A stretch of DNA of 64,000 bases from Ischnura elegans. Lineage: Eukaryota; Arthropoda; Insecta; Odonata; Coenagrionidae. Below the pieces are notes generated by a model. It worked only from the letters and a program-made list of their open reading frames with translations. It did no database searches and had not been told where the DNA came from. The stretch spans positions 136,896,198 to 136,960,197 of the forward strand of contig NC_060246.1 in NCBI RefSeq assembly GCF_921293095.1, written 5' to 3'. Positions 1 to 64,000 of this stretch are shown one piece after another. Position 1 is the first letter of the stretch; every line of letters begins with the position of its first letter. The position numbers were made by a program, and so were the translations under genes.

Positions 1-645
1 TTGAGCAAACTCGGCGTCGGATCCGTGAAGTCGACTATGATTCTTTTCTATAACCTTTGCAATTACCGTGTCGTGCAAGCAGAGAATGTTTCGATCAACG
101 TCCCGGCAGGAGGTGATGCCTGCGACTCTAGGGATGTAGGATGGGGATAGAGAGAGGTGGGCGTTGCCATGGTTTCTCAAAAGACTTTGTAAGTGCATCG
201 AAACGATAGGCTGTGTCAAAAACCCTCTTCCCGCTTGGCAAAACAGTTAACTTACTTACGAAGCGTGCGCCACGGAAGTCTGAAAGCGACTGAACTTTCC
301 GGAAGCTAGGCTCGACCTATTGCATTTTGGTTGGTTTTATGGAAGTATGTGCACTCCGCCCTCACCCCATAAAAATTTTGGGCCGCCTCTCAGTCGCAAA
401 GATATTTGAAATAACCTCTAGTTATGGGTGCCGGCGGCGCAGGGGGGCAAAGTTCAATTCCTTCATTATCGTGCCCAAGTCATAGACCGAGGCGTCGGTT
501 TTCATGGATACTTTTACCTGACTCCAATCCCGAGGAAATTCCTACATGTTATATTCCTGAATAGCACCAAGTCTTATATTCATTTCTTCGTGCTTGCAGG
601 AACCCAGAGAGGAACGTCGAAGCCCAGTGTCAAGAAGAAAGCGAA
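1..645 (+). repeat. Old interspersed repeat, copy 1 (uninterrupted)
   Basis: Positions about 25-420 align with about 13500-13860, and the alignment resumes at 14525 after a 664-bp insertion. Shared landmarks are tcgtgcaagc, the gcgac-ctagggatg stretch, ccatggtttctcaaaagact, tgaaagcgactgaa and the run aattttgggcc. The stretch 392-420 here (agtcgcaaagatatttgaaa) is continuous, whereas in the second copy it is split by a MITE. A weaker match near 597-640 (caggaaccca) continues the copy. The short frame at 428-649 has no recognisable domain. The element class is unknown; no terminal repeats are visible because the left end is outside the window. Confidence 0.7.
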
Positions 646-650
646 TTGAA

Positions 651-3140
651 AGAGTGTTTACCTCATTTCATCTCTACCTCATTGTGTTTTAATGAATCAG
701 TGTACTTCGCGTTGAATGCGAAGTATGGTGATTTGATCACGGGTCAATTTTTTGACCTATCTAAAGTATTGCCATGATTTCATTCCTCTTAACGTTTCCG
801 TGAGCGCGTGATAGCTTCAGGAATGTATGGATGATATTTTAATTTTACGTACGTTTTACGAAAGATGAAACACGACTGGAATTTCGTCAGTTGTCCTGAA
901 TAATCAAAATGGAAATGAGTGTTATGATAATTTTCAGTAGCAGCTCATAAATTTCTGGATCCAGGAGCTCTGTGATATTTTAGAGTGCTAATTTAAGAGT
1001 GAATATTTGCATCGGAAAGGTGCTAAATATTTATGCTCAATGGATAAAATGTATTCTATTCAAACTAATACTGCTCCATGAGGTATTTCTGCCAACAAAA
1101 ATAGTTTTAATGAAAGATTTGTCAATTAGTGTTATTTGATTCGAGAAATTTGGAGTAAAAACTTTTAACCTCAATAACTTAGAAACATTTTGAATTCGAC
1201 TGTAAGTTTTCAAATTGTGACCATTCCTACTGTGAAATCAATTTTAAAGCACAATTGAAACAAAACGTGTCAAAAATTTTTATAAAATTGTAACATTCGT
1301 GCAAAAACCAATTTTGCCATTTTTCTACAAATATAGAAAGGATTTTTATTAATTACATGAAATGGGAATAAAAATTTCTTAAAATATTCATTTACAGATT
1401 AATTGACGAACAAATAAGTCCATTAGCTTCTTTTATTTTCTATTTCTAAGATGCATCGTCATTCCTTGATGTAAGTATGATCAGGGTGTAGTCCTTTATG
1501 AGGCATTTCAACCAAAATCAGTCAGTGACATTATTCTACCCCAATGATCTTCGCCGTGTAAGTTTATTATCGTCATTTACGTGTCGATTTCCAAAATTTG
1601 AGTTTGATTTCGTTTATATACGCTAAAAATTTTCTTATGCAGCTCAAGAGGCCGACTTCTATTCAGAGTGATTGTCGACAAGTTCACTTTGTGGAAATTC
1701 ATCGATAATAATGATACAAATAGCTGTAGAAACTTTTCACACTTTTTATTAATTTGCTCACCCGTTTTCAAAGTTTTTACATCAGATATCTCTTGATAAT
1801 GATGTGAAAACATTGAAACCGGTTGAAAAAAATTTAAAAAGTCTGGGAAATTACTACAGCTGTTTGCATCATTACTAAGGTAAATTCTCATTAGAAGTTT
1901 ATGTGTATGTGGTATTATTGAGAACGTTTTGGCTTTTAAGTACCGAAGCTTAGGTAATGGAGCGCAGTGACTAAGGGGACAGACCACATTGATTCAAATA
2001 ATCTCAGATCCTGAGGACCTGTTCGCAGCCTTGGCTTTACCCACCTCACCATCGACCTTTTAGAGTGCATTTAAGTATCTTTGTCCACGAGTCTCGCCCT
2101 TCTGAACGCACTGAACCCTGTTTGAAACTTTTTAAGTCCTGAAATCATGTAAATGATGCCAAGTATTTTTCGGGTTTCGAAAATATCGAGGTCTCTCTTT
2201 ATAAATCCCATGGTAACCCAATGTTAAAAATTTATCTTGAAACTTATTCGCTTTACAAAAGAATGCTGCTGTTTGTGGAGTGAAAAATTCTATTTCATAG
2301 ACAAAAGATCAGAGTATCTTGAAACTATGGCCGGAAAATAATGCGAACAACACTCGAACATGTCAGTTACAAATCTCCGTTGTAAGTAACACTGAAGAGG
2401 TAGATATTAAACCAAGGACGTTTGAAGTATCTATAGTTAGCTAAACCACTTGCATATTTTCCTTATCAAACACTCCTCCAGTTAATCCGAAGGTTTTTCT
2501 TCATAGTTTGAGAAATTGATTGAATGATAAAATCTTGATGAATTGCGCTGTCAAAAAGTCATAGCGATAACAGGTTTTGAGCACCGTTTGACCTTTGCCA
2601 GTTGTAGTTCCGCAATGTTCATTCTTGATATTAAGTTCACGTGATAAAAACGCCTCTGTTTGAAATGGATGAATTATTACATTTATCCAAAAAAAATCAG
2701 TGCTACAAATTCTATTTTCCTCCAGAAATTAATTTTAAGGATGCTTAGCTTATTTGACCGTCAGTAAACATTTTAAAATGACACAATACTTTGCAATGCA
2801 TAAGTGTCAATTGCAAGTGACGGCTTTGAATCTCATAGCAACATTTTAATTAGTTAACCCCTCACTCAGATGTCATTCAGAGGATTCCTCCTTAATCGAG
2901 AGAGAAGCTATTAGACGCACTCATTTTTGGCGAACCTCGATTAGGAGACGGATGGCGCGAAAATGTTTATTTTGGCTCTTTTGAACGCAACATACCTGCC
3001 ATACCCAGATAAATACCCTGCCAGCTTCAATGTTCGTAGTTTTTTTTCGTAAGGATTGCAAAAATGCAATTTTTGAAAGTTGAATTCTGTAATGCATCCT
3101 TTTACGCAATTGCCGTCTTGGCGCTATTTAGGTACCTCCG
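651..3140. other. Unannotated AT-rich stretch
   Basis: No exon with convincing splice sites, RNA gene or terminal-repeat pair was seen here. The 136-residue minus-strand frame at 1577-1987 has no recognisable motif and low-complexity composition, so it is treated as chance. Confidence 0.5.
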
Positions 3141-3148
3141 TCTTATCT

Positions 3149-3488
3149 TCTATACTTACAAAAGGGGATATCTGTTTGTCTGTCCGCTATGCATTTCCAT
3201 TGAACTGCACAAATATCGACCAGAGTTAGCACATCATCTGCATCTCATGCTCCCAAATCACCTAGTGCTACTTTTTGTTTCATCCAAAGAGTCCTTAGCG
3301 TCATTTTCCCATTACCATTTGTCACGCCACGTCATACAACATCTGCGACTGGACATCCTGGCGGGTAGGCACACCTCTTGACACGATGTGAGAGAAAACC
3401 TAAAAATGACATGCGATCATGAATTCCAAGTTTCCCACTTCTCTGGGTAGGTACTATCTTTCCCGAGCAACGCCGGGTGACCTGCTTG
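3149..3488 (+). mobile_element. Non-autonomous Helitron-like element (candidate)
   Basis: The left end begins TCTATACTTACAAAAGGG followed by ctgtttgtctgtccgc, and the right end carries the cccgagcaacgccgggt block followed by ctgctt. This pairing resembles 5-prime TC ends and 3-prime hairpin-plus-CTRR ends of short non-autonomous Helitrons in arthropods. The expected terminal CTAG is degraded to ctgctt. No Rep/helicase coding sequence is present. A similarly built sequence lies at 24019-24433. Assignment rests on remembered sequence style, so confidence is moderate. Confidence 0.4.
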
Positions 3489-4067
3489 TCATTCATAAAA
3501 TCCGAAGACACTATCAAGATGGATTGGACTTCGTCTACGTTGAAATGTCAAGGTGCAATTTTACACGAACTTTTTCCGGAAAATTGACCTTGCGGGAAGA
3601 CAAACAGGCATCCTTTTTAAATTATTATATAGATAGATGAACGCTGCAAAATTTTTAAATGGTCTGCTATTTACGACGGGCTGCAGAAAGGTACATGACG
3701 GAGATCATATTCGTTCTGTGAGAGCTACGACAAAAATATTTCGGGAAAAGCGCATGGCGGGTAGCGACTATAGATGATCTACTTTATACTCACTGTCAGA
3801 TACGATCATCACTCGAGTGTATCACACATACTTCCGTGGCTTAAAAATGAAAGAAATTTCATTCATGGTCTGGGTTTCCCCATAAGAGCAAATAAAAAAT
3901 ACAACGATTTCTGCTCAAACAAACAAAAATGAAAAAATACACCTGGCATATTTATGTTTGCAACAAAAAGCAAAAGCAAAAATAACCTCAGGTCAACAAT
4001 GAGAACAAACAGAATGGAACAAGAGGACGAGAAAAATCGGAAAAAAATGCAGATAACATGTGATAGC

Positions 4068-4181
4068 ACACCATAAAAATAGATATAACTTTCTGACGTA
4101 AATATAATACTCCATCAAATCATAATTACACCATACAAATATAATTGACACCATAAAAATAAATATTATTTGCTGACGTAA
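4068..4181 (+). repeat. Short direct duplication, two copies
   Basis: The segments 4068-4101 and 4148-4181 share acaccataaaaata, att or act, and the closing ctgacgtaa, separated by 46 bp that contains a third partial acaccata. This is a small local tandem duplication; no function is evident. Confidence 0.7.
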
Positions 4182-4404
4182 GTTTTCTCTGAGGTATTGA
4201 TTAAAAAATGCACACGATCGAAGAAAATCTCGTAATTTGGCTCGTTGCCTTGACGCCTTGTGTCAATGAATAAAATGCGTCAAATATGTTCGTAAGCGAA
4301 GGAGATGATAGTAGAGGAGTCCACGAAATGAGACGTCGATATTATCCTCTATGTAAAAGTCATACCTGGTAATAATTCTTCGTTTGCTGAGAGCGGTGTC
4401 TTAA

Positions 4405-4627
4405 GGCCGTTTTACTCGGGGCACGTCATTGCTCAGGTTGGCACTGAAAAATGTTGTTGAAATTGCGAGAATGCGAGCTCGGAATTAGAGCAGGAGCTAT
4501 TTTACAGTCTCGCACCCATGTATTCTCGCATGCGTTCCAGCAATTCACCTCTTTACGCGACGAAATTTTAACTGCACCTGCGTGCGTACGTCAGATCTCG
4601 TAACAACGTGCCCCGTGTAATACGGCC
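4405..4627. mobile_element. MITE-like inverted-repeat element
   Basis: The left arm reads ggccgttttactcggggcac; the reverse complement of the right arm reads ggccgtattacacggggcac. Arms are about 28 bp with a few mismatches, enclosing about 170 bp without coding capacity. This is typical of a non-autonomous DNA transposon. The target duplication is not clear, so the superfamily is not assigned. Confidence 0.6.
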
Positions 4628-4663
4628 GTGCGCCCTTCATAATACTTCCTCTGGCGCTCGTCT

Positions 4664-4872
4664 CAGGCGCGGAACTAGGAGTTTTGTCAGGGGGGGCAAA
4701 GATCAACTTGCCGCCCCTCCCTACCCTTATCCCCCCGCCCTCCCCACTCTCCCCACCGCTAAAATATAATACACTACTTTTTGAGAAACGTTAGTTGAAA
4801 TTTGTTGTAGTTGAAACACCGTATGTGTACTATTAACAAGTTATATTAATATTAGTGTTTGATAAGTTATAA
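4664..4872 (+). mobile_element. hAT-type MITE, 5-prime part only
   Basis: It starts caggcgcggaactaggag and matches the start of the complete element at 41033-41358 (cagggccggaactaggag, then the same C-rich and ACACTACT stretches). It is cut off near 4872, where an (ATT)n run and the tail of a minus-strand non-LTR retrotransposon begin. The LINE tail therefore appears to have inserted into, or replaced, the right part of this MITE. Confidence 0.6.
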
Positions 4873-4884
4873 CTTTATTATTAT

Positions 4885-5660
4885 TATTATTTATTTATTC
4901 CTCCGATTAAGGTAGGTTTCCATAAAGTACTGAAGAAGATTTCTGAAGCTTCCCCTTCCTTCAAGCACTTCCCTCTTCAATCCACTATAAGGCCCACTTT
5001 CCTTCATTATATATAAAGTTCCTATTATTTTCCCTCCTCTCCCTCGTTTACCTAGCATTCTACCCTTTAACACCATTTTCAACATCCCCTCCCCGATAAG
5101 CACTCCTCCCATCCATACCTTCTGTCTCCTCCGTATCTCATCTAAAAGTTGCCTCTCCTGGCCAACCATATCCAGCACTTTGTCGTTACTTTTCCTCTCT
5201 GTCCATTTCACCTTCTCCATACCCACATCTCGAATGCCTCCAATCTTCTCTCGTCCTCCTTCCTAAGTGTCCACGTTTCCGCATCATAGAGAACTGCACT
5301 CCAGATCAAACTCTTCACTAACCTTTTCTTTAAACTCTTACATAGTGATCCTCTCAGGAGCTCCTTCCTGTTCGTGAACTCCCCCTCATGAAGCTCCTTT
5401 GCTATCGCAATTCTGTTCCTGATGTCCTTACTATTGTATCCTTTTTCCTCTAATATGATGCCCAAATAGTTGAATTGGTCTACCTGTTCAAGTTTTTCCC
5501 AATATTGTTAAATACTTTAATTGGAAATATAAAATAACTTTTTAAAAATTTTTCTCCTCCTCTCCATTTTTTTATCACCAGTTTACAGTTGCCTCTTAGG
5601 CTGTAGCCAGAGTCCCTGTTTATGATTTTCTTTAGCATTGCTGAGCACAGCTTCACCGGA
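4885..5660 (-). pseudogene. Non-LTR retrotransposon, reverse transcriptase C-terminal part, frameshifted
   Basis: Read on the minus strand, frames in 4891-5226 and 5208-5495 together give the post-catalytic part of a LINE reverse transcriptase. Visible motifs are VDQFNYLGIIL near 5490-5455, LRKEDERRLEAFEMWVWRR near 5270-5210, then VKWTERKSN, a DMVGQERQLLDEIRRRQ block and GRMLGKRGRG. The two frames overlap out of phase near 5215, so the copy is broken. The 3-prime end lies at about 4885 beside an (ATT)n run, as expected for a retroposed tail. The upstream catalytic domain is missing, so this is a 5-prime-truncated dead copy. A second tail of the same family is at 53921-54192. The clade cannot be named with confidence. 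Confidence 0.8.
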
Positions 5661-6511
5661 CCACCATATCAATTTTGATGATACCTGAAAAATTCCCCAC
5701 GATGCTTTGTATTGGGTCCTAGTCTACATACAAGCCATTGGAATTCATATGCAAAAGAAAAATATAAACAGGGAGGCTGGCCATATCCAAGTCAGCATCT
5801 GAAAAACAGTGCTGAGATAAATTGATAAGAGGAGAACAAAAAACTAGCAGAGTAATGTCAGCCAATCAAGGTGCTCCCTTGACATACTTTCCTCCTCTTA
5901 CCAATCACAAGACAATTAACCTGTGAGACCACCTACATAAGAAGCCCTAATTCCAGGGTTGCCATCCCCTCACTTGTGAATGGCCCTCCAGTTGGGGATC
6001 AAAATGTCAGCCTGAACTGATGTCCTGACCCAAGAAAACTTCTTGAAGTTAGGTTTCAAATCACCTATTACCAAACCATTATACATTATAACCACCAGCA
6101 TATGACTATTTGAGCTGATTTTAGCTTGAACCAATTGGTGATGAGTGCTTGGGCTAGAATAAAGCTGAAAAGGCCACTCTAGTATTTTTTTATTTAAAAT
6201 TTAAAATGCTTACTATGTTAAGGAGTAAGCATTTTTTTCTTTTTAAAACGGCCACATTGAGTAGCTACAAATGTAGCCATGCCTCTTCAGTTAAAGCTGC
6301 TGTTTGAGCTCTCTCAAGAGCCCACTACTTCTGAACTAACCCACCAGCCATAACCATGACTCATGAGTGATAAAGGAATGGAAGGTGGGGGAGGGGGGGG
6401 GGGGGGTGAAAGCTGTAGAAACTTGGGGCAAATAAAATAATAATCATAAACAAATGGCTCGGATACTTCTACAGGTACAAGTACGTCTACATAATTCATG
6501 GACACACTGAA

Positions 6512-6720
6512 GGCAGTGACATGGCCAGGAATTCCATTCAGGGAGATCCAAAACCAGGGGGAAAATTTTTGTAAAACAGCGTACTAAATAATGGGTTTTA
6601 AACTAATTTTAACACTTTTGATAATCGAAAAAACTTCATTTGTTAAGGAATATTTTGTGAATTCATAATTTTTTAATATTTTGTTTTCTTTTATGAAGGA
6701 AAATAATTGTATTTTTATAC
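6512..6720. repeat. Left arm of a 2.2-kb inverted-repeat structure
   Basis: This arm begins cagtgacatggccaggaatt and continues through aaacttcatttgttaaggaa and ttttcttttatgaaggaaaa. The same series, reverse-complemented, lies at 8478-8707, beginning gtggcatatccaggaattt. Arms are about 200 bp at roughly 75-80 percent identity by eye. The outer ends resemble CAGTGGC hAT-type ends. Between the arms lie fragments of two LINEs. Confidence 0.65.
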
Positions 6721-6734
6721 TTAGGTGAGTTCCA

Positions 6735-7853
6735 ACCCCTTGAAGACTAAGCGGAAGAAATTCTTAGTAATCATCAAGCAGGCTTTAGAAGACAAAGGTT
6801 AACCCCTGATCAACATTTTATTATTCAACAAGCTTTTTCAAGCTCCTGGGGGTTTCACAACTGTGTTCACATAGGTTTTATAAATTGACTTTCAGAAAGT
6901 TATGAATCCATAAACAGAAGCCCCAGATGTTGAAATACTTACTGCATGATAGAAATGAAGCAGATGAGAATCTCAGGGAAACTGATGAACCCAGCAAAAA
7001 CATGGACCAACGAATCTGGATGCAAAGTACAAGAAAGATACGAACTCTCAGCAGCATTTTGCGAGCTAACTGGGGTTTGACAAGGAGACGGACTTTCTTC
7101 ATTACTATGTATTTCATATAGCTTTAGAAGGTTCCCTACAAAAACTCCTATAAAAGGAGCTAAAAAGGTAGGGCTTAATTTAAATGGATAGAAAACAAAA
7201 TATCTTTGGGTATGCCATCACATAGACAACATTAGTAGCCATTTATAAGTAGAAGATTTTTCCTTGTAGTGAGTAAGTATTTTTTAAAAATTTGGGACTA
7301 AATGTTGACCAAGCAAACAACGTTGTTCAAATATTACTGGGCTTCACAAGGTCCTATAAATAGCAAAATACTCTCAATAAATACCAAACTGCGGGTCTAT
7401 AAAACCATTAAAGAATCTCTTGTCTTGTATGAGTCAAGAATATGAGCAATGTCAAAGGAGATTGAAAAAAAATCTGATAGGGTTTGAAAAAAAATTTAAG
7501 ATTCATGTATGGACCTATAAAAGATGATGGAATGAGGAGAATCTGAACCAAAAAAGAATTACAAGAGTGATATAAAGACCTCAGCACAGTAGCACAAATC
7601 AAAAGTATAAGACTCGGGTGGACAGGCCATGTGTTGAGTAGAGAACATACCACAATAGTAAAAGCTGTATCAGAAGCATTACCAAGCGACTTACGAGATG
7701 GCTACAATTTGCTGGAAGGACCTAATCGTAAAAGATATAAAAAAAAGAGTTGGAGCAGATGTTTATTGGATGCAGGATCAAGAGAGGTGGCGAGGTGCTG
7801 TTGGCAAAGACAAAAACCTCCTGAGGTTTTAGTGGCCTAATAATTATTAATTA
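6735..7853 (+). pseudogene. Degenerate LINE reverse transcriptase fragments
   Basis: Short in-frame islands on the + strand read as reverse transcriptase: near 6755-6830 a peptide close to EILSNHQAGFRRQRLTPDQ (the HQAGFR block of RT domain 1), then near 7380-7480 TKLRVYKTIKESLVLY, near 7490-7560 a KKI-x-FMYGPIKDDGMRR-like stretch and near 7615-7640 GWTGHVLSREHT. Several stops and frameshifts interrupt them. The family differs from the LINE at 4885-5660. The 69-residue frame at 7631-7840 is part of this dead element rather than a gene. Confidence 0.6.
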
Positions 7854-7879
7854 TGTATAAAGTAAGGTATTTAATTGAA

Positions 7880-8175
7880 CTGTAAGTATGGAGGAAGTAT
7901 TAAGAAGAGTGAGAGAAAATGGAAGTCTTCCAAAAACCTTAAGCAGGAGATAGGACAACTTACTTGGCCACATTATGAGGCATGATGGCCTAATGCACAT
8001 AATTGTAGAAGGACAGGAGGAAGGGAAGAAGGGCAAGGAGTGGCCTCGAATGAGTTACATAATACAGGATATAAAGGATGTAAAAGAGAAGAAATACATC
8101 TCTGCAAGAAGGCTGGCGGATAGGAGAGAGGAATGGAGAGCTGCATCAAACCAATCTTAGGATTGTTGACTAATG
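7880..8175 (+). pseudogene. LINE 3-prime coding end (RTE-like)
   Basis: The + frame reads EEVLRRVRENGSL, a stop, then LLGHIMRHDGLMHIIVEGQ, KKGKEWPRMSYIIQDIKD and RLADRREEWRAASNQS before a stop at 8160. This is the standard C-terminus of arthropod RTE/CR1-like reverse transcriptases, with GHI-x-RHD, IVEGQ and ADRREEWRAAxN hallmarks. It is 5-prime-truncated and lies immediately after another LINE fragment and inside the 6512-8707 inverted repeat. A related minus-strand fragment is at 28195-28700. Confidence 0.75.
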
Positions 8176-8477
8176 ATGATCATTTAATTGAAATGGTATG
8201 CTAATCATTCTTAAACCAGTTTTAATTTCCTCATCCTGTCCTACCATCTCTGAGTCTGACCCTAAAACTTATGAGCAGTTGAGGACAGTGCCATTGACTG
8301 GGCCCTCCAGGTTCAAGGATCACATTATGCCCAATGGAAGCAATCAGTGGCAAATGGGCATTATCTTATGGGTCATCCAGTCTTTTGAATTCTATCAGCA
8401 GCCAGACTCCCAAGCTACTTCATAAAATGGGTTTCTAATCTTATACATGCATTAAATGCATGTCTGAGACCTGCACT

Positions 8478-8707
8478 GGATATAAAAACGACATATAAAA
8501 ACAAAATAATTTTCCGTCATAAAAGAAATAAATATTGAAACATCATGAATTTACAAGATATTTCTTTAACGAATGAAGTTTTTTTTACTATGAAAAGTTT
8601 TTAAATTAGTTCAAAATCTGCTACATAGTACCCTATTTTTTTAAATTTTCCTTCTGGTTTTCAATCCCCCCCCCCCCCTCTAATGAAATTCCTGGATATG
8701 CCACGGG
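8478..8707. repeat. Right arm of the 2.2-kb inverted-repeat structure
   Basis: Reverse complement of 6512-6720, ending ccaggaa, then ggatatgccac-like sequence, and including a C14 run at 8667-8680. See the left arm. The flanks actgaagg and gatgaaag are only a weak match for an 8-bp target duplication. Confidence 0.6.
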
Positions 8708-10126
8708 GATGAAAGGGTGATAGGTGAGGAGCCAGGGGCAGAACCTCCTAGCAGTAGTGCATACAAATAAAATTACCATTTTTATCTAGCTACCCACCCC
8801 CTAACCCCTCTTTGGATCTGCCAATGACTGAAACTATTTAGGACATTATCAAGCTTTCAGATTCAAATTGTCTCCTGTGAGAGGGCACCTGCTGTACTAC
8901 TCTGGCCCTGCCCCTAATGCCGCCATTTTCATCTCACAGCTGCGGGAGCACTCAGCAAGAGTTGATCCCACAAACTAGCAGCACTGCATGGCCCCTAGCA
9001 TTGCATAAGGCCTGCCACGATCTTCATGCTTATTTGTGTGCTGTTATTAAAGTCATGTCAATCTACAGGCACCTTAATATGGTCCATACATGATCATCTA
9101 TTATTATTTGTAATAGCATGACAATTTTCTGAAATGTCATCATTTTCCTATCAGTATTTTTTCATGTATACGTAACATTTATTTATATTTGAGTACCATA
9201 AACTCTCAAGTAGAACACAGATCTTACACAAAAGGCAAATGAGAGAAAAGAGAAAATCTTCAAGCATACCTAAGCTTAACTGCTTTGCATTTTCTTTTTT
9301 CCTAATGGAAAACATGAGAATTTCACTGCTTCATTGAATATGAATTCAGTAGCCAAGGTTCTGCAAGTGTCAATTTATAAAGTTGTAAATAGATTGAGAA
9401 GTGGGTGGAAGATCAATAAACTGATAAATAACAGTCTCTATATGTTTTTACACAATATTGCAAGTGGCTGTAAAATAAAATTGGTGAATTAGCTCATTGC
9501 CTGAATATAGACATAATATATATGTAAAAATAATTACTCAGATGTGGTTTGAAGTAGATGACCAGAAAAAATCACATTTTTGAAAAATATACTTTTGGTA
9601 TGTAATTACCATTAAAACTTAGAGGACTGCATATGGACCATTATTGGTTGCCAGTAGGGTGCTATGACTTGCTTGATACTGTATACATACGAATGAAGAA
9701 TATGGCAGATCCTAGCGGACACGGCACCTTTTGGGGGTTAATAGGTCTTCACTCAGGCAATAGTTGAGAAATCATGGGCACCATTGAAGGAAGAGACAAA
9801 CTCTTCAATATGGGTTAGCAGTAGCAGCTGGCTTTAATGTTCACATTCACTACAGGATAGTCACCAAATGAGTTGGTACCTCTCATTACTTAATTTTTTT
9901 TGTATTGAGGTGGAGGGCTGATGACTATGGCTGCTATTTAGGGACTCACATGCATACATCTTTACCCTTAAGCCTTTTTGCTGTTGACTAAGATTAACAG
10001 CACTGTTGGCCAAAATGCAGACTACATAAGGGTCACCACTTGAAGAGGTTTAGGGAGGTAATGCTTCACTACATGCAATATTTGAAAGTGGGCTAGAGTG
10101 TACCACGTTTATTTGGAGTCTATCAA
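8708..10126. other. Unannotated AT-rich stretch
   Basis: No exon, RNA gene or paired terminal repeats recognised on either strand. Confidence 0.45.
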
Positions 10127-10396
10127 TACATATATCGATGGATAAGTTCTAACAACACCTATCTCAAAAATGGCAGATTTTCAGGAGAGCAAAAAAACGA
10201 TTAATATTTGTTACTTGCACACTGAAATTTAAAACCAAAAGTTCATAAAATTGAAAAAGAAGCATTCATTTGCAAACAAAGAGTTGTTATTTGCTTGTAT
10301 TTTACTTTTTAATATTATTACGCTTCGTTTAAGATACCTGTCTCTAACCGGCCAAATTTGAGATACGTGCTGTTAGAACTTAGCCATCGATATGTA
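10127..10396. mobile_element. Foldback/MITE with about 45-bp inverted arms
   Basis: The left arm reads tacatatatcgatggataag then ttctaacaacacctatctca; the reverse complement of the right arm reads tacatatcgatggctaagtt then ctaacagcacgtatctcaaa. Arms are about 45 bp and enclose about 175 bp of AT-rich non-coding DNA. This is a non-autonomous DNA transposon by structure; superfamily unknown. Confidence 0.7.
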
Positions 10397-10506
10397 GTAT
10401 GTACATTGTAATAAGAAAATGCATTGTAGAGAAGGTGGGAGATTAACTTGGATGCCTGGTTGTAATTGTAGATCTTGAATCACTGGTTATGGCAACCTAT
10501 GGTCAG

Positions 10507-10785
10507 CAGTGGTGCAGCAATGGGGCTGTAGGGGGATACCCAAGGCTCAGAGAAATTTTTAAGTTTAATCCATTTTCCTTAATTGGATTTATATTACTTA
10601 TAGAAGAGTGTAAGAATAAATAAAATATCTCTCATTAAGCCGTAAAACTCCCCATTTTCAACCATTTATCTTAGAATCTTTGTGGGGGAGGGCCCCCCGC
10701 ACCTCCCACTTATCCTGGCGGGTACTCCACACCCCCTCAGTATTGGTTGCACCTAAAAACCCCCCTAACCTTAACTCTGCCCCTG
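10507..10785 (+). mobile_element. hAT-type MITE (CAGTGGYGCAGC family), complete
   Basis: It starts CAGTGGTGCAGC and ends TCTGCCCCTG. The flanking 8-mers are atggtcag (10499-10506) and atggtgtg (10786-10793), a decayed 8-bp target duplication as made by hAT transposases. The body (agagaaatttttaagtttaa, cacctaaaaacccccctaac) matches 61424-61704, where the same element is interrupted by a 2.3-kb insertion. A third, minus-strand partial copy is at 12745-12853. Confidence 0.75.
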
Positions 10786-11653
10786 ATGGTGTGTGTGTAT
10801 GAGTAGTCAGGCCTGGGACCTGTGTGCTACACCTTGAGCCAGGTAATGGACCCAAGTGGTGTGGAGCTACACAAAAACAGCTTAGACATGCCTCCCTCAA
10901 GAGACAATGCCGTCGCAGATGATTGCAAACTGAAACAAGTTTTGAATTCATGCAATATGCAGGGGGAGATTACAACTAGCAGTAAAAACAAGCCCTGAAA
11001 AATGAAGCTTTTCCTTAGGATATATGGAGCTCACAAGATAAGAAAACTTAATAAGATAAAAATTACAAGAGTATCATATGGATTTTACAGTAAATGCTGG
11101 TTAAAAGTCTTGAGACTGGTGTGGAGTGTAATTTTGCATGGTATGGAAGCACAAATCCTTATTAGTTTATCCTAGTTTTCAAACAAAACTCACTAAAACA
11201 GTTAATGGAACCTTTTAAAGTAATAATAGGACCTACACAGTTATGCAGATTACATCTCAGCATATTAAAACCATATCCAGGTGTGTGATTGGATCATGCA
11301 CAAAATCATTTTGTTTGATTCTTGTGAGGGATAAACCTAACCATCCCCCTCCAGAAGCCTCTTTTTATAGGCTAAAATTTTTGGTAGATATAGCACCCAT
11401 TGTTCATATTTGGTTACAGTATTACCCTTGGTATTTTCATTTTCATGCTTGCTCTTCATCGACCCATTTCATTCAATTCTCCAATACTATATGAACTACA
11501 TTCAGTCTTGCCTGCATGGTGTGTCTTCCCATATTTCTAAAATGAATGATCTAAAATTCCAGCACCCCGATCCATAAATAGAACCCCCTCTCTTTCCCCT
11601 CCCCCACACATCATGCTGGGATGGGGTCTTGCGCACTTGAAAGGGTTCCCTCC

Positions 11654-11989
11654 TAGTGCCATATTTAGAACTTTGAGGCCCCAAAGCATGATAGGCAAAG
11701 AGGCCCCCAAAAAAACCTTTAGCCCCCCCATCCGGCCAAACTTCTGCCCCCCCTCCCCTATCTCATCATCCTCTGTTTTCAGATTACTTATAGTGAAAAT
11801 TTTTAATCTGACATGTAAAACTTGAACATAACAGTATAATTTTTTTTATGTTTTAAAAGTAAATATGTTTTAAAAAAACTGCAATAAGAACGTAAACAAA
11901 CAATATATTTTATTGAGCCTGCGAGGCCCTTTATGAGGCTGAGGCCCCTAAGGGGCTGCTTTCCTCGCCTATTGCTAAATCTGACACTG
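11654..11989 (+). mobile_element. hAT-type MITE with 8-bp target duplication
   Basis: The left end is tagtgccatatttag and the reverse complement of the right end is cagtgtcagatttag, giving about 15-bp imperfect inverted ends. Flanks are ttccctcc (11646-11653) and ttccttcc (11990-11997), 7 of 8 identical. The interior is C-rich near the left end and AT-rich elsewhere, with no coding capacity. The short frames overlapping this region are chance frames. Confidence 0.7.
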
Positions 11990-12245
11990 TTCCTTCCCCA
12001 GTGAACTGTAAATGTAAAGGCTAAAGAAACATAATTTATGAATTTTTGAAAGTAATTACTGTGAGTGATCTCAGGGAATGGAACCATTCCCAATTTATTT
12101 TGAGTGGTCGTAATATTACCTACCTTTTGTGCGGGCACAAAAATTTCTGGGATAGTGTGAAAAACACTCAGGTATGTGATGTGGGTCTATCAGAATGATT
12201 ATAAGATCTCTACATACACATTTTATGTAGTAAATATAAATTTTA

Positions 12246-12279
12246 ACCTCTCTACACGTACGTGTACGTGTAGAGAGGT
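12246..12279. repeat. Near-perfect palindrome, 16-bp arms
   Basis: The left arm acctctctacacgtac is followed by a 2-nt centre (gt) and the exact reverse complement gtacgtgtagagaggt. It would extrude as a hairpin or cruciform. No gene or terminator context explains it; it lies between MITEs. Confidence 0.9.
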
Positions 12280-12555
12280 ACACATACGTATGTCAAACAT
12301 AATGGGTTGAAACTATTCTCTCTTATCCCCCTCTACTCAACTTTTGGGATCGAAACTTAACTATGAGTATAAGAGTTTCAATTAATTTAGTTTCATTCCT
12401 GGGAGTAAATATTCGTCCCGGGTCGAAACTTATCTCCTTGGTGATTTTAACTTCGTGCAGGAACGAAACTAAACCTAGGCCTTGTACTTTTGTTTCCCTC
12501 CGGGTCGAAACAAAACGTATTCGGTTCGTTTCACTTGACATCCTTGCTGGTATTT

Positions 12556-12640
12556 GGAGGTGGCAACCAACAGCTGAGATCATTTTTGCCATGAGGAAAG
12601 GGTATGTAGGAAGGGAGGAGAGAAACCCAGCGTCGGAATT
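12556..12640 (-). mobile_element. SINE fragment, antisense, 3-prime half
   Basis: This matches the reverse complement of 33065-33150 of the complete SINE at 32874-33150: aggtggcaaccaacagctga, gatcatttttgccatgagg-like and aacccagcgtcgg correspond to the SINE tail blocks. The tRNA-derived head is absent. The overlapping 113- and 136-residue frames on the two strands are not genes. Confidence 0.7.
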
Positions 12641-12744
12641 AGTCTGCTCGCTACGAAATTCACTAATGGGACCACGGATTAAGATAAATGGTTCTAAGTG
12701 GTGAGATTTACGGCTTTCGGAGGGATATTTCATTAATATTCACA

Positions 12745-12853
12745 CTATTATGTAAGTAATATTAATCCAACTAAGTAAAATGGATTAAACTTTTAAAAAA
12801 TTCTCAACTCTGGGGGGGGGTTTATCCCCCAAAACCCCCTCGCTGCGCCACTG
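12745..12853 (-). mobile_element. hAT-type MITE fragment (CAGTGGCGCAGC family)
   Basis: The right edge reads ctcgctgcgccactg, the reverse complement of CAGTGGCGCAGCGAG, followed inward by the G9 run and aaaatggattaaacttttaa. This is the 5-prime portion of the family seen complete at 10507-10785. The other end is missing. Confidence 0.7.
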
Positions 12854-12974
12854 CTGCTAAGTATGTATGTGGAGCTTCTGTTGCGCAGATGAGGGGTGAG
12901 AGATTTCTTAAATTCACCCATATTGAACGGCTATTAATTTTTCCGGCACAATTTATTATAATGTGTGAACCTGT

Positions 12975-13130
12975 TGTAGGTTGTTAGGCTCTTTTTTTGG
13001 TTGAAGGGCCATGACAGCATAATCTCACTTCATTATTTGTAGCTGGTTACAGGAATGATGTAGCATGTGCAATGGCTTTCATAACATTATTATGCCACTC
13101 ATTGTCTGCCCCATTCATTATCAGGCCACG
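12975..13130 (+). repeat. Interspersed repeat, uninterrupted copy
   Basis: Landmarks gttaggctc, ttgaagggccatgacagc, ttcattatt, aatgatgtagca and gctttcata are shared in order with 19512-19855. In that second copy a 180-bp element splits the repeat at the ttcattatta site. Class unknown. Confidence 0.7.
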
Positions 13131-13499
13131 AAGTAAATAGGATATTCTCTCTATGCTAATGCACAATTTGAATCCAGCACCGTGGGTCTGAAGAATAAAA
13201 ATAGCAAAGGAGGTTCCGGGTTGAAACTTTTTCGCATGAGTATCGTATTTCTGACATCACTATGATGTGTGTCAAAGGTCAACCATGTGTCAATACTCGA
13301 TACAGGTAAATGTTATCGCAGCAACGTTGACAGTTGATTTGCGAGTTGCGACGAAGTGCACAATTGAAAATTTACCTCTGCCCTGGCCGCGGCGGGTTAA
13401 AGCCCTCGTCCTTGGGCCGTGGTTCCGAGTATTGCCTGAGTGGTTTTTTCACCGCATTGAGTATAATGGCGTATAAAGTCCCTTCATTCCCTGGCAAGC

Positions 13500-14610
13500 C
13501 TGATTCTATAATCCTTTTCAAATATCTTTGCGATTCAGTCGTGCAAGCTCGAAACTTTTCGAGCGGCTTCGCGGCAAGAGGTGGCACCTGCGACACTAGG
13601 GATGTGGGATGGGGAGAAAGAAAGGTGAGTGTTACCATGGTTTTTCAAAAGACTTTGCCAGTGAATCGAAACGAAAGACTATCTCAAAATCCCTCTTCCC
13701 ACTAGGCATCACAACTAACTTACGACGCGTAAACCACGAAGGCCTGAAAGCGACTGAATTTCCCGGAGTCTAGGCTCCACCTATCTCATTTTGACTGTTT
13801 TTCAGGAAGTCAGGAGCCATTCGCCCTCACCCCCCAAAAAATTTTGGGCCTGCCTCTTACAATAGGGTAGTTTCCTTCATCAAAGAAAACGAAATGCATT
13901 GATTGCGATTCGTTACCCACCATTAGTGTATTCATAATATACAAATTATTTGGCATTAGAAATCCCAGTTTAGACGAATGGCAACGGTCAATTTTAACCT
14001 CATTTGAAAAAGGCCAGATTGGCGCCCATGCGTTTTCCACTCCACGTGACGTCACAGGGACCTAGTTTCTACACGAGTAGATAGGAGTTTTACATCGTCT
14101 GAGATTACCAATGCATGCATGAGGCACAGAGATCAGGGAAACATCTTTTAAAAATCATGCATTAAAATACCTAAGTTCGGAAAATTTCCTTCGTTTGATA
14201 GGGTAATAATAATCCTTATTTAAGCCAGGCGCTACCGGTTAGTAGGGTACTCTGCTACCTGGTAGCAACCTGCATCGCAGCGGTACACAATATCCTCGCC
14301 CCAAGGTCACCTCACTCGCCGACAGCTGGATCCAGAAATACGTCACACGGACTTTTTCCCATCATTCCTACTTAGCCATTTTCGCGCGCTTGAAAATTTT
14401 CACTTTTCGTTTAATCGCGAAAAATAGATATCGTCATTCGAAAATCTAAGAGCGTGAAATTCGCACTCCAGGAGTAATAATCTTTCTATTTAGGCAATAA
14501 AAAATTATAGGAAACCACCCTATTAGTCGCAAAGATATTTGAAATGAACTCTAGGATTCCAGGAACCCAAGCACCAACAGTGTCGTGCGAGAGGCAAACT
14601 AAACGTCTGT
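13500..14610 (+). repeat. Old interspersed repeat, copy 2 (split by MITE)
   Basis: Second copy of the repeat at 1-645. Homology covers about 13500-13860, then resumes at 14525 with agtcgcaaagatatttgaaa immediately after the MITE, and continues to about 14600. Frames of up to 123 residues at 13334-13705 overlap it but are not conserved between the two copies and are rejected as genes. Confidence 0.7.
13861..14524. mobile_element. 664-bp MITE, copy 1
   Basis: Terminal inverted repeats are AATAGGGTAGTTTCC and, at the right end, GGAAACCACCCTATT (14 of 15 paired). A second nearly full-length copy is at 31445-32106. The interior has no transposase frame but is GC-richer than its surroundings and includes ccacgtgacgtcacaggg and the tgcatgcatgaggcacagag block. 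The site before insertion is preserved at about 380-400 (cctctcagtcgcaaagat). The left flank ctctta and right flank ttagtcg suggest a TTA or TA target duplication, but this is not certain. Confidence 0.85.
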
Positions 14611-15420
14611 GGTATGTTTTTTACGTCATCATGTTTAATGCTATTCTTGATTCAAAAGGCAACTAATTCTTATTATAATTTTATTAGCCTATTGTTGTCA
14701 ATAATATGGAAAATGTCACAATCGTGTAACTGTTGCACCTTACGTGTCACGTCGGGCCTTCTACCTATCATTTGAAAATCGCCTTCCCCTCCATTCACTA
14801 ACAGGGTGAAGGCTTCTATTCCTCATAAAATACATGTTGCCTCATGGGATGTCATTTCGAAGCAGTACTTATCTAAGTTATTATACCGGGTAGCATCGGC
14901 CTTGATTGGAAGGTTTCCCAACTCAATGTGAATCCATACGGTGATTCAGCAAGTTCGAGAGAAACTGCAGATGGAGGACAGCAGGGTCACTGGGTCACTG
15001 TTTTTACTGCCATGGTCAACTCAGGACGCAGCACCTCGTAACCAGTGGCCTTCCAGCGTCTTTGCCTCTAAGCCTCGTTATCGTACTTTGTGATTTCAAC
15101 TTCTTTGATGTCAGGCCAGGCGACGTTTTTACTTGCGATGCATATGCCGTGCAATAGACCGTGGTGGCGTTAATATAATAGCTTTCACTCGTCCTTTGAA
15201 TGCAACAATACTCAAGAATGTCAAGATTTCACTAAATTGAATGGGTATATTTGGGAGCTTAATCCGGAAAAAGAATTTAAGGCGACGTGGTTTATTCAAA
15301 GAGACGATTTTTAAGGCGGCAAGTACAAAGAAAATTAGCAATTTTATGGGAGCCCTCCTAGGAGGAAGCGGCGGCGGTCTGGGGTGATTGGGGGCTTTCG
15401 GCTGGGGATTATGATGGGCC
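14611..15420. other. Unannotated stretch
   Basis: No supported exon or element boundary. The minus-strand 107-residue proline- and arginine-rich frame at 15129-15452 is compositional and is not supported as a gene. Confidence 0.4.
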
Positions 15421-15429
15421 CTCCTTACC

Positions 15430-15965
15430 GGAGGATGCGGGGGTTCTCCCACGGAAAATTTTAGGCAATTGCATTCCCGAAAATGGATTTTGACGCTATT
15501 CTGGCTCTTGAAAACTCGATAAAAGTTATTAAAAAATAAAAATTTCGTTAGAAAAATACTTTCAAAAGTGAGAATCTCACAGCTAAGAAAACTTTAATAA
15601 CGCATTATGATTCTATAATCTATTTAGTGAATTTTTTCCCTTTAACTGAACTAATATCTAAAAAAAACTTTTAAAATAACCTTTTCGAATAACAGTGAAA
15701 ATGCATTAGATTCCCTTTTGTCTTCTGGAATCTTTAATTAATTAATTTTTTACATAATATATTTTTCACGGTTTATGTTATAAATAAAGCAATTAATGAA
15801 AATGCAGAGTTTCAAACTTTGGCTCGAGTAATCTGAGCATTATTTTTATAACACCTTTCATATACGTTTCAAGATAGAAACGAGCAGGGCCCCTATCTGG
15901 ATATCTGTGGGGGGCCCCATATCTGTGGGGGCCCCTATCTCGGGGCCCTCGGCGATATCCGACCA
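15430..15965 (+). repeat. Interspersed repeat family, copy 1
   Basis: Shared in order with 27670-28165: ttgcattcccgaaaatggat, ttgacgctattctggctctt, gcattatgattc, ctaaaaaaaacttttaaaat, acacctttcata and ggccctcggcgat. No inverted ends or coding sequence recognised. The right edge carries three near-identical units of atctgtgggggcccc at 15895-15950. Confidence 0.7.
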
Positions 15966-16847
15966 GCCTACCTGGGGCCGTATTCTGTATTTCGTCTATG
16001 CCGCACCGGTCGGTTTCCCTTTCAAGCCCACCGACTGGGCATCAAACCGTACCGACAACGGATTCCGCACCGACGACGACACTTTCAGCGATTCTGTAAG
16101 GTCGTCGGTTTCAAACCAGTCGGTACGGTTCCCTCTCCTTCCCAAACAGGGAAAATCCGAATATATCCGAAGTTTCACGTGTATCCACCAATGAAAGAAG
16201 GGTAAAAACAAGTGAAGACTCATTGGCACAGCTTGTTGTCGTCACTCTCAATCTTTTTTTTTGCGGAAATTACGACTTACTGCTAGATTAAGATTAACAT
16301 ATTGGATAAGTTGTTAACAATGCTTATATATTGTGTGGTAGTAATGCTGAATCGAAGGAAACAATATTACAACATCACAATAAAGTTTGTATGTGATAGA
16401 GATTGTTGTTGCTGGAATGAATTATTGAAACTATCCTTGAGATCGTAGTTTCTTTTTTTAAATATTGGTTCCGTATAATGCTATTTATTCATGATTTGGT
16501 AATATAGTTGTCATTAAGTAAGTTCCGTCTAAATGTTATCAACGGAAGGTTATGCCATTGGCACCGTAGCAGACGAAGATAGCATACCATGGAACGTGAA
16601 CGTAGGTTTCAAATGCAAATGTCATATTAGAGGAACAAGTAAGAAAATGGTAAAAAAAATATGGAGCTGGGTGTAATTAAAAGAAGTGTAATGACGAGGA
16701 AGTAAAGAAATTGTGATTGGGTGAAATACATATGTATAAGTAGAGCGCATTCCAAGTGAGAGAAAATGATAATATTGCGGCAAACCTCATTGGCCAGACT
16801 GCAATTGTTAGGAAGGTTGATAGCGCCTGCTAGGTGGCGTCGCGTCG

Positions 16848-19336
16848 CACAGTGGTCCGGATTCGGAAAAAGGTGGACAAAAATCATTTTTTCGACTTTC
16901 TTCAAACTCGCTTAGACTATACAAGTTATGCAGTAATATGTCTGGGGTATCACCTTTCATGCTTACTTTTTTATAAAAAAAATTGCTAGCTTAGATATAT
17001 TGCGTCAAAGTAGCACTATTTCTAAGGAAACTTGATTTTTCCGTTTTTTCGAAAATTACGCATTTTAGATTTATTTTTGGCTTTACGCCGCCAATTATAT
17101 TCGTAAACTAACTTTGCACTATAGTAATATAGACATTTTACTGTTATAAAATATATATTTCAACCTTTTAGAGATGTTGATGATTGCTGTAGAATTATTT
17201 GAAGGGGAGTAATTTTTTTTCGGAAAAAATCGCATAAATGTTGAGTTATAAAAAAAGTGACGTCGATTTGCGCGGATTCGGCTATTTGTGACAGTAAAAT
17301 ACAGTATCATAAAGATATTAGTAAAGAAATCAGCTGCAAATCAGTGCGAGTTTGCGAATGACAACGATTTATATGCCTAGCCGTAGTAGACGTGAACGTC
17401 GACACGCTAGCATCAGCGCAGTGTAGGCACATGGTAAATTGTGTCTCCCAATGTTTCATGGGCCAGAATCACAAAAATAAGAATTTTAGCATTTTAAAAC
17501 ATATTTTATACTTTGTAATCATCCAAATTTTATCTGTATGTGGACCAATAGAATAATTTCGGAACAATTTGAATTAGGTTAAGCGCAGTTGGGACGCTGG
17601 GAGAGGAGATAAAATATTTTTTCCGATCGCTTCTCAGAACGACTTCAAGCGCGATTTGGTAATAGATTTAAGTAAATACGACAGGCTACATGCACTGCTA
17701 CCGGGAAAACCCACAACCGTCTCCCTTTCTTTCAATCCGAAGGAGACCCGTTACCCGAACACGTGTCGGACCTCAGGGAAGTGGGAAGGGGTCTTTAGTC
17801 GGGACATTTTGCCATCTTTTGTCATCCTGCTATTTTGCCACTTGGCGCACCACCCAACTTGAGGTTATTGCTTTTCTAGGGGCGGTCTGACCTGTAAGTG
17901 AAGCTGCACGTGTTAATAGATGAGGTCTTTACCCTCCACCCGCTTCCTTTTGGACGGGTTTTATTGCAGGTCCGCCGCTAGTATGCATTTTCGCACAAAA
18001 TCCAAACATTTCACATTTTCTTTACGGGGTCCAACCTTACCCCAACCAGTTATCCTGGGGAATACCCACATTTCCATGGGTAAAGATTACTCCTCTTTTT
18101 AACCCCATCCAAATTTCGGTCGAAACATTTTGGTACCCTTCAGTTTCAACTTTTCTGTCGATGTGAACACACCCATCACTAATTGCGAAGTCCTATTTTG
18201 GCTACAGTTTTTGTGATTTACAGTGATCTCGAAAAGAAGTTATAGTGTTGTGATAACTAAAAAATTGTGATTAAGTTATTTATTAGTTCCTGACAACCAC
18301 ATAAATAAGGATTATTGAGCAGGTATACTATGTTTAATTTATTTCCGTTTCTTGTTTTCGTTTTTTTTAATTGGTCTGAGACGAGGCAGCGCTCTAATTT
18401 TCCATATTTTCCCTTCTATTTGATATTTAACCTTTTTAGAAAGAAGACTGTTGTGTAGCTTTTTGTAAACCTGTGTTTTATATTGTTGACTGTCAACAAT
18501 GTCATGGGCATTTACGCGGCGAAATCTGCACGAAAAAATGCTGGAGAAAAAAGAGAAAACCATGGATGCTCGAAAAAGGAATTTAAATGCATATCTGGAG
18601 AGTTGTTTCAGATTACACGGAGATGAGGAGGCAAACCTCGAGCTTAATAATTTTTTAAACATGAATTTTTTTTTATTCCTACGAGAGAAGATGGCGAGCT
18701 AGTTCGCAATCAAAATCTTAAAGATCCTTAAAGATCTTCCGGGGCCGGGGCCTTAAAGATCTTCCGCAGGAGGTTCGTGATCTCTTGGTCCTGCAAGAAT
18801 CTCAAAATTCTTCGAGCGAATGCGAAGAGGAGGAGGGGTGGGATTCAGAAGAATCTGATGCTGAATAATACATAATTGTAAATTTCTGAGGAATTATCCA
18901 TGCTTTTATGAGAATAAAAGAGTTACATAAATACTATTTTGATACTTATTTAATAATTACTTTTAGTCCATACAGAAGAATCTCACGAAATCTGGAAATC
19001 GCACCTTTTTAACGTTAGTCAATGCACCCAACAACCCTACTTTTAGCCGTTTTTTTGTTTATTGAGTACTTTGAAAGATCATTAACTCATTCTATACAAC
19101 TAATTATCATGTATTTTCATATGTTATCATGATTACCGTTTATCTATGCAGTCAGCGTTACAATTAGCCCGTTAATAAGTTCAAGTTCCACGATATCGCA
19201 TGAAATAAAAGTTTTTTCGTAAAAATAACTGCAGAAATAAAAATAGCTCGCCAAAAAACATATAGAGAGCAATTTTTAAAGACATCCAACCAAAATCTGA
19301 TTTTTGTCCAACTTTTTCGCGATCCGGACCACTGTG
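16848..19336. mobile_element. Transib-like DNA transposon (RSS-like ends)
   Basis: The element begins CACAGTGGTCCGGATTCGG and ends with the reverse complement of CACAGTGGTCCGGATCGCG; inverted ends are about 39 bp with few mismatches. Both ends read heptamer CACAGTG, a 22-bp spacer, then ACAAAAATC (16848-16854 and 16877-16885 on the left). It is flanked by a perfect 5-bp duplication CGTCG (16843-16847 and 19337-19341). Established knowledge: Transib elements have CACWRTG ends and 5-bp CGNCG-type duplications and are the relatives of RAG1, whose recombination signal is CACAGTG-spacer-ACAAAAACC. No full-length transposase frame is visible in the 2.5 kb, so the copy is non-autonomous or decayed; short frames inside are described separately. 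Confidence 0.8.
18499..18869 (+). pseudogene. Broken small frame inside the Transib-like element
   Basis: Starting at ATG 18499 the frame encodes a lysine- and glutamate-rich stretch (RRNLHEKMLEKKEKTMDARK) and then a region ending in ...LNNFLNMN before stop 18702. Another island, about 18760-18869, reads LPQEVRDLLVLQESQNSSSE followed by CEEEEGWDSEESDAE and a stop. The two may be one former coding region joined by a frameshift or a small insertion around 18650-18760. An acidic Ser/Glu/Asp C-terminus also ends the frame inside the second Transib-like element. No catalytic motif of a transposase is recognisable, and function is unknown. Confidence 0.35.
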
Positions 19337-19511
19337 CGTCGTGCCTTAAAAAAAGAAAACTTACCGTCCCTAATGGAATAAATGCGAAATTATTCGTTAT
19401 TTTCTTTGTAAATTGTCTATTATGTTAATATTTTTATGATAGCCAAGCTATTTTTTAGAAATTTTTGTTGTAAAGGTAATGCTGGGAAACATTAGATGTA
19501 CTTTTAATCCC

Positions 19512-19855
19512 CCTTGTTAGGCTCCATCTTGGGTGAAGGGCCATGACAGCGCGAGTTTAGTTCATTATTAGTTGTGCGAAAAAATCCACAGAGAAAAAAA
19601 ATATTCGCCTTTCCCTAGATTCGAATCCGGATCCCCATCCGAATCCTGGTCAAGGCGAATGATTTTTTATGTGGATTTTTTCGCACAATTTGTGCATTAC
19701 GGGTGACTCCCGTAAAAGTTATCACTGTGGCTAGTCCCAGTATACTTAAATCATTATTAATTGTATATATTGCTGCCTTTACAGCAATGATGTAGCAAGT
19801 GGAACAGCTTTCATAGCATTTCTTTGTCATTCATTAGTGTGTATGAATACCATTC
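19512..19855 (+). repeat. Interspersed repeat, copy interrupted by a 180-bp insertion
   Basis: Second copy of the repeat at 12975-13130, with ttgttaggct, gtgaagggccatgacagc on the left and aatgatgtagca, gctttcatagca on the right of the inserted element at 19571-19750. Confidence 0.65.
19571..19750. mobile_element. 180-bp hairpin-bearing insertion with 9-bp target duplication
   Basis: It is flanked by tcattatta at 19562-19570 and 19751-19759. The left part holds two arms, ttgtgcgaaaaaatccaca (19572 on) and its reverse complement ending at 19689, able to fold into an approximately 118-nt hairpin whose loop region contains gattcgaatcc, close to a polymerase III B box. The right 60 bp (gggtgactcccg, actgtggctagtcccag) is found reverse-complemented at 40917-40988. 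Variable-length duplication and a B-box-like sequence hint at a SINE, but no A box was found. Confidence 0.6.
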
Positions 19856-20099
19856 CTCCCCTAAACAAAGACATATTATTGCAAGTGTATGAATAGCCTA
19901 AGTATTTTTGTCAATCATCATTATCAGCATCCACTGCCGAAGATGATAATTAATCGCTGGTGACCTTACATAAGGTTATTAGCCTATTGACTGATAATGG
20001 ATGAGACGAAAAATTGATAAAATCGATGCTATCTTGACGAGACTCCGTTTTGCACTGGGGATGACAAGAGGAAAGGTATTTGGCCGAAAGGAATTTTAA

Positions 20100-20380
20100 G
20101 CTCCCCTACCAACAACGACGTTGTCGGGGAGATTTTGTTCACTATCAGTTGTCACCCTCCTCCCTCACTCGTCCCAGAGTGAGACGCGGTATTTCTCTAA
20201 TCTTCTCTCGTCGAAGACGGCAATGACATGCCTTGATTTACTGCGAGCAGAGTGCAGTGTTGCGCTGGTGAACTGGAAGAAGGAACGTCCCAATTTCACG
20301 CTGACTTGCGGCCCTCTCAAACCGTTCGGCGAGACGGAGTATCAAAAAAACCCTCCGCTCCACAAGGGAGGTAGGTCCGA
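20100..20380 (+). promoter_or_regulatory. Candidate 5-prime region of gene A
   Basis: A GC-richer block stands out from AT-rich flanks 650-900 bp upstream of gene A's start codon. It contains an arthropod-like initiator (actatcagtt, 20141-20150) and ends in a donor-like gggaggtaggtcc at 20368. It could be a promoter with a non-coding first exon, but no downstream element or acceptor decides the matter. The 104-residue frame through it lacks domains. Confidence 0.25.
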
Positions 20381-21029
20381 ATCAATTGCTTCTTTATTTT
20401 ACCGAAGAAATTATTTTTTCCTTACCATTATTTAATTCAATAGACCGCCAACAGAATCATTCTCCTAAAGCTTAGAGTTCACGTGGGTGAGCGTGTATTG
20501 AGAAGCGTTGCGAATTATTTTGCGTTGGCTTAACTTAAAGGCGATGGAAACCTTCATGGATTTTGAGAGTATACATTTAATGAAATTACCGTGTATTAAT
20601 TTGCCTAGTTGAAAAAAAATTGACGAGAAAGCATCTTTTTCTAGGAAGGTATCTTTTATCGTTAAAAATCGACACTTGATCTGTGGGACCAAAGCAATGA
20701 TGAAACAGAAATTTGGACGATTACCATTAAGAATTTATGATGAGTGAGAAATGCTGTATATCATGTAACTCTGTGTTTACGAATCTAACATTTTTACCAT
20801 TTTTGTGTGATTCTCCTATCAGCCAGCTGAATGGAATGGTAGTGCCGAGGAATCCTCTTCTATAAACAAGAGTGTTATCTACTGCTGGCTTTCAACGGTC
20901 ATCGGATATTCATCTCTACGGCTCTATCGATCAGTGGGAAAAAGGGGAAATCCGCAAACAGATCTTCAAAGGAGTCGGAGCAGCGTATTTTGATTATCTC
21001 ATATCTTGGACGCCTTGCTAAAGAGGACA

Positions 21030-21227
21030 ATGGCTAAATCCAGGAATCCCGTAAACAAATTGGAAGTAGTCTTTCATTTCGCAGTATTTCTCCATTTCGT
21101 CTACGGCGACTTGGTGATCCTTCCCGTCTACTCAAAACTGCACGAGGCACTGGGAAGAGAAGTCGATGACCCGGAGATCCATCGGTACAAAGTGGCAACT
21201 CCATGGTTTCTCACGCTCTGGAATTCG
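21030..21227 (+). CDS. Gene A coding exon 1
   Basis: Encodes residues 1-66, covering the first membrane segment and the catalytic threonine in FLTLWNS. The donor is tcg|gtaaat, phase 0, at the same place in the protein as gene B exon 1 (WNM|gtaggt). Confidence 0.85.
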
Positions 21228-24200
21228 GTAAATACTTAATATTTATTTTTTTTAAAGGTCAATACCAGAAATGTGTTCAATGGCAAAATAGACACTACAA
21301 AAATGTTCGATTTTTACTTAAATAGTCACTCAAAATAACGCTATCTTTTGTGTTTATATACTTTGTGAAGGCGACAATTAGACAGGATATTTTCATCCAC
21401 TATTGTTTCGGATTTTTTATACGCATAAAATAGGAGAGAAATCGCATTGATTTTCAAGTTAAAGTTCTAACCAATTCTTTTTACTCATTATATTCACGGT
21501 AATGACTAAATTGGAGTAAGCTACGGTCAATAGTTGAGGAAAAATGCCGAATCTAACCGTTTTCCAATTTTGAATACTCGTATTCTTTATCTTTCCGCAT
21601 TTATTTTTCGATCCGAAAATAGATGTGTATTTGTCAATCTTGCCATACCTCTCCCTATTTTTAAAATTTTTCGTATGCTGTTAATAATTTTGGATTATAA
21701 CATGTATTCCATTCGTGTTGATGCTAAATATCATCACGAGTCATCAGCTATATTATGGGTTTGAGAAAGTCTAACGCTACATTTCTCGATTCCCATTTTT
21801 ATACTTAGGTTTAAGAAACGATTACAATCTTTTGACAAGTTATTCTCTTGACTATTAAAATTCCAAGTTAGATTTTAATATCATGAGCTTGTGGCAAGAT
21901 GAAGGAAATGAGTCTCCGCGGCCTCGGTACGTGGCGGATGCGAGGAAGGGCACAATTAAACATCGGCAGAGCGGGTGACTGATATAGCGTAACCTCCTGA
22001 TCCGCATTATTTTCAAGGGCACGGTCTGGATTGAAGTTATTGCCAGCAGCGACGGAAGTGCCCGTGAAGAGTAGCATGGCTCTGCACTGCCGGGCGTTCA
22101 GTCCGCATTTGTCAATTCCTGGTCAAATATCCAATTCCATCGGTATCATTTTTTGTGCAGCAGTGGTGCAAGTTCTCCTGAAAAGGCATTGCTTTGCGAT
22201 TTTCAACGGTTTCGGTAGGACAGATCAAATGTGAGTTCTGTATTACGATCCGCGCGAATTAGTTGAGCTGCATATCATCGATAAAAAATTTTTATTTTAA
22301 TGACAAATCGCGGTAATTGGTATTAATATTAAAAAAATAATATTTTGCGGAATGACCCCGAAAAACAATCACCAATCAACTCACCGCGGAAGCCTCCGTA
22401 ATAAATTGCGGTACTATTTGCTGAAGTTTCTTCGTAAAACCCACCATTTACGAAAAAAATGCGCGTTTACTTACTCTGATATAATATAGATAACAAGCCA
22501 TATCACACTCAGAATCTCATCAATGTTGATTAAAATATTTATTTATTTTTATTTAAGTAATTGCTCTCATATAGAATTTCTGCCAATTTACATGGTCGCA
22601 GTAACAAACATGAAATATAAACGTAAATAATCACAACAAAGAGTATAGGCTAAAACATCTCAAGGAATACAAAAGAGGAGAACTACGCATGTACAGTTAA
22701 TCGACGAAGATCTCCGAATAGTAAAAGACCGACTAACTCTTTGTGCTCGTAAAAGAGTAATTATTAACTGACGAAGACGACGATGTGCGATGGAATTAGA
22801 TATCCACATTCAGTGTGGGAAAAATTATGATCAAAATATCGTGACGCTGAATTGCGGAAACAAGGTTTTATCGGCTTCGACTTTCAGCAGCTTTCGGATG
22901 GAATATCTAAAAGAGATATGAGATCTCTCACCTTGAGCATAATTCTCATGGGCTACGAGATTTTAGGGTCCTACAAATAAAGTTTCATCACGAGAAATAA
23001 TAAACCATAATGCTGACAGGTCGGTGCGTAAAAAAATAATGGCCAAAGAGCGTTCCAAACCAATCCAAAAATCTAATTTTGGGTTATTACTGATTATATT
23101 GTTAAATGCTAGGTGACAGCGCCGTAACTATTGGTGGTGAGGGGATAGATCCCCACCCCCCCAAAGCCTCTGAGAAATAAAAAAGTTATTTAAAACTATT
23201 GTCGAGTTTTGAACTTTAATAACTGCATCTGCTTAAATTAAAATGTTTAGTTCCAAAATGATGAAAAATGTATATAAAGGCATGTCATTTTCAAAAATTA
23301 TCCCGAAAAAGTTGCCGGGGGGGGGGGAGGGGGGGGGTTCGCCACCACAGGCCATCCTAACCCCCCCACCAAAGCATATTCCTAGTTACGCCAGTGCTAG
23401 GTGATTCATACAAAGCTGGCTGGAAAAGAGAGTTTATGAAAGCGCTATGAAATATGAGAGTTTCCCTCCAACAAAAGTACTGTGTAAGTACAGTGTAGAG
23501 TAAGTGTGCTCCATAACTAATGATCACTCTTGTACCTTTCTTATTGTCCTCTCTTCCAGGCTCTGCACCACGCTTATTTTGGCTGCTGCTGCCTAGCTCA
23601 CCTCTCTCAGATCTTCTCACTGCCTGTGCCACCTGCGATACTCTCCGTTGCTGATGTCATTCGCCGCAATATATTCGCTTCTGTTCTCATCCCATCCTCC
23701 ATAGTAAGTAATATATATTCTTCCTGCGCCGGAACGCAGTTTTTTTGGAGCGTATAATTTAAATGTAATAAGTGTCACACAAAATACCAAACAAAAAAAT
23801 TATATTTTTACCCTCTATCGAAATAAATACTCATAGTGAGATTCCTATGTTTTCGAGTATGCTTCCTGGTGGTGCTGGTGACGACAGCTTTGTGAGCGAC
23901 CCAGCTGGGTTCTTAAACTTATTACTTCTTTTCACAAACTTTCTACAACAGTGGTTCTTCGCCATTTGGCTCAATGGACGTAGTATGGAACTCAATATTT
24001 ACGAGTCTGATTTATTTTTCTATTTATAAAAATGAATTGCTGTTCCTTGCTCTCGCTAAGACTCGAGAACGGGTGAACCGATTTGGCTAATTTTGGTTTT
24101 AAAATGTTCGTGAAAGTCCAGAAAAGGTTTAAAAAGAGATAATATTATGACCTTATGACGCAGGGCTCATAAGACCTTGCAATGGGCCCTGTATCATTTC

Positions 24201-27200
24201 CATAAGAAATACATGTTTGTTATTAATACCTGCAGACTTTTTTCTTTTGTATATTTAAGTAAATGATTATGATCTCATAGAATTGAAAAATATACCATAG
24301 AAAAGAAAAAATTACAAATTCTTATTCTTATAATTGATTTTCGTTTTCCACGTGATTTACGGTGGATTAAAAAAAAAACATTTATAAAATGCTGAAAATT
24401 TTTGAGTTTTTGGAAGTTCACCGGGTCATCTAATCCTGTCATGAAAATGCTTCCTCCAGCCTTAGAAAATACCCTTGTTTCTATGTTAAAAGTGAGAATT
24501 CGAGCTTAGTGTTATTTTTCTCACTTCATCACGCATGAATTTTTTTTTTACTTCTCAAAATCCGATAGCAAAAATAACGAGCATCGTAATTGGCTTCACG
24601 TAGACAGATACTCCTGTGGCTGTTAAAGTTTCTGGTGACGATGAATTTTTGGGAAATGCAATCTCGATACTAGATTGGTGTAAAATATGCTTAGAAAAGT
24701 GTGAGATGCGTCCACATTCCTTTAATTATTAAACAATATGGTCATATCTCAACTGTGAACTCTGCTTTCGACTGGTAAATGCGATAAAAAAAATAAATGT
24801 AAAAAAATCTTATCCCATGTGCCGGTTTTATTATGCCTGGTTAAATTTCTGTTGCTAAGGTTACAACTTTCATTTTTCCAATCAACGCCAACTAACCATC
24901 ATAAAACCCGGCCTAAATTTCTTATGTAATTTTCAATCGTGTACTTAACTGAGCATAATTTTTCTATAAAAACATGAGAAATTACCTCCGCAATCACCTG
25001 TGACCTCTAATTCCCGTATTTTTCGCAGATGACGGGGGTGAACTATTGGGTGATGTATGTGATCTCCCCGGAGCATGTGTTCACCCACTTCTTGGCGGTT
25101 TATCCTTGGTGGATAAACCACAGCATCCACACGTACGTGGTACCGTTCGCCGTATTCGAGCTGTACCTGAGAGCATCATCGGGAGAGGCAACGAGCATGG
25201 GGAGACTCAGGGAATGGGCCGTACTCTATGGATACATCACTATTTATACATTGGTGTGAGTATTCCATCGTCTTTTCTAGCGTTTCAACGCCTTTTCAAA
25301 TTCTTTCATTTCTCGATTGCGAAAAAAGAAAATTTTATCATTAAGGACTAGCATAAATCAGTTCACGGCGAAGGTTTAGAATAGGAAGGTTGTAATAGTT
25401 TTTAATTAGGCATGGTTTTAGTCTATTCGCCTATTAACTATTCACTAAGAGGCAGATATTAGATATAAATCGCTCCCACATAATTTCTCAGAAAAGGGGG
25501 AATTTTTTGCATCAGTTCTATGAACAGTCAGATCAGGGCGAAGGTTTAGAAAATAAACAATAACGGTTATTGATAGGGATTAGTCGATTCATCTTTTTTC
25601 GATTCCGATTCCAATTCCGATTCTTTCAAATCGATTCCCAATTCTCGATTCAACCGATTCCTATCCATACTATCAAGTAGTGTATTGATTTGTCTCTAGC
25701 ATTGTAGCCTTTAAAATTTAAGAATCTAATGGAATGAAATAACAAAGACAATTAAGAGGGCCAAAAAGTATATTTATTAATTATAGGGAATTAGTATCCT
25801 CAGCTTTATTGAAATAATGAACACTTCAACTGTTTTAGACACAAATCGTCAACTTAATAATTTACTATTCGCAGTGGCTCAAGTGTGTGGCGGCCTTTTC
25901 GCCCCAAGCTTTAGGTCTTATGTTAAAACTATTTATATTCCTGGAATCAATTGAATTATGATCAACTATAGGCGATCTATTCTCGATCCAGATTCTGTGT
26001 CAGAGACTTTTGTTTAGAAAGGTAATGAAAAGGTTGATTTTTTAGTTTTTTTTCCCGCTCAACATTTGAATTCGTGTGTACCATTCACTCTTCCGGGAAA
26101 ATTTATCTGCCGGGTTATTGCTCTGAACTGATGTTAGCATCTTCATGCTCTTTCTTAGCACATAGTAGCAAAAATAGTATTTATGTTATATTTTTATCAA
26201 TATTTTACTCAAAAACAAATATTGAGATTAGGTTAGATTTTCGTCGGCAAATTTTGGTTTTAAAATGAAATTCAAATCAGGTCGAAATGATAACTTCATC
26301 CTAGGGCCAGTTTAAGCGGCAAGCAAATAGATGCGCCTAAGCACTGGTTTTTAATCCTTAAAAATATCACATTCGATACATAAAAGCAAGCACGTTATAA
26401 GTTCACGCAGATATTTAAGTCCCGACCCTTATTCCAAAATTATTTGTATTTATTTTAAAATGTAGCGAGAGAGAATCCCTACTACCTCCCAAGTTGTTTT
26501 TTAGGGGGAGGGAGTGGATGTTGTTCGCTTTCACTAGAAAAGTGTATAGAACTGGCCCTATTACATCTAAATATCTACAGATATAGGTTTGATGAAGTGG
26601 AAGCTATCTGAGGTTGAAAGTTTTTATGTACTTTGACCCATGTCCTTTGGCCTTTCCAAGATTGTATATAGTGAGGAAAATCAAGAGGTTCGAAAAATGC
26701 CGTCATAATGTTTGGGTTGCCAGTAGCGTCAAAGACATTAGAATTATTGTAAGACATAAAAATTCATTGGCGAAGAAACATAAATGGTGGCGATGAAGGG
26801 AGGTTTGACTCGTAACAATCTGAATAATCATCTTTTAAGTCAAAGTTTATCTAAATTGGGTTTAATACGATTCGGAGAGCGAAGATTAATTTAAATTCGC
26901 TGCCCTGCTTGTATGGGTTTTAATTGGTAACTAAATTTGCTGCCAATTAATTCATAGTCTGATGAAATGTTTTTTTCAGAAGCTCTTTTCTTTCGATCTT
27001 CTACAGGTGGGTTTTAATATCGTTATTGTTAAATGTTTTCAATTGGTTAAGGTAGGTACGTTTAAACGACAATTTTTGCAAATATCCTCCCCAAATTGGA
27101 CTTTACTCTTCAATCTCCGGCACAAGCACCAGAAAATCTCATGACAACAAAAATATGCCGAGTAAGGTTGAGGCAACACATTCTCCACAGAATAGGAAAA

Positions 27201-29401
27201 ACTTTCCGTATCTTCTCATATCGGCGGTTAAAATTAAAATCTATATCCAGATAAAGCTTCTTTCACGCGAGTATGATTAAAATTTGACTTAGGCCCACAT
27301 TCTCTTCGAATTTTTTCATTCTATGAGACAGCAAAATCGATGACGGCCTGATTCGTGGTTTATCTCTCCGATAGTCAATTACTCCTCGGTATGATTTTCA
27401 AAAAATTTCGGCACCACATTGACAGCGAAGACTCTGTGAAAGATAGCGACTTTCTATCAGTTACGCCACATGTCAAATGAATTTTGATTAAGTTATCTCT
27501 TCGGATCAGCAATCTGTTGGAACACAGGAAATACGAGGCCATAACAGTGGCGGACCTAATGGGGGACCAAGGGAGCCTCAGTTGCAATTTTTGGAAGATA
27601 CTACTTTGTGCAAGTGCTTATATATTTCCCGAAAATTTACCTCATTATTGCATTGTTATCAATCCTAATCAGGGGAAATTTGGTGTGATTGGGAGCCCTT
27701 GACTGGGGCTTAGGTAATTGATTGCCCGGAAATGGATTGCGACGCCATTCTGGTTCTTGAAAACAAGAGAAAAGTTAATGAAAATTAGCGATTTCGTGCG
27801 AAAAAAATGCCATATAAAGAGACAATTTTACAGCTTATAAAATTTAATAATGCATTACGATTCAGTATATATTTTTTTCCTTGAAATAGCACCGAAATCT
27901 AAAAACTTTTAAAATAACACTTTCAAAAAAGCATCAGGTTTTCTTTTATCTTCTGACACCTTTATTTAAGTAGTTTTTTTATGTAATATTTTTACTCTGA
28001 GTATGTTTTTAATAAAGCAGCAAATGAAAGTGTACAGTTAAATAATTGCACAAAAATTTTTGTTAAAGTATTTTGAGTCTTTTTATTACACCTTTCATAA
28101 TCGCTTCACGATAGACGAGAGGGCTGCGGGGGAGCCCCTAACCTCTGGGCCCTCGGCGATTGTCGAACAGCCGACTACTCAGTTCTAGTATCTACTAAAT
28201 CTATCTAATAAAACTTGAAAAATTCTTCTTCATCATGTCCTTAATCATCTGCGCTATTTAGTATCTTATCCTTGGCCAATACCTGCCACTTGTCATTCAA
28301 CGATAATTTACGTTAGACAATCGCGTCTCATGATGTTGCCGATTAAAGTGTCCCGTCTTCTACTCTAGGTCTTCTAAAGCCTTCTCTCTTACTCGTCTCC
28401 ACATTACTTCTTCCACTTTCCTCACAATATCTTTATCCTTCTTCTGTTACACTGCATTTCGAAAGATTCCAACTTCGATTCTTTTGGCTGGTGTCATCGT
28501 CTATGCTTCACTACCATGATGAAGAATGCTCAAAAATGTAAATTTATTTATTTATCTTCACCACCCCGAAAACAAAACATTTACAGTCTTTAAAAATGAC
28601 AAATTTCAAGAGTAACAGAGTGGGATGAATGAAACGTCTTGATGTCGTTGCTATAGATTCGCTTAGTCCCTCGTTTTTGCTCTATTTTACTCAAAAATGA
28701 ACCCAGGTATTTCATAATATGCTATGGTAATATTTTCAAGAAAAGATGATTGGTTGGCGGTAGACGAAAGATTATTGTGGGACTAATAATTTTACTGGAA
28801 TATTTCCAGTCATCGCTTACCGAAATAATCTGATGATCATTTGGAATATTTTCAAAATCTGCATCATTATCTTGCTTTCTTATTTTTAGCCTTAACGGTA
28901 ATACAGTTGAAACCCAGGTCTTTCAACAAACCGGCAAGAAATTTTAAAAAATTTCTTGCCGGTTTGTTTCTTTTCCGCCAAGTCTTAATTATTTTGTCAA
29001 CAGATGTGGTGAAATAGATTGATTTCTTTGAATCATTGCAGGACGCTTGTTCACCACCAACTTACGGATACATGGATATATCCATTTTACGATGAAATAA
29101 GCAATTGGTTGAGAGCTGGAATCTTCATATCCTTATACGCTTCAAGTACCCTGTATTACTGGTGCGCAGTGACATGGGCAATTAAATTGGGTAAGCACTT
29201 GTACTCCTATCTACTGACTTTTTTTAAGCGCATAATTTTGACGTTGATGTGGTTTATTTTTGTTTTAATGATATCAATTTAACTTCTCCCACATTGATTG
29301 TGATCACCACTTTGCTTTATCATTTCTTTTCAGAGAAAAAGCATGGAAGGGAACGCGTGAGATCATTTTTTGGTAAAAAGAAAGCCAAACATAGGAATTG
29401 A
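21030..29401 (+). CDS. Gene A: AIG1/ADTRP-family membrane hydrolase, five coding exons
   Basis: Joined exons are 21030-21227, 23560-23703, 25029-25255, 29042-29190 and 29334-29401, 786 nt, encoding 261 residues; all junctions are GT-AG, with phases 0, 0, 2, 1. The start is the ATG at 21030; the in-frame codons upstream to 21006 open with TTG and are not used. The protein has about six hydrophobic segments (roughly residues 12-33, 57-80, 97-125, 146-163, 180-198, 213-236). It matches vertebrate ADTRP and AIG1 throughout, including LTLWN (T62), YPWWINHSIHT (H148) and a WIYPFYDE block. In the family the threonine and histidine are the catalytic pair hydrolysing fatty acid esters of hydroxy fatty acids; both are present here. 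The C-terminus is basic (GKKKAKHRN). Gene B downstream is its tandem paralogue. The symbol is left blank because orthology to ADTRP versus AIG1 is unresolved. Confidence 0.9.
23117..23396. mobile_element. hAT-type MITE in gene A intron 1
   Basis: A perfect 8-bp target duplication, ctaggtga (23109-23116 and 23397-23404), brackets the element. The left end is cagcgccgtaac and the reverse complement of the right end is cactggcgtaac; both are decayed CAGTGGCGTAAC. A related copy lies reverse-oriented at 30647-30916, with G-rich blocks near both ends (G11 and G9 runs near 23317-23338). Confidence 0.9.
23560..23703 (+). CDS. Gene A coding exon 2
   Basis: Acceptor ctcttccag and donor ata|gtaagt give 144 nt in phase 0, residues 67-114. 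It reads ALHHAYFGCCCLAHL, a soluble loop (VADVIRRN) and the start of the third membrane segment (FASVLIPSSI), matching the corresponding ADTRP region. Confidence 0.85.
24019..24433 (+). mobile_element. Non-autonomous Helitron-like element in gene A intron 2 (candidate)
   Basis: It begins TCTATTTATAAAAATG followed by ctgttcc and the widely repeated block cgctaagactcgagaacggg and tgaaccgatttggct. It ends caccgggtcatCTAA followed by T, fitting a Helitron CTRR|T end. No coding capacity. The 5-prime style matches 3149-3488. Confidence 0.45.
25029..25255 (+). CDS. Gene A coding exon 3
   Basis: Acceptor atttttcgcag; donor gt|gtgagt, phase 2. The alternative donor 2 nt earlier (ttg|gtgtga) would break the frame into exon 4, so this one is chosen. 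The exon holds the family signature NHSIHT with the catalytic histidine (H148) and the following VVPFAVFELYL membrane segment. Confidence 0.9.
25574..26015 (+). mobile_element. TAGGGAT-family MITE in gene A intron 3
   Basis: It starts tagggattagtcgattc, then a GATTCC-rich stretch, and includes gcagtggctcaagtgtgtgg near 25874, the site that is interrupted by a hAT MITE in the copy at 61119. The right part (ctattctcgatccagattct) mirrors the left GATTCC-rich part, but the terminal ATCCCTA is lost. Other members: 54211-54500 on the minus strand and 61119-61423. Confidence 0.65.
26302..26560 (+). mobile_element. MITE with TAGGGCCAGTT ends in gene A intron 3
   Basis: The left end is tagggccagtttaagcgg and the right end actggccctatt, giving about 11-bp inverted ends on a 259-bp non-coding body. 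The sister copy at 53227-53535 is in reverse orientation and shares aaagcaagcacgtt, cgacccttattcc and tttattttaaaatgta. Confidence 0.7.
27670..28165 (+). repeat. Interspersed repeat family, copy 2
   Basis: Homologous to 15430-15965 (ggaaatggattgcgacgcca, aaaacttttaaaataacact, acacctttcataatcgctt, gggccctcggcgattgtcg). It lies in gene A intron 3. No ends recognised. Confidence 0.7.
28195..28700 (-). pseudogene. LINE (RTE-like) reverse transcriptase C-terminus, decayed
   Basis: Minus-strand reading gives broken islands resembling KYLGSFLSKIEQ, IKTFHSS, IGNIMRRDCLT, then IVE-QVAG and MIKDMMKKNF, the same block order as the + strand LINE end at 7880-8175. Many stops and indels. It lies in gene A intron 3, opposite to the gene. 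Confidence 0.6.
28925..28968. repeat. Perfect 20-bp inverted repeat with 4-nt loop
   Basis: The arm aacaaaccggcaagaaattt is followed by taaa and its exact reverse complement. It lies 73 bp upstream of the gene A exon 4 acceptor and would form a strong RNA hairpin in the intron 3 pre-mRNA. Confidence 0.9.
29042..29190 (+). CDS. Gene A coding exon 4
   Basis: Acceptor aatcattgcag; the first G completes the valine codon begun in exon 3. Reads TLVHHQLTDTWIYPFYDEIS and the last membrane segment to AIKLG; donor ttg g|gtaagc, phase 1. The TWIYPFYDE block aligns to TWVYPVFAK in human ADTRP. Confidence 0.9.
29334..29401 (+). CDS. Gene A coding exon 5 and stop
   Basis: Acceptor catttcttttcag; completes a glutamate codon and encodes a basic cytosolic tail of about 22 residues ending GKKKAKHRN, stop TGA at 29399-29401. 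The tail is unlike gene B's, and its KHRN end is only a partial match to a KKXX signal. Confidence 0.8.
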
Positions 29402-29928
29402 GTGACTCTACAGTATTTTATTCAAGGCTCTCAGTGTGGAGCTGAAGGTTATTAGAAGTCAGCGCGTGCACTTATGGTACCATTGCTACATTACGTCAAT
29501 CGCGACCCTTCTCTTTCTACTCCAGTATATTTTCTTCCGAGCCCACTGAACTTCTTTTTTCAGTTATCATTGTTCTAATATTTATGATGTTCAATCTCAA
29601 AAAGCAACAAATACAATATTTTAAATGTAATTTATTTTTACTTTATTCCACGAAAGGATCCTATGCGAAATGCAAAACCAAAAGAAAACTTTTTTGGCGT
29701 GAGTCACATCGATGTTTTTGAGGAGCTCTTGAAGTAAAGCGCAAAGCTACATCTTCAACAGCAGGCAAACGTCATTTTTTCCAATGGTGGTGTTCGATAT
29801 TTCAAGGATCATTGCTTCAAATCCCTGTTTACTATGGTTTTACTACGGTGTCAAAATCAATGAATTGTGTAGCAAATGTATGAGACCTTTGTTTTCAAAG
29901 TTAAAAACACATTTATAGGATCAGTCGA

Positions 29929-30178
29929 CAGTAGCGGATACAGAAAAAAACTCAAAGGGGGCGCAAAAGATATCTTGAGCTACCTTTACTTTTATCGTAA
30001 TTAGAAAATAATCAAGTCACAATTTAATTAAGTTGAATTTAAACCAATTATACACATAAAAACACATAAATACACATAAATGACAATGCCATCTTAGGAA
30101 ATAATAAAACTACAATTGTGGTTCTACAATGGGCGGCCCCGCAAGGGGGGGTGCGCCCCCCATATGTATCCGCCACTG
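29929..30178. mobile_element. hAT-type MITE with perfect 8-bp target duplication
   Basis: Flanked by tcagtcga at 29921-29928 and 30179-30186. Ends are cagtagcggatac and the reverse complement of gtatccgccactg. The interior includes a small acacataaa-type tandem repeat (30054-30080). No coding capacity. Confidence 0.95.
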
Positions 30179-30646
30179 TCAGTCGATGCATCTCATTACA
30201 CATCTAATCCCCACCAAAATCGCGTGAGATCCCATCTCTGGCTTATTTCGTGAAGCCCCAGGACGCACTCATTCTTTATAGTTCACTCCGTTGTGTCGCC
30301 GTTGCAGTAATACTGTTGCAGTCACCATTGTTGATGCGATGATCTTTAAAAAAATTCCACTCCATATAAAAATAAAAATATCTTCAATTATCATGTCATG
30401 TGTAGTCCCTTCAATGTCATAACCAACCCTTCCCTATGTAACCAATTTTTATAATTTTCTATCATTGTTAGGATTAAAATTCCTACAGAATTTAACATAT
30501 CTACTGGTTACTATAATAATTGTAAAAAAAAGTGTTTACGAGCCCAACTATTTCCAAATCTCAATCTTAATCAGTCCTTCATGTTCGTCTCATCCTTTTT
30601 TTATCTCCCCTTTCCAAATATATTTCGAAGTATATATCAATCCCTC

Positions 30647-30916
30647 CAGTGGCGTAACAAGGCATATGCTTTGCGGGGAATGGGATGGCCTGGGGTGCCC
30701 CCCCCCCAAGCAACAGTGGTTCCGGGAAATTTGTTTAAAAACGTCCTGCCTGAAAATTAATTTTAAATCATTTTGGCGCTTAAACTTTAACTTTAATCAG
30801 ATGCAATTATTAAATGTCAAAACTAGAAAATAGTTTTGAATAATAAATTATTTTTCTGAGGCTTTGGGGGGGGGGGTGTGATCTATCCCCTTATCCCCCC
30901 AATAGTTACGCCACTG
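30647..30916. mobile_element. hAT-type MITE with perfect 8-bp target duplication
   Basis: Flanked by aatccctc at 30639-30646 and 30917-30924. Inverted ends are cagtggcgtaac exactly on both sides. It is the better preserved relative, in opposite orientation, of the MITE at 23117-23396. The 122-residue frame through it is not a gene. Confidence 0.95.
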
Positions 30917-31444
30917 AATCCCTCAATCAATGTAATCACTAAGGGCTTCCTTCCAAAATTCACTTTTCTTGGTCGACAGTTCATTCCTGGGCCCCGAGAG
31001 TATAGTTCCACCTCTGAAACCCTGTTTGCCCGCATAGCTCTTTGGCTTGAGGGCATGTATGCAATATATGTACAGCATATGTAAAATTAGTCAAGGTCCT
31101 TCAATTGGAAATTAAAATAAGTGTTCATCAATCCTTGTATGAATTTAGTAACTAGTCACGCCAAAATGTGGCGAATTTTCGCAATACTCGATCATTGTTT
31201 GCGTGCCTATTACCGCATCCACACGTTACCTTTCGACAGAGCCTTCGCCAGCCACCGCCGAAGCGGACCTATTTTCCTCCGCGAGAAGGGATAGTTGGCT
31301 TGCGAGGGATGGTAATGGACCGAACTCGTACCTAGTCTGTTAAAGCCGAGAGCCCCGCCTACGAAAATAAACCCTCACCTTGGAATCTGTGTTTGTCCGT
31401 AAATTCCCGCATTTTTCAAAAGTGTATCTTTCATAAACTCCTCG

Positions 31445-32106
31445 AATAGGGTAGTTTCCTTCATCAAAGAAAACGAAATGCATTGATTGCGATTCCTTAC
31501 CCACCATTAGCGTATTCATAATACACAAATTATTTGGTTTTAGAAATCCCAGTTTAGACGAATGGCCACGGTCAATTTTAACCTCATTTGAAAAAGGCCA
31601 GATTGGCGCCCATGCGATTCCACTCCACGTGACGTCACAGGGACCTAGTTTCTATACGAGTAGATAGGAGTTTTACATGGTCTGAGATTACCAATGCATG
31701 CATGAGGCACAGAGCTCAGGGAAACATAATAATCACGCATTAAAAATACCTAAGTTCGGAAAGTTTCCATCGTTTGATAGGGGAACAATAATCCTTATTT
31801 AAGCCAAGCACTACCTGCTAGCAGGGTATTCAGCTACCTGCTAGCAGCCTGCGTCGTATTAGCGCTCAAGCCTCGCCCCAAGGTCGCCTCACACGCCGAC
31901 AGCTGGAACCAGAAATACGTCACACGGACTTTTCCCATCATTCCTACCAAGCCGTCGCGTTTTCGCGCGCTTGAAAATTTTCACTTTTCATTTAATCGCG
32001 AAAAATAGATATCGTCATTCGAAAATCTAGGAGCGTGAATGGCGCACTCCAGGAGTAATAATCTTTTGATTTAGGCAATAAAAAAATAATAGGAAACCAC
32101 CCTATT
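31445..32106. mobile_element. 662-bp MITE, copy 2
   Basis: Nearly full-length second copy of the element at 13861-14524, same orientation, with identical terminal 15-mers (AATAGGGTAGTTTCC and GGAAACCACCCTATT) and high identity throughout. Differences include the variable ctacctgctagc region and a few indels. Flanks differ from copy 1, confirming independent insertion. Confidence 0.9.
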
Positions 32107-32873
32107 CATCTTTTGGTTACTGCAATATTTGTCAAAACGTCTGTTTACGACCATAACGATTTGATGTCTATCGCTTTATCTCTTCTTTACAATTCTCTAA
32201 TTAATGGTAGAAATCCCTCTCCCTTCGTTCAATCATAATAAAAATTACATGGCTCTGTTAATGTGGTTGGGATATTTAAGATTGAACCTTTATTTTGATG
32301 TTTTTTGTTTTCATTTCGTAGAGAGAGTAGGTGTAAAGTAAAATACTCAAATAGCCATATAATTCTCCCACGGCTGGTCCACCCTGCGAGTAAATATTGT
32401 CATTGTGGTAATTTTTATGAGAGCTGCTGACATCTACTGACAAATCAAAATCCCACATTCCAGAACGAATAAGAATCGATGAAATCGGAATCAGGAACCG
32501 ATTTGAAATAATCGGAACTGGAATCGGAAGTTGAATCGACTCTACCCCATTCCGTAAAAATGTGGAATCGACTCATTCCCACTCTGAATATACCTGTGCG
32601 TCGACTGCTAGAATCGCCGGCGATTGCGGTGACGTTTGAGCCTACCTTCGGTACCTACTTACCGTGGCACGACGCAGATTGGCGCCGCGTGGAGGGTGGT
32701 GGACGGAGGGAGGCAGAGTTGAAACTTCGCACTGTAATCTTCCTCTATTACTGATAAAGAAAAAATGGGAAATATTGTCAAAACAATTTCGTTTATTGCG
32801 CATAATCAATTACGCATCCCTGGCGGATTAAAAGTTTAAAAAGTACTGATTTCATGATGGCCTAGTGGAAGAG

Positions 32874-33150
32874 GGGGATCGGGTTGGTGTGGTGGCTAGA
32901 GTGTTAGCTTGCCACCCCGTGGGCTCTGGTTCAAATCCCGGTGGTGCCCCGTTCCCTGCTTAAATGCTGTGAGGAGGACATTTCAAGCGCAACTCTCCGT
33001 CCGTCGGATTGGACGCTAAGGCGTGGTCCCCTTGGCGCCTTACGTTAAGTGCCGGCCAATGTCGACGCCGGGTGTGTCTCCGCCCTTCCTTTCCTACTCT
33101 TCCCTCATTGCGCAAAATGACCTCGGCTGTTGGCCATGCCATACCACCTT
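32874..33150 (+). mobile_element. tRNA-derived SINE, complete
   Basis: A perfect 9-bp target duplication gtggaagag (32865-32873 and 33151-33159) brackets a 277-bp unit. The head has an A-box-like tggctagagtg (32893-32903) and a B box ggttcaaatcc (32928-32938), 35 bp apart as in tRNA genes. The body continues with cgtccgtcggattggacg and ends ggccatgccataccacctt. The head lacks a complete cloverleaf, so this is a SINE rather than a tRNA gene. An antisense partial copy is at 12556-12640. Confidence 0.92.
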
Positions 33151-33431
33151 GTGGAAGAGTTAAGTTAATTTTGGTTGAAATCATATACTTGCGTTACAGG
33201 GATGACAGACGGTATCAACTATGACAGGAATATTAGTATAGAAATTTAAATTATATTTTCGCTCTTCAAACATACAATAGAACACAATGTCCAATTAAAT
33301 CCATATTAACTAAACCACAAAGGTCGTTGTTTGGCAGGGGTCCACTACTTCCGCGCCGCCTTGGTGATGCAATATCTCTCAGTGGTAATGCCTCTTTGGT
33401 ATGCGTAGATATTCTTTAAGAACCTTTTAAA

Positions 33432-33883
33432 TAGGGATGGTCGGATCCAAATATCCGCGGATATTGCCCTTCATCGGATACATCGGATTCAAAGTCGCGG
33501 AAGACATCGGAAATTGGATCCGAAAATTTGAATAATAGCTTCAGTGAATGCAAAACGCAATAAGGGTGGAAAGAGTTCCGATTCTATCTTCGAATGCGCC
33601 GTCGCATGCGATTCTTGTCCTACTCATGAACCGTTTTGTTTGAAAGCTCTCGCAGAGGTTACGTAGGAGAATTTCAGCCGTGGAAAATAAAAATAGCAAA
33701 ATAACACTGGCACATGGTGTGAATCTTCCCAAGAGATTGAACAATCATCGGGGGAATCTCAGCGACAGGAATTTGAAAATGCATTTTGATCCAAAAATAT
33801 CCGATCCGAAATATCCGGCTCCGAAAATCAAGGATCCGATCCGAATTCGGATCCGATAAAAATCCTGTATCCGTCCATCCCTA
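33432..33883. mobile_element. hAT-type MITE with TAGGGATGG ends
   Basis: The left end is tagggatggtcggat and the reverse complement of the right end is tagggatggacggat. Flanks cttttaaa (33424-33431) and cttttaga (33884-33891) match 7 of 8. Ends are densely packed with ggatccga and atccgatcc motifs, so both sides fold on themselves; the interior is non-coding. Confidence 0.85.
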
Positions 33884-33999
33884 CTTTTAGATATTCATCG
33901 ATTATTTGTAAACATTGTATCTTAAGGCGGTGAAATAAAAACTTTCATTTAAGACCCAACTTAAAGAAGACCTAAGATTATTTGTCATTATAGGCTTTT

Positions 34000-36900
34000 A
34001 TATTTATATCTTTTCAAGCCATCATTACTTCTTTAAACTCACAAATGTCTATTTCGCTATTAAACACTAATAAAACTTGTCCACGTAATTTTCATTCTGT
34101 ATATTTCAGCATTTGATTTATTTCATTTTATTTTTTATTTCTTAAATTTTTGTTTGTATATTTACTATGCATACATTTCTTTAAATAATTTGCGCCTCCT
34201 TCCATCGCCGTGAAAGCGATAGGGCTATCTAAGTTATCGTTGGTTGTGGAGTAATGGTTTGCATATCTGAATAAGCCCGGATGTGAAGAGTAACTTCGAT
34301 AGTAGTGGCTGGATGCATAGTAAAGGTATTCATTGGTAAAACCTTTTGGAGGGTTTTAGATATATCGTTACTCCATGGTGCAAGAAAAATAATATCAGTA
34401 TTCACCTTTGTACGGTTTTTCGCGGCATAATCATATTTCTCAACATCCGTGGGATAGCAGCCAAGGTTATTTCACAAAAAAATTCTGTCATGAAAGAAGT
34501 CATAATTTCAAAGACTGACTTAATGAAGCTCGGATAAAATCTCTTTTTTCCACGTTATCATGAAGTTATTTTCTAGCTTGTTTGTCCTTCTGGGCAAATT
34601 CTTGCAACTCAAATTACACTCACATCACGATTAGCTATCGACTTGAAACTTCTCTGCACACGTCACAACTAAATGACAATGCATTCTCACACTACACCAA
34701 GGTCTTCAGAGGTAGTATTAGCAACAATTTTCTACAATTAGCATTTAAGGTGATCGCTCAGCAGCAGGATAAGTCTTAAAGATTTAATTCTTCGCAATTT
34801 CACGTGGTATTTGTTCTATGGCGCGACGAATATCGCGTTGGATAACGGATCAGATTTCAGGTGTAAATAATAGCACTGTCATCACCTCATCCTTATATAT
34901 TTTTAAAAGGATTTTTTCAAGTTTGCTTTGCGGTCTTAATTTATTATATGCTTTGCTAATTTGCACATTTTGTGTAGAAGTTTTCAGTGGCCTAATAAGC
35001 ATCACATTGTGAAATTAAATTGACGAAATAATACAACAAAAGATTTTAAAAATATCTAAAAACCAGATTTTTATTTAAACTAAAAATAATAATATGTTAC
35101 TGCAAATAAAAAATTATTTAATAACCCACGTATGTATTCAAATGAAAAAAGTAAAAAAGCTCCCTGCTCAGGCCCAAGTTCTCACGAATAAATTTTGCAT
35201 ATTAAAGACTACATGTTCAATAACAAAACTTAGTGCGCATCGATTTAAACCTTTTAATTCAAATTCTTTCTCTGTAAATAATTTTTATAACTAAAATCTC
35301 AACGACATGATGATGAATTTGTATCACAACAGAGTCAAATGTGAAGCGTAAACGCTCCACGTTTTAGGTTTTTTATATGTAATTTTATATCTGTTATATT
35401 TAAGCGTGGGATATTGGTCCAGGACAGTGAGGTTAATTTTCTTCCATTAGTTCGAATTAAAATATGTTTTTACAATAAATTTTATAATTTATTGTTATAT
35501 TTGCAAACTGTTCTCTCTATTGCGCGCACAAGGTTGAATGTCAGACGAGGAAGGAGGGGAAGTTAACATAAATGTGTCAGATACCATATGTCACCTAGGA
35601 ATCGCGATTACTCCTGACCTAGTCCCTAAGGAGACATGGTGTTACATTGGATACACCAATGTTTATCAAACGCATGGACGAAAGTTTTGAGCTTGCAAAA
35701 AATAAAAACACATGTTGCTCGACTTTTATTATGACTCATACTAAAGAGGAGTCCTCGCTCATACCTAGCACTCCGCAAGAATTTGCTTAAGTAAACAGAA
35801 ATATAATAGTCGTGGAATGCTCAAAACATCAAGGACGCGCTTCTTCAGCTATAGCGATGAGCTGACAGAATGTCAAAGAAATAATGACATGAGTTCCTTT
35901 AAGGGCGTGAGGGTGCCTACTCTCAGGTTTAAAGGATTAGGAATATTGCATCAGTCTTGTGATCAAGCTGAGGCAAAGGATATTTTCCAAATGCCGCGAT
36001 GCTATGCTGGTTCTAATAGAAGCTGCTAATAATGTAGGTGCCACACCCAGTTTTTGCGCAGAATAATTATTTCCGCCGTCGAACAGATATTAAACGAGAG
36101 CAAAAACGAAAGACAAGCAAATACACCGGTGCAACACGCATTCCACCTTTTTACGATTCTTCTGATCCTCTTAAAACAATGAGCCCCTTGCGACACAATT
36201 ATTGTTTTTATGGCTGTTGTCCTTGAACTTAAAGTCTCGTCCCTCCGCAATGGTTCGAAGGACAATAGAGTGGTGTAGATTTTAATACTTCCTATGTTTT
36301 GGGAGTTTCAGACATTGTATTCTCAGCCTTGATCTGGAGCATTGAACCTTGCTGTCATTGTACGCTATTTTTTATTGTTCTTTTGATAATGCTTGTATCA
36401 AATTGCGAATGGAATCACGAACCATCAGTCAGAATAACTTTAGGTCTGCGGATAAAAAATATTAGAGAATTTGATGGTCGCCTGTCATGAAGTATATAAC
36501 ATTTTGCCGCTTTTTGTGACTGGATATGTTACCTTGAATGAGAAATGCTGGATTTCCTCATATAAAATTAGACGTGATAGCGATTTCACAGAGCATGGTT
36601 CTAACATGGTTCATATTAACGTTTCGATGACGCCAAACTCCCGCTACCAGGGAAATATTTGAAAGTATATTAGAGAAAAACTTCAAATTTGGTATAGGAT
36701 TTCCCAGGGATGAAGAGAACTGAGGAAAAAAGAAACATCCGGGGAATATTGGGAGATCTAGTCTTAGGAAATTTTCAATATGCAATTAGTGAAATAAAAT
36801 ATTTTATTTCATTTTTCATGTCTTCATATTGAGTTCTCTGAAATAGCGCTTGGACAAAAATCTTGTTCTTAGTAAAAATAACCGTGAAAACTTATGAATG

Positions 36901-37430
36901 GCAATACTTTTTTAAATAAAAAAATTAATCAAAAGGTAAAGATAAAATTTCAATTCGCTACCTACAAGTCAATGATTTTTAATCCTCTCCGTAGTTGTTC
37001 AAGTTATAAGTTTTATTTAGTAATGGTTTATACTCAATTCTCATCACGAACATGGTGTTTAAATAATGCTGTCCGAGCGCAAAGTAACCGAGAAAAAATT
37101 GAACAATGATTACCAAGGAACTGAACTTATTTGCGCATTTTAAAATTACGGCAAAAGTAGCATCATAAAAAATAAAAAGCTTTTGAATCCTCTACTGGAA
37201 TAACCAGTCAAGCAAGCGTTTTTGACATAGGTACCATTATTTGGACTAAGTTACAGGTTTACAAGAACTTCGGTAGGCTAGAGTTGTCAGGCATAATGGA
37301 AAGTCATTCGCAAATAGCAGTCTCTGAAAAAAACTAATCGTCTACATAGTTTAATATTTGAAAGCGGAAAAAATTTTGGTATCCACACGCAAAAATATGC
37401 ATTTCGGAAACTTTGAAATACTCTACCCGA
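34000..37430. other. Unannotated AT-rich intergenic stretch
   Basis: About 3.4 kb with no recognised exon, RNA gene or paired element ends. Frames of 60-80 residues (for example 34346-34537 and 36894-37109) are AT-rich chance frames. Confidence 0.45.
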
Positions 37431-37439
37431 ATATTTCTA

Positions 37440-38501
37440 AGTCAGAGCGTAGCACGAGGCTGCTGAATTGACACGAATTTGAATGAGACACCACGTGTAA
37501 CTATCAACGCGCACGAGGACACCCCTCCGCGTCCAACAAATGAAGGAGGAAAACAATCGCATCGTTTCGCGCGCCTTCGTAATCTGCCATTGAGCGGAGC
37601 AAGCGAAGACGACGATAATGGTATGAAATTGCCTCCTACTCCTCCCACGTCTCACGGAGAGCAGTTCTAAAACTACTGTTTGAGGGCAAAGTTCGCCTCC
37701 TTACGATCTCCTATCCCCTCCCTCTACCCCCCCCCCTTATTTCACGTTTCCCCCATCTCACTCCCTTAGCCCCGCCCCCGTCTTCTCCTCGATGTACATA
37801 AGGGTAAAGATATCTCACCATAGCACTACCATTTCTACACGCGAGAACACACGCAGTCCTTTTTTTATCAACGCACGCGATCCGGGGGGTATGGAGTGAC
37901 GTCCATGCGACAGACCGGAGAGCTTAAAAAGAAACGAACTGCAGCACATCACACAACGGACGCCTTTTCAAGACTGACCCCACTCCAGTCCAGTCCACTG
38001 CTTCCCTCCTCTCGGCTCCCCGCCCAAACTCACTGGGAGGGGTTTTTGGTAGGAAAAAAAGAGCTCGTACATCAGACCATTTACTTCGTATAGACCACTA
38101 TATAATCTTCGAGAAGAACAAGCTTCCGGCTCCGTCGTAACACCGCAGTCGCGGATATCAAGTGAGGAAGTGGGTACACGCTTCTGGTGCACTGCACGTG
38201 GATTTTCAGCGAGTGCAGTTTGGATGCTCCCAAGTGCGCGCTCATATCTCTCTTGCGGGATAATATTTCGGCAGAGGGTGGGGGAGACTTTTTTGTGCGC
38301 CTTCGGAGCAGTGGGACGCAGCAAGGGAACGTTGAGAAGGAAGAAGTTCCCGAAATATCTTCCTTGGTCACCCCGCGGAGGAGGAGCCGAGGAAGTGTTT
38401 TGTAGGAGCTTCAGTGTGTGTTGTTGACACCATTCCAGCCGTCCCTCTCCCTTAACTCCCTTAATTTCGTCCGGAACCTCCTTCCAGAGACACAGGCAAA
38501 G
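37440..38501 (+). promoter_or_regulatory. CpG-rich promoter and 5-prime UTR region of gene B
   Basis: Base composition switches from AT-rich to GC- and CpG-rich about 1 kb before the gene B start codon and returns after exon 1. A possible initiator, cttcagtgtg, is at 38409-38418, 90 bp upstream of the ATG. No TATA box at a matching distance was seen. The long open frame on the opposite strand here (37968-38765) follows from this composition. The exact transcription start is inferred. Confidence 0.4.
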
Positions 38502-38669
38502 ATGGAGGTTTCTTTCCACTGGGCGATGGTCGCCTACTACGCTTACGCCGACATCACGGCCATCAAAGGAGCTCTCCAGGCGCACTCGTTTCGAAGCAGC
38601 GACCCCGAGGATATGAAGACCAACAGGATGATCTACGGGTCGTTCTCGTACATAACCATCTGGAACATG
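38502..38669 (+). CDS. Gene B coding exon 1
   Basis: Residues 1-56, from MEVSFHWAMV to ITIWNM; donor atg|gtaggt, phase 0. Includes the catalytic threonine T52. Confidence 0.88.
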
Positions 38670-41600
38670 GTAGGTTGAAGCAAAACGACCGATTTGCCCA
38701 TTCTGTACGGAGTCCGTGAATCTTTTCGGGTCTGTTGTTGAACGCGGACAGCAGACACGCCGCAAACAGACATTATTGCTTCGCGTAGCGTTTTCGTGTT
38801 TGGCATTATTGCCTCATTGTGGTCGAGAATGCTCGGATTGACTAGTTGGCTTGTTGGCATTAGTATTTTGGCGAGACACTTGTGTCTCGTGTTGGTAGGT
38901 GTGAGCTTCCTCTAGTTTATATTCACGAGTGCGATCCTTGCTGTACAGGCAAAACAGAGAACGTCGATGTCGTAGTTTTGCCCGTCACATGGAATGTTTT
39001 AACATAGAATACTGAAACCTTGTAGGTCGGTCGATTATGTCCCGTGAATTCATCGCAAAGGTCTAACAACTTACAAGAATGAGCGCATTGGACACCTTGA
39101 GTTGTAATCACTAAGAACTCACTAACTTTAGTAATTTCTTGATATTCTCGCGGACCTTGCGACTCAATGCTCGCAAACATTGAATTTTGAATGTCTTTGA
39201 TTTTTTGAAGTTACCAGGTTTTTAATTAATGTCGTTTCTGATATCCAAATTATCGGTATTCCTGTATTGAAATTTGAAAATCGTATTTTTAACATATGAG
39301 GGGCTTGTAAAGCATTTTGACATTGTTAGGTTTAAGTGCTAACATTTTTCATGCTTGGGATATCTGGGTTCTCTTCGATATAAATAAATAAAAATATCTT
39401 CATTCCATTTATAGAAATACATTTATGAATGAATAATCCAGTGAATTCGTGTGACCTTCTATTTACAAAATATTTGGCTCGTCTAAAAGCCGGAAGACAT
39501 GTATCAATATCAGAGCAAAAGGTCAGCGGGAGAGAGACCCGCCACCTATAAGACTTCCACTGAATGTAGTCTATGCGATTGGGATTTGACTTGGAATCCA
39601 ACGGACTAACAATAATAAAACACCCATACTGCTGTAAAATACACTTTCATAGGTATATTCTACACCAATTTGTTGACACGTGCGACTGGTTTCGACCGTC
39701 TCCGTTCATTTTCAAGTGAGTAATCACCGCTTAATTTGCGCTCAATTACAACGAAATCACTAGCTGACGATGAGTTTATTCTAGGTTATTGTTTAGGAAG
39801 GTAGAAGACATTAGTGGGTGCCAGTAAATTAAGCATGGAATTAGGGTAAAAACAGGGTGAGGAATATTTTATCAGTCTGCCTCGATTCAATTGAGTTAGC
39901 TCATTGGCTGCTGATTACGTAAGCACGCAGCTCTAAGTCTGACAAGCTATAAGTCAGTTGTGAGCTTAATACCGTGGTGGGAACTGTAAAATTCATCATT
40001 CCAAAATTCTGTAGCATTACAATTAATATTTGAGCTTAATGAAACGAGAGCTTGGAGCGAGTATCATTAATGCGGTTGGGTAGTCTCACCCATTTCGAGA
40101 TAAATTGTTTCACACAATTACCTATAATCGCTCATTTTCGTCCAGTCTTAATTATTTAATGTCACCAAAATCCAGAGTGAGACATGAAATTTTGAAAAGA
40201 CTGGATACCTAAGAAAAACTGTTTTCATAGAAAATGCTAAAAGCATCCCAAAAAATGTCCGCGTTGCAATAGCGCAATAACTAAGGAGTCACGACCCATC
40301 CAAAAAGTGGCAGATTCAATATCCATCAGAGTACGAAAGGTGGTTGCCAGAAAAATTGTCATTTGGAGAGGGAGTGAATTTTCGAACCAAATGTTCCCTT
40401 CGGCCTTGAGAGTACATGATCCAACGAGACGCGTGTGTCCACAGCAAAAAATTTAATTGCAGCTGAATATGGGGGTATTTTTTGTGGCGCCAGGGGTCCA
40501 CTCAGTTTCGGCGCGAATTAGTCACTAAAGAGTAAAAAATTGATCTCCAAGGAATAAAGCACGAAATTAAGACAGAATATTAGGTAAGTAGTTTCTTCAG
40601 AACTGAGCATATTCTGGGAGATACATGATTTTACTTTATACACACCTAGCAACGGCTGAGCGGAACGGTGTGAAATAGTTTTCAGTGTAGGCGGGACCAC
40701 CCACACACACTGAATTCATAGACATTTTCCAGCTGTGCGGCTTTTCGAAGTCAGCTATTTTTTAGTTTAAAAAGTTATGGCATATAAAATTTATACCCCA
40801 TTGAAAATCAGTTTCCAAAATTATTATATGAAGAGGAATTTATGATATGCTTAGTATTAATAATAATTAATTTTTATATTCAATATATAATAATATATAA
40901 TCTACTATTTTTAATTTGAGTATGCCGGGACTAGCCACAGAGATAACTGTACGGAGTCACCCGCGATGCGCTATTGATTTTTCGCACATATTAATTTTAA
41001 TCATATATAAGAGAATAGAGAAGCTGTGGTATCAGGGCCGGAACTAGGAGTTTTGACAGGGGGAACGATTAGTTTACCAACCCCCTACCCTGATCCCCCC
41101 TCGCTCTCTCCCTCCCCTACACACTACTACTAACATACGGTACATCGGTTATCTATTTTTTTGAGATTGGTTTGTTGCAATTACACACCGTATTTTTTCT
41201 ATTAAGAAGTTTTACTCTTTTATTTAATATTATTTTTTAATCATTTATAAATCAATAAAAATTATTTAACTTTTTAAATAAACTTTTAAAATTTGGCGCC
41301 TCTGAAATCTGCCGCCCCGGGAACGTGTCCCCTCTGCCCCGCCCAAATTATGGGCCTGAGTGGTATAGCCATCGGCTATTGACTCCTTGGTCTCCAAATC
41401 TTGAGCAGGTACCCCCAAACAAAAGACCTCCTCGAAGTGCTTTGTTGATTATGGAAACTCCCGACTCTGAATATTTGATTGAATCTCATACGCCTTTGGT
41501 TTATATTGGGTGACCCCTAACCTCATTTGACCACACTAGTCTAAGGAATGTAGCGCTGACTGCGTAATTTGAAAAATGATGGAAGATTCAACTGTGGATA

Positions 41601-44600
41601 TTGTGACTTGAAGGACCCTCATGCAATATGCTCTCCTATTAGCTCGCGTAATTTTATTGATGATTGACGTTTCGAAGTATAGGTCAAGTAATAATATGCA
41701 AAATTATTTTACCAACATTTCGATATACTCATATCTTTTTCAGGACTTTGATAGATGTTTACGGCAATAAATTGATAGATGAAGGCATGAAATGCTATTA
41801 AGTTTTTTACAATAATAAAAAAATATTTAAAAAATTGGAATAGATTTGTCTCTAAATAATTTATTTTTATATTTTTTTATCGATATTGTAAAAAGAAACA
41901 TTGTGATAATCTTACATGCTGCCATGTTTCAATTTAATTTAACCATTACCATACATACCCTGAAAAAGTAATAAGAAATGTATTGAAACGTTAGAAAACA
42001 ATTTTTCTTATCATTCTCATGCCTATACATATACTCCGAGAAGTAAGACATCATTAAATAATTGAGTTCAAGAAAAAGAATTCGTTATTTTATTGTTAGC
42101 TCGGAGTGTTAAGGTCAAGGTGCAGGGATCCTCCGCCATTTTCTTAGTATGAATAGAATCTAAATTTTAATTTTAAATACTTCCAGGGTATTTGTGCACA
42201 AAAAACAAATAGATGCACTGTTTAACGTTAACCATATAATTTCTGTTACTTGATCACATGATTTTGGGGTGTAGGTCAAGCGATAATTTTCGATCTTTAA
42301 TCATATTTATCGTCGATTGCGTCATTTGTATTCTTCCATTCATCTTGGTTACATCATGGAAATAATTATTAATACTATTTAAAACCAAAATTTCTGTGGT
42401 GGGTTCCCGCTCAGTAACCACTTTGCTATCAACATCTTTTTTGTTATTTCTTGGGCTGCAGATTGCCCATCTTTCCAGCCTTAGATAAACAGCTAAATAT
42501 TATTTAATCCTTTTTGTGATCATCGAGAAAATTTTCGGGCTCAGTCTTTAGTGTCTCACCTTAAGAGTTGATCACCGTTTTTTTTTATTTATATATCAGG
42601 TAAATTCATTTTCGTCATTTTATCAGTCAAATGTAGTCTATTTTTTCCACATCACAACATATATTCGTACACCCCAGTACACGGAAAAAAGTGGGCTTGA
42701 GAAAATCAAAGATCTGGAATAAATATTTATCGAGAGAATGAGCATCGTAGCTTTCGATTACGTCTTCGTATTAATTATCAGTTCTATTTATCTCTTATCA
42801 ATGCTGATTATTGACATGAGTGTTATCTAACGGACTCTTTCTCTTGTTGCCATGGCTGATGTGCTGAAGCTAAGAGATGACGTGAATTGAGTGCGGTTCC
42901 ATTCATAATATTCAATTTGACAGATAGCTCGAAGCCAAGAATTTAGGGGACTTGGAGTGTCGCTCATCAAAATTTCTTGAAACAGGATAATTTGTTTATT
43001 TCGAATCGGTAATGGTATTGAAATTCACACCGAGATAATTTCTTGTATTGGATTACGAAATGCGGACAGTATATATTCACATTTGGTCCAGGGAAAGACC
43101 ACTGTGTATACATGGTTTTGCATATTTCTGGAATTCGCATTAAAATTTAACTACGGGTACTATTGCACAATACATACACATATGTGAATAGACATTTTTT
43201 TGTGGGGACAATCATGAAGTCCTATTAATCTTCTTATAACATGGATCTTCCCTGCTTGCCAGCGTTCACCTCAATTATTGTTGACTAGTCAACGAGTTTC
43301 GCCTAAAATATTGGTATTTTAACCTTCGTGTTATGATAAAAAACCAGTAATTGTGGTCAAAAAAATGTACATGATGACATCCATCTAAACGAGAATTCCA
43401 TTTGTCCCTTTTCCCCCGCTTTGCGCTCATTGAAGTTCCTCAAAGTCATTCGGTCAATAAATTATTACGTAAGCACTCCCTGAGGAAGGTTGGCTTATGT
43501 TTGCTGTCAACTGGAAGGGGGGTGTCACATTATCCATTCTGTAAGATAAGAAGATACTGCACTTAAGTGAAGAAAGAAGTTGTGGTTGATCAGAACAAAC
43601 GGCTGGTTTCACATTCCAAGTAAATTAATTTCTTCATCATACAGAACGCCCAGGTAGTACATAGCGTTACGCATACTGATGTTAATTTAATCTTGACATT
43701 TAATTTACGAAGAAGAAATGGTAAAGTAGATAATAGTATTCTTTTTATTTAAACATTGTTAAAGAAAAAATTTAAAATAGTTAAAATATATATTTTGAAA
43801 TACTAAAGAAGAATCAAATCGAGATTAAAAATCGCAAACTCTTACGAAAGTGAATGGGTGGAAGGGAAAATATATTAGGGAAATCCTATTATTACTTAAG
43901 TTGGGGAGGGAGTGGTCAATCCTGGCCCAAAATACACTTTAAGAAACATTTGTACGCTCCCTAGCCCTAATTATTTTCTGTTATATTTATGAAAATCATG
44001 TTAGAAATAAGAAACGTTTTAGGTGGGAAGTTATATGGGACTTTAAGTACGAAAGTCCCGAAAAATATTTCTCAAAGTGGGTAATTTCTAACCACGAGGA
44101 AGTTTCGACCGTTGATAAAAATTATGGATAACCAGGCTCAAGTGATATCATAACTTACTTTACGGTCATTGCCCAGAGAAATAATTATCTCTGTTCGACA
44201 GAACCGACTCAGCAAACCAGTTTTTTTGTAGGGTTGCGTATCACCGCGCAAAAATTAATTGAGTGGGAATATTTCAATATCCTATTAAGATAATAATGTT
44301 CGTATTCTAAATATATATACTTTGAAGATTAGAATGGTCTGAATGAGAAGGGTTTGCTATTTCCTTCATTCTGTGGTTTTCAATTGTCGAAATAAACCAA
44401 ACTTACCAGACTTTGTTCTCATCAGCAGTTATGGCTATTTTTATTATAATCTCAACTACGTTTAAAAAATTGCGTCTTACGCGCTATAAAATTATATTCT
44501 CTGCTCCGTAATATGTGATTCCCAGTGCAAATTATTTCTTAAAGATATGCTTTCAAATGAATTTAGATATGTACTTATCGGGAACTAAATCTACCATTCT

Positions 44601-47600
44601 TTTCTTGGTCCTAATCTTAGATAGTTATAAATATCAGAGATAAGTATATGGAGTAAATTCTCGATTTGCAAAAAAATAAATTCTTCGCGTAACCGATCTT
44701 CGATCATAGCCTTGAATTCTTATCTCAGCACCCTCTTTAACTTTGTGCCTCCTTTCCTCAGAAATATTTTCTATACTGCCCTCATTTCTCCTTCTCTCTA
44801 AGCTCCCAATCGTGAATAACTCAAAAAAAAAATTAATTTATGAAAAATAATTCGTACAACATTGAAGGTATAACTAGTGTCTCACCTTAAGAATGGATCA
44901 TCGTTTTGTTTCTTATTCATATATCAGGTAAATTCTTTTTCGTCATTTTATCAGTCAAATGTAGTCTATTTTTTCCACAGCACAAGATGTATTCGTACAC
45001 CGCAGTAAACGGGAAAAAGTGGGCTTGAGAAAATTAAAGACCTGGAATAAATATTTATCGAGAGAATGAGCATCGTAGCATTCGATTACGTCTTTGTATT
45101 AATCATCGGTACTATTTATCTCTTATCAGTGCTGATTATTGACATGAGTGTTATCTAACGGACTCTTTCTATTGTTGCAATGGTTGCTGTACTGAAGTTA
45201 AGAGATTACGTGAATTGAGTGCGGTTCCATTTGTAATCTTTAATCTTACAGATAACTCAGATATTTGATAGATAGAATAGTAGAGTTTGGGTTACCCACC
45301 GGGTGTGGTTTTGGGTAATTGGTTCCAACGTTTCAATGGCTGAGTCTGCCATCGACTTCAGGGGTGACTTCCAGAGCCTAATTCTTTACGGTATTTTATT
45401 TATTTATTTCATTGGTTTCCCTGATTGTTGTTTACGTATCGCCGTAGAGTTATATTTCACAGAAAGGTCTTTTTCTGTCATTCAGTATATGCTCTATTAA
45501 TAATAAATATAATATGCACCTACAGTGATATGAAGTGCTGGTGTTGCGCCGTTACGGGCCAGTACGGCGTACCCCTATAATCAAAACTTGTTGTAAGCGT
45601 AGCGGTTAAACTACCTTTTTCAATCTGTAAAAAATAACCCTACCGTAAATTGCCCAATGGATTTCAGAAATAAAAATCGGAAATGGTAATTTTACTTGTT
45701 CAGTCGAGTTATCTCGTGGCACAACTTGGAACTGATATTTGTGTTAGAACTGTGTGTAACTTGTAGAACTGTGTAACTTGGAACTGGTATGGAGTTAGAG
45801 TTTGACATTTCAATCGCGGCCGGATATATAATTCATGTTCAGCTGTTGGCAATTTTTTATGAGTACCGCCTAATTTTTTTTCCAACTACAGCACTAGCAA
45901 CATGTGTGGTATCATTTAAACGTGAATCACCAGCTTCTGACTATTTACCTATTAAGTTGATTGACTTCAAAGTTTCGATTTTTCTATGTCAAATACTCAC
46001 TCATGGTATATCGACTCCAAACATTTTTTTATTCTAAACTTAAAAAAAAAGGTTTAAAAACCCCATAAATCCAAAATTAAACCAAAGAAGCGTAAAATAA
46101 GCAGGTAAAAATATTACAAATAAAATCTGAACGAAAGTGCGAAATTTTCGCACGGGTTACTTAGTACAGCGATTAATTATGATACTCCACGTGCTGCCTA
46201 TTTGGAAGCCTTTGTCTCTATTTATGTTATTCTCTTCTAGGTTAATTTCAATCGCCTCTTTTACAATCCCATCCTGTGTAAACCACACCCAGCGAGAAAA
46301 CTGAGAATTGTCCCTTCAAACTATACGCCCGGAAATATTAAAATTCTACTTCGTACAATAATGTTCGCCCTTAATTTGATCCTCTATCGATTATAGCGTG
46401 AAATAAGTGGCAAACTTCATCCTTGGTGTATTTTCCTCTATCGATTTCCGAACATATTTGGTGAAAAAAATATTTCCACGCCTGAGGAGTATCAACTTAA
46501 CTTTTATCAATTCTAGTTTTATGAAAAAAATAATGTTTAATATGCATTTCATCCTCATAATTTTTATTTGTGTATCTCTTAAATAATTTTGAATTTAGAG
46601 AATAAAATTGAGTGAGAACTATCTCTTAAAACTTTCTTGATGTTTGCAGTGTATACAGCAGCTGTACTTCGTCATGTGCTGTCGTGAACATCTTTTGTCG
46701 AAGGAGCAAAAACCAACGGAGAAAATGAGAAAAGCTCGTCAAGTCCTGCTGAGCTCCATCCTGTTCCCCACGACATTCGTAAGTTGTTGAATTGTTGAGT
46801 TGTTGAAAGACCTTAGCCGTTGAATCCATAGCAAATATGCCACTCTCCTGGTCAGAAACGTGGAAATATACTCTTGTCGTTGCAATACCATTCCACACGT
46901 GTCTTGCAATGAAAGCTATGTTTAAATCAACCCCTCGATTATGTGTACGGTTTCTGACTTCGCTTTGTGGAACCTTGATATAAGGAAATAAAATGCACTT
47001 CGTGAGTACTACGACCCATAAAAGTTTCCCAAAAAAAGAGGTGGCCATGCTTTTGGACAAAATTTGAGTTTCGTCATCCTCATTGTTGTACGTTATTCTA
47101 CAGCTACGCCGTGGCTACGCACATGAAGCAGTGAGTCATGGCAACAATCTTGGATAACTTTCAATCAGAAAAACGAATCACGGAGAAGATTTCGTTTCAA
47201 ATTACCCGTACTTGATCGCCTTTTAGGAAGAAATTTCAGCAATGGAAATTTAATTTTTCTTCTGCTTTTCCTTAATTTCAAGAGAAAATTATCTCCTAAA
47301 GGGAAAATAATCTCCTAAAGAGAAAATAATATCCTAAAAATATCTCAGAATCATTTTGATCTTCTTGCAAATCATTTCGATCATCAAATCCTTGGCTATG
47401 AATAGCAAACAACATCATATAAATTCATGTTTCGTTAAAAGCCAGTGTGGTGCATTTCAATTTGTTTGGAAACTTTTTTTGAGTCACAGCACGCTCCACA
47501 CTGAATACTTATAGACATCGTTCATGGTTTCATAACCACTTTATCACAATCAAGGTATATAACAGTATCGAAAGCATAGTCGGTGGTAAATATTCAGAGA

Positions 47601-50600
47601 GAAATGCAAAAAGTGAATTTTTCTCTCCATGATAACTTTGTGGAATCTCAACATTCGGGGAATTTTCCAACCGTTGAGTAATTTGCGCCTTTTAACCTTT
47701 TAGAAATACGCAATTGCGCCGTAAGTACGAGAATTTCACTTTGTCAAAGTCACTTTTTCACTTACACCACAAAGCCATCCTCCTCTTTGCTGAATTTCAG
47801 ACTAGGTTTTCCGAAAAAAATGTATCCAACCATGTTACGGCGCACTTGTCTTCCCTGCGTCATTATTTCAATGCTGTTTTTCTAAGTGCATAATTTAGCA
47901 CCTTTTCCTCACATGTTGTGCATTCTACTTATGTATATTTATTATGAAGATGCATTCGAGCAATGTCGTATAACAATATACAATTAACACAATGCCGTCA
48001 TCGTTTCAATTCTAAAAAGTGATTTTTTTCTAAAATTTCCCCTCTAGCACTCATTGCTCACGTTTATAATATTTAATAAGAGTGAGCGGGGATGACTGTC
48101 TGGAGCTTTGGCCAATTTGGAAAATCTTACTCATCAAACAATCGGAACAGGTACTACATTGACCCGAACATGCTCAAATAAATGACCGAAAAGTTGGCAA
48201 ATTAGTTGATGAGTAAGTAATTTTCTGACTGACCAAACTTTGAGGGCATCATATTAATTGATAAATTAAAGAATTAGTCAAGAATAATAGCATATTAGTT
48301 AATATTTTCAAGGTAAAATATCTTTTCTTTCTTCTTGGTACACTCGAAAAGGTGGTGGCCATGATCTATTGGTACGAGTACTGGAAGTCGCCGACGCTGG
48401 TATACGGCGACATCCTCGCCCGCATTTACCCCTTCTGGATGGACCACGTGATGCACACCTTCATAGTGCCCATTGCCCTTGTCGCCATGTATCTGAGCAC
48501 AACCCGAGAGAGGGCATGGGGCAGTGGAAGATTAAGAGGCTGGCTTATCTACAACGCCTTCCTCACATTTTACATAACAGTGTGAGTACCTCTAATGACG
48601 TACTTATGTTTTTCAAGACAAATATGGTCGTTTTGAGCTTCGACCGTGTTCGCTCGCGTTGTGATATCGTGCGCGCGGAAGGCAATTTTATATGCTGTCC
48701 CGGTGCACCCCAACCAGCCGTTGTACATACAAACTAGAATTATTTTGCACAACTGTGTATTTTGTCAGTGTAACGCAATGTATTCGTGGAATATAAAAGT
48801 TAGGTCTTAACATTTGATGATTTGAGGCGTAACTTTTGAAGATGACGTCTGATAATAACCCTGATGATGACGCCTTACGTTGAAACCATGGTCGTGTAAA
48901 TGTGTGAATATATATTTCATGTGAAAACACAAAGTTTCTTCTTTTTCATTTGTCTTAACATTTGTAAACTATCAAAAGGTGAACTGTCAAAATATTACTA
49001 TCGAGGTATTCATTTTTATAAAATTCAGTTTTTTTCTGATTTGCAATTTTTTAATTTGTTCCTGTTTCATGGATGTCCTTAATTGTGATATTTACCTCTA
49101 CATTGGCAGAAGGCTCATGCTTGGTTGATGGCGCATGACCAGGGCCACTTGCCCTCCCCTTTTCGCCCGGCCCTGCTGCTGAGGTGATTAGTCCTAACAT
49201 AATCCCAGATCACCAAAAACTCCTCTTTTTCGAAACCGCGAAAATTCATTTTTATTTTTCCCAGCATACGATGTCGATAAATTGCTCTCTGGTTTTCAAC
49301 CGGGTGAGAATTCTCATTGTTCCCGATTTTTCGATGGGTGACTCGGCAACATGGGCGGCAACAAGATCCTGAACCGGTTGAAAACCCGACAGAAATTTAT
49401 TATTTGTGTTAAGCCAGAAGCAAAACGACACTGATGTCCTTGGATGTTATCTTGGAGTCTATTCGGCACTCAGTACTTTGTACTTTTACAAGGCAGATAG
49501 GCGTAAACATCGGCTTCGTGACCGGTGCGGTATAATCTTCACGTCCAGACGGCATTTAATAATATAAATATGCCTTCCGTCACGTGCGTTAACGGATACG
49601 TCCCATCGCCATTGAGACAGTTGGTTCGGTCCCAACATTAGCCCGGGCACACTGACGTCACAATGTTTATATTTTCTCCAGAGGATCCCATTCAAGACAA
49701 AGTTTTGAGCCATTTTTTCGGGTGGCTCAAGCGCAACGTGACTCGTGAAGATTTTTACCCAAGTGGCCCACGGTAAACTCGCCAGAAAAAGTTTTGATGC
49801 TATATTATAGGTCCAATATTTTTCTCTAGTAACGCATTTACTGTTTTCACGCTCGAAGGTTTTGGCATAAAAAATTTCCCGCGCAAAATTTGTCTCTATT
49901 TATGTTGTAAATGATGGGGTTGTTTACCAGGATACTATGTTGCACAGTTAATTTGCAGCAATAGAGCCAATTTAGTTCATAATTTAACTTAGAAAAATAG
50001 ATATCCACCTGCTTACAAAAAAATCCTTCTCTATTGCCGCGACGTCATTTGGTCCAGTCAATGGGCGTTTATTGGGGGAAAAATCGTGTAGTCACTAATT
50101 TTTTCTCGTTAGAAGGGCCGAGCCTCATTAGCAGCCAACGAAAGTCCCTGGCCTCTGCTTCATGAGCATAGGTGAGACTACCCCCCTAAAGGTGCCTTTT
50201 ATACGTTTTTCGTGAATAACTAGAAATTAAACTAGATGAAATTTTCCACTGAAAAGGTTCTCAACATATTTGCTGCAAGAGTTTACTTTAGTGTTACAGA
50301 GGATGTACAATTAGGAATTTAAAAGATATATTATTTCAATCAAAGTTTAAAGTTGAATTAACTTAAATTGAACAGGAAAATGTATTTTTTACTATACGAA
50401 AATATCTTCTGCGACTGCTTGGGTTACTTGGAATGAACCTTGCGGGCACCGGTTCGATTCCAGAAAAAAGGTAAACGATTTTTCCTTTATTGAAATTTCC
50501 CACTTTGCGTGCACTTGCGAATGACTTCGTAAATGTAAACCCCATGATTCGTCCGTATTTTTTAAATTGTAATTAGTCTTCACCAAACATAGCAGTGTTC

Positions 50601-52780
50601 TTTTGTTCAAAGTTCCGATTTCGACCGAGAGCAGTGGTACTGGCATTTTTATGTGTACACGCTGCCTTGTGGTGCTGTACGTCGGGTTACATACCATAAT
50701 TTTCACCTCTAGACAAGATGAATCCTATGAGGAAAGTAGATGCCACAGTGGCAAAAAAAGTTCAGAGCTTTCGACGCGAATTTGGGGGATCCTGGTTTAT
50801 TGAGTCAAGATCGAATGCTATTTTAATGAAGCAAAACGTATTATTACCCAGAAGGGTCATCTAGTCGGCCTCTAAAAATACACTTCACTGATACCAGTAC
50901 ATGCTGACACAACGACTGGTTTCAATGTGCATCGGTCATTTTTAACTGAATATTGATCAATTACATTTTTCCGGGAAACATTTCAAAACGTGTCATAAAA
51001 ACCAAGAATGGCAATGGCAAACTGTATTTTTGCCCCACGTATAAGGATTATGATCTTTTAAGCACAGTTTTAGTAGCATAGATCCTTCACCTTCTCAAGT
51101 TTATGTTTTTTTTGTTTCAAGTAGGTAAAGACCTCTATGGCAGATGGTTGTCATCAGATAGGGCATTCGAAACAATCTACTTATGCAACGAAAGTTATTG
51201 AATGTGCTCAACAAAAAGTGTGTGCTAAGTCACAAACAGTATGTGTTAAGATTAGAGAAAGATGAGTATACAAGATGGAAATCTATTCACACATAGGCTG
51301 AAGCTGACAGGTTGTAATCCTGGCAGCTTCAGAAACTCATTTGTGAATAGAATTGACCTGGGATCAATGGGATATTCTTGATTATACAGTTGAAATTTTC
51401 AATATTTTATAGCACGACACATTTACTGTGAGCTAAACATCTGTAACCATATCAGAGGTCCTACCAATAATAACTCACCTTATGTGTTATCACTCACCGC
51501 GCATTTTCATGGGTTTACACCAATCACCACTCGCGTAGTTTACGGACAAATTGAGACGAGTTTCACGGGGAAATGAGGTTTAATTGTGTGCCAGCCGAAA
51601 TTTATATACGCGATGCTGCGATCTGTCAAATTTCTAACCTTAAATACTATTCCTCGCATTTGCAAACATTACATCGCAAAATATTGGAAAAAAGTGGATC
51701 GCATTGAACTCATCACTGCGTCGCGGACATTTTTGAGAACCGATTAAAATGCGACCGATGTTGCAAAACAAGGTTCTTAAACCTTGGTTGCCAAAGTAAA
51801 TCAGCCTTTAATGGGATAGAATTGGGCCTCTTCAAAGTCCTTTGTTATTACCATTGAAACTGCGGCATTGTGCTCCTAAATTCGCTTCCTTCTGGAAAAC
51901 TTTGCGTTTTCATCATACTATTAATCCGCGGGGAGGAACTTTACATTGTAGCGAAATTGAATAGAACCTGGGATTCAAGTTCGAATGATTCCAGTTGGAA
52001 ATGAGTTGATAAAGGCTTCTATGTGTGGCCCTTAGACCATATATGGTCTAAGGTGTGGCCAAAAAAAATTTAAGCCTTTAAAAAGATAAATTTCTCTTTT
52101 GGTTCCCATGTTTTCTTCACAATGAGAATAATAGCACCCATCATACATCGGTGATTTGTAATGATGCCCTTCATTGTCTACATTAATTCTTTCGGCTTCA
52201 ATTTTCCAGGGTCATAATTGCCCGTCTCATCAGAGGAATTTGGCCCTACCCTTTCCTTGATCCTGTTAACGAAGATTCCATCAATAGTAGTCCGTGGTTA
52301 TTCTTCCTCTCTCTCTACGCAGTTGGAGGAATATGGTATTACATCGGACTGCACCTAAGTCGTCACATTTTGGGTAAGTAACTCAATGAAATGGGTGCAA
52401 TTTATTACCCTTTTATATGAATATCTAATATTTTCCTTTTAAATTGTCTACCCCTTAACACTAGCCTCATTAGGTATGTTTTCCTTCCATTTGCTTCTTT
52501 CTTCATTTTAATTTTGTCAATTAATTTCATTCCTTTGTATTGTCATATATTTGTTTATAAGTGATGTATTTATCTATTTGTCAAGTAATTAAGTCTGTAG
52601 AATTTAGCTAGAATGGAGTGAATCCCTTAAGATATTCCAGACTATCGTTTTCATGTTTGCCATTTTATTCCAATTCTAACTTTAGCATATGTATAGTATC
52701 GAAATACACCGTAAATCATAACACTCTTACATATTTTTGTTACAGGGAGTAAACCAGATGGTGAAAAGAAGAGGACGTAA
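38502..52780 (+). CDS. Gene B: AIG1/ADTRP-family membrane hydrolase, five coding exons
   Basis: Joined exons are 38502-38669, 46650-46778, 48352-48581, 52210-52373 and 52746-52780, 726 nt, encoding 241 residues; all junctions are GT-AG with phases 0, 0, 2, 1, identical to gene A. The start ATG at 38502 gives an N-terminus of normal length for the family. Conserved positions are YITIWN (T52) and YPFWMDHVMHT (H134), the threonine-histidine catalytic pair of AIG1/ADTRP hydrolases; a GIWPYPFLDP block follows. About six membrane segments are predicted. The C-terminus is GEKKRT, whose last four residues fit a KKXX endoplasmic-reticulum retrieval signal. Intron 1 is almost 8 kb and full of repeats. 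By identity it is clearly a paralogue of gene A, though the two have diverged strongly outside the core. Confidence 0.9.
39650..39730 (-). repeat. Retroelement end with hammerhead-like core
   Basis: Read on the minus strand: ttgaaaatgaacggagacgg, tcgaaaccagtcgcacgtgt. A similar minus-strand sequence is at 50874-50960 (ttgaaaccagtcgttgtgtc), both ending in aagtgtatttt. This block style marks Penelope-like and related retroelement ends in arthropods. Confidence 0.4.
40917..40988 (+). repeat. Partial copy of the 19571-19750 element
   Basis: Reads gccgggactagccacagaga, taactg, gagtcacccg and ttttcgcaca, matching the reverse complement of 19675-19745. The hairpin-forming half is absent. Confidence 0.65.
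41033..41358. mobile_element. hAT-type MITE, complete, in gene B intron 1
   Basis: Starts cagggccggaactaggag, ends aattatgggcctg. Flanks tgtggtat (41025-41032) and agtggtat (41359-41366) match 7 of 8. C-rich left third, AT-rich centre, no coding capacity. Partial sister copy at 4664-4872. Confidence 0.8.
42552..42925 (+). repeat. 370-bp duplicated segment, unit 1 (gene B intron 1)
   Basis: Shares about 370 bp at high identity with 44878-45250 in the same orientation (tcattttatcagtcaaatgt, gtgggcttgagaaaat, gacatgagtgttatctaacg, gaattgagtgcggttccatt). No terminal inverted repeats or coding sequence are visible. Confidence 0.9.
44878..45250 (+). repeat. 370-bp duplicated segment, unit 2 (gene B intron 1)
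   Basis: Direct partner of 42552-42925, 2.3 kb downstream in the same intron. By eye identity is around 90 percent. Either a local duplication or two insertions of one unknown repeat. Confidence 0.9.
45324..45363 (-). ncRNA. Hammerhead-like retroelement motif (degraded)
   Basis: Minus strand reads cctgaagtcgatggc, agactca, gccattgaaacgttgg. A GATGGC/GCCATT stem II is closed correctly and followed by GAAAC, but the CUGAUGA core is CUGAAGU, so it should not cleave. This block is common at retroelement ends in arthropods. Confidence 0.35.
46650..46778 (+). CDS. Gene B coding exon 2
   Basis: Acceptor tgatgtttgcag, donor ttc|gtaagt, phase 0, 43 residues (CIQQLYFVMCCREHLL to SSILFPTTF). It aligns with gene A exon 2 in length, hydrophobic profile and the closing membrane segment. 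Confidence 0.85.
47281..47337 (+). repeat. Short tandem repeat, three units of about 19 bp
   Basis: Units are variations of agagaaaataatctcctaa, in gene B intron 2. Confidence 0.85.
48352..48581 (+). CDS. Gene B coding exon 3
   Basis: Acceptor actcgaaaag (weak pyrimidine match at -5 to -1, but preceded by tcttttctttcttctt), donor gt|gtgagt, phase 2. Begins VVAMIYWYEYW and holds YPFWMDHVMHT with catalytic H134 and the FIVPIALVAMYL membrane segment. Residue-by-residue match to gene A exon 3. Confidence 0.9.
48861..48897 (+). ncRNA. Hammerhead ribozyme-like motif (candidate)
   Basis: Sequence order is CTGATGA, tgacgccttacgtt, GAAAC, catg, GTC. The CUGAUGA and GAAA cores are intact, a short ACG/CGT stem II is possible, and CC-AT-GG could form the minimal stem III seen in Penelope-type hammerheads, with GUC as cleavage triplet. 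A convincing stem I was not found, so activity is doubtful. Confidence 0.35.
49277..49400. repeat. Inverted repeat, about 28-bp arms
   Basis: Left arm ataaattgctctctggtttt caaccggg and reverse-complemented right arm ataaatttctgtcgggtttt caaccggt, separated by about 68 bp. Possibly a small MITE in gene B intron 3; target duplication unclear. Confidence 0.65.
50874..50960 (-). repeat. Retroelement end with hammerhead-like core
   Basis: Minus-strand partner of 39650-39730, sharing aaaccagtcg, gtgtca and the closing aagtgtattttt. Confidence 0.4.
51283..51350. repeat. 68-nt imperfect hairpin in gene B intron 3
   Basis: Outer arms ctattcaca / tgtgaatag and inner arms gctgaagctg / cagcttcag pair around a 14-nt centre. 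Size is in the range of small structured RNAs, but there is no further evidence of a microRNA precursor. Confidence 0.7.
52023..52060. repeat. 22-bp perfect palindrome between 8-bp direct repeats
   Basis: cttagaccatatatggtcta ag (52031-52052) equals its own reverse complement and is flanked on both sides by gtgtggcc (52023-52030 and 52053-52060). It looks like a hAT-style target duplication around a minimal or fused pair of inverted ends, 150 bp upstream of gene B exon 4. Confidence 0.9.
52210..52373 (+). CDS. Gene B coding exon 4
   Basis: Acceptor tcaattttccag; first G completes valine. Reads VIIARLIRGIWPYPFLDP and the last membrane segment to HLSRHIL; donor ttg g|gtaagt, phase 1. Same layout as gene A exon 4. 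Confidence 0.9.
52746..52780 (+). CDS. Gene B coding exon 5 and stop
   Basis: Acceptor tatttttgttacag; completes glycine and encodes GSKPDGEKKRT, stop TAA at 52778-52780. The KKRT end fits KKXX. Confidence 0.82.
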
Positions 52781-53226
52781 AACTGATAGTGGGACAAAAA
52801 TTAGTCAAAATCAATCAGTCAATTCGCTGGTTATTAAGACATTCTGATATGCGCAGCTGCTTTGAGCGCCAGAAGAGAGAAAGCAGTTGTGACATCTGAC
52901 AACGAACAACACTCACTTTGTACCAGCATGTTGTTAAATATTTTATTTATTTTCTGTATATAAATATAAGATGATATTCTTTTGATGTCCTTGCACACAT
53001 CATTGGCGTACGCTGACAACCAAAGAAGATAAGGATCAATATCCCTAGAGCAATCTGGAACTTACAATACGCGATGATGCAGAAAATGTTCTCGAAGCCA
53101 TTTCTCGATTCAAATCTCGAGAGTGAAATGAAGCATTTCACCTCTTTTTCATGAATCAATTTATCCCATCATTTTGGCATGTACAATTTTGAAGTCCGTA
53201 GATTTAAGTTATAAAGTAGTAATGAT

Positions 53227-53535
53227 TAGAGCAGGGAAATTTTTTCAGTGTGAGCGAACAACCAACCCCCCTCCCTCAAAAATAACTTGAGAGGCAGTAG
53301 GAATTATCTCTGCATACATTTTAAAATGAATACAAATACTTTAGGAATAAGGGTCGAGACTTAAAATCACCGTGAACGTAAAACGTGCTTGCTCTTATAC
53401 ATTGAATGGGATATTTTTAGAGCTAAAAAACCAATGATATACATATTTGACTGAGCGCTTAGGCGACCCCTTTTGCTTGGTAGGTTTTTAAGCGGTAGGT
53501 ACGCGGCCGCGTACCTACCGCTTAAACCGGCCCTG
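53227..53535 (-). mobile_element. MITE with AGGGCC ends, carrying a new palindrome
   Basis: Reverse-oriented sister of 26302-26560 (aaaacgtgcttgct, ggaataagggtcg, tacattttaaaatga). It differs by a 40-bp perfect palindrome near its end (53487-53526) that the sister lacks. Confidence 0.7.
53487..53526. repeat. 40-bp perfect palindrome
   Basis: The arm tttaagcggtaggtacgcgg is followed directly by its exact reverse complement with no spacer. It contains a central NotI-like gcggccgc. Confidence 0.97.
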
Positions 53536-53920
53536 GATATGAGGCGTGTAAGATTAGCCGTGACGCTTAACTGTGGCTTAAAATACTTAACCATTAATTT
53601 TTTTGTAAGGCCAGGGGCTGGCAAAGGACTAGGTCAACCGCTCCCTTAACTGTTCAGAAAATAGAATGATGGTATTCATGAACACGGCTTTTCAATGCAA
53701 GCTTTTATTGCCCCCATTCAAAATAAAATGCTTATAACTTTCATGTCTTTTAATTTTCCGAGGAAGATACACCCTATAGAAATATTCAGTACATTTACAT
53801 GTGCTTGGAAGAGTGGTAGACCAGCCCTAAAACAACGACCGAAAATAAGCTCCTGGTTTTGGCAGCTGAATTATGTTATTCTAACCAGGATTAATCTAGA
53901 ATAAACTTTATTATACCTGA

Positions 53921-54192
53921 ATAACGAAGTGCAGAACATGGTGGGCGAGGATAAATAGATTTTAGATGAGATTCGTAAAAGACAGAGGGTAAGGATGGAG
54001 CGAGTACTGAGCTGGGAGGAGATGTTTAAGGCTTTGCTGCAGGGAAAAATGCTTGGTAGTCGTGGGAGTAAGAGGATAGGATTAATAGAATGAAAGGTAG
54101 TGGACGGTATTGTCCTTTGAAGAGGGCAATTCAAGATGGAAATGGAGATGGCGGAGTGAATCTTAAATCCTCCATGTAAACCTACCATAACC
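53921..54192 (+). pseudogene. LINE reverse transcriptase tail, + strand copy
   Basis: The + frame reads EVQNMVGEDK, stop, ILDEIRKRQRVRMERVLSWE, MFKALLQGKMLGSRGSKRIG, matching the minus-strand LINE tail at 4885-5226 (DEIRRRQ, LKGRMLGKRGRG). Both end near aaacctacc. Several stops make it dead. Confidence 0.7.
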
Positions 54193-54210
54193 GGTAGAAT
54201 ACGTACATGA

Positions 54211-54500
54211 TAGGGATGACTCGATTCCAAATGTCGATACTCGATTCCAGCAATTCTCGGGCACGGAATCGGAATCGAGAATCGATCGCCTAAATTCGAT
54301 TCAGATTCCATCAATTCCAGGGAAATAAATATTTTGAAAATAGACTCTAACCTTGGGCCTTAAAGGCCGCCACACACCTGAGCCATTGTGCACTGAACAA
54401 GTCAAGGAGGTAACAATTTATGTCTGAAACAGATGAAGTGTTTATTATAATATTAAAGCTTCACAAAATCATGTGCATTTTTTCACATTATAGAATGTCC
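54211..54500 (-). mobile_element. TAGGGAT-family MITE, right-hand part
   Basis: The terminal tagggatgactcgattcc at 54211 is the family's outer end. Further in, the reverse complement reads gcacaatggctcaggtgtgt ggcggcc, the intact form of the site that holds a hAT insertion in the 61119 copy. Homology to 25574-26015 fades near 54500. Confidence 0.7.
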
Positions 54501-55083
54501 TTAATATGACTTTCCCCAAAAATGTCGATGAATGTTCATAGTTTCGTAATCAGTCTTTCATATTTACAATCACAACCCCCTAGTGACTTTCGGGGACCAT
54601 GGGCTATGTCAGGCAATATTTTCCTTCGAGTGTATTCCCCTCAACTTAAAGAAATGCTTAGTTACCCCTCAGGTCAAACTGTCTCTATTGTCCCTCCTCA
54701 GTGAGGCACTACTTTTTCATAATCCTGAGTGTTCGCGAAATCATTGGGAAAAGTTTAAGGAAAACAGTAATCATGCCGTTATATCCGTTCAAAAAAGCGA
54801 ACCTGAGGGCAAATATAAAGGATTATTTTACCGCCTCTAATGCTTTCAACAGTGCTTCCGTTTTCGGAATTCGTCCTTCTCACGAATCTATTCTGACTGA
54901 TCCTTGTTTTCGTGCACCATAATTTATTTTTATTCAAATTTTGCGCATAAAATAATCTTCCTCCTTTCTCACTTCAGAAACTCATAATTATAAAAAATCC
55001 TAGGCTTGGTATGCGGGAGCCGATCAAGAAGTGCGGTCAGGTTTGGTGCGGGAGGTGAATAATTACCGATTCCTGTCCCCTTT

Positions 55084-55477
55084 GGAGGCAGCCTTAATTA
55101 CGTGAGGCATTTAGGGGGGAGGGGGGGTTAAGCCGATTCTCATCTTATCTCACGTGAGGGAAAGTGGAGGTCCTGTCAAGTATCAAGTAATTTTTTTTCC
55201 GCAATAAACTGAAAAATGTGATTCTAGACTACGATGTCAGTCTTCTTAAATACTAGTCTTCACTAATCTTAAGTGAAAATAATCCAACAAATTGTATTAT
55301 TTCACAATTCCAACGCAATGAAGCATAGATTATCGTATTTACACTGAAAATACGCATTTTGAACAATCTCAAGTGAAATTAGAGGGAGGGGGTCGCGTCA
55401 AACCTCACGATATTTCTTTCAGAGGGGAGGGGGATTCCAAAAATCCCCAAAATCACCTCACGTAATCACTGGACGCC
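55084..55477. mobile_element. MITE with ATTACGTGAGG inverted ends
   Basis: The left end ggaggcagccttaattacgt gagg pairs with the reverse complement of the right end, ggcgtccagtgattacgtga gg. Flanked by ccccttt-type sequence, with ccctttt-like matches cccttt at 55078-55083 and 55478-55483. G-rich blocks lie inside both ends; no coding capacity. The GGCGTCCA-ATTACGTGA end type is widespread in arthropods; superfamily not assigned. Confidence 0.75.
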
Positions 55478-56914
55478 CCCTTTACCCCTCCGATGGAAGA
55501 GCAAATCCAAAAGGGGTATTTGGAAATGCTTTCCTTGTAATGAGGACAGTTGGCTTAAAATTAGCACTTAGCAAATGCCTCTGTGCTACGCCTTGGCATT
55601 TATTTTAACTGAAATATCATAATTGAGTGCGACAATAGTTTTCTGTTTCACCTTTCAAATTAGCCACAGCTCACACAATGTTTAACAACTGGCTATAAAA
55701 TTGGGAACAAGTGCGCAAAAATGACCATGAAATGTTGTGGTTGACACTGCTCGGAATTATTCCAATTGTCTGACGAGTAGGGGTCCCAGGCGAGGACAGT
55801 GTAAACTTGAGAGGGGCTTAAGCACAGCCACCTATGGCTCAAGTCACTATTCGCACGTTCCTTTTTTTCCTTTCCATTCCAGACGCCTATCGATGACGTA
55901 ACAATCAAGCTTAGCCAATCATTGGTTTCCGATCGGTTCGTCTGTATTCATTGAAATATGGCGAATCAAAATTATGCATTGAAGTGAATTCAAATTTTTC
56001 ATCGTCCTCTCTTTTAAATAGCTTAAGTTAATTACATTCGTCGGCGGTGTCCCGCCTTGAAATTTCAAAGGATATTAATAGGACAGGAGCGGAAGAGAAA
56101 GGATGGAGAATCCCTACGCCACACAGTGGGGCCAAATGCTTAAAAGGTGGTCATAATTATTAAATATCATGCAATGTGTTTGAAATTTGGAATATAACAG
56201 ATTTCGAGGTCACTGATTCCGAATATGATATTGAAATATAAAGAAAATTTATATTTTGCCAAAAAATTGGAATTTTTGCTAAAATAAGACAGTAATTGTT
56301 CCTTATGACCAGTAAAAAGGGGGGGAATATTTTTAATTATATTATATTACGAATATGAAACTGATTTTGAAAATTATATGAAATGCATTTCAAAGCTTTA
56401 AGGCAATCGATTAATAATTTTATTAATTAAAAAAAATAAATATCATCATTTTATGGTTATTTTTAATTTTCAAACATTAAACGAATTCTAAACGAATTAA
56501 TTTCCGATACTATTATATGTATCTTAATGTACACGTTATAAGCATGTATACATACTTATGGCTTAAAAATATATCCTGGAACACAATAAGGTAACAAAGA
56601 AATTATAAACATTATTATATAACAGTCAGTCTGCGTAGAATATGAACAGGCCCGCGACCACTCACTTAAAAAAATGCAAACACTAAATATTATCCGTCTC
56701 TAATTCGTCCCATGAATAATTATTTAAGCACAAAACTGCATTATTGAATAAACCCACTTATCATTTTGAATATTAAATGAAAACTAATAAGTCTTTATAA
56801 GAATATATAAAACGTTAACAAACACATTTACATCACACATTATTATATAGTAGGTTTTCTACGTTGAATATGAAAAGAGCTGCGCGCACAGGCTTATAAA
56901 CGTAAACACAAATT

Positions 56915-57268
56915 TCAATCAGACTTCGTTCCACCCAAAGAATCGTCTACCGATTCCGATGAAGATCCTGATTCTATCAGGTAAGATTCATACACAATAT
57001 TCATGGCTTCGGAACATAAAACTGTCGATGACTTGGACCGCATCACAATCTGACTTACAATAATCGAGTCGGAATGTAACATCAATCTCACGACCAAGTC
57101 CACTACAGTTTTTTCCTTGAGTACTTTCGGGTAAAATATTCCCTGAATTTCCTCAACAATTTGTTGTACGCTTCCTGCGCTTCCTCTGACATTTTTTCGA
57201 TTGGCAACAATGAATTTTGTATGGCATTCCTTTCGTGCAACAGTATTTAGGGTAAACATTGTTGGCAT
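56915..57268 (-). CDS. Uncharacterised frame inside the second Transib-like element
   Basis: A 117-residue open frame in the element. Middle part reads SVQQIVEEIQGIFYPKVLKE then TVVDLVVRLMLHSDSIIV, hydrophobic and possibly helical; the C-terminus is acidic and serine-rich (IESGSSSESVDDSLGG). I do not recognise a family. The acidic tail recalls the broken frame in the first Transib-like element. It could be the C-terminal exon of a decayed element protein. A separate 41-residue island upstream on the same strand (57502-57627) has a Myb/SANT-like look. Confidence 0.35.
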   Translation of the reverse strand: MPTMFTLNTVARKECHTKFIVANRKNVRGSAGSVQQIVEEIQGIFYPKVLKEKTVVDLVVRLMLHSDSIIVSQIVMRSKSSTVLCSEAMNIVYESYLIESGSSSESVDDSLGGTKSD

Positions 57269-57501
57269 GCAAAACCAGTGATTTTATTCAACAATAGCCG
57301 TGCTGTTTAGATAGGATACACTTCGCAGATCTCTATATTTATTCTATAGCCAGATGACAGCTTGTAAAACAGTATTAAATCCCTGAAGAAGCTCCAAATG
57401 GAGGCCTGTTATATTGGCGGAAATTTCAGAGTTCTCGAGCTGTGTTGTCGTCATTACTACAACCATACACCTACTTTGGCCTGTTTAAACTAAGCTCCTT
57501 T

Positions 57502-57627
57502 TTAAGTCCTTCTCCTTCTTAGGCTCCTCCACCAATTTTTTAGCGTTTGTATTGCAGATCTGCCAGGTTTTAACTTACATTCTGAAAGCCACTTGCAAGC
57601 AGCATTCGAAATTTCGAATCCATGCAT
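57502..57627 (-). pseudogene. Short Myb/SANT- or MADF-like remnant
   Basis: The minus-strand frame reads MHGFEISNAACKWLSECKLK then GRSAIQTLKNWWRSLRRRRT and stop. The closing QTLKNWWRSLRRR resembles the last helix of Myb/SANT-like DNA-binding domains often found beside arthropod transposases. It is only 41 residues, so identification is weak. Confidence 0.2.
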
Positions 57628-58628
57628 GCAACGTGGTTAAACTACATTAGGGATATCATTCTTTACTGGACGAGATATTATAGCATCAACTTTGTATATA
57701 CTTTGTCTTGAGTCTTTGTTGCGTCAATTTATTGCAAAAGAACTCATTTTGTTTCGCTTATTATAAAGTAAGTGCTCCCTCTTGCATGCAGCGTGTCAAC
57801 GAGCTGCGCGCTTTGGCGTCCATACGGTTGGAGGTTACTTACGTATTTCTTCATTAATTCACGAAGGGGCGGGTTGGGGCGGTTAATTTTTTTTTTTGAT
57901 AGCCGAGAGTTGTGGCTACAATAATATAACTATATAAGAGCACTGCTATATAACTTAATGATGTTCGTATTTTTATTTTTTAATAAAAGTTGTGCAATTT
58001 ATTGGTTAATATTTATGTTAATAATAATTTTAATTTTGCTTCAATGTTATGGTAAAGCAAAATTTTTTTATCTATGCACATTGCTTTGTTGATTCTTTTT
58101 TTTTAATTTTAAATTTAGCCAATTGGGTTGCTGAGGAGGAGCCTAGAAGATGAGGGTATTTCGAAGCGAGAGGGAGGATGTGTATCCCAGCAGCGCACCT
58201 GTCACTTTGAAAGTGATTTTTACGAAGAGGTGCACACTTACCTGCTTCTCAAACTTATTTCTCAGCAGCTCAAATAAGTTTCTTCCCAACCATGTAAAAA
58301 GAAATCATAACCCCGAACTTTTATTTTTCTAATTATGGCCACCTTTTATAGATTTGGCCCCACTGTGCGCCGTCATAAAGGCATCGCGAGCTACCAATAG
58401 CGGTACTGAATTAGCTGTTCCAAGAGTAATGGAACATCATCTTATGAAAAGAATTAAATTGATTATTAATTCTTCATAAATTTGACCTGATAATGAAGCT
58501 ATATGACCGAAATTCCAATTTCCAATCCGATTCAAAATAGAAAGCAATCCTGTTCCTTATGATTATGATTCTCTTCTTATGCATAGAACGTGTCCCGGGA
58601 TAGGAAAGGAAAAAGGAACGTGTGAATA

Positions 58629-58967
58629 GTGACTTAAGCCAAGAGCGTACTCAGGATCAAAACTAAGGGGGAGGGGGGCATGGTCTTTCAAGCTGTAGCA
58701 TTTTACATCTTACCATGGAGAAGGGGAATGAAACCAACATTTTAAGACAATTATAACAGCGCTTTATTAGTTTTTTAAATTATTTGCTTAAAAACATTTT
58801 AGTTACATGGCTTAAACTAATTTTAAAGAAAAATTGTTGAAAACTTTCGATTCAATCCAGTCTGATTTTCCTTTAAGACTTTAGCGATTTTTGCCTCTAG
58901 GGGGGGGGGATTTTTTCAGCTTCCCCCTCCCGCCACTCGCTGGGTACGCCACTTTCAAGTTTACGCT
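58629..58967. mobile_element. MITE-like element with GCGTAC ends
   Basis: The left end agagcgtactcag pairs loosely with the reverse complement of the right end, agtggcgtacccag. G-rich blocks lie inside both ends (58669-58680 and G9 at 58901-58909), with AT-rich sequence between. No coding capacity; target duplication not clear. Confidence 0.5.
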
Positions 58968-61118
58968 GTCACTATTTTCACTTAAATGAGTTGCGCGGGA
59001 CGTTCTGAACTATCCCCGCAGTCAGTTCTGATATTTCTAAAGTTTAGAGAACAACATTCCGCGTTTTCATTTTTGTCATCTGCCTGGAACATTTTTTCTG
59101 TTTATTCCGAGGTAAAATTAAAGAAAACAGCTCTTTTAACTTGAGCTACAGTGATTTCAGAATGCCGCTGAGATTCTCTAAACATCGTCGACGCGCTCTC
59201 CCAGTTAATTATGTTAAGAAATTGTATTGAGAAAAAATTTGAGCTAATACTAGTTGTAATTTTGCAAGAAAATTATTGACCTAACTATCAAATAAATTTA
59301 ACACATTTTCCTGTCCAAAAAGATTGAGCAACTAGAGCAATGCATTGGTTGAATTGCGCACATTCTGTCATCACATGCATAAAAGTATTCACACTTCCGC
59401 CGCGTTTCGCCGGTACTTACATCCATGTCTGCGGTGGACAATAATCTCAGTCCTGGACAAGTTTCAGGGCAATTTCATCCCAGAATTTCTGAGGAGCAGT
59501 TTCGGTGGACCAGTCCCAGGCAGTGCAAACGCATATTTACAGGATAAACCTAATGAAATATTATTTCGGCAATCCCTAGGATTCAAGTAGACAGCGAGTT
59601 CGAGGAACAGAACTAACTTCAGCTGTTTAGCACGAAAAAATAAAATCAGGACTTCACTATCTCACTTCGATTTTAATCAGCCAATAACAAAAGTAACTTC
59701 AACAAAAAAATTTAAAGAAAAAGTTAACCACGGACGTAGGCAGTAACCTTATAAGATGATAAAAGATGGCACTACTTGCGCATTCAAAAACTTCAAAGAC
59801 GGAGTGAAAAAACCGACGAAACTCTGAGTTACACATTATTTCGAAGAAATCTTAACAAAACCGAATTTTGCACTGACTATCAGGTAACTCACTTTACTTG
59901 GGTACCCATTGGGAGTCTTTTACGACCCTGGCCGCGACGTAATAGATGGATGGAGTAACGATGCCTATTGCTTTCACGTGAAAGGGAGGGGAAGGCTCAC
60001 CTCTCCATTGCTTCTTCACCTCTCTCTTCAAGAGGTGTAGGTGGAACAAAGTCACCGACCATTTCATAATAATCGACTCCAGTTCGAGAGCATGTATCTC
60101 TGTGCAAAAACTTTCGTTTACCGAAGGTAGATTTTTTTACATAAAATAATAATAGAAAATGTTTTTTTTTCGATCTTATTTATTGTTTTTGCACGAAGAT
60201 TCAAAGGAGAAGCAAGTATTTGCACAATTTATTTTAATAAAATGACTTACTTTAATATATCACTGATTTTAATATAAAAGTCTCAATACGATGTTGTTTA
60301 TTAAACAAGTAGCCAAAATACTATCTCCGAAACCCGAGTCTACCACAACAGGATAAAATTTGTCTCCAAGTGTATAATGATAGAGTGAATACCAGGTGAA
60401 AGTATTTACTTTAAAAACTGCAGGACGATCAATGCTGGAGTTTTCAAGCTTATGAAACTACAAGCTCCGGAGGCAGCTATCCACTGGCGGAAGAAGTCCA
60501 ACACTATTATCTTCAACGCGCGGCCCTCCGGCTAATATTTTGCGGTTCCTAGAGGCCAAAGAAAATATGAAAGTATTGTATCGCGCCGCGCCAGCGAACG
60601 TCTACGGGTTGTAACAACAAAAATAAAACCAATTATCGACACACTAGTCAAAAATAAACAATCTCAAAAATCGCATTGTTTGATTATGGAGGGGATTTAT
60701 GGGGGGAGGGTGAAAAATTTTATATTTTATGGTCATTCCTTATAGATTTTTGCCGAGTTATTGTTCTTCAGGGCAAAAATAACTCCCCATAAATGGCATT
60801 TGAGAGAGGGTCAGGAGTTCACCTAGAGGCCTCAAAAATTTCACGTCTTATTTTTGATCAGTCCGACAACTTTTTTCATTGGGCCCGATGTATATTTTTT
60901 TAAATCGATTTTCCGAGCCGCCCTAGTGTGTGGTCCTGGGGTTCCCATGATCCCCAAATTCCCGACGGGACGGGATGAAAACGGCGACGGGGGCGGTCTG
61001 ACTTGAGCGCTCTTTTCAGTGGTCGGCGTGGAGTCCCCTTCGGTTAGAACGGTAGAACTGTGGGATCAGGGGCGTCAACTCAGGTGTTCTCCTGAGCGGC
61101 ACCCTCATTGTTAGAAAC
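58968..61118. other. Unannotated stretch
   Basis: No exon or paired element ends recognised in about 2.1 kb. The frame at 59345-59590 has no domain. Confidence 0.4.
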
Positions 61119-61423
61119 TAGGGATAAGTCGATTCCATTTTGTATATTCCAATTCCGATTCTCGATTCCGTTTCCATCGATTCTTGGTCATACTAACAGG
61201 TGGGATATTGATTTGCTGGTAGCATTTCTGTCATGAAAACTTAAGAATTCCATGATATAAAATATCAAAGACTTTTAAGAGGTCCAAAAAGCACATTTAT
61301 GAAAAATAGCGATTTAATATCTGTTGGAGTAATATATCCTCAACTTTAATACAATAATAAACTTTCAATAGTTTCAAACATGAATTTTTAGCCTAATAAT
61401 TTATACTGCACAATGACTCAGGT
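61119..61423 (+). mobile_element. TAGGGAT-family MITE, left part (outer layer of nest)
   Basis: Begins tagggataagtcgattcca and matches 25574-25870 to the position tgcacaatgactcaggt, where a hAT MITE begins. The gtgtggc that follows the insertion at 63994-64000 continues the family sequence, so the right part lies beyond the window edge. Confidence 0.8.
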
Positions 61424-62429
61424 CAGTGGCGCAGCGAAGGGGGGGGGTTTAGGGGATAAAGCCCCCCCCCAGAGCTCAGAGAAATTTTTAAGTTTAATCC
61501 ATTTTAATAAATGTATTAATATCACCTACATGATAGTTTTAGGATTAATTAAATATCTCTCATAAAGCGGTATAACTAGTCATTTTGAACCATTAATCAT
61601 AAAATTTTCTGGAGGAGGGCCCATCAACTACCACTTACCCTGGTGGGTATGCAATACCCCCACACCTCAAAGTAGTAGTTGCACCTAAAAACCCCCCTAG
61701 CCTTAATAGGGAACTTGCACATATTTCAGATATAATCAATAGCCCCAAAATTATATAAAAATATATGTTTGCATACCTCGGTGAATGTTTTTTTATTATT
61801 TTATGACGTGGTTTGCGATATTTAATGCATCAAAGTTCACGAGAATTTTCAAATGCAAGAGAGAAGCGAAAACGCCCGATGATTGGCTGGTAGAAAAGTG
61901 ACGTCATAGTTCAGTACGAGGAGGCACGGCGGCACGGCCATAATACTTGAATTGAATACATACGACGGCGTGGTTATGATTCATTTATTGAGGTGCAGAC
62001 GTATCGGAGTTGTTCATTGTGACTTCAGGGCTATTATTTGATCTATTTATCCTCCATTGAAAGCGATAGATTGCGTAAATATGAAGGAATATGGTTATTC
62101 TTAGGCTGATCCTAGTAAGCTTCCTGTTACTGATTCCATCATGATAACAGGGTATTTTAGTGAAACTGTAGACTTCGTCGGCGCGGAAAGTCGATGCCGA
62201 GAAATGGAAAGGTAGCTGATATGCATCTGAAATGTTTTATAGTTCATAACAAAGTGAGACTAGCGTATAATATTGGCGAAAGCGTGTACTCATGTGAAAT
62301 GTGTATTCTTTTGGCAGTCCGGTATAGTCTTATGGTGAACTTATTTCCACCTCGAAGCTGTCGATGATACTTTCAACTTAAAAATATCTTGCCTGGAGGG
62401 CGACAGGAAGCTCTGAGGAAGCCAGACTA

Positions 62430-62684
62430 TTAATGTTTCAATTTAGTAGCGATAATATAGACGAACTTCCAACAACTGGGGAAAGAGCAACATAGAACTG
62501 CACATTCTTTGGGCAACTTTGGGTTTGACTTTCCCTCAAACACCCCATTTCCCCTGTGGTGCACATCAGTCCTATCTTTATACGATGGCCTGACAACCTT
62601 TAAATGGATCCTTGGTTTATCCTGACAACCAACTAAATGGAAATTGCTGATCCACACGTCTTCCTCTATCTCCACAGTTTCCAA
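62430..62684 (-). pseudogene. Uncharacterised frame in the THAP-associated element
   Basis: An 84-residue minus-strand frame (METVEIEEDVWISNFHLVGC at its start). It may be a decayed piece of the same element's protein downstream of the THAP segment. No family recognised. Confidence 0.25.
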
Positions 62685-63554
62685 ATCAAGGGCCGAGGAA
62701 TATTCCTCTTGTGACTCAACTTTTTCTGAAAAGCAAGCCGGCGTGGAATAAAATCAAAGAATACTGCGATTCATTTTTTGTGACCACCTCTGGATTCCAT
62801 TCTTTTTCCATCTACAACTTCCTTTATCTTTCGGGGTAAACTATGGGACAAGATACTGTTTAAATATTTTCATTAATTTATAACAAAATATATGTTCTAA
62901 AAATACCCAAAAGCCATTTTATTAATCCGCACTGATGAGTGTAAATTAATGTGGAAGATGAATGCTGTAGACGTAGTAGTTTTCCTTAGGTTGAGTTGCA
63001 AAGTTCATGAAGTTGACAAAACGGCTAATTTTTTGGTGCGCGGAGTTATTTATTGCACTGGCCGTGTCTACATTTTTCAATTTTTTTTGTAATAAAATAA
63101 ATAAGAATTTAGGATAAAATTTCCTTTAAAATGACGTATAGTTCATTATTATAGCATGCAGTGATGCCAGGATATAAATTTGCAAAGTACAGCGGCACAT
63201 CATTTTGACGCCCACAGTAGAAGAAAACGCTGTCTTCTTGGCTGGCACTCGAATGCATGAGGATCAACGTTGCTCTATATTTTCATATTTCCTCCCTTGA
63301 TTTTAAACATCATGGGATTTTCTATGTCCTTCCGTAACTGAAATTGAACAAGTGCCATAAATAATTTGAGTCCATCGTAACCATCGAGAAACAAGTAACT
63401 CGATTTTTCTTGAGATAAGTTGAGTTTTTATTCTACGGCGGCCGAATTATCGAAAAATCTCAGTTTCAAGTTATTCAGTCGATGAAATATGGAAATATTA
63501 TTTATATTAAAGTTATCTTCGCTCACATAGCACACGGGTTTATCATTCCGTTTA

Positions 63555-63755
63555 TTATACTCTCATTTTTCCGTAACGCTCATCCCGACAGACGGCATGC
63601 ATCGAGGCTTTTCTTCTAATTTCCTCCGTGGGAATGCAGACGAAAATTTTTTCTGGGGTGTTATTGCACAGAGGAACAATGCACCACTTGTAATTTTTCC
63701 TTACTTCACCCATGTTCTCCTTTAAACGCAACGTGGCTCTTCCAAACCAAAACAA
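63555..63755 (-). pseudogene. THAP-type zinc-finger fragment
   Basis: The minus-strand frame contains NYKWCIVPLCNNTPEKIFVC then IPTEEIRRKASMHAVCRDE, matching the N-terminal half of THAP domains (C-x4-C, a KxFxxP-like strand, RRKxWMxAxRRD helix). The later Cys-x2-His pair is not in this frame, so the domain is incomplete. It lies just inside the right end of the inner transposon, where the start of a transposase would be expected for minus-strand coding. Confidence 0.55.
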
Positions 63756-64000
63756 AGTTTGGGCTTGGATCTTGGACTCCTACTGAACTATGACGTCACA
63801 GCCAAAGAAAGGGGGCGGTATTTTTTAGCCCGCGGAATTCGGGAGACTTTTGGGAGTCATTTTCTAGTGTATAAACTGAATTTTAAGCGGAAAAAAGTAT
63901 ATTGCGGTACTAAGTATTTACTGTAGTATATCAGCATACTGTTTATAAAAAGTATGCAATTTCCCTATTCTTAGCTGCGCCCCTGACTCAGGTGTGTGGC

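Follow-up and report, generated by a model that had tools for sequence, protein, structure and literature searches.

The Transib-type element at 16848–19336 of the 64,000-nucleotide window (the whole stretch of Ischnura elegans DNA analysed here) very probably belongs to a young Transib family, as a copy that carries an internal deletion and is not autonomous, a reading to which we give a probability of about 0.94. Transibs are cut-and-paste DDE transposons and relatives of the RAG1 core. The first-pass annotation had recognized the locus as Transib-like from its ends; this assignment now rests on the homology of the transposase encoded by longer family members and on the 5-bp target site duplications (TSDs) of all 35 copies whose right end is genuine. 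The family is new in the sense that we know of no description of it, not in the sense of a repeat-database comparison, and its kind is known.

Structure of the element and its ends

The element is 2,489 bp long and, by direct reading of the sequence, is bounded by perfect CGTCG duplications (Table 1). Each end, read inward, consists of the heptamer CACAGTG, 22 bp and ACAAAAATC (16848–16885 and 19336–19299). The comparison originally made with the V(D)J recombination signal sequence (RSS) is accurate in its particulars: the heptamer is the canonical RAG heptamer, ACAAAAATC differs from the RSS nonamer ACAAAAACC at one base (8/9), the spacer is one short of 23 bp at both ends and the flanking 5-bp duplication is perfect. 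The two ends are the same at positions 1–15, unlike at positions 16–18 and match again at positions 19–39, position 26 excepted. In a scan for CAC...GTG pairs with terminal inverted repeats (TIRs) and 5-bp TSDs, two such pairs are found in the window and none in 20 versions of it with shuffled 2-mers, which speaks against a chance arrangement.

Only the head and the tail of the coding region are retained in the window copy. The head is assigned from its position to the transposase gene, as its probable start. The tail remnant gives no Transib match by itself, and a longer version of it, present in copy L051, matches the transposase of HzTransib (PDB 6PQN). The family's transposase tail finishes in a strongly acidic stretch, SSSECEEEEGWDSEESDAE; for vertebrate RAG1, a C-terminal tail with acidic residues has been described (PMC7204232).

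Table 1. Features of the two Transib elements in the window
Feature	Position	Strand	Basis
Left TSD, CGTCG	16843..16847	.	same letters as 19337–19341
Right TSD, CGTCG	19337..19341	.	sequence
Non-autonomous Transib, 2,489 bp, internal-deletion class	16848..19336	+	TIR/TSD scan, genome copies
Left TIR, 38 bp: CACAGTG, 22 bp, ACAAAAATC	16848..16885	+	exact 38-mer in 28/35 copies
Right TIR, 38 bp, inward layout as left TIR	19299..19336	-	exact majority 38-mer in 32/35 copies
Inner block AAAAGGTGGACAAAA	16868..16882	+	end comparison
Left nonamer-like ACAAAAATC, 8/9 against ACAAAAACC	16877..16885	+	sequence
Right nonamer-like ACAAAAATC	19299..19307	-	sequence
N-terminal reading-frame remnant (MSWAFTRRNLHEK...), common to short and long copies	18499..18699	+	
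Internal-deletion junction, repeated filler CTTAAAGATC / CCTTAAAGATCTTCCG	18716..18744	+	21/21 short copies
Transposase C-terminal tail remnant (LKDLPQEVRDLLVLQESQ...acidic end); first bases are junction filler	18722..18865	+	
Second, degenerate Transib of another family (CACAGTGGGGCC... ends)	56122..58367	-	TIR/TSD scan
Transposase C-terminal-domain fragment (SEEAQEAYNK) of the second element	57106..57246	-	PDB 6PQN, E 2.9e-6

The second Transib in the window was absent from the first-pass annotation. Its flanks (56117–58372 with flanks included) read CGCCA and CGCCG, and at its left end only 4/9 positions agree with the RSS nonamer. Two other repeats are present. Direct repeats of ~330 bp (42549–42877 and 44875–45205), 2.33 kb apart and 92% alike over 300 bp, are possibly the ends of another element, and a dispersed repeat of ~650 bp occurs at 13854–14507 and 31438–32088, 17.6 kb apart and 88–97% alike in pieces.

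Family copies and target sites

We searched the genome (1.72 Gb, 110 contigs) using the element's leading 100 bp as probe and scored the best 40 of 569 candidates, the window copy included; ten of the 40, among them the window copy, are identical over the 100 bp. These 40 copies (39 fetched plus the window) were examined for their other end. A candidate right end is found in 36, and in the remaining four there is none within the fetched stretch. The TSD is a perfect 5 bp in 35 of the 36, the exception (L049) being a spurious end, and no TSD of 4 or 6 bp matches in any copy with a candidate right end. A different duplication length, which had been named at the outset as evidence against a Transib, therefore occurs in none of the 35 whose right end is genuine. 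CACAGTG stands at both ends of all 35, where ends were located by this sequence with one or two mismatches allowed, and the spacers are 22/22 in the window copy and in the family copies.

The target is GC-rich, the TSD being exactly CGNCG in 28 of the 35 copies, and its wider context is palindromic: A at -6 (21 copies), G at -4 (22) and R at -1 (33) on the upstream side, and Y at +1 (34), C at +4 (25) and T at +6 (19) on the downstream side. CGNCG is a known consensus for Transib targets. The preference seen in this family agrees with the CGCCG target with which the RAG strand-transfer structure was described (PMC11844651). The Drosophila elements hopper and transib2 likewise produce 5-bp TSDs (532/533 and 7/7 sites) at a palindromic target, but theirs is reported as CCANTGG (PMC3276498), so that not all Transibs share CGNCG. 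The earlier description of CGTCG as the Transib target type consequently holds for the Transibs of this genome and not for every Transib.

Two pairs of observations bear on individual sites. L048 (contig C9) and L056 (contig C1) occupy the same CGACG site in two similar copies of a GC-rich repeat, which suggests repeated use of one preferred target; owing to this shared repeat setting, the two do not count as fully independent targets. L037 and L067 directly adjoin another Transib (CACAGTGGTCCCAAAT...), with a single CGNCG shared between the neighbours, as if one element had used the other's target duplication as its insertion site.

One founder for the short copies

Twenty-one of the 40 copies, the window copy included, fall in a class of 2.48–2.51 kb. 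Divergence from the majority sequence of the class is 0.3–1.4% and from one another 1.2% on average, so the expansion is young. All 21 have the same internal-deletion junction with CTTAAAGATC.../CCTTAAAGATCTTCCG filler and are therefore descendants of one founder; the filler varies slightly in length, with one CTTAAAGATC unit in some copies and two in others. The longest copies examined, L043 (4,600 bp) and L051 (4,550 bp), hold ~2.1 kb more than the short ones. Since both are damaged, with L051 joining the DDBD part straight to the C-terminal part, the original loss was probably greater than 2.1 kb. Further length classes of 1.9, 2.7 and 3.0–3.5 kb exist in the family.

Transposase of the longer copies

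The longer copies encode pieces of a RAG1-core-like transposase that match HzTransib (6PQN). In L043, positions 2115–2660 match on the DDBD side (E = 1.9e-6), positions 2701–3078 match the RNase H region and carry the KWGFDG and MIDGK motifs (E = 5.3e-19), and positions 3718–4047 give the best match of all family pieces (E = 1.7e-21); in L051, positions 3763–4179 match with E = 9.7e-20. The catalytic residues of HzTransib are D126, D225 and E436 (PMC6941560), which correspond to 6PQN chain residues 109, 208 and 419 by a single offset of 17. Both aspartates are kept in L043 and the glutamate in L051, that is, in two different damaged copies.

A further feature of the enzyme lies upstream of the DDBD, where KGRPSKQF is found in L043 and L049. 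A GRP-bearing equivalent of the NBD has been reported in both Transib subgroups (PMC9435367). When the N-terminal/DDBD piece was searched against the genome and the best 150 of 2,102 candidates were scored, 119 of the 150 alignments (counted by eye from the alignment table) begin at or before the GRP motif. In a sequence comparison with the solved RAG1 NBD, the GRP region yields no hit at E ≤ 10.

The search for an autonomous relative, which the first-pass annotation had proposed, succeeds in yielding these long copies with transposase pieces; an intact autonomous copy of the same family was not found among the examined copies or the scored rows. Matches of at least 94% to the N-terminal/DDBD piece come from L043, L049 and L051 only, among the 150 scored of 2,102, and in all three the reading frame is interrupted by frame changes, some of them possibly introns. 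In other families, open frames of up to 340 aa surround the matched piece. Pfam assigns the pieces of the long copies to no curated family, the best hit being DUF1280 (E = 0.0028, 17.8 bits, cut-off 25), and no kelch or PHD domain, as a RAG2-like gene would have, appears in Pfam scans of five long-copy pieces.

A related transposase fragment with a 178-aa open frame is present in 16 copies of equal score at 89% identity. In Mb, it lies at 2.7 on contig C1; at 0.7, 145.1, 146.9 and 147.5 of 148.0 on C2; at 1.3 and 137.9 of 139.0 on C3; at 0.8 on C4; at 124.8 of 126.0 on C6; at 1.0 on C7; at 0.4 on C8; at 116.0, 118.9 and 121.0 of 123.6 on C19; and at 9.7 and 10.9 on C15. The two C15 copies aside, all 14 copies with an assessable position are less than 8 Mb from a contig end, as if the fragment were carried by subtelomeric duplications or had a preference for them.

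RSS-like features of Transib ends in this genome

The genome contains 5,778 sites of CGNCG followed by CACAGTGG (anchor CGNCGCACAGTGG), compared with 115 when the pattern is reversed as a control, and a narrower pattern that leaves out this family occurs at 265 sites against none. Two sets of ends were read. The first comprises 20 diverse ends chosen by eye from the narrower pattern, which itself selects for AAAANG at 21–26. The second comprises 20 ends (16 distinct) of ten elements identified by the anchor and a matching partner end, taken from ~22 pairs with complementary TSDs that were counted by eye among the first sites listed, all within the initial 16 Mb of contig C1.

A CAAAA core, the part of the inner block that is most often common to the other ends read, is present in 16 of the 20 second-set ends, at 22 bp from the heptamer in 14 and at 23 bp in two; shuffled ends have it at 22–23 bp in 0.35 of 20 on average and in at most three. 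It is absent at 21–23 bp in L104, L105, L108 and L109, and at 19–25 bp in nine of the 20 first-set ends. Across the ends read, the spacing between heptamer and CAAAA ranges over 20–23 bp, and L100 and L101 have exact 23/23 spacers with ACAAAAGTC. In this small sample of ends, uncorrected for its size and for relatedness, information amounts to 1.1–1.7 bits at positions 31–35, 0.1–0.3 bit at positions 36–38 (nonamer positions 7–9) and 0.5–1.5 bits at the 'spacer' positions 9–29. By comparison with positions 36–38, the 'spacer' is therefore not free sequence.

Agreement with the RSS nonamer at a spacer of 22 or 23 bp ranges from 4/9 to 8/9 among the ends read. This family reaches 8/9 at both ends, the single end L107 reaches it too, and the second element in the window is among those at 4/9. 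The mean best match at spacers of 21–24 bp is 5.77 against 4.31 for shuffled ends and is reached in 0 of 2000 shuffles, in a test of 26 ends of which 20 had been selected for AAAA. With the letters of this family's end shuffled, 8/9 at spacer 22 arises in a fraction of 5e-5 of 20,000. The feature to which the first-pass annotation drew attention is real, and the family that shows it lies at the upper end of the range. The second refuting outcome named there, a nonamer that is not conserved beside flanking bases that are, occurs in part: the CAAAA core at 22–23 bp is common, nonamer positions 7–9 are unconserved, and conservation in the 'spacer' is about equal to that in the nonamer.

Two narrower descriptions of the ends were discarded. 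That only AAAAG.TGG is conserved, and not the nonamer core, was drawn from three families and AAAA-preselected ends, and it fails on L093, L100 and L101, which have TTTT where most other ends carry AAAA and still keep CAAAA. A 12-bp A-rich site within the TIR carries no weight as evidence, since 20 of the 26 ends were selected for AAAA there.

How much of the RSS is present as a signal can be judged from the same data. The A-rich composition of the inner TIR, the 4/9 match of the second window element and the thought that this family may owe its notice to a top-of-range match would all fit a compositional accident, yet the rarity of 8/9 at spacer 22 among same-letter shuffles makes this highly improbable as an account of the nonamer resemblance, and for the CAAAA core, which shuffling almost never places at 21–23 bp in 16 of 20 ends, chance is ruled out. 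For the last three nonamer bases, chance resemblance to the RSS is accepted. At the other extreme, the whole of heptamer, 22–23 bp and nonamer could be a conserved functional signal with a free spacer, in a family especially near RAG. The excess of CAAAA over shuffled ends, the nonamer scores of the 26 largely AAAA-selected ends and the 23/23 layout of L100 and L101 all favour such a signal, but it is nevertheless unlikely: information is lower at positions 36–38 than across the 'spacer', nearly half of the first-set ends are without CAAAA, the spacing varies between 20 and 23 bp with 22/22 here, and the nearest solved relative is HzTransib, whereas subgroup I, which is closer to RAG1L, has asymmetric ends (PMC9435367).

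The window copy by itself might also be assigned to another DNA-transposon superfamily with a CAC start and 5-bp TSDs by coincidence, as it encodes no recognizable catalytic domain: nine pieces from the two window elements give nothing convincing in Pfam. The matches of L043 and L051 to 6PQN, which include DDBD, RNase H and C-terminal parts of the enzyme, refute this, and we accord it almost no weight. The deleted Transib described at the outset is the reading we carry forward.

Comparison with known systems

The resemblance of Transib ends to RSSs is already in print (PMC8355894, PMC6941560, PMC4411706), and the RSS-like ends seen here follow from this known trait of the group. To say that they mimic a V(D)J signal is correct as to the resemblance, which is an expected one, and requires the qualification that the arrangement is a symmetric 22/22 and not 12/23. 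A matching description is of a Transib group with symmetric spacers of 20–22 bp, 12/23-type asymmetry being confined to a few elements (PMC8355894). Heptamer, spacer and an A-rich nonamer-like block at both ends make our family an exact fit, different in family-specific sequence only, although spacers of 23 bp also occur among other ends in this genome.

HzTransib of Helicoverpa zea (PDB 6PQN, 6PQR, 6PQU, 6PQX, 6PQY and 6PR5) has a transposase homologous to that of our family in its DDBD, its RNase H region and its C-terminal region, with the three catalytic residues at equivalent positions. It is 3,518 bp long and also makes a 5-bp TSD (PMC1852546), reported as GCTCG in contrast to the CGNCG found here. 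Its TIRs are symmetric with an RSS-like heptamer, as in our family, but are described as having little or no similarity to the nonamer (PMC8289069), for which our family scores 8/9. The solved chain starts at the DDBD match (chain residue 3), whereas in this family a GRP-bearing region precedes it.

Compared with the 23-RSS, the family has an identical heptamer and, at an almost equal distance, an A-rich nonamer core; it differs in its spacing of 22 rather than 23 bp, its 8/9 nonamer, its constrained 'spacer', its transposon setting and its want of a 12-bp partner. A 12/23 spacer pair with ACAAAAACC is absent from the element, which has 22/22 with ACAAAAATC. RAGL and ProtoRAG elements share TIRs that start with CAC, 5-bp TSDs and a RAG1-like enzyme, but the protostome RAGL TIR consensus CACTWMCAAACKTYKBB (PMC7204232) has AAA at positions 8–10 where this family has GTC. 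Subgroup I comprises the RAG-nearest Transibs and has an asymmetric TIR pair (PMC9435367), which is absent here, the window and family copies being 22/22. By implication of PMC9435367, HzTransib belongs to subgroup II. Judged on sequence, the symmetric ends and HzTransib-like enzyme point away from subgroup I.

A model for the origin and mobility of the element

We envisage an ancestral element that bore a Transib transposase gene and, in one of its copies, the loss of the gene's central part, which measures ~2.1 kb against the longest copies examined, themselves damaged. The junction may have gained its repeated filler at that time, as interrupted gap repair predicts. Thanks to its preserved ends, the deletion founder would then have spread as a passenger. 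Transib transposase from another copy, acting in trans, is predicted to bind both symmetric ends, each made up of CACAGTG and the inner A-rich block with its CAAAA core 22 bp in, and the GRP-bearing N-terminal region may contact this block. By analogy with HzTransib, for which nick-hairpin cleavage has been demonstrated (PMC6941560), the cut at CACAGTG may follow the same route. The excised element would insert at R-CGNCG-Y and leave 5-bp duplications.

Implications for the evolution of RSSs

Because Transib ends are known to resemble RSSs, the single locus at 16848–19336 matters little. The first-pass annotation had put it forward as a good natural comparison for RAG–Transib evolution; the locus is not special in this respect, and the large set of anchored ends serves better. 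It is the setting that could matter: one genome with 5,778 CGNCG-CACAGTGG sites, in which several families, judged from small samples of ends, share the heptamer and often have CAAAA 22–23 bp away, some at exactly 23 bp, and in which related transposase pieces carry the GRP-bearing N-terminal region. Natural variants of this kind could show which RSS bases pre-date V(D)J recombination. Apparently the heptamer and the CAAAA core are older than V(D)J, and the 3′ end of the nonamer and the 12/23 asymmetry are not. A bolder proposal, which we consider decidedly unlikely, is that CAAAA at 22–23 bp is an ancient, constrained Transib signal read by the GRP region, with the 23-RSS ancestral and the 12-RSS later. 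If it were true, the radiation of Transib ends, with 5,778 anchored sites and with 20-, 22- and 23-bp versions of a single layout in the small number read, would provide a natural library from which enzyme–signal co-evolution could be measured.
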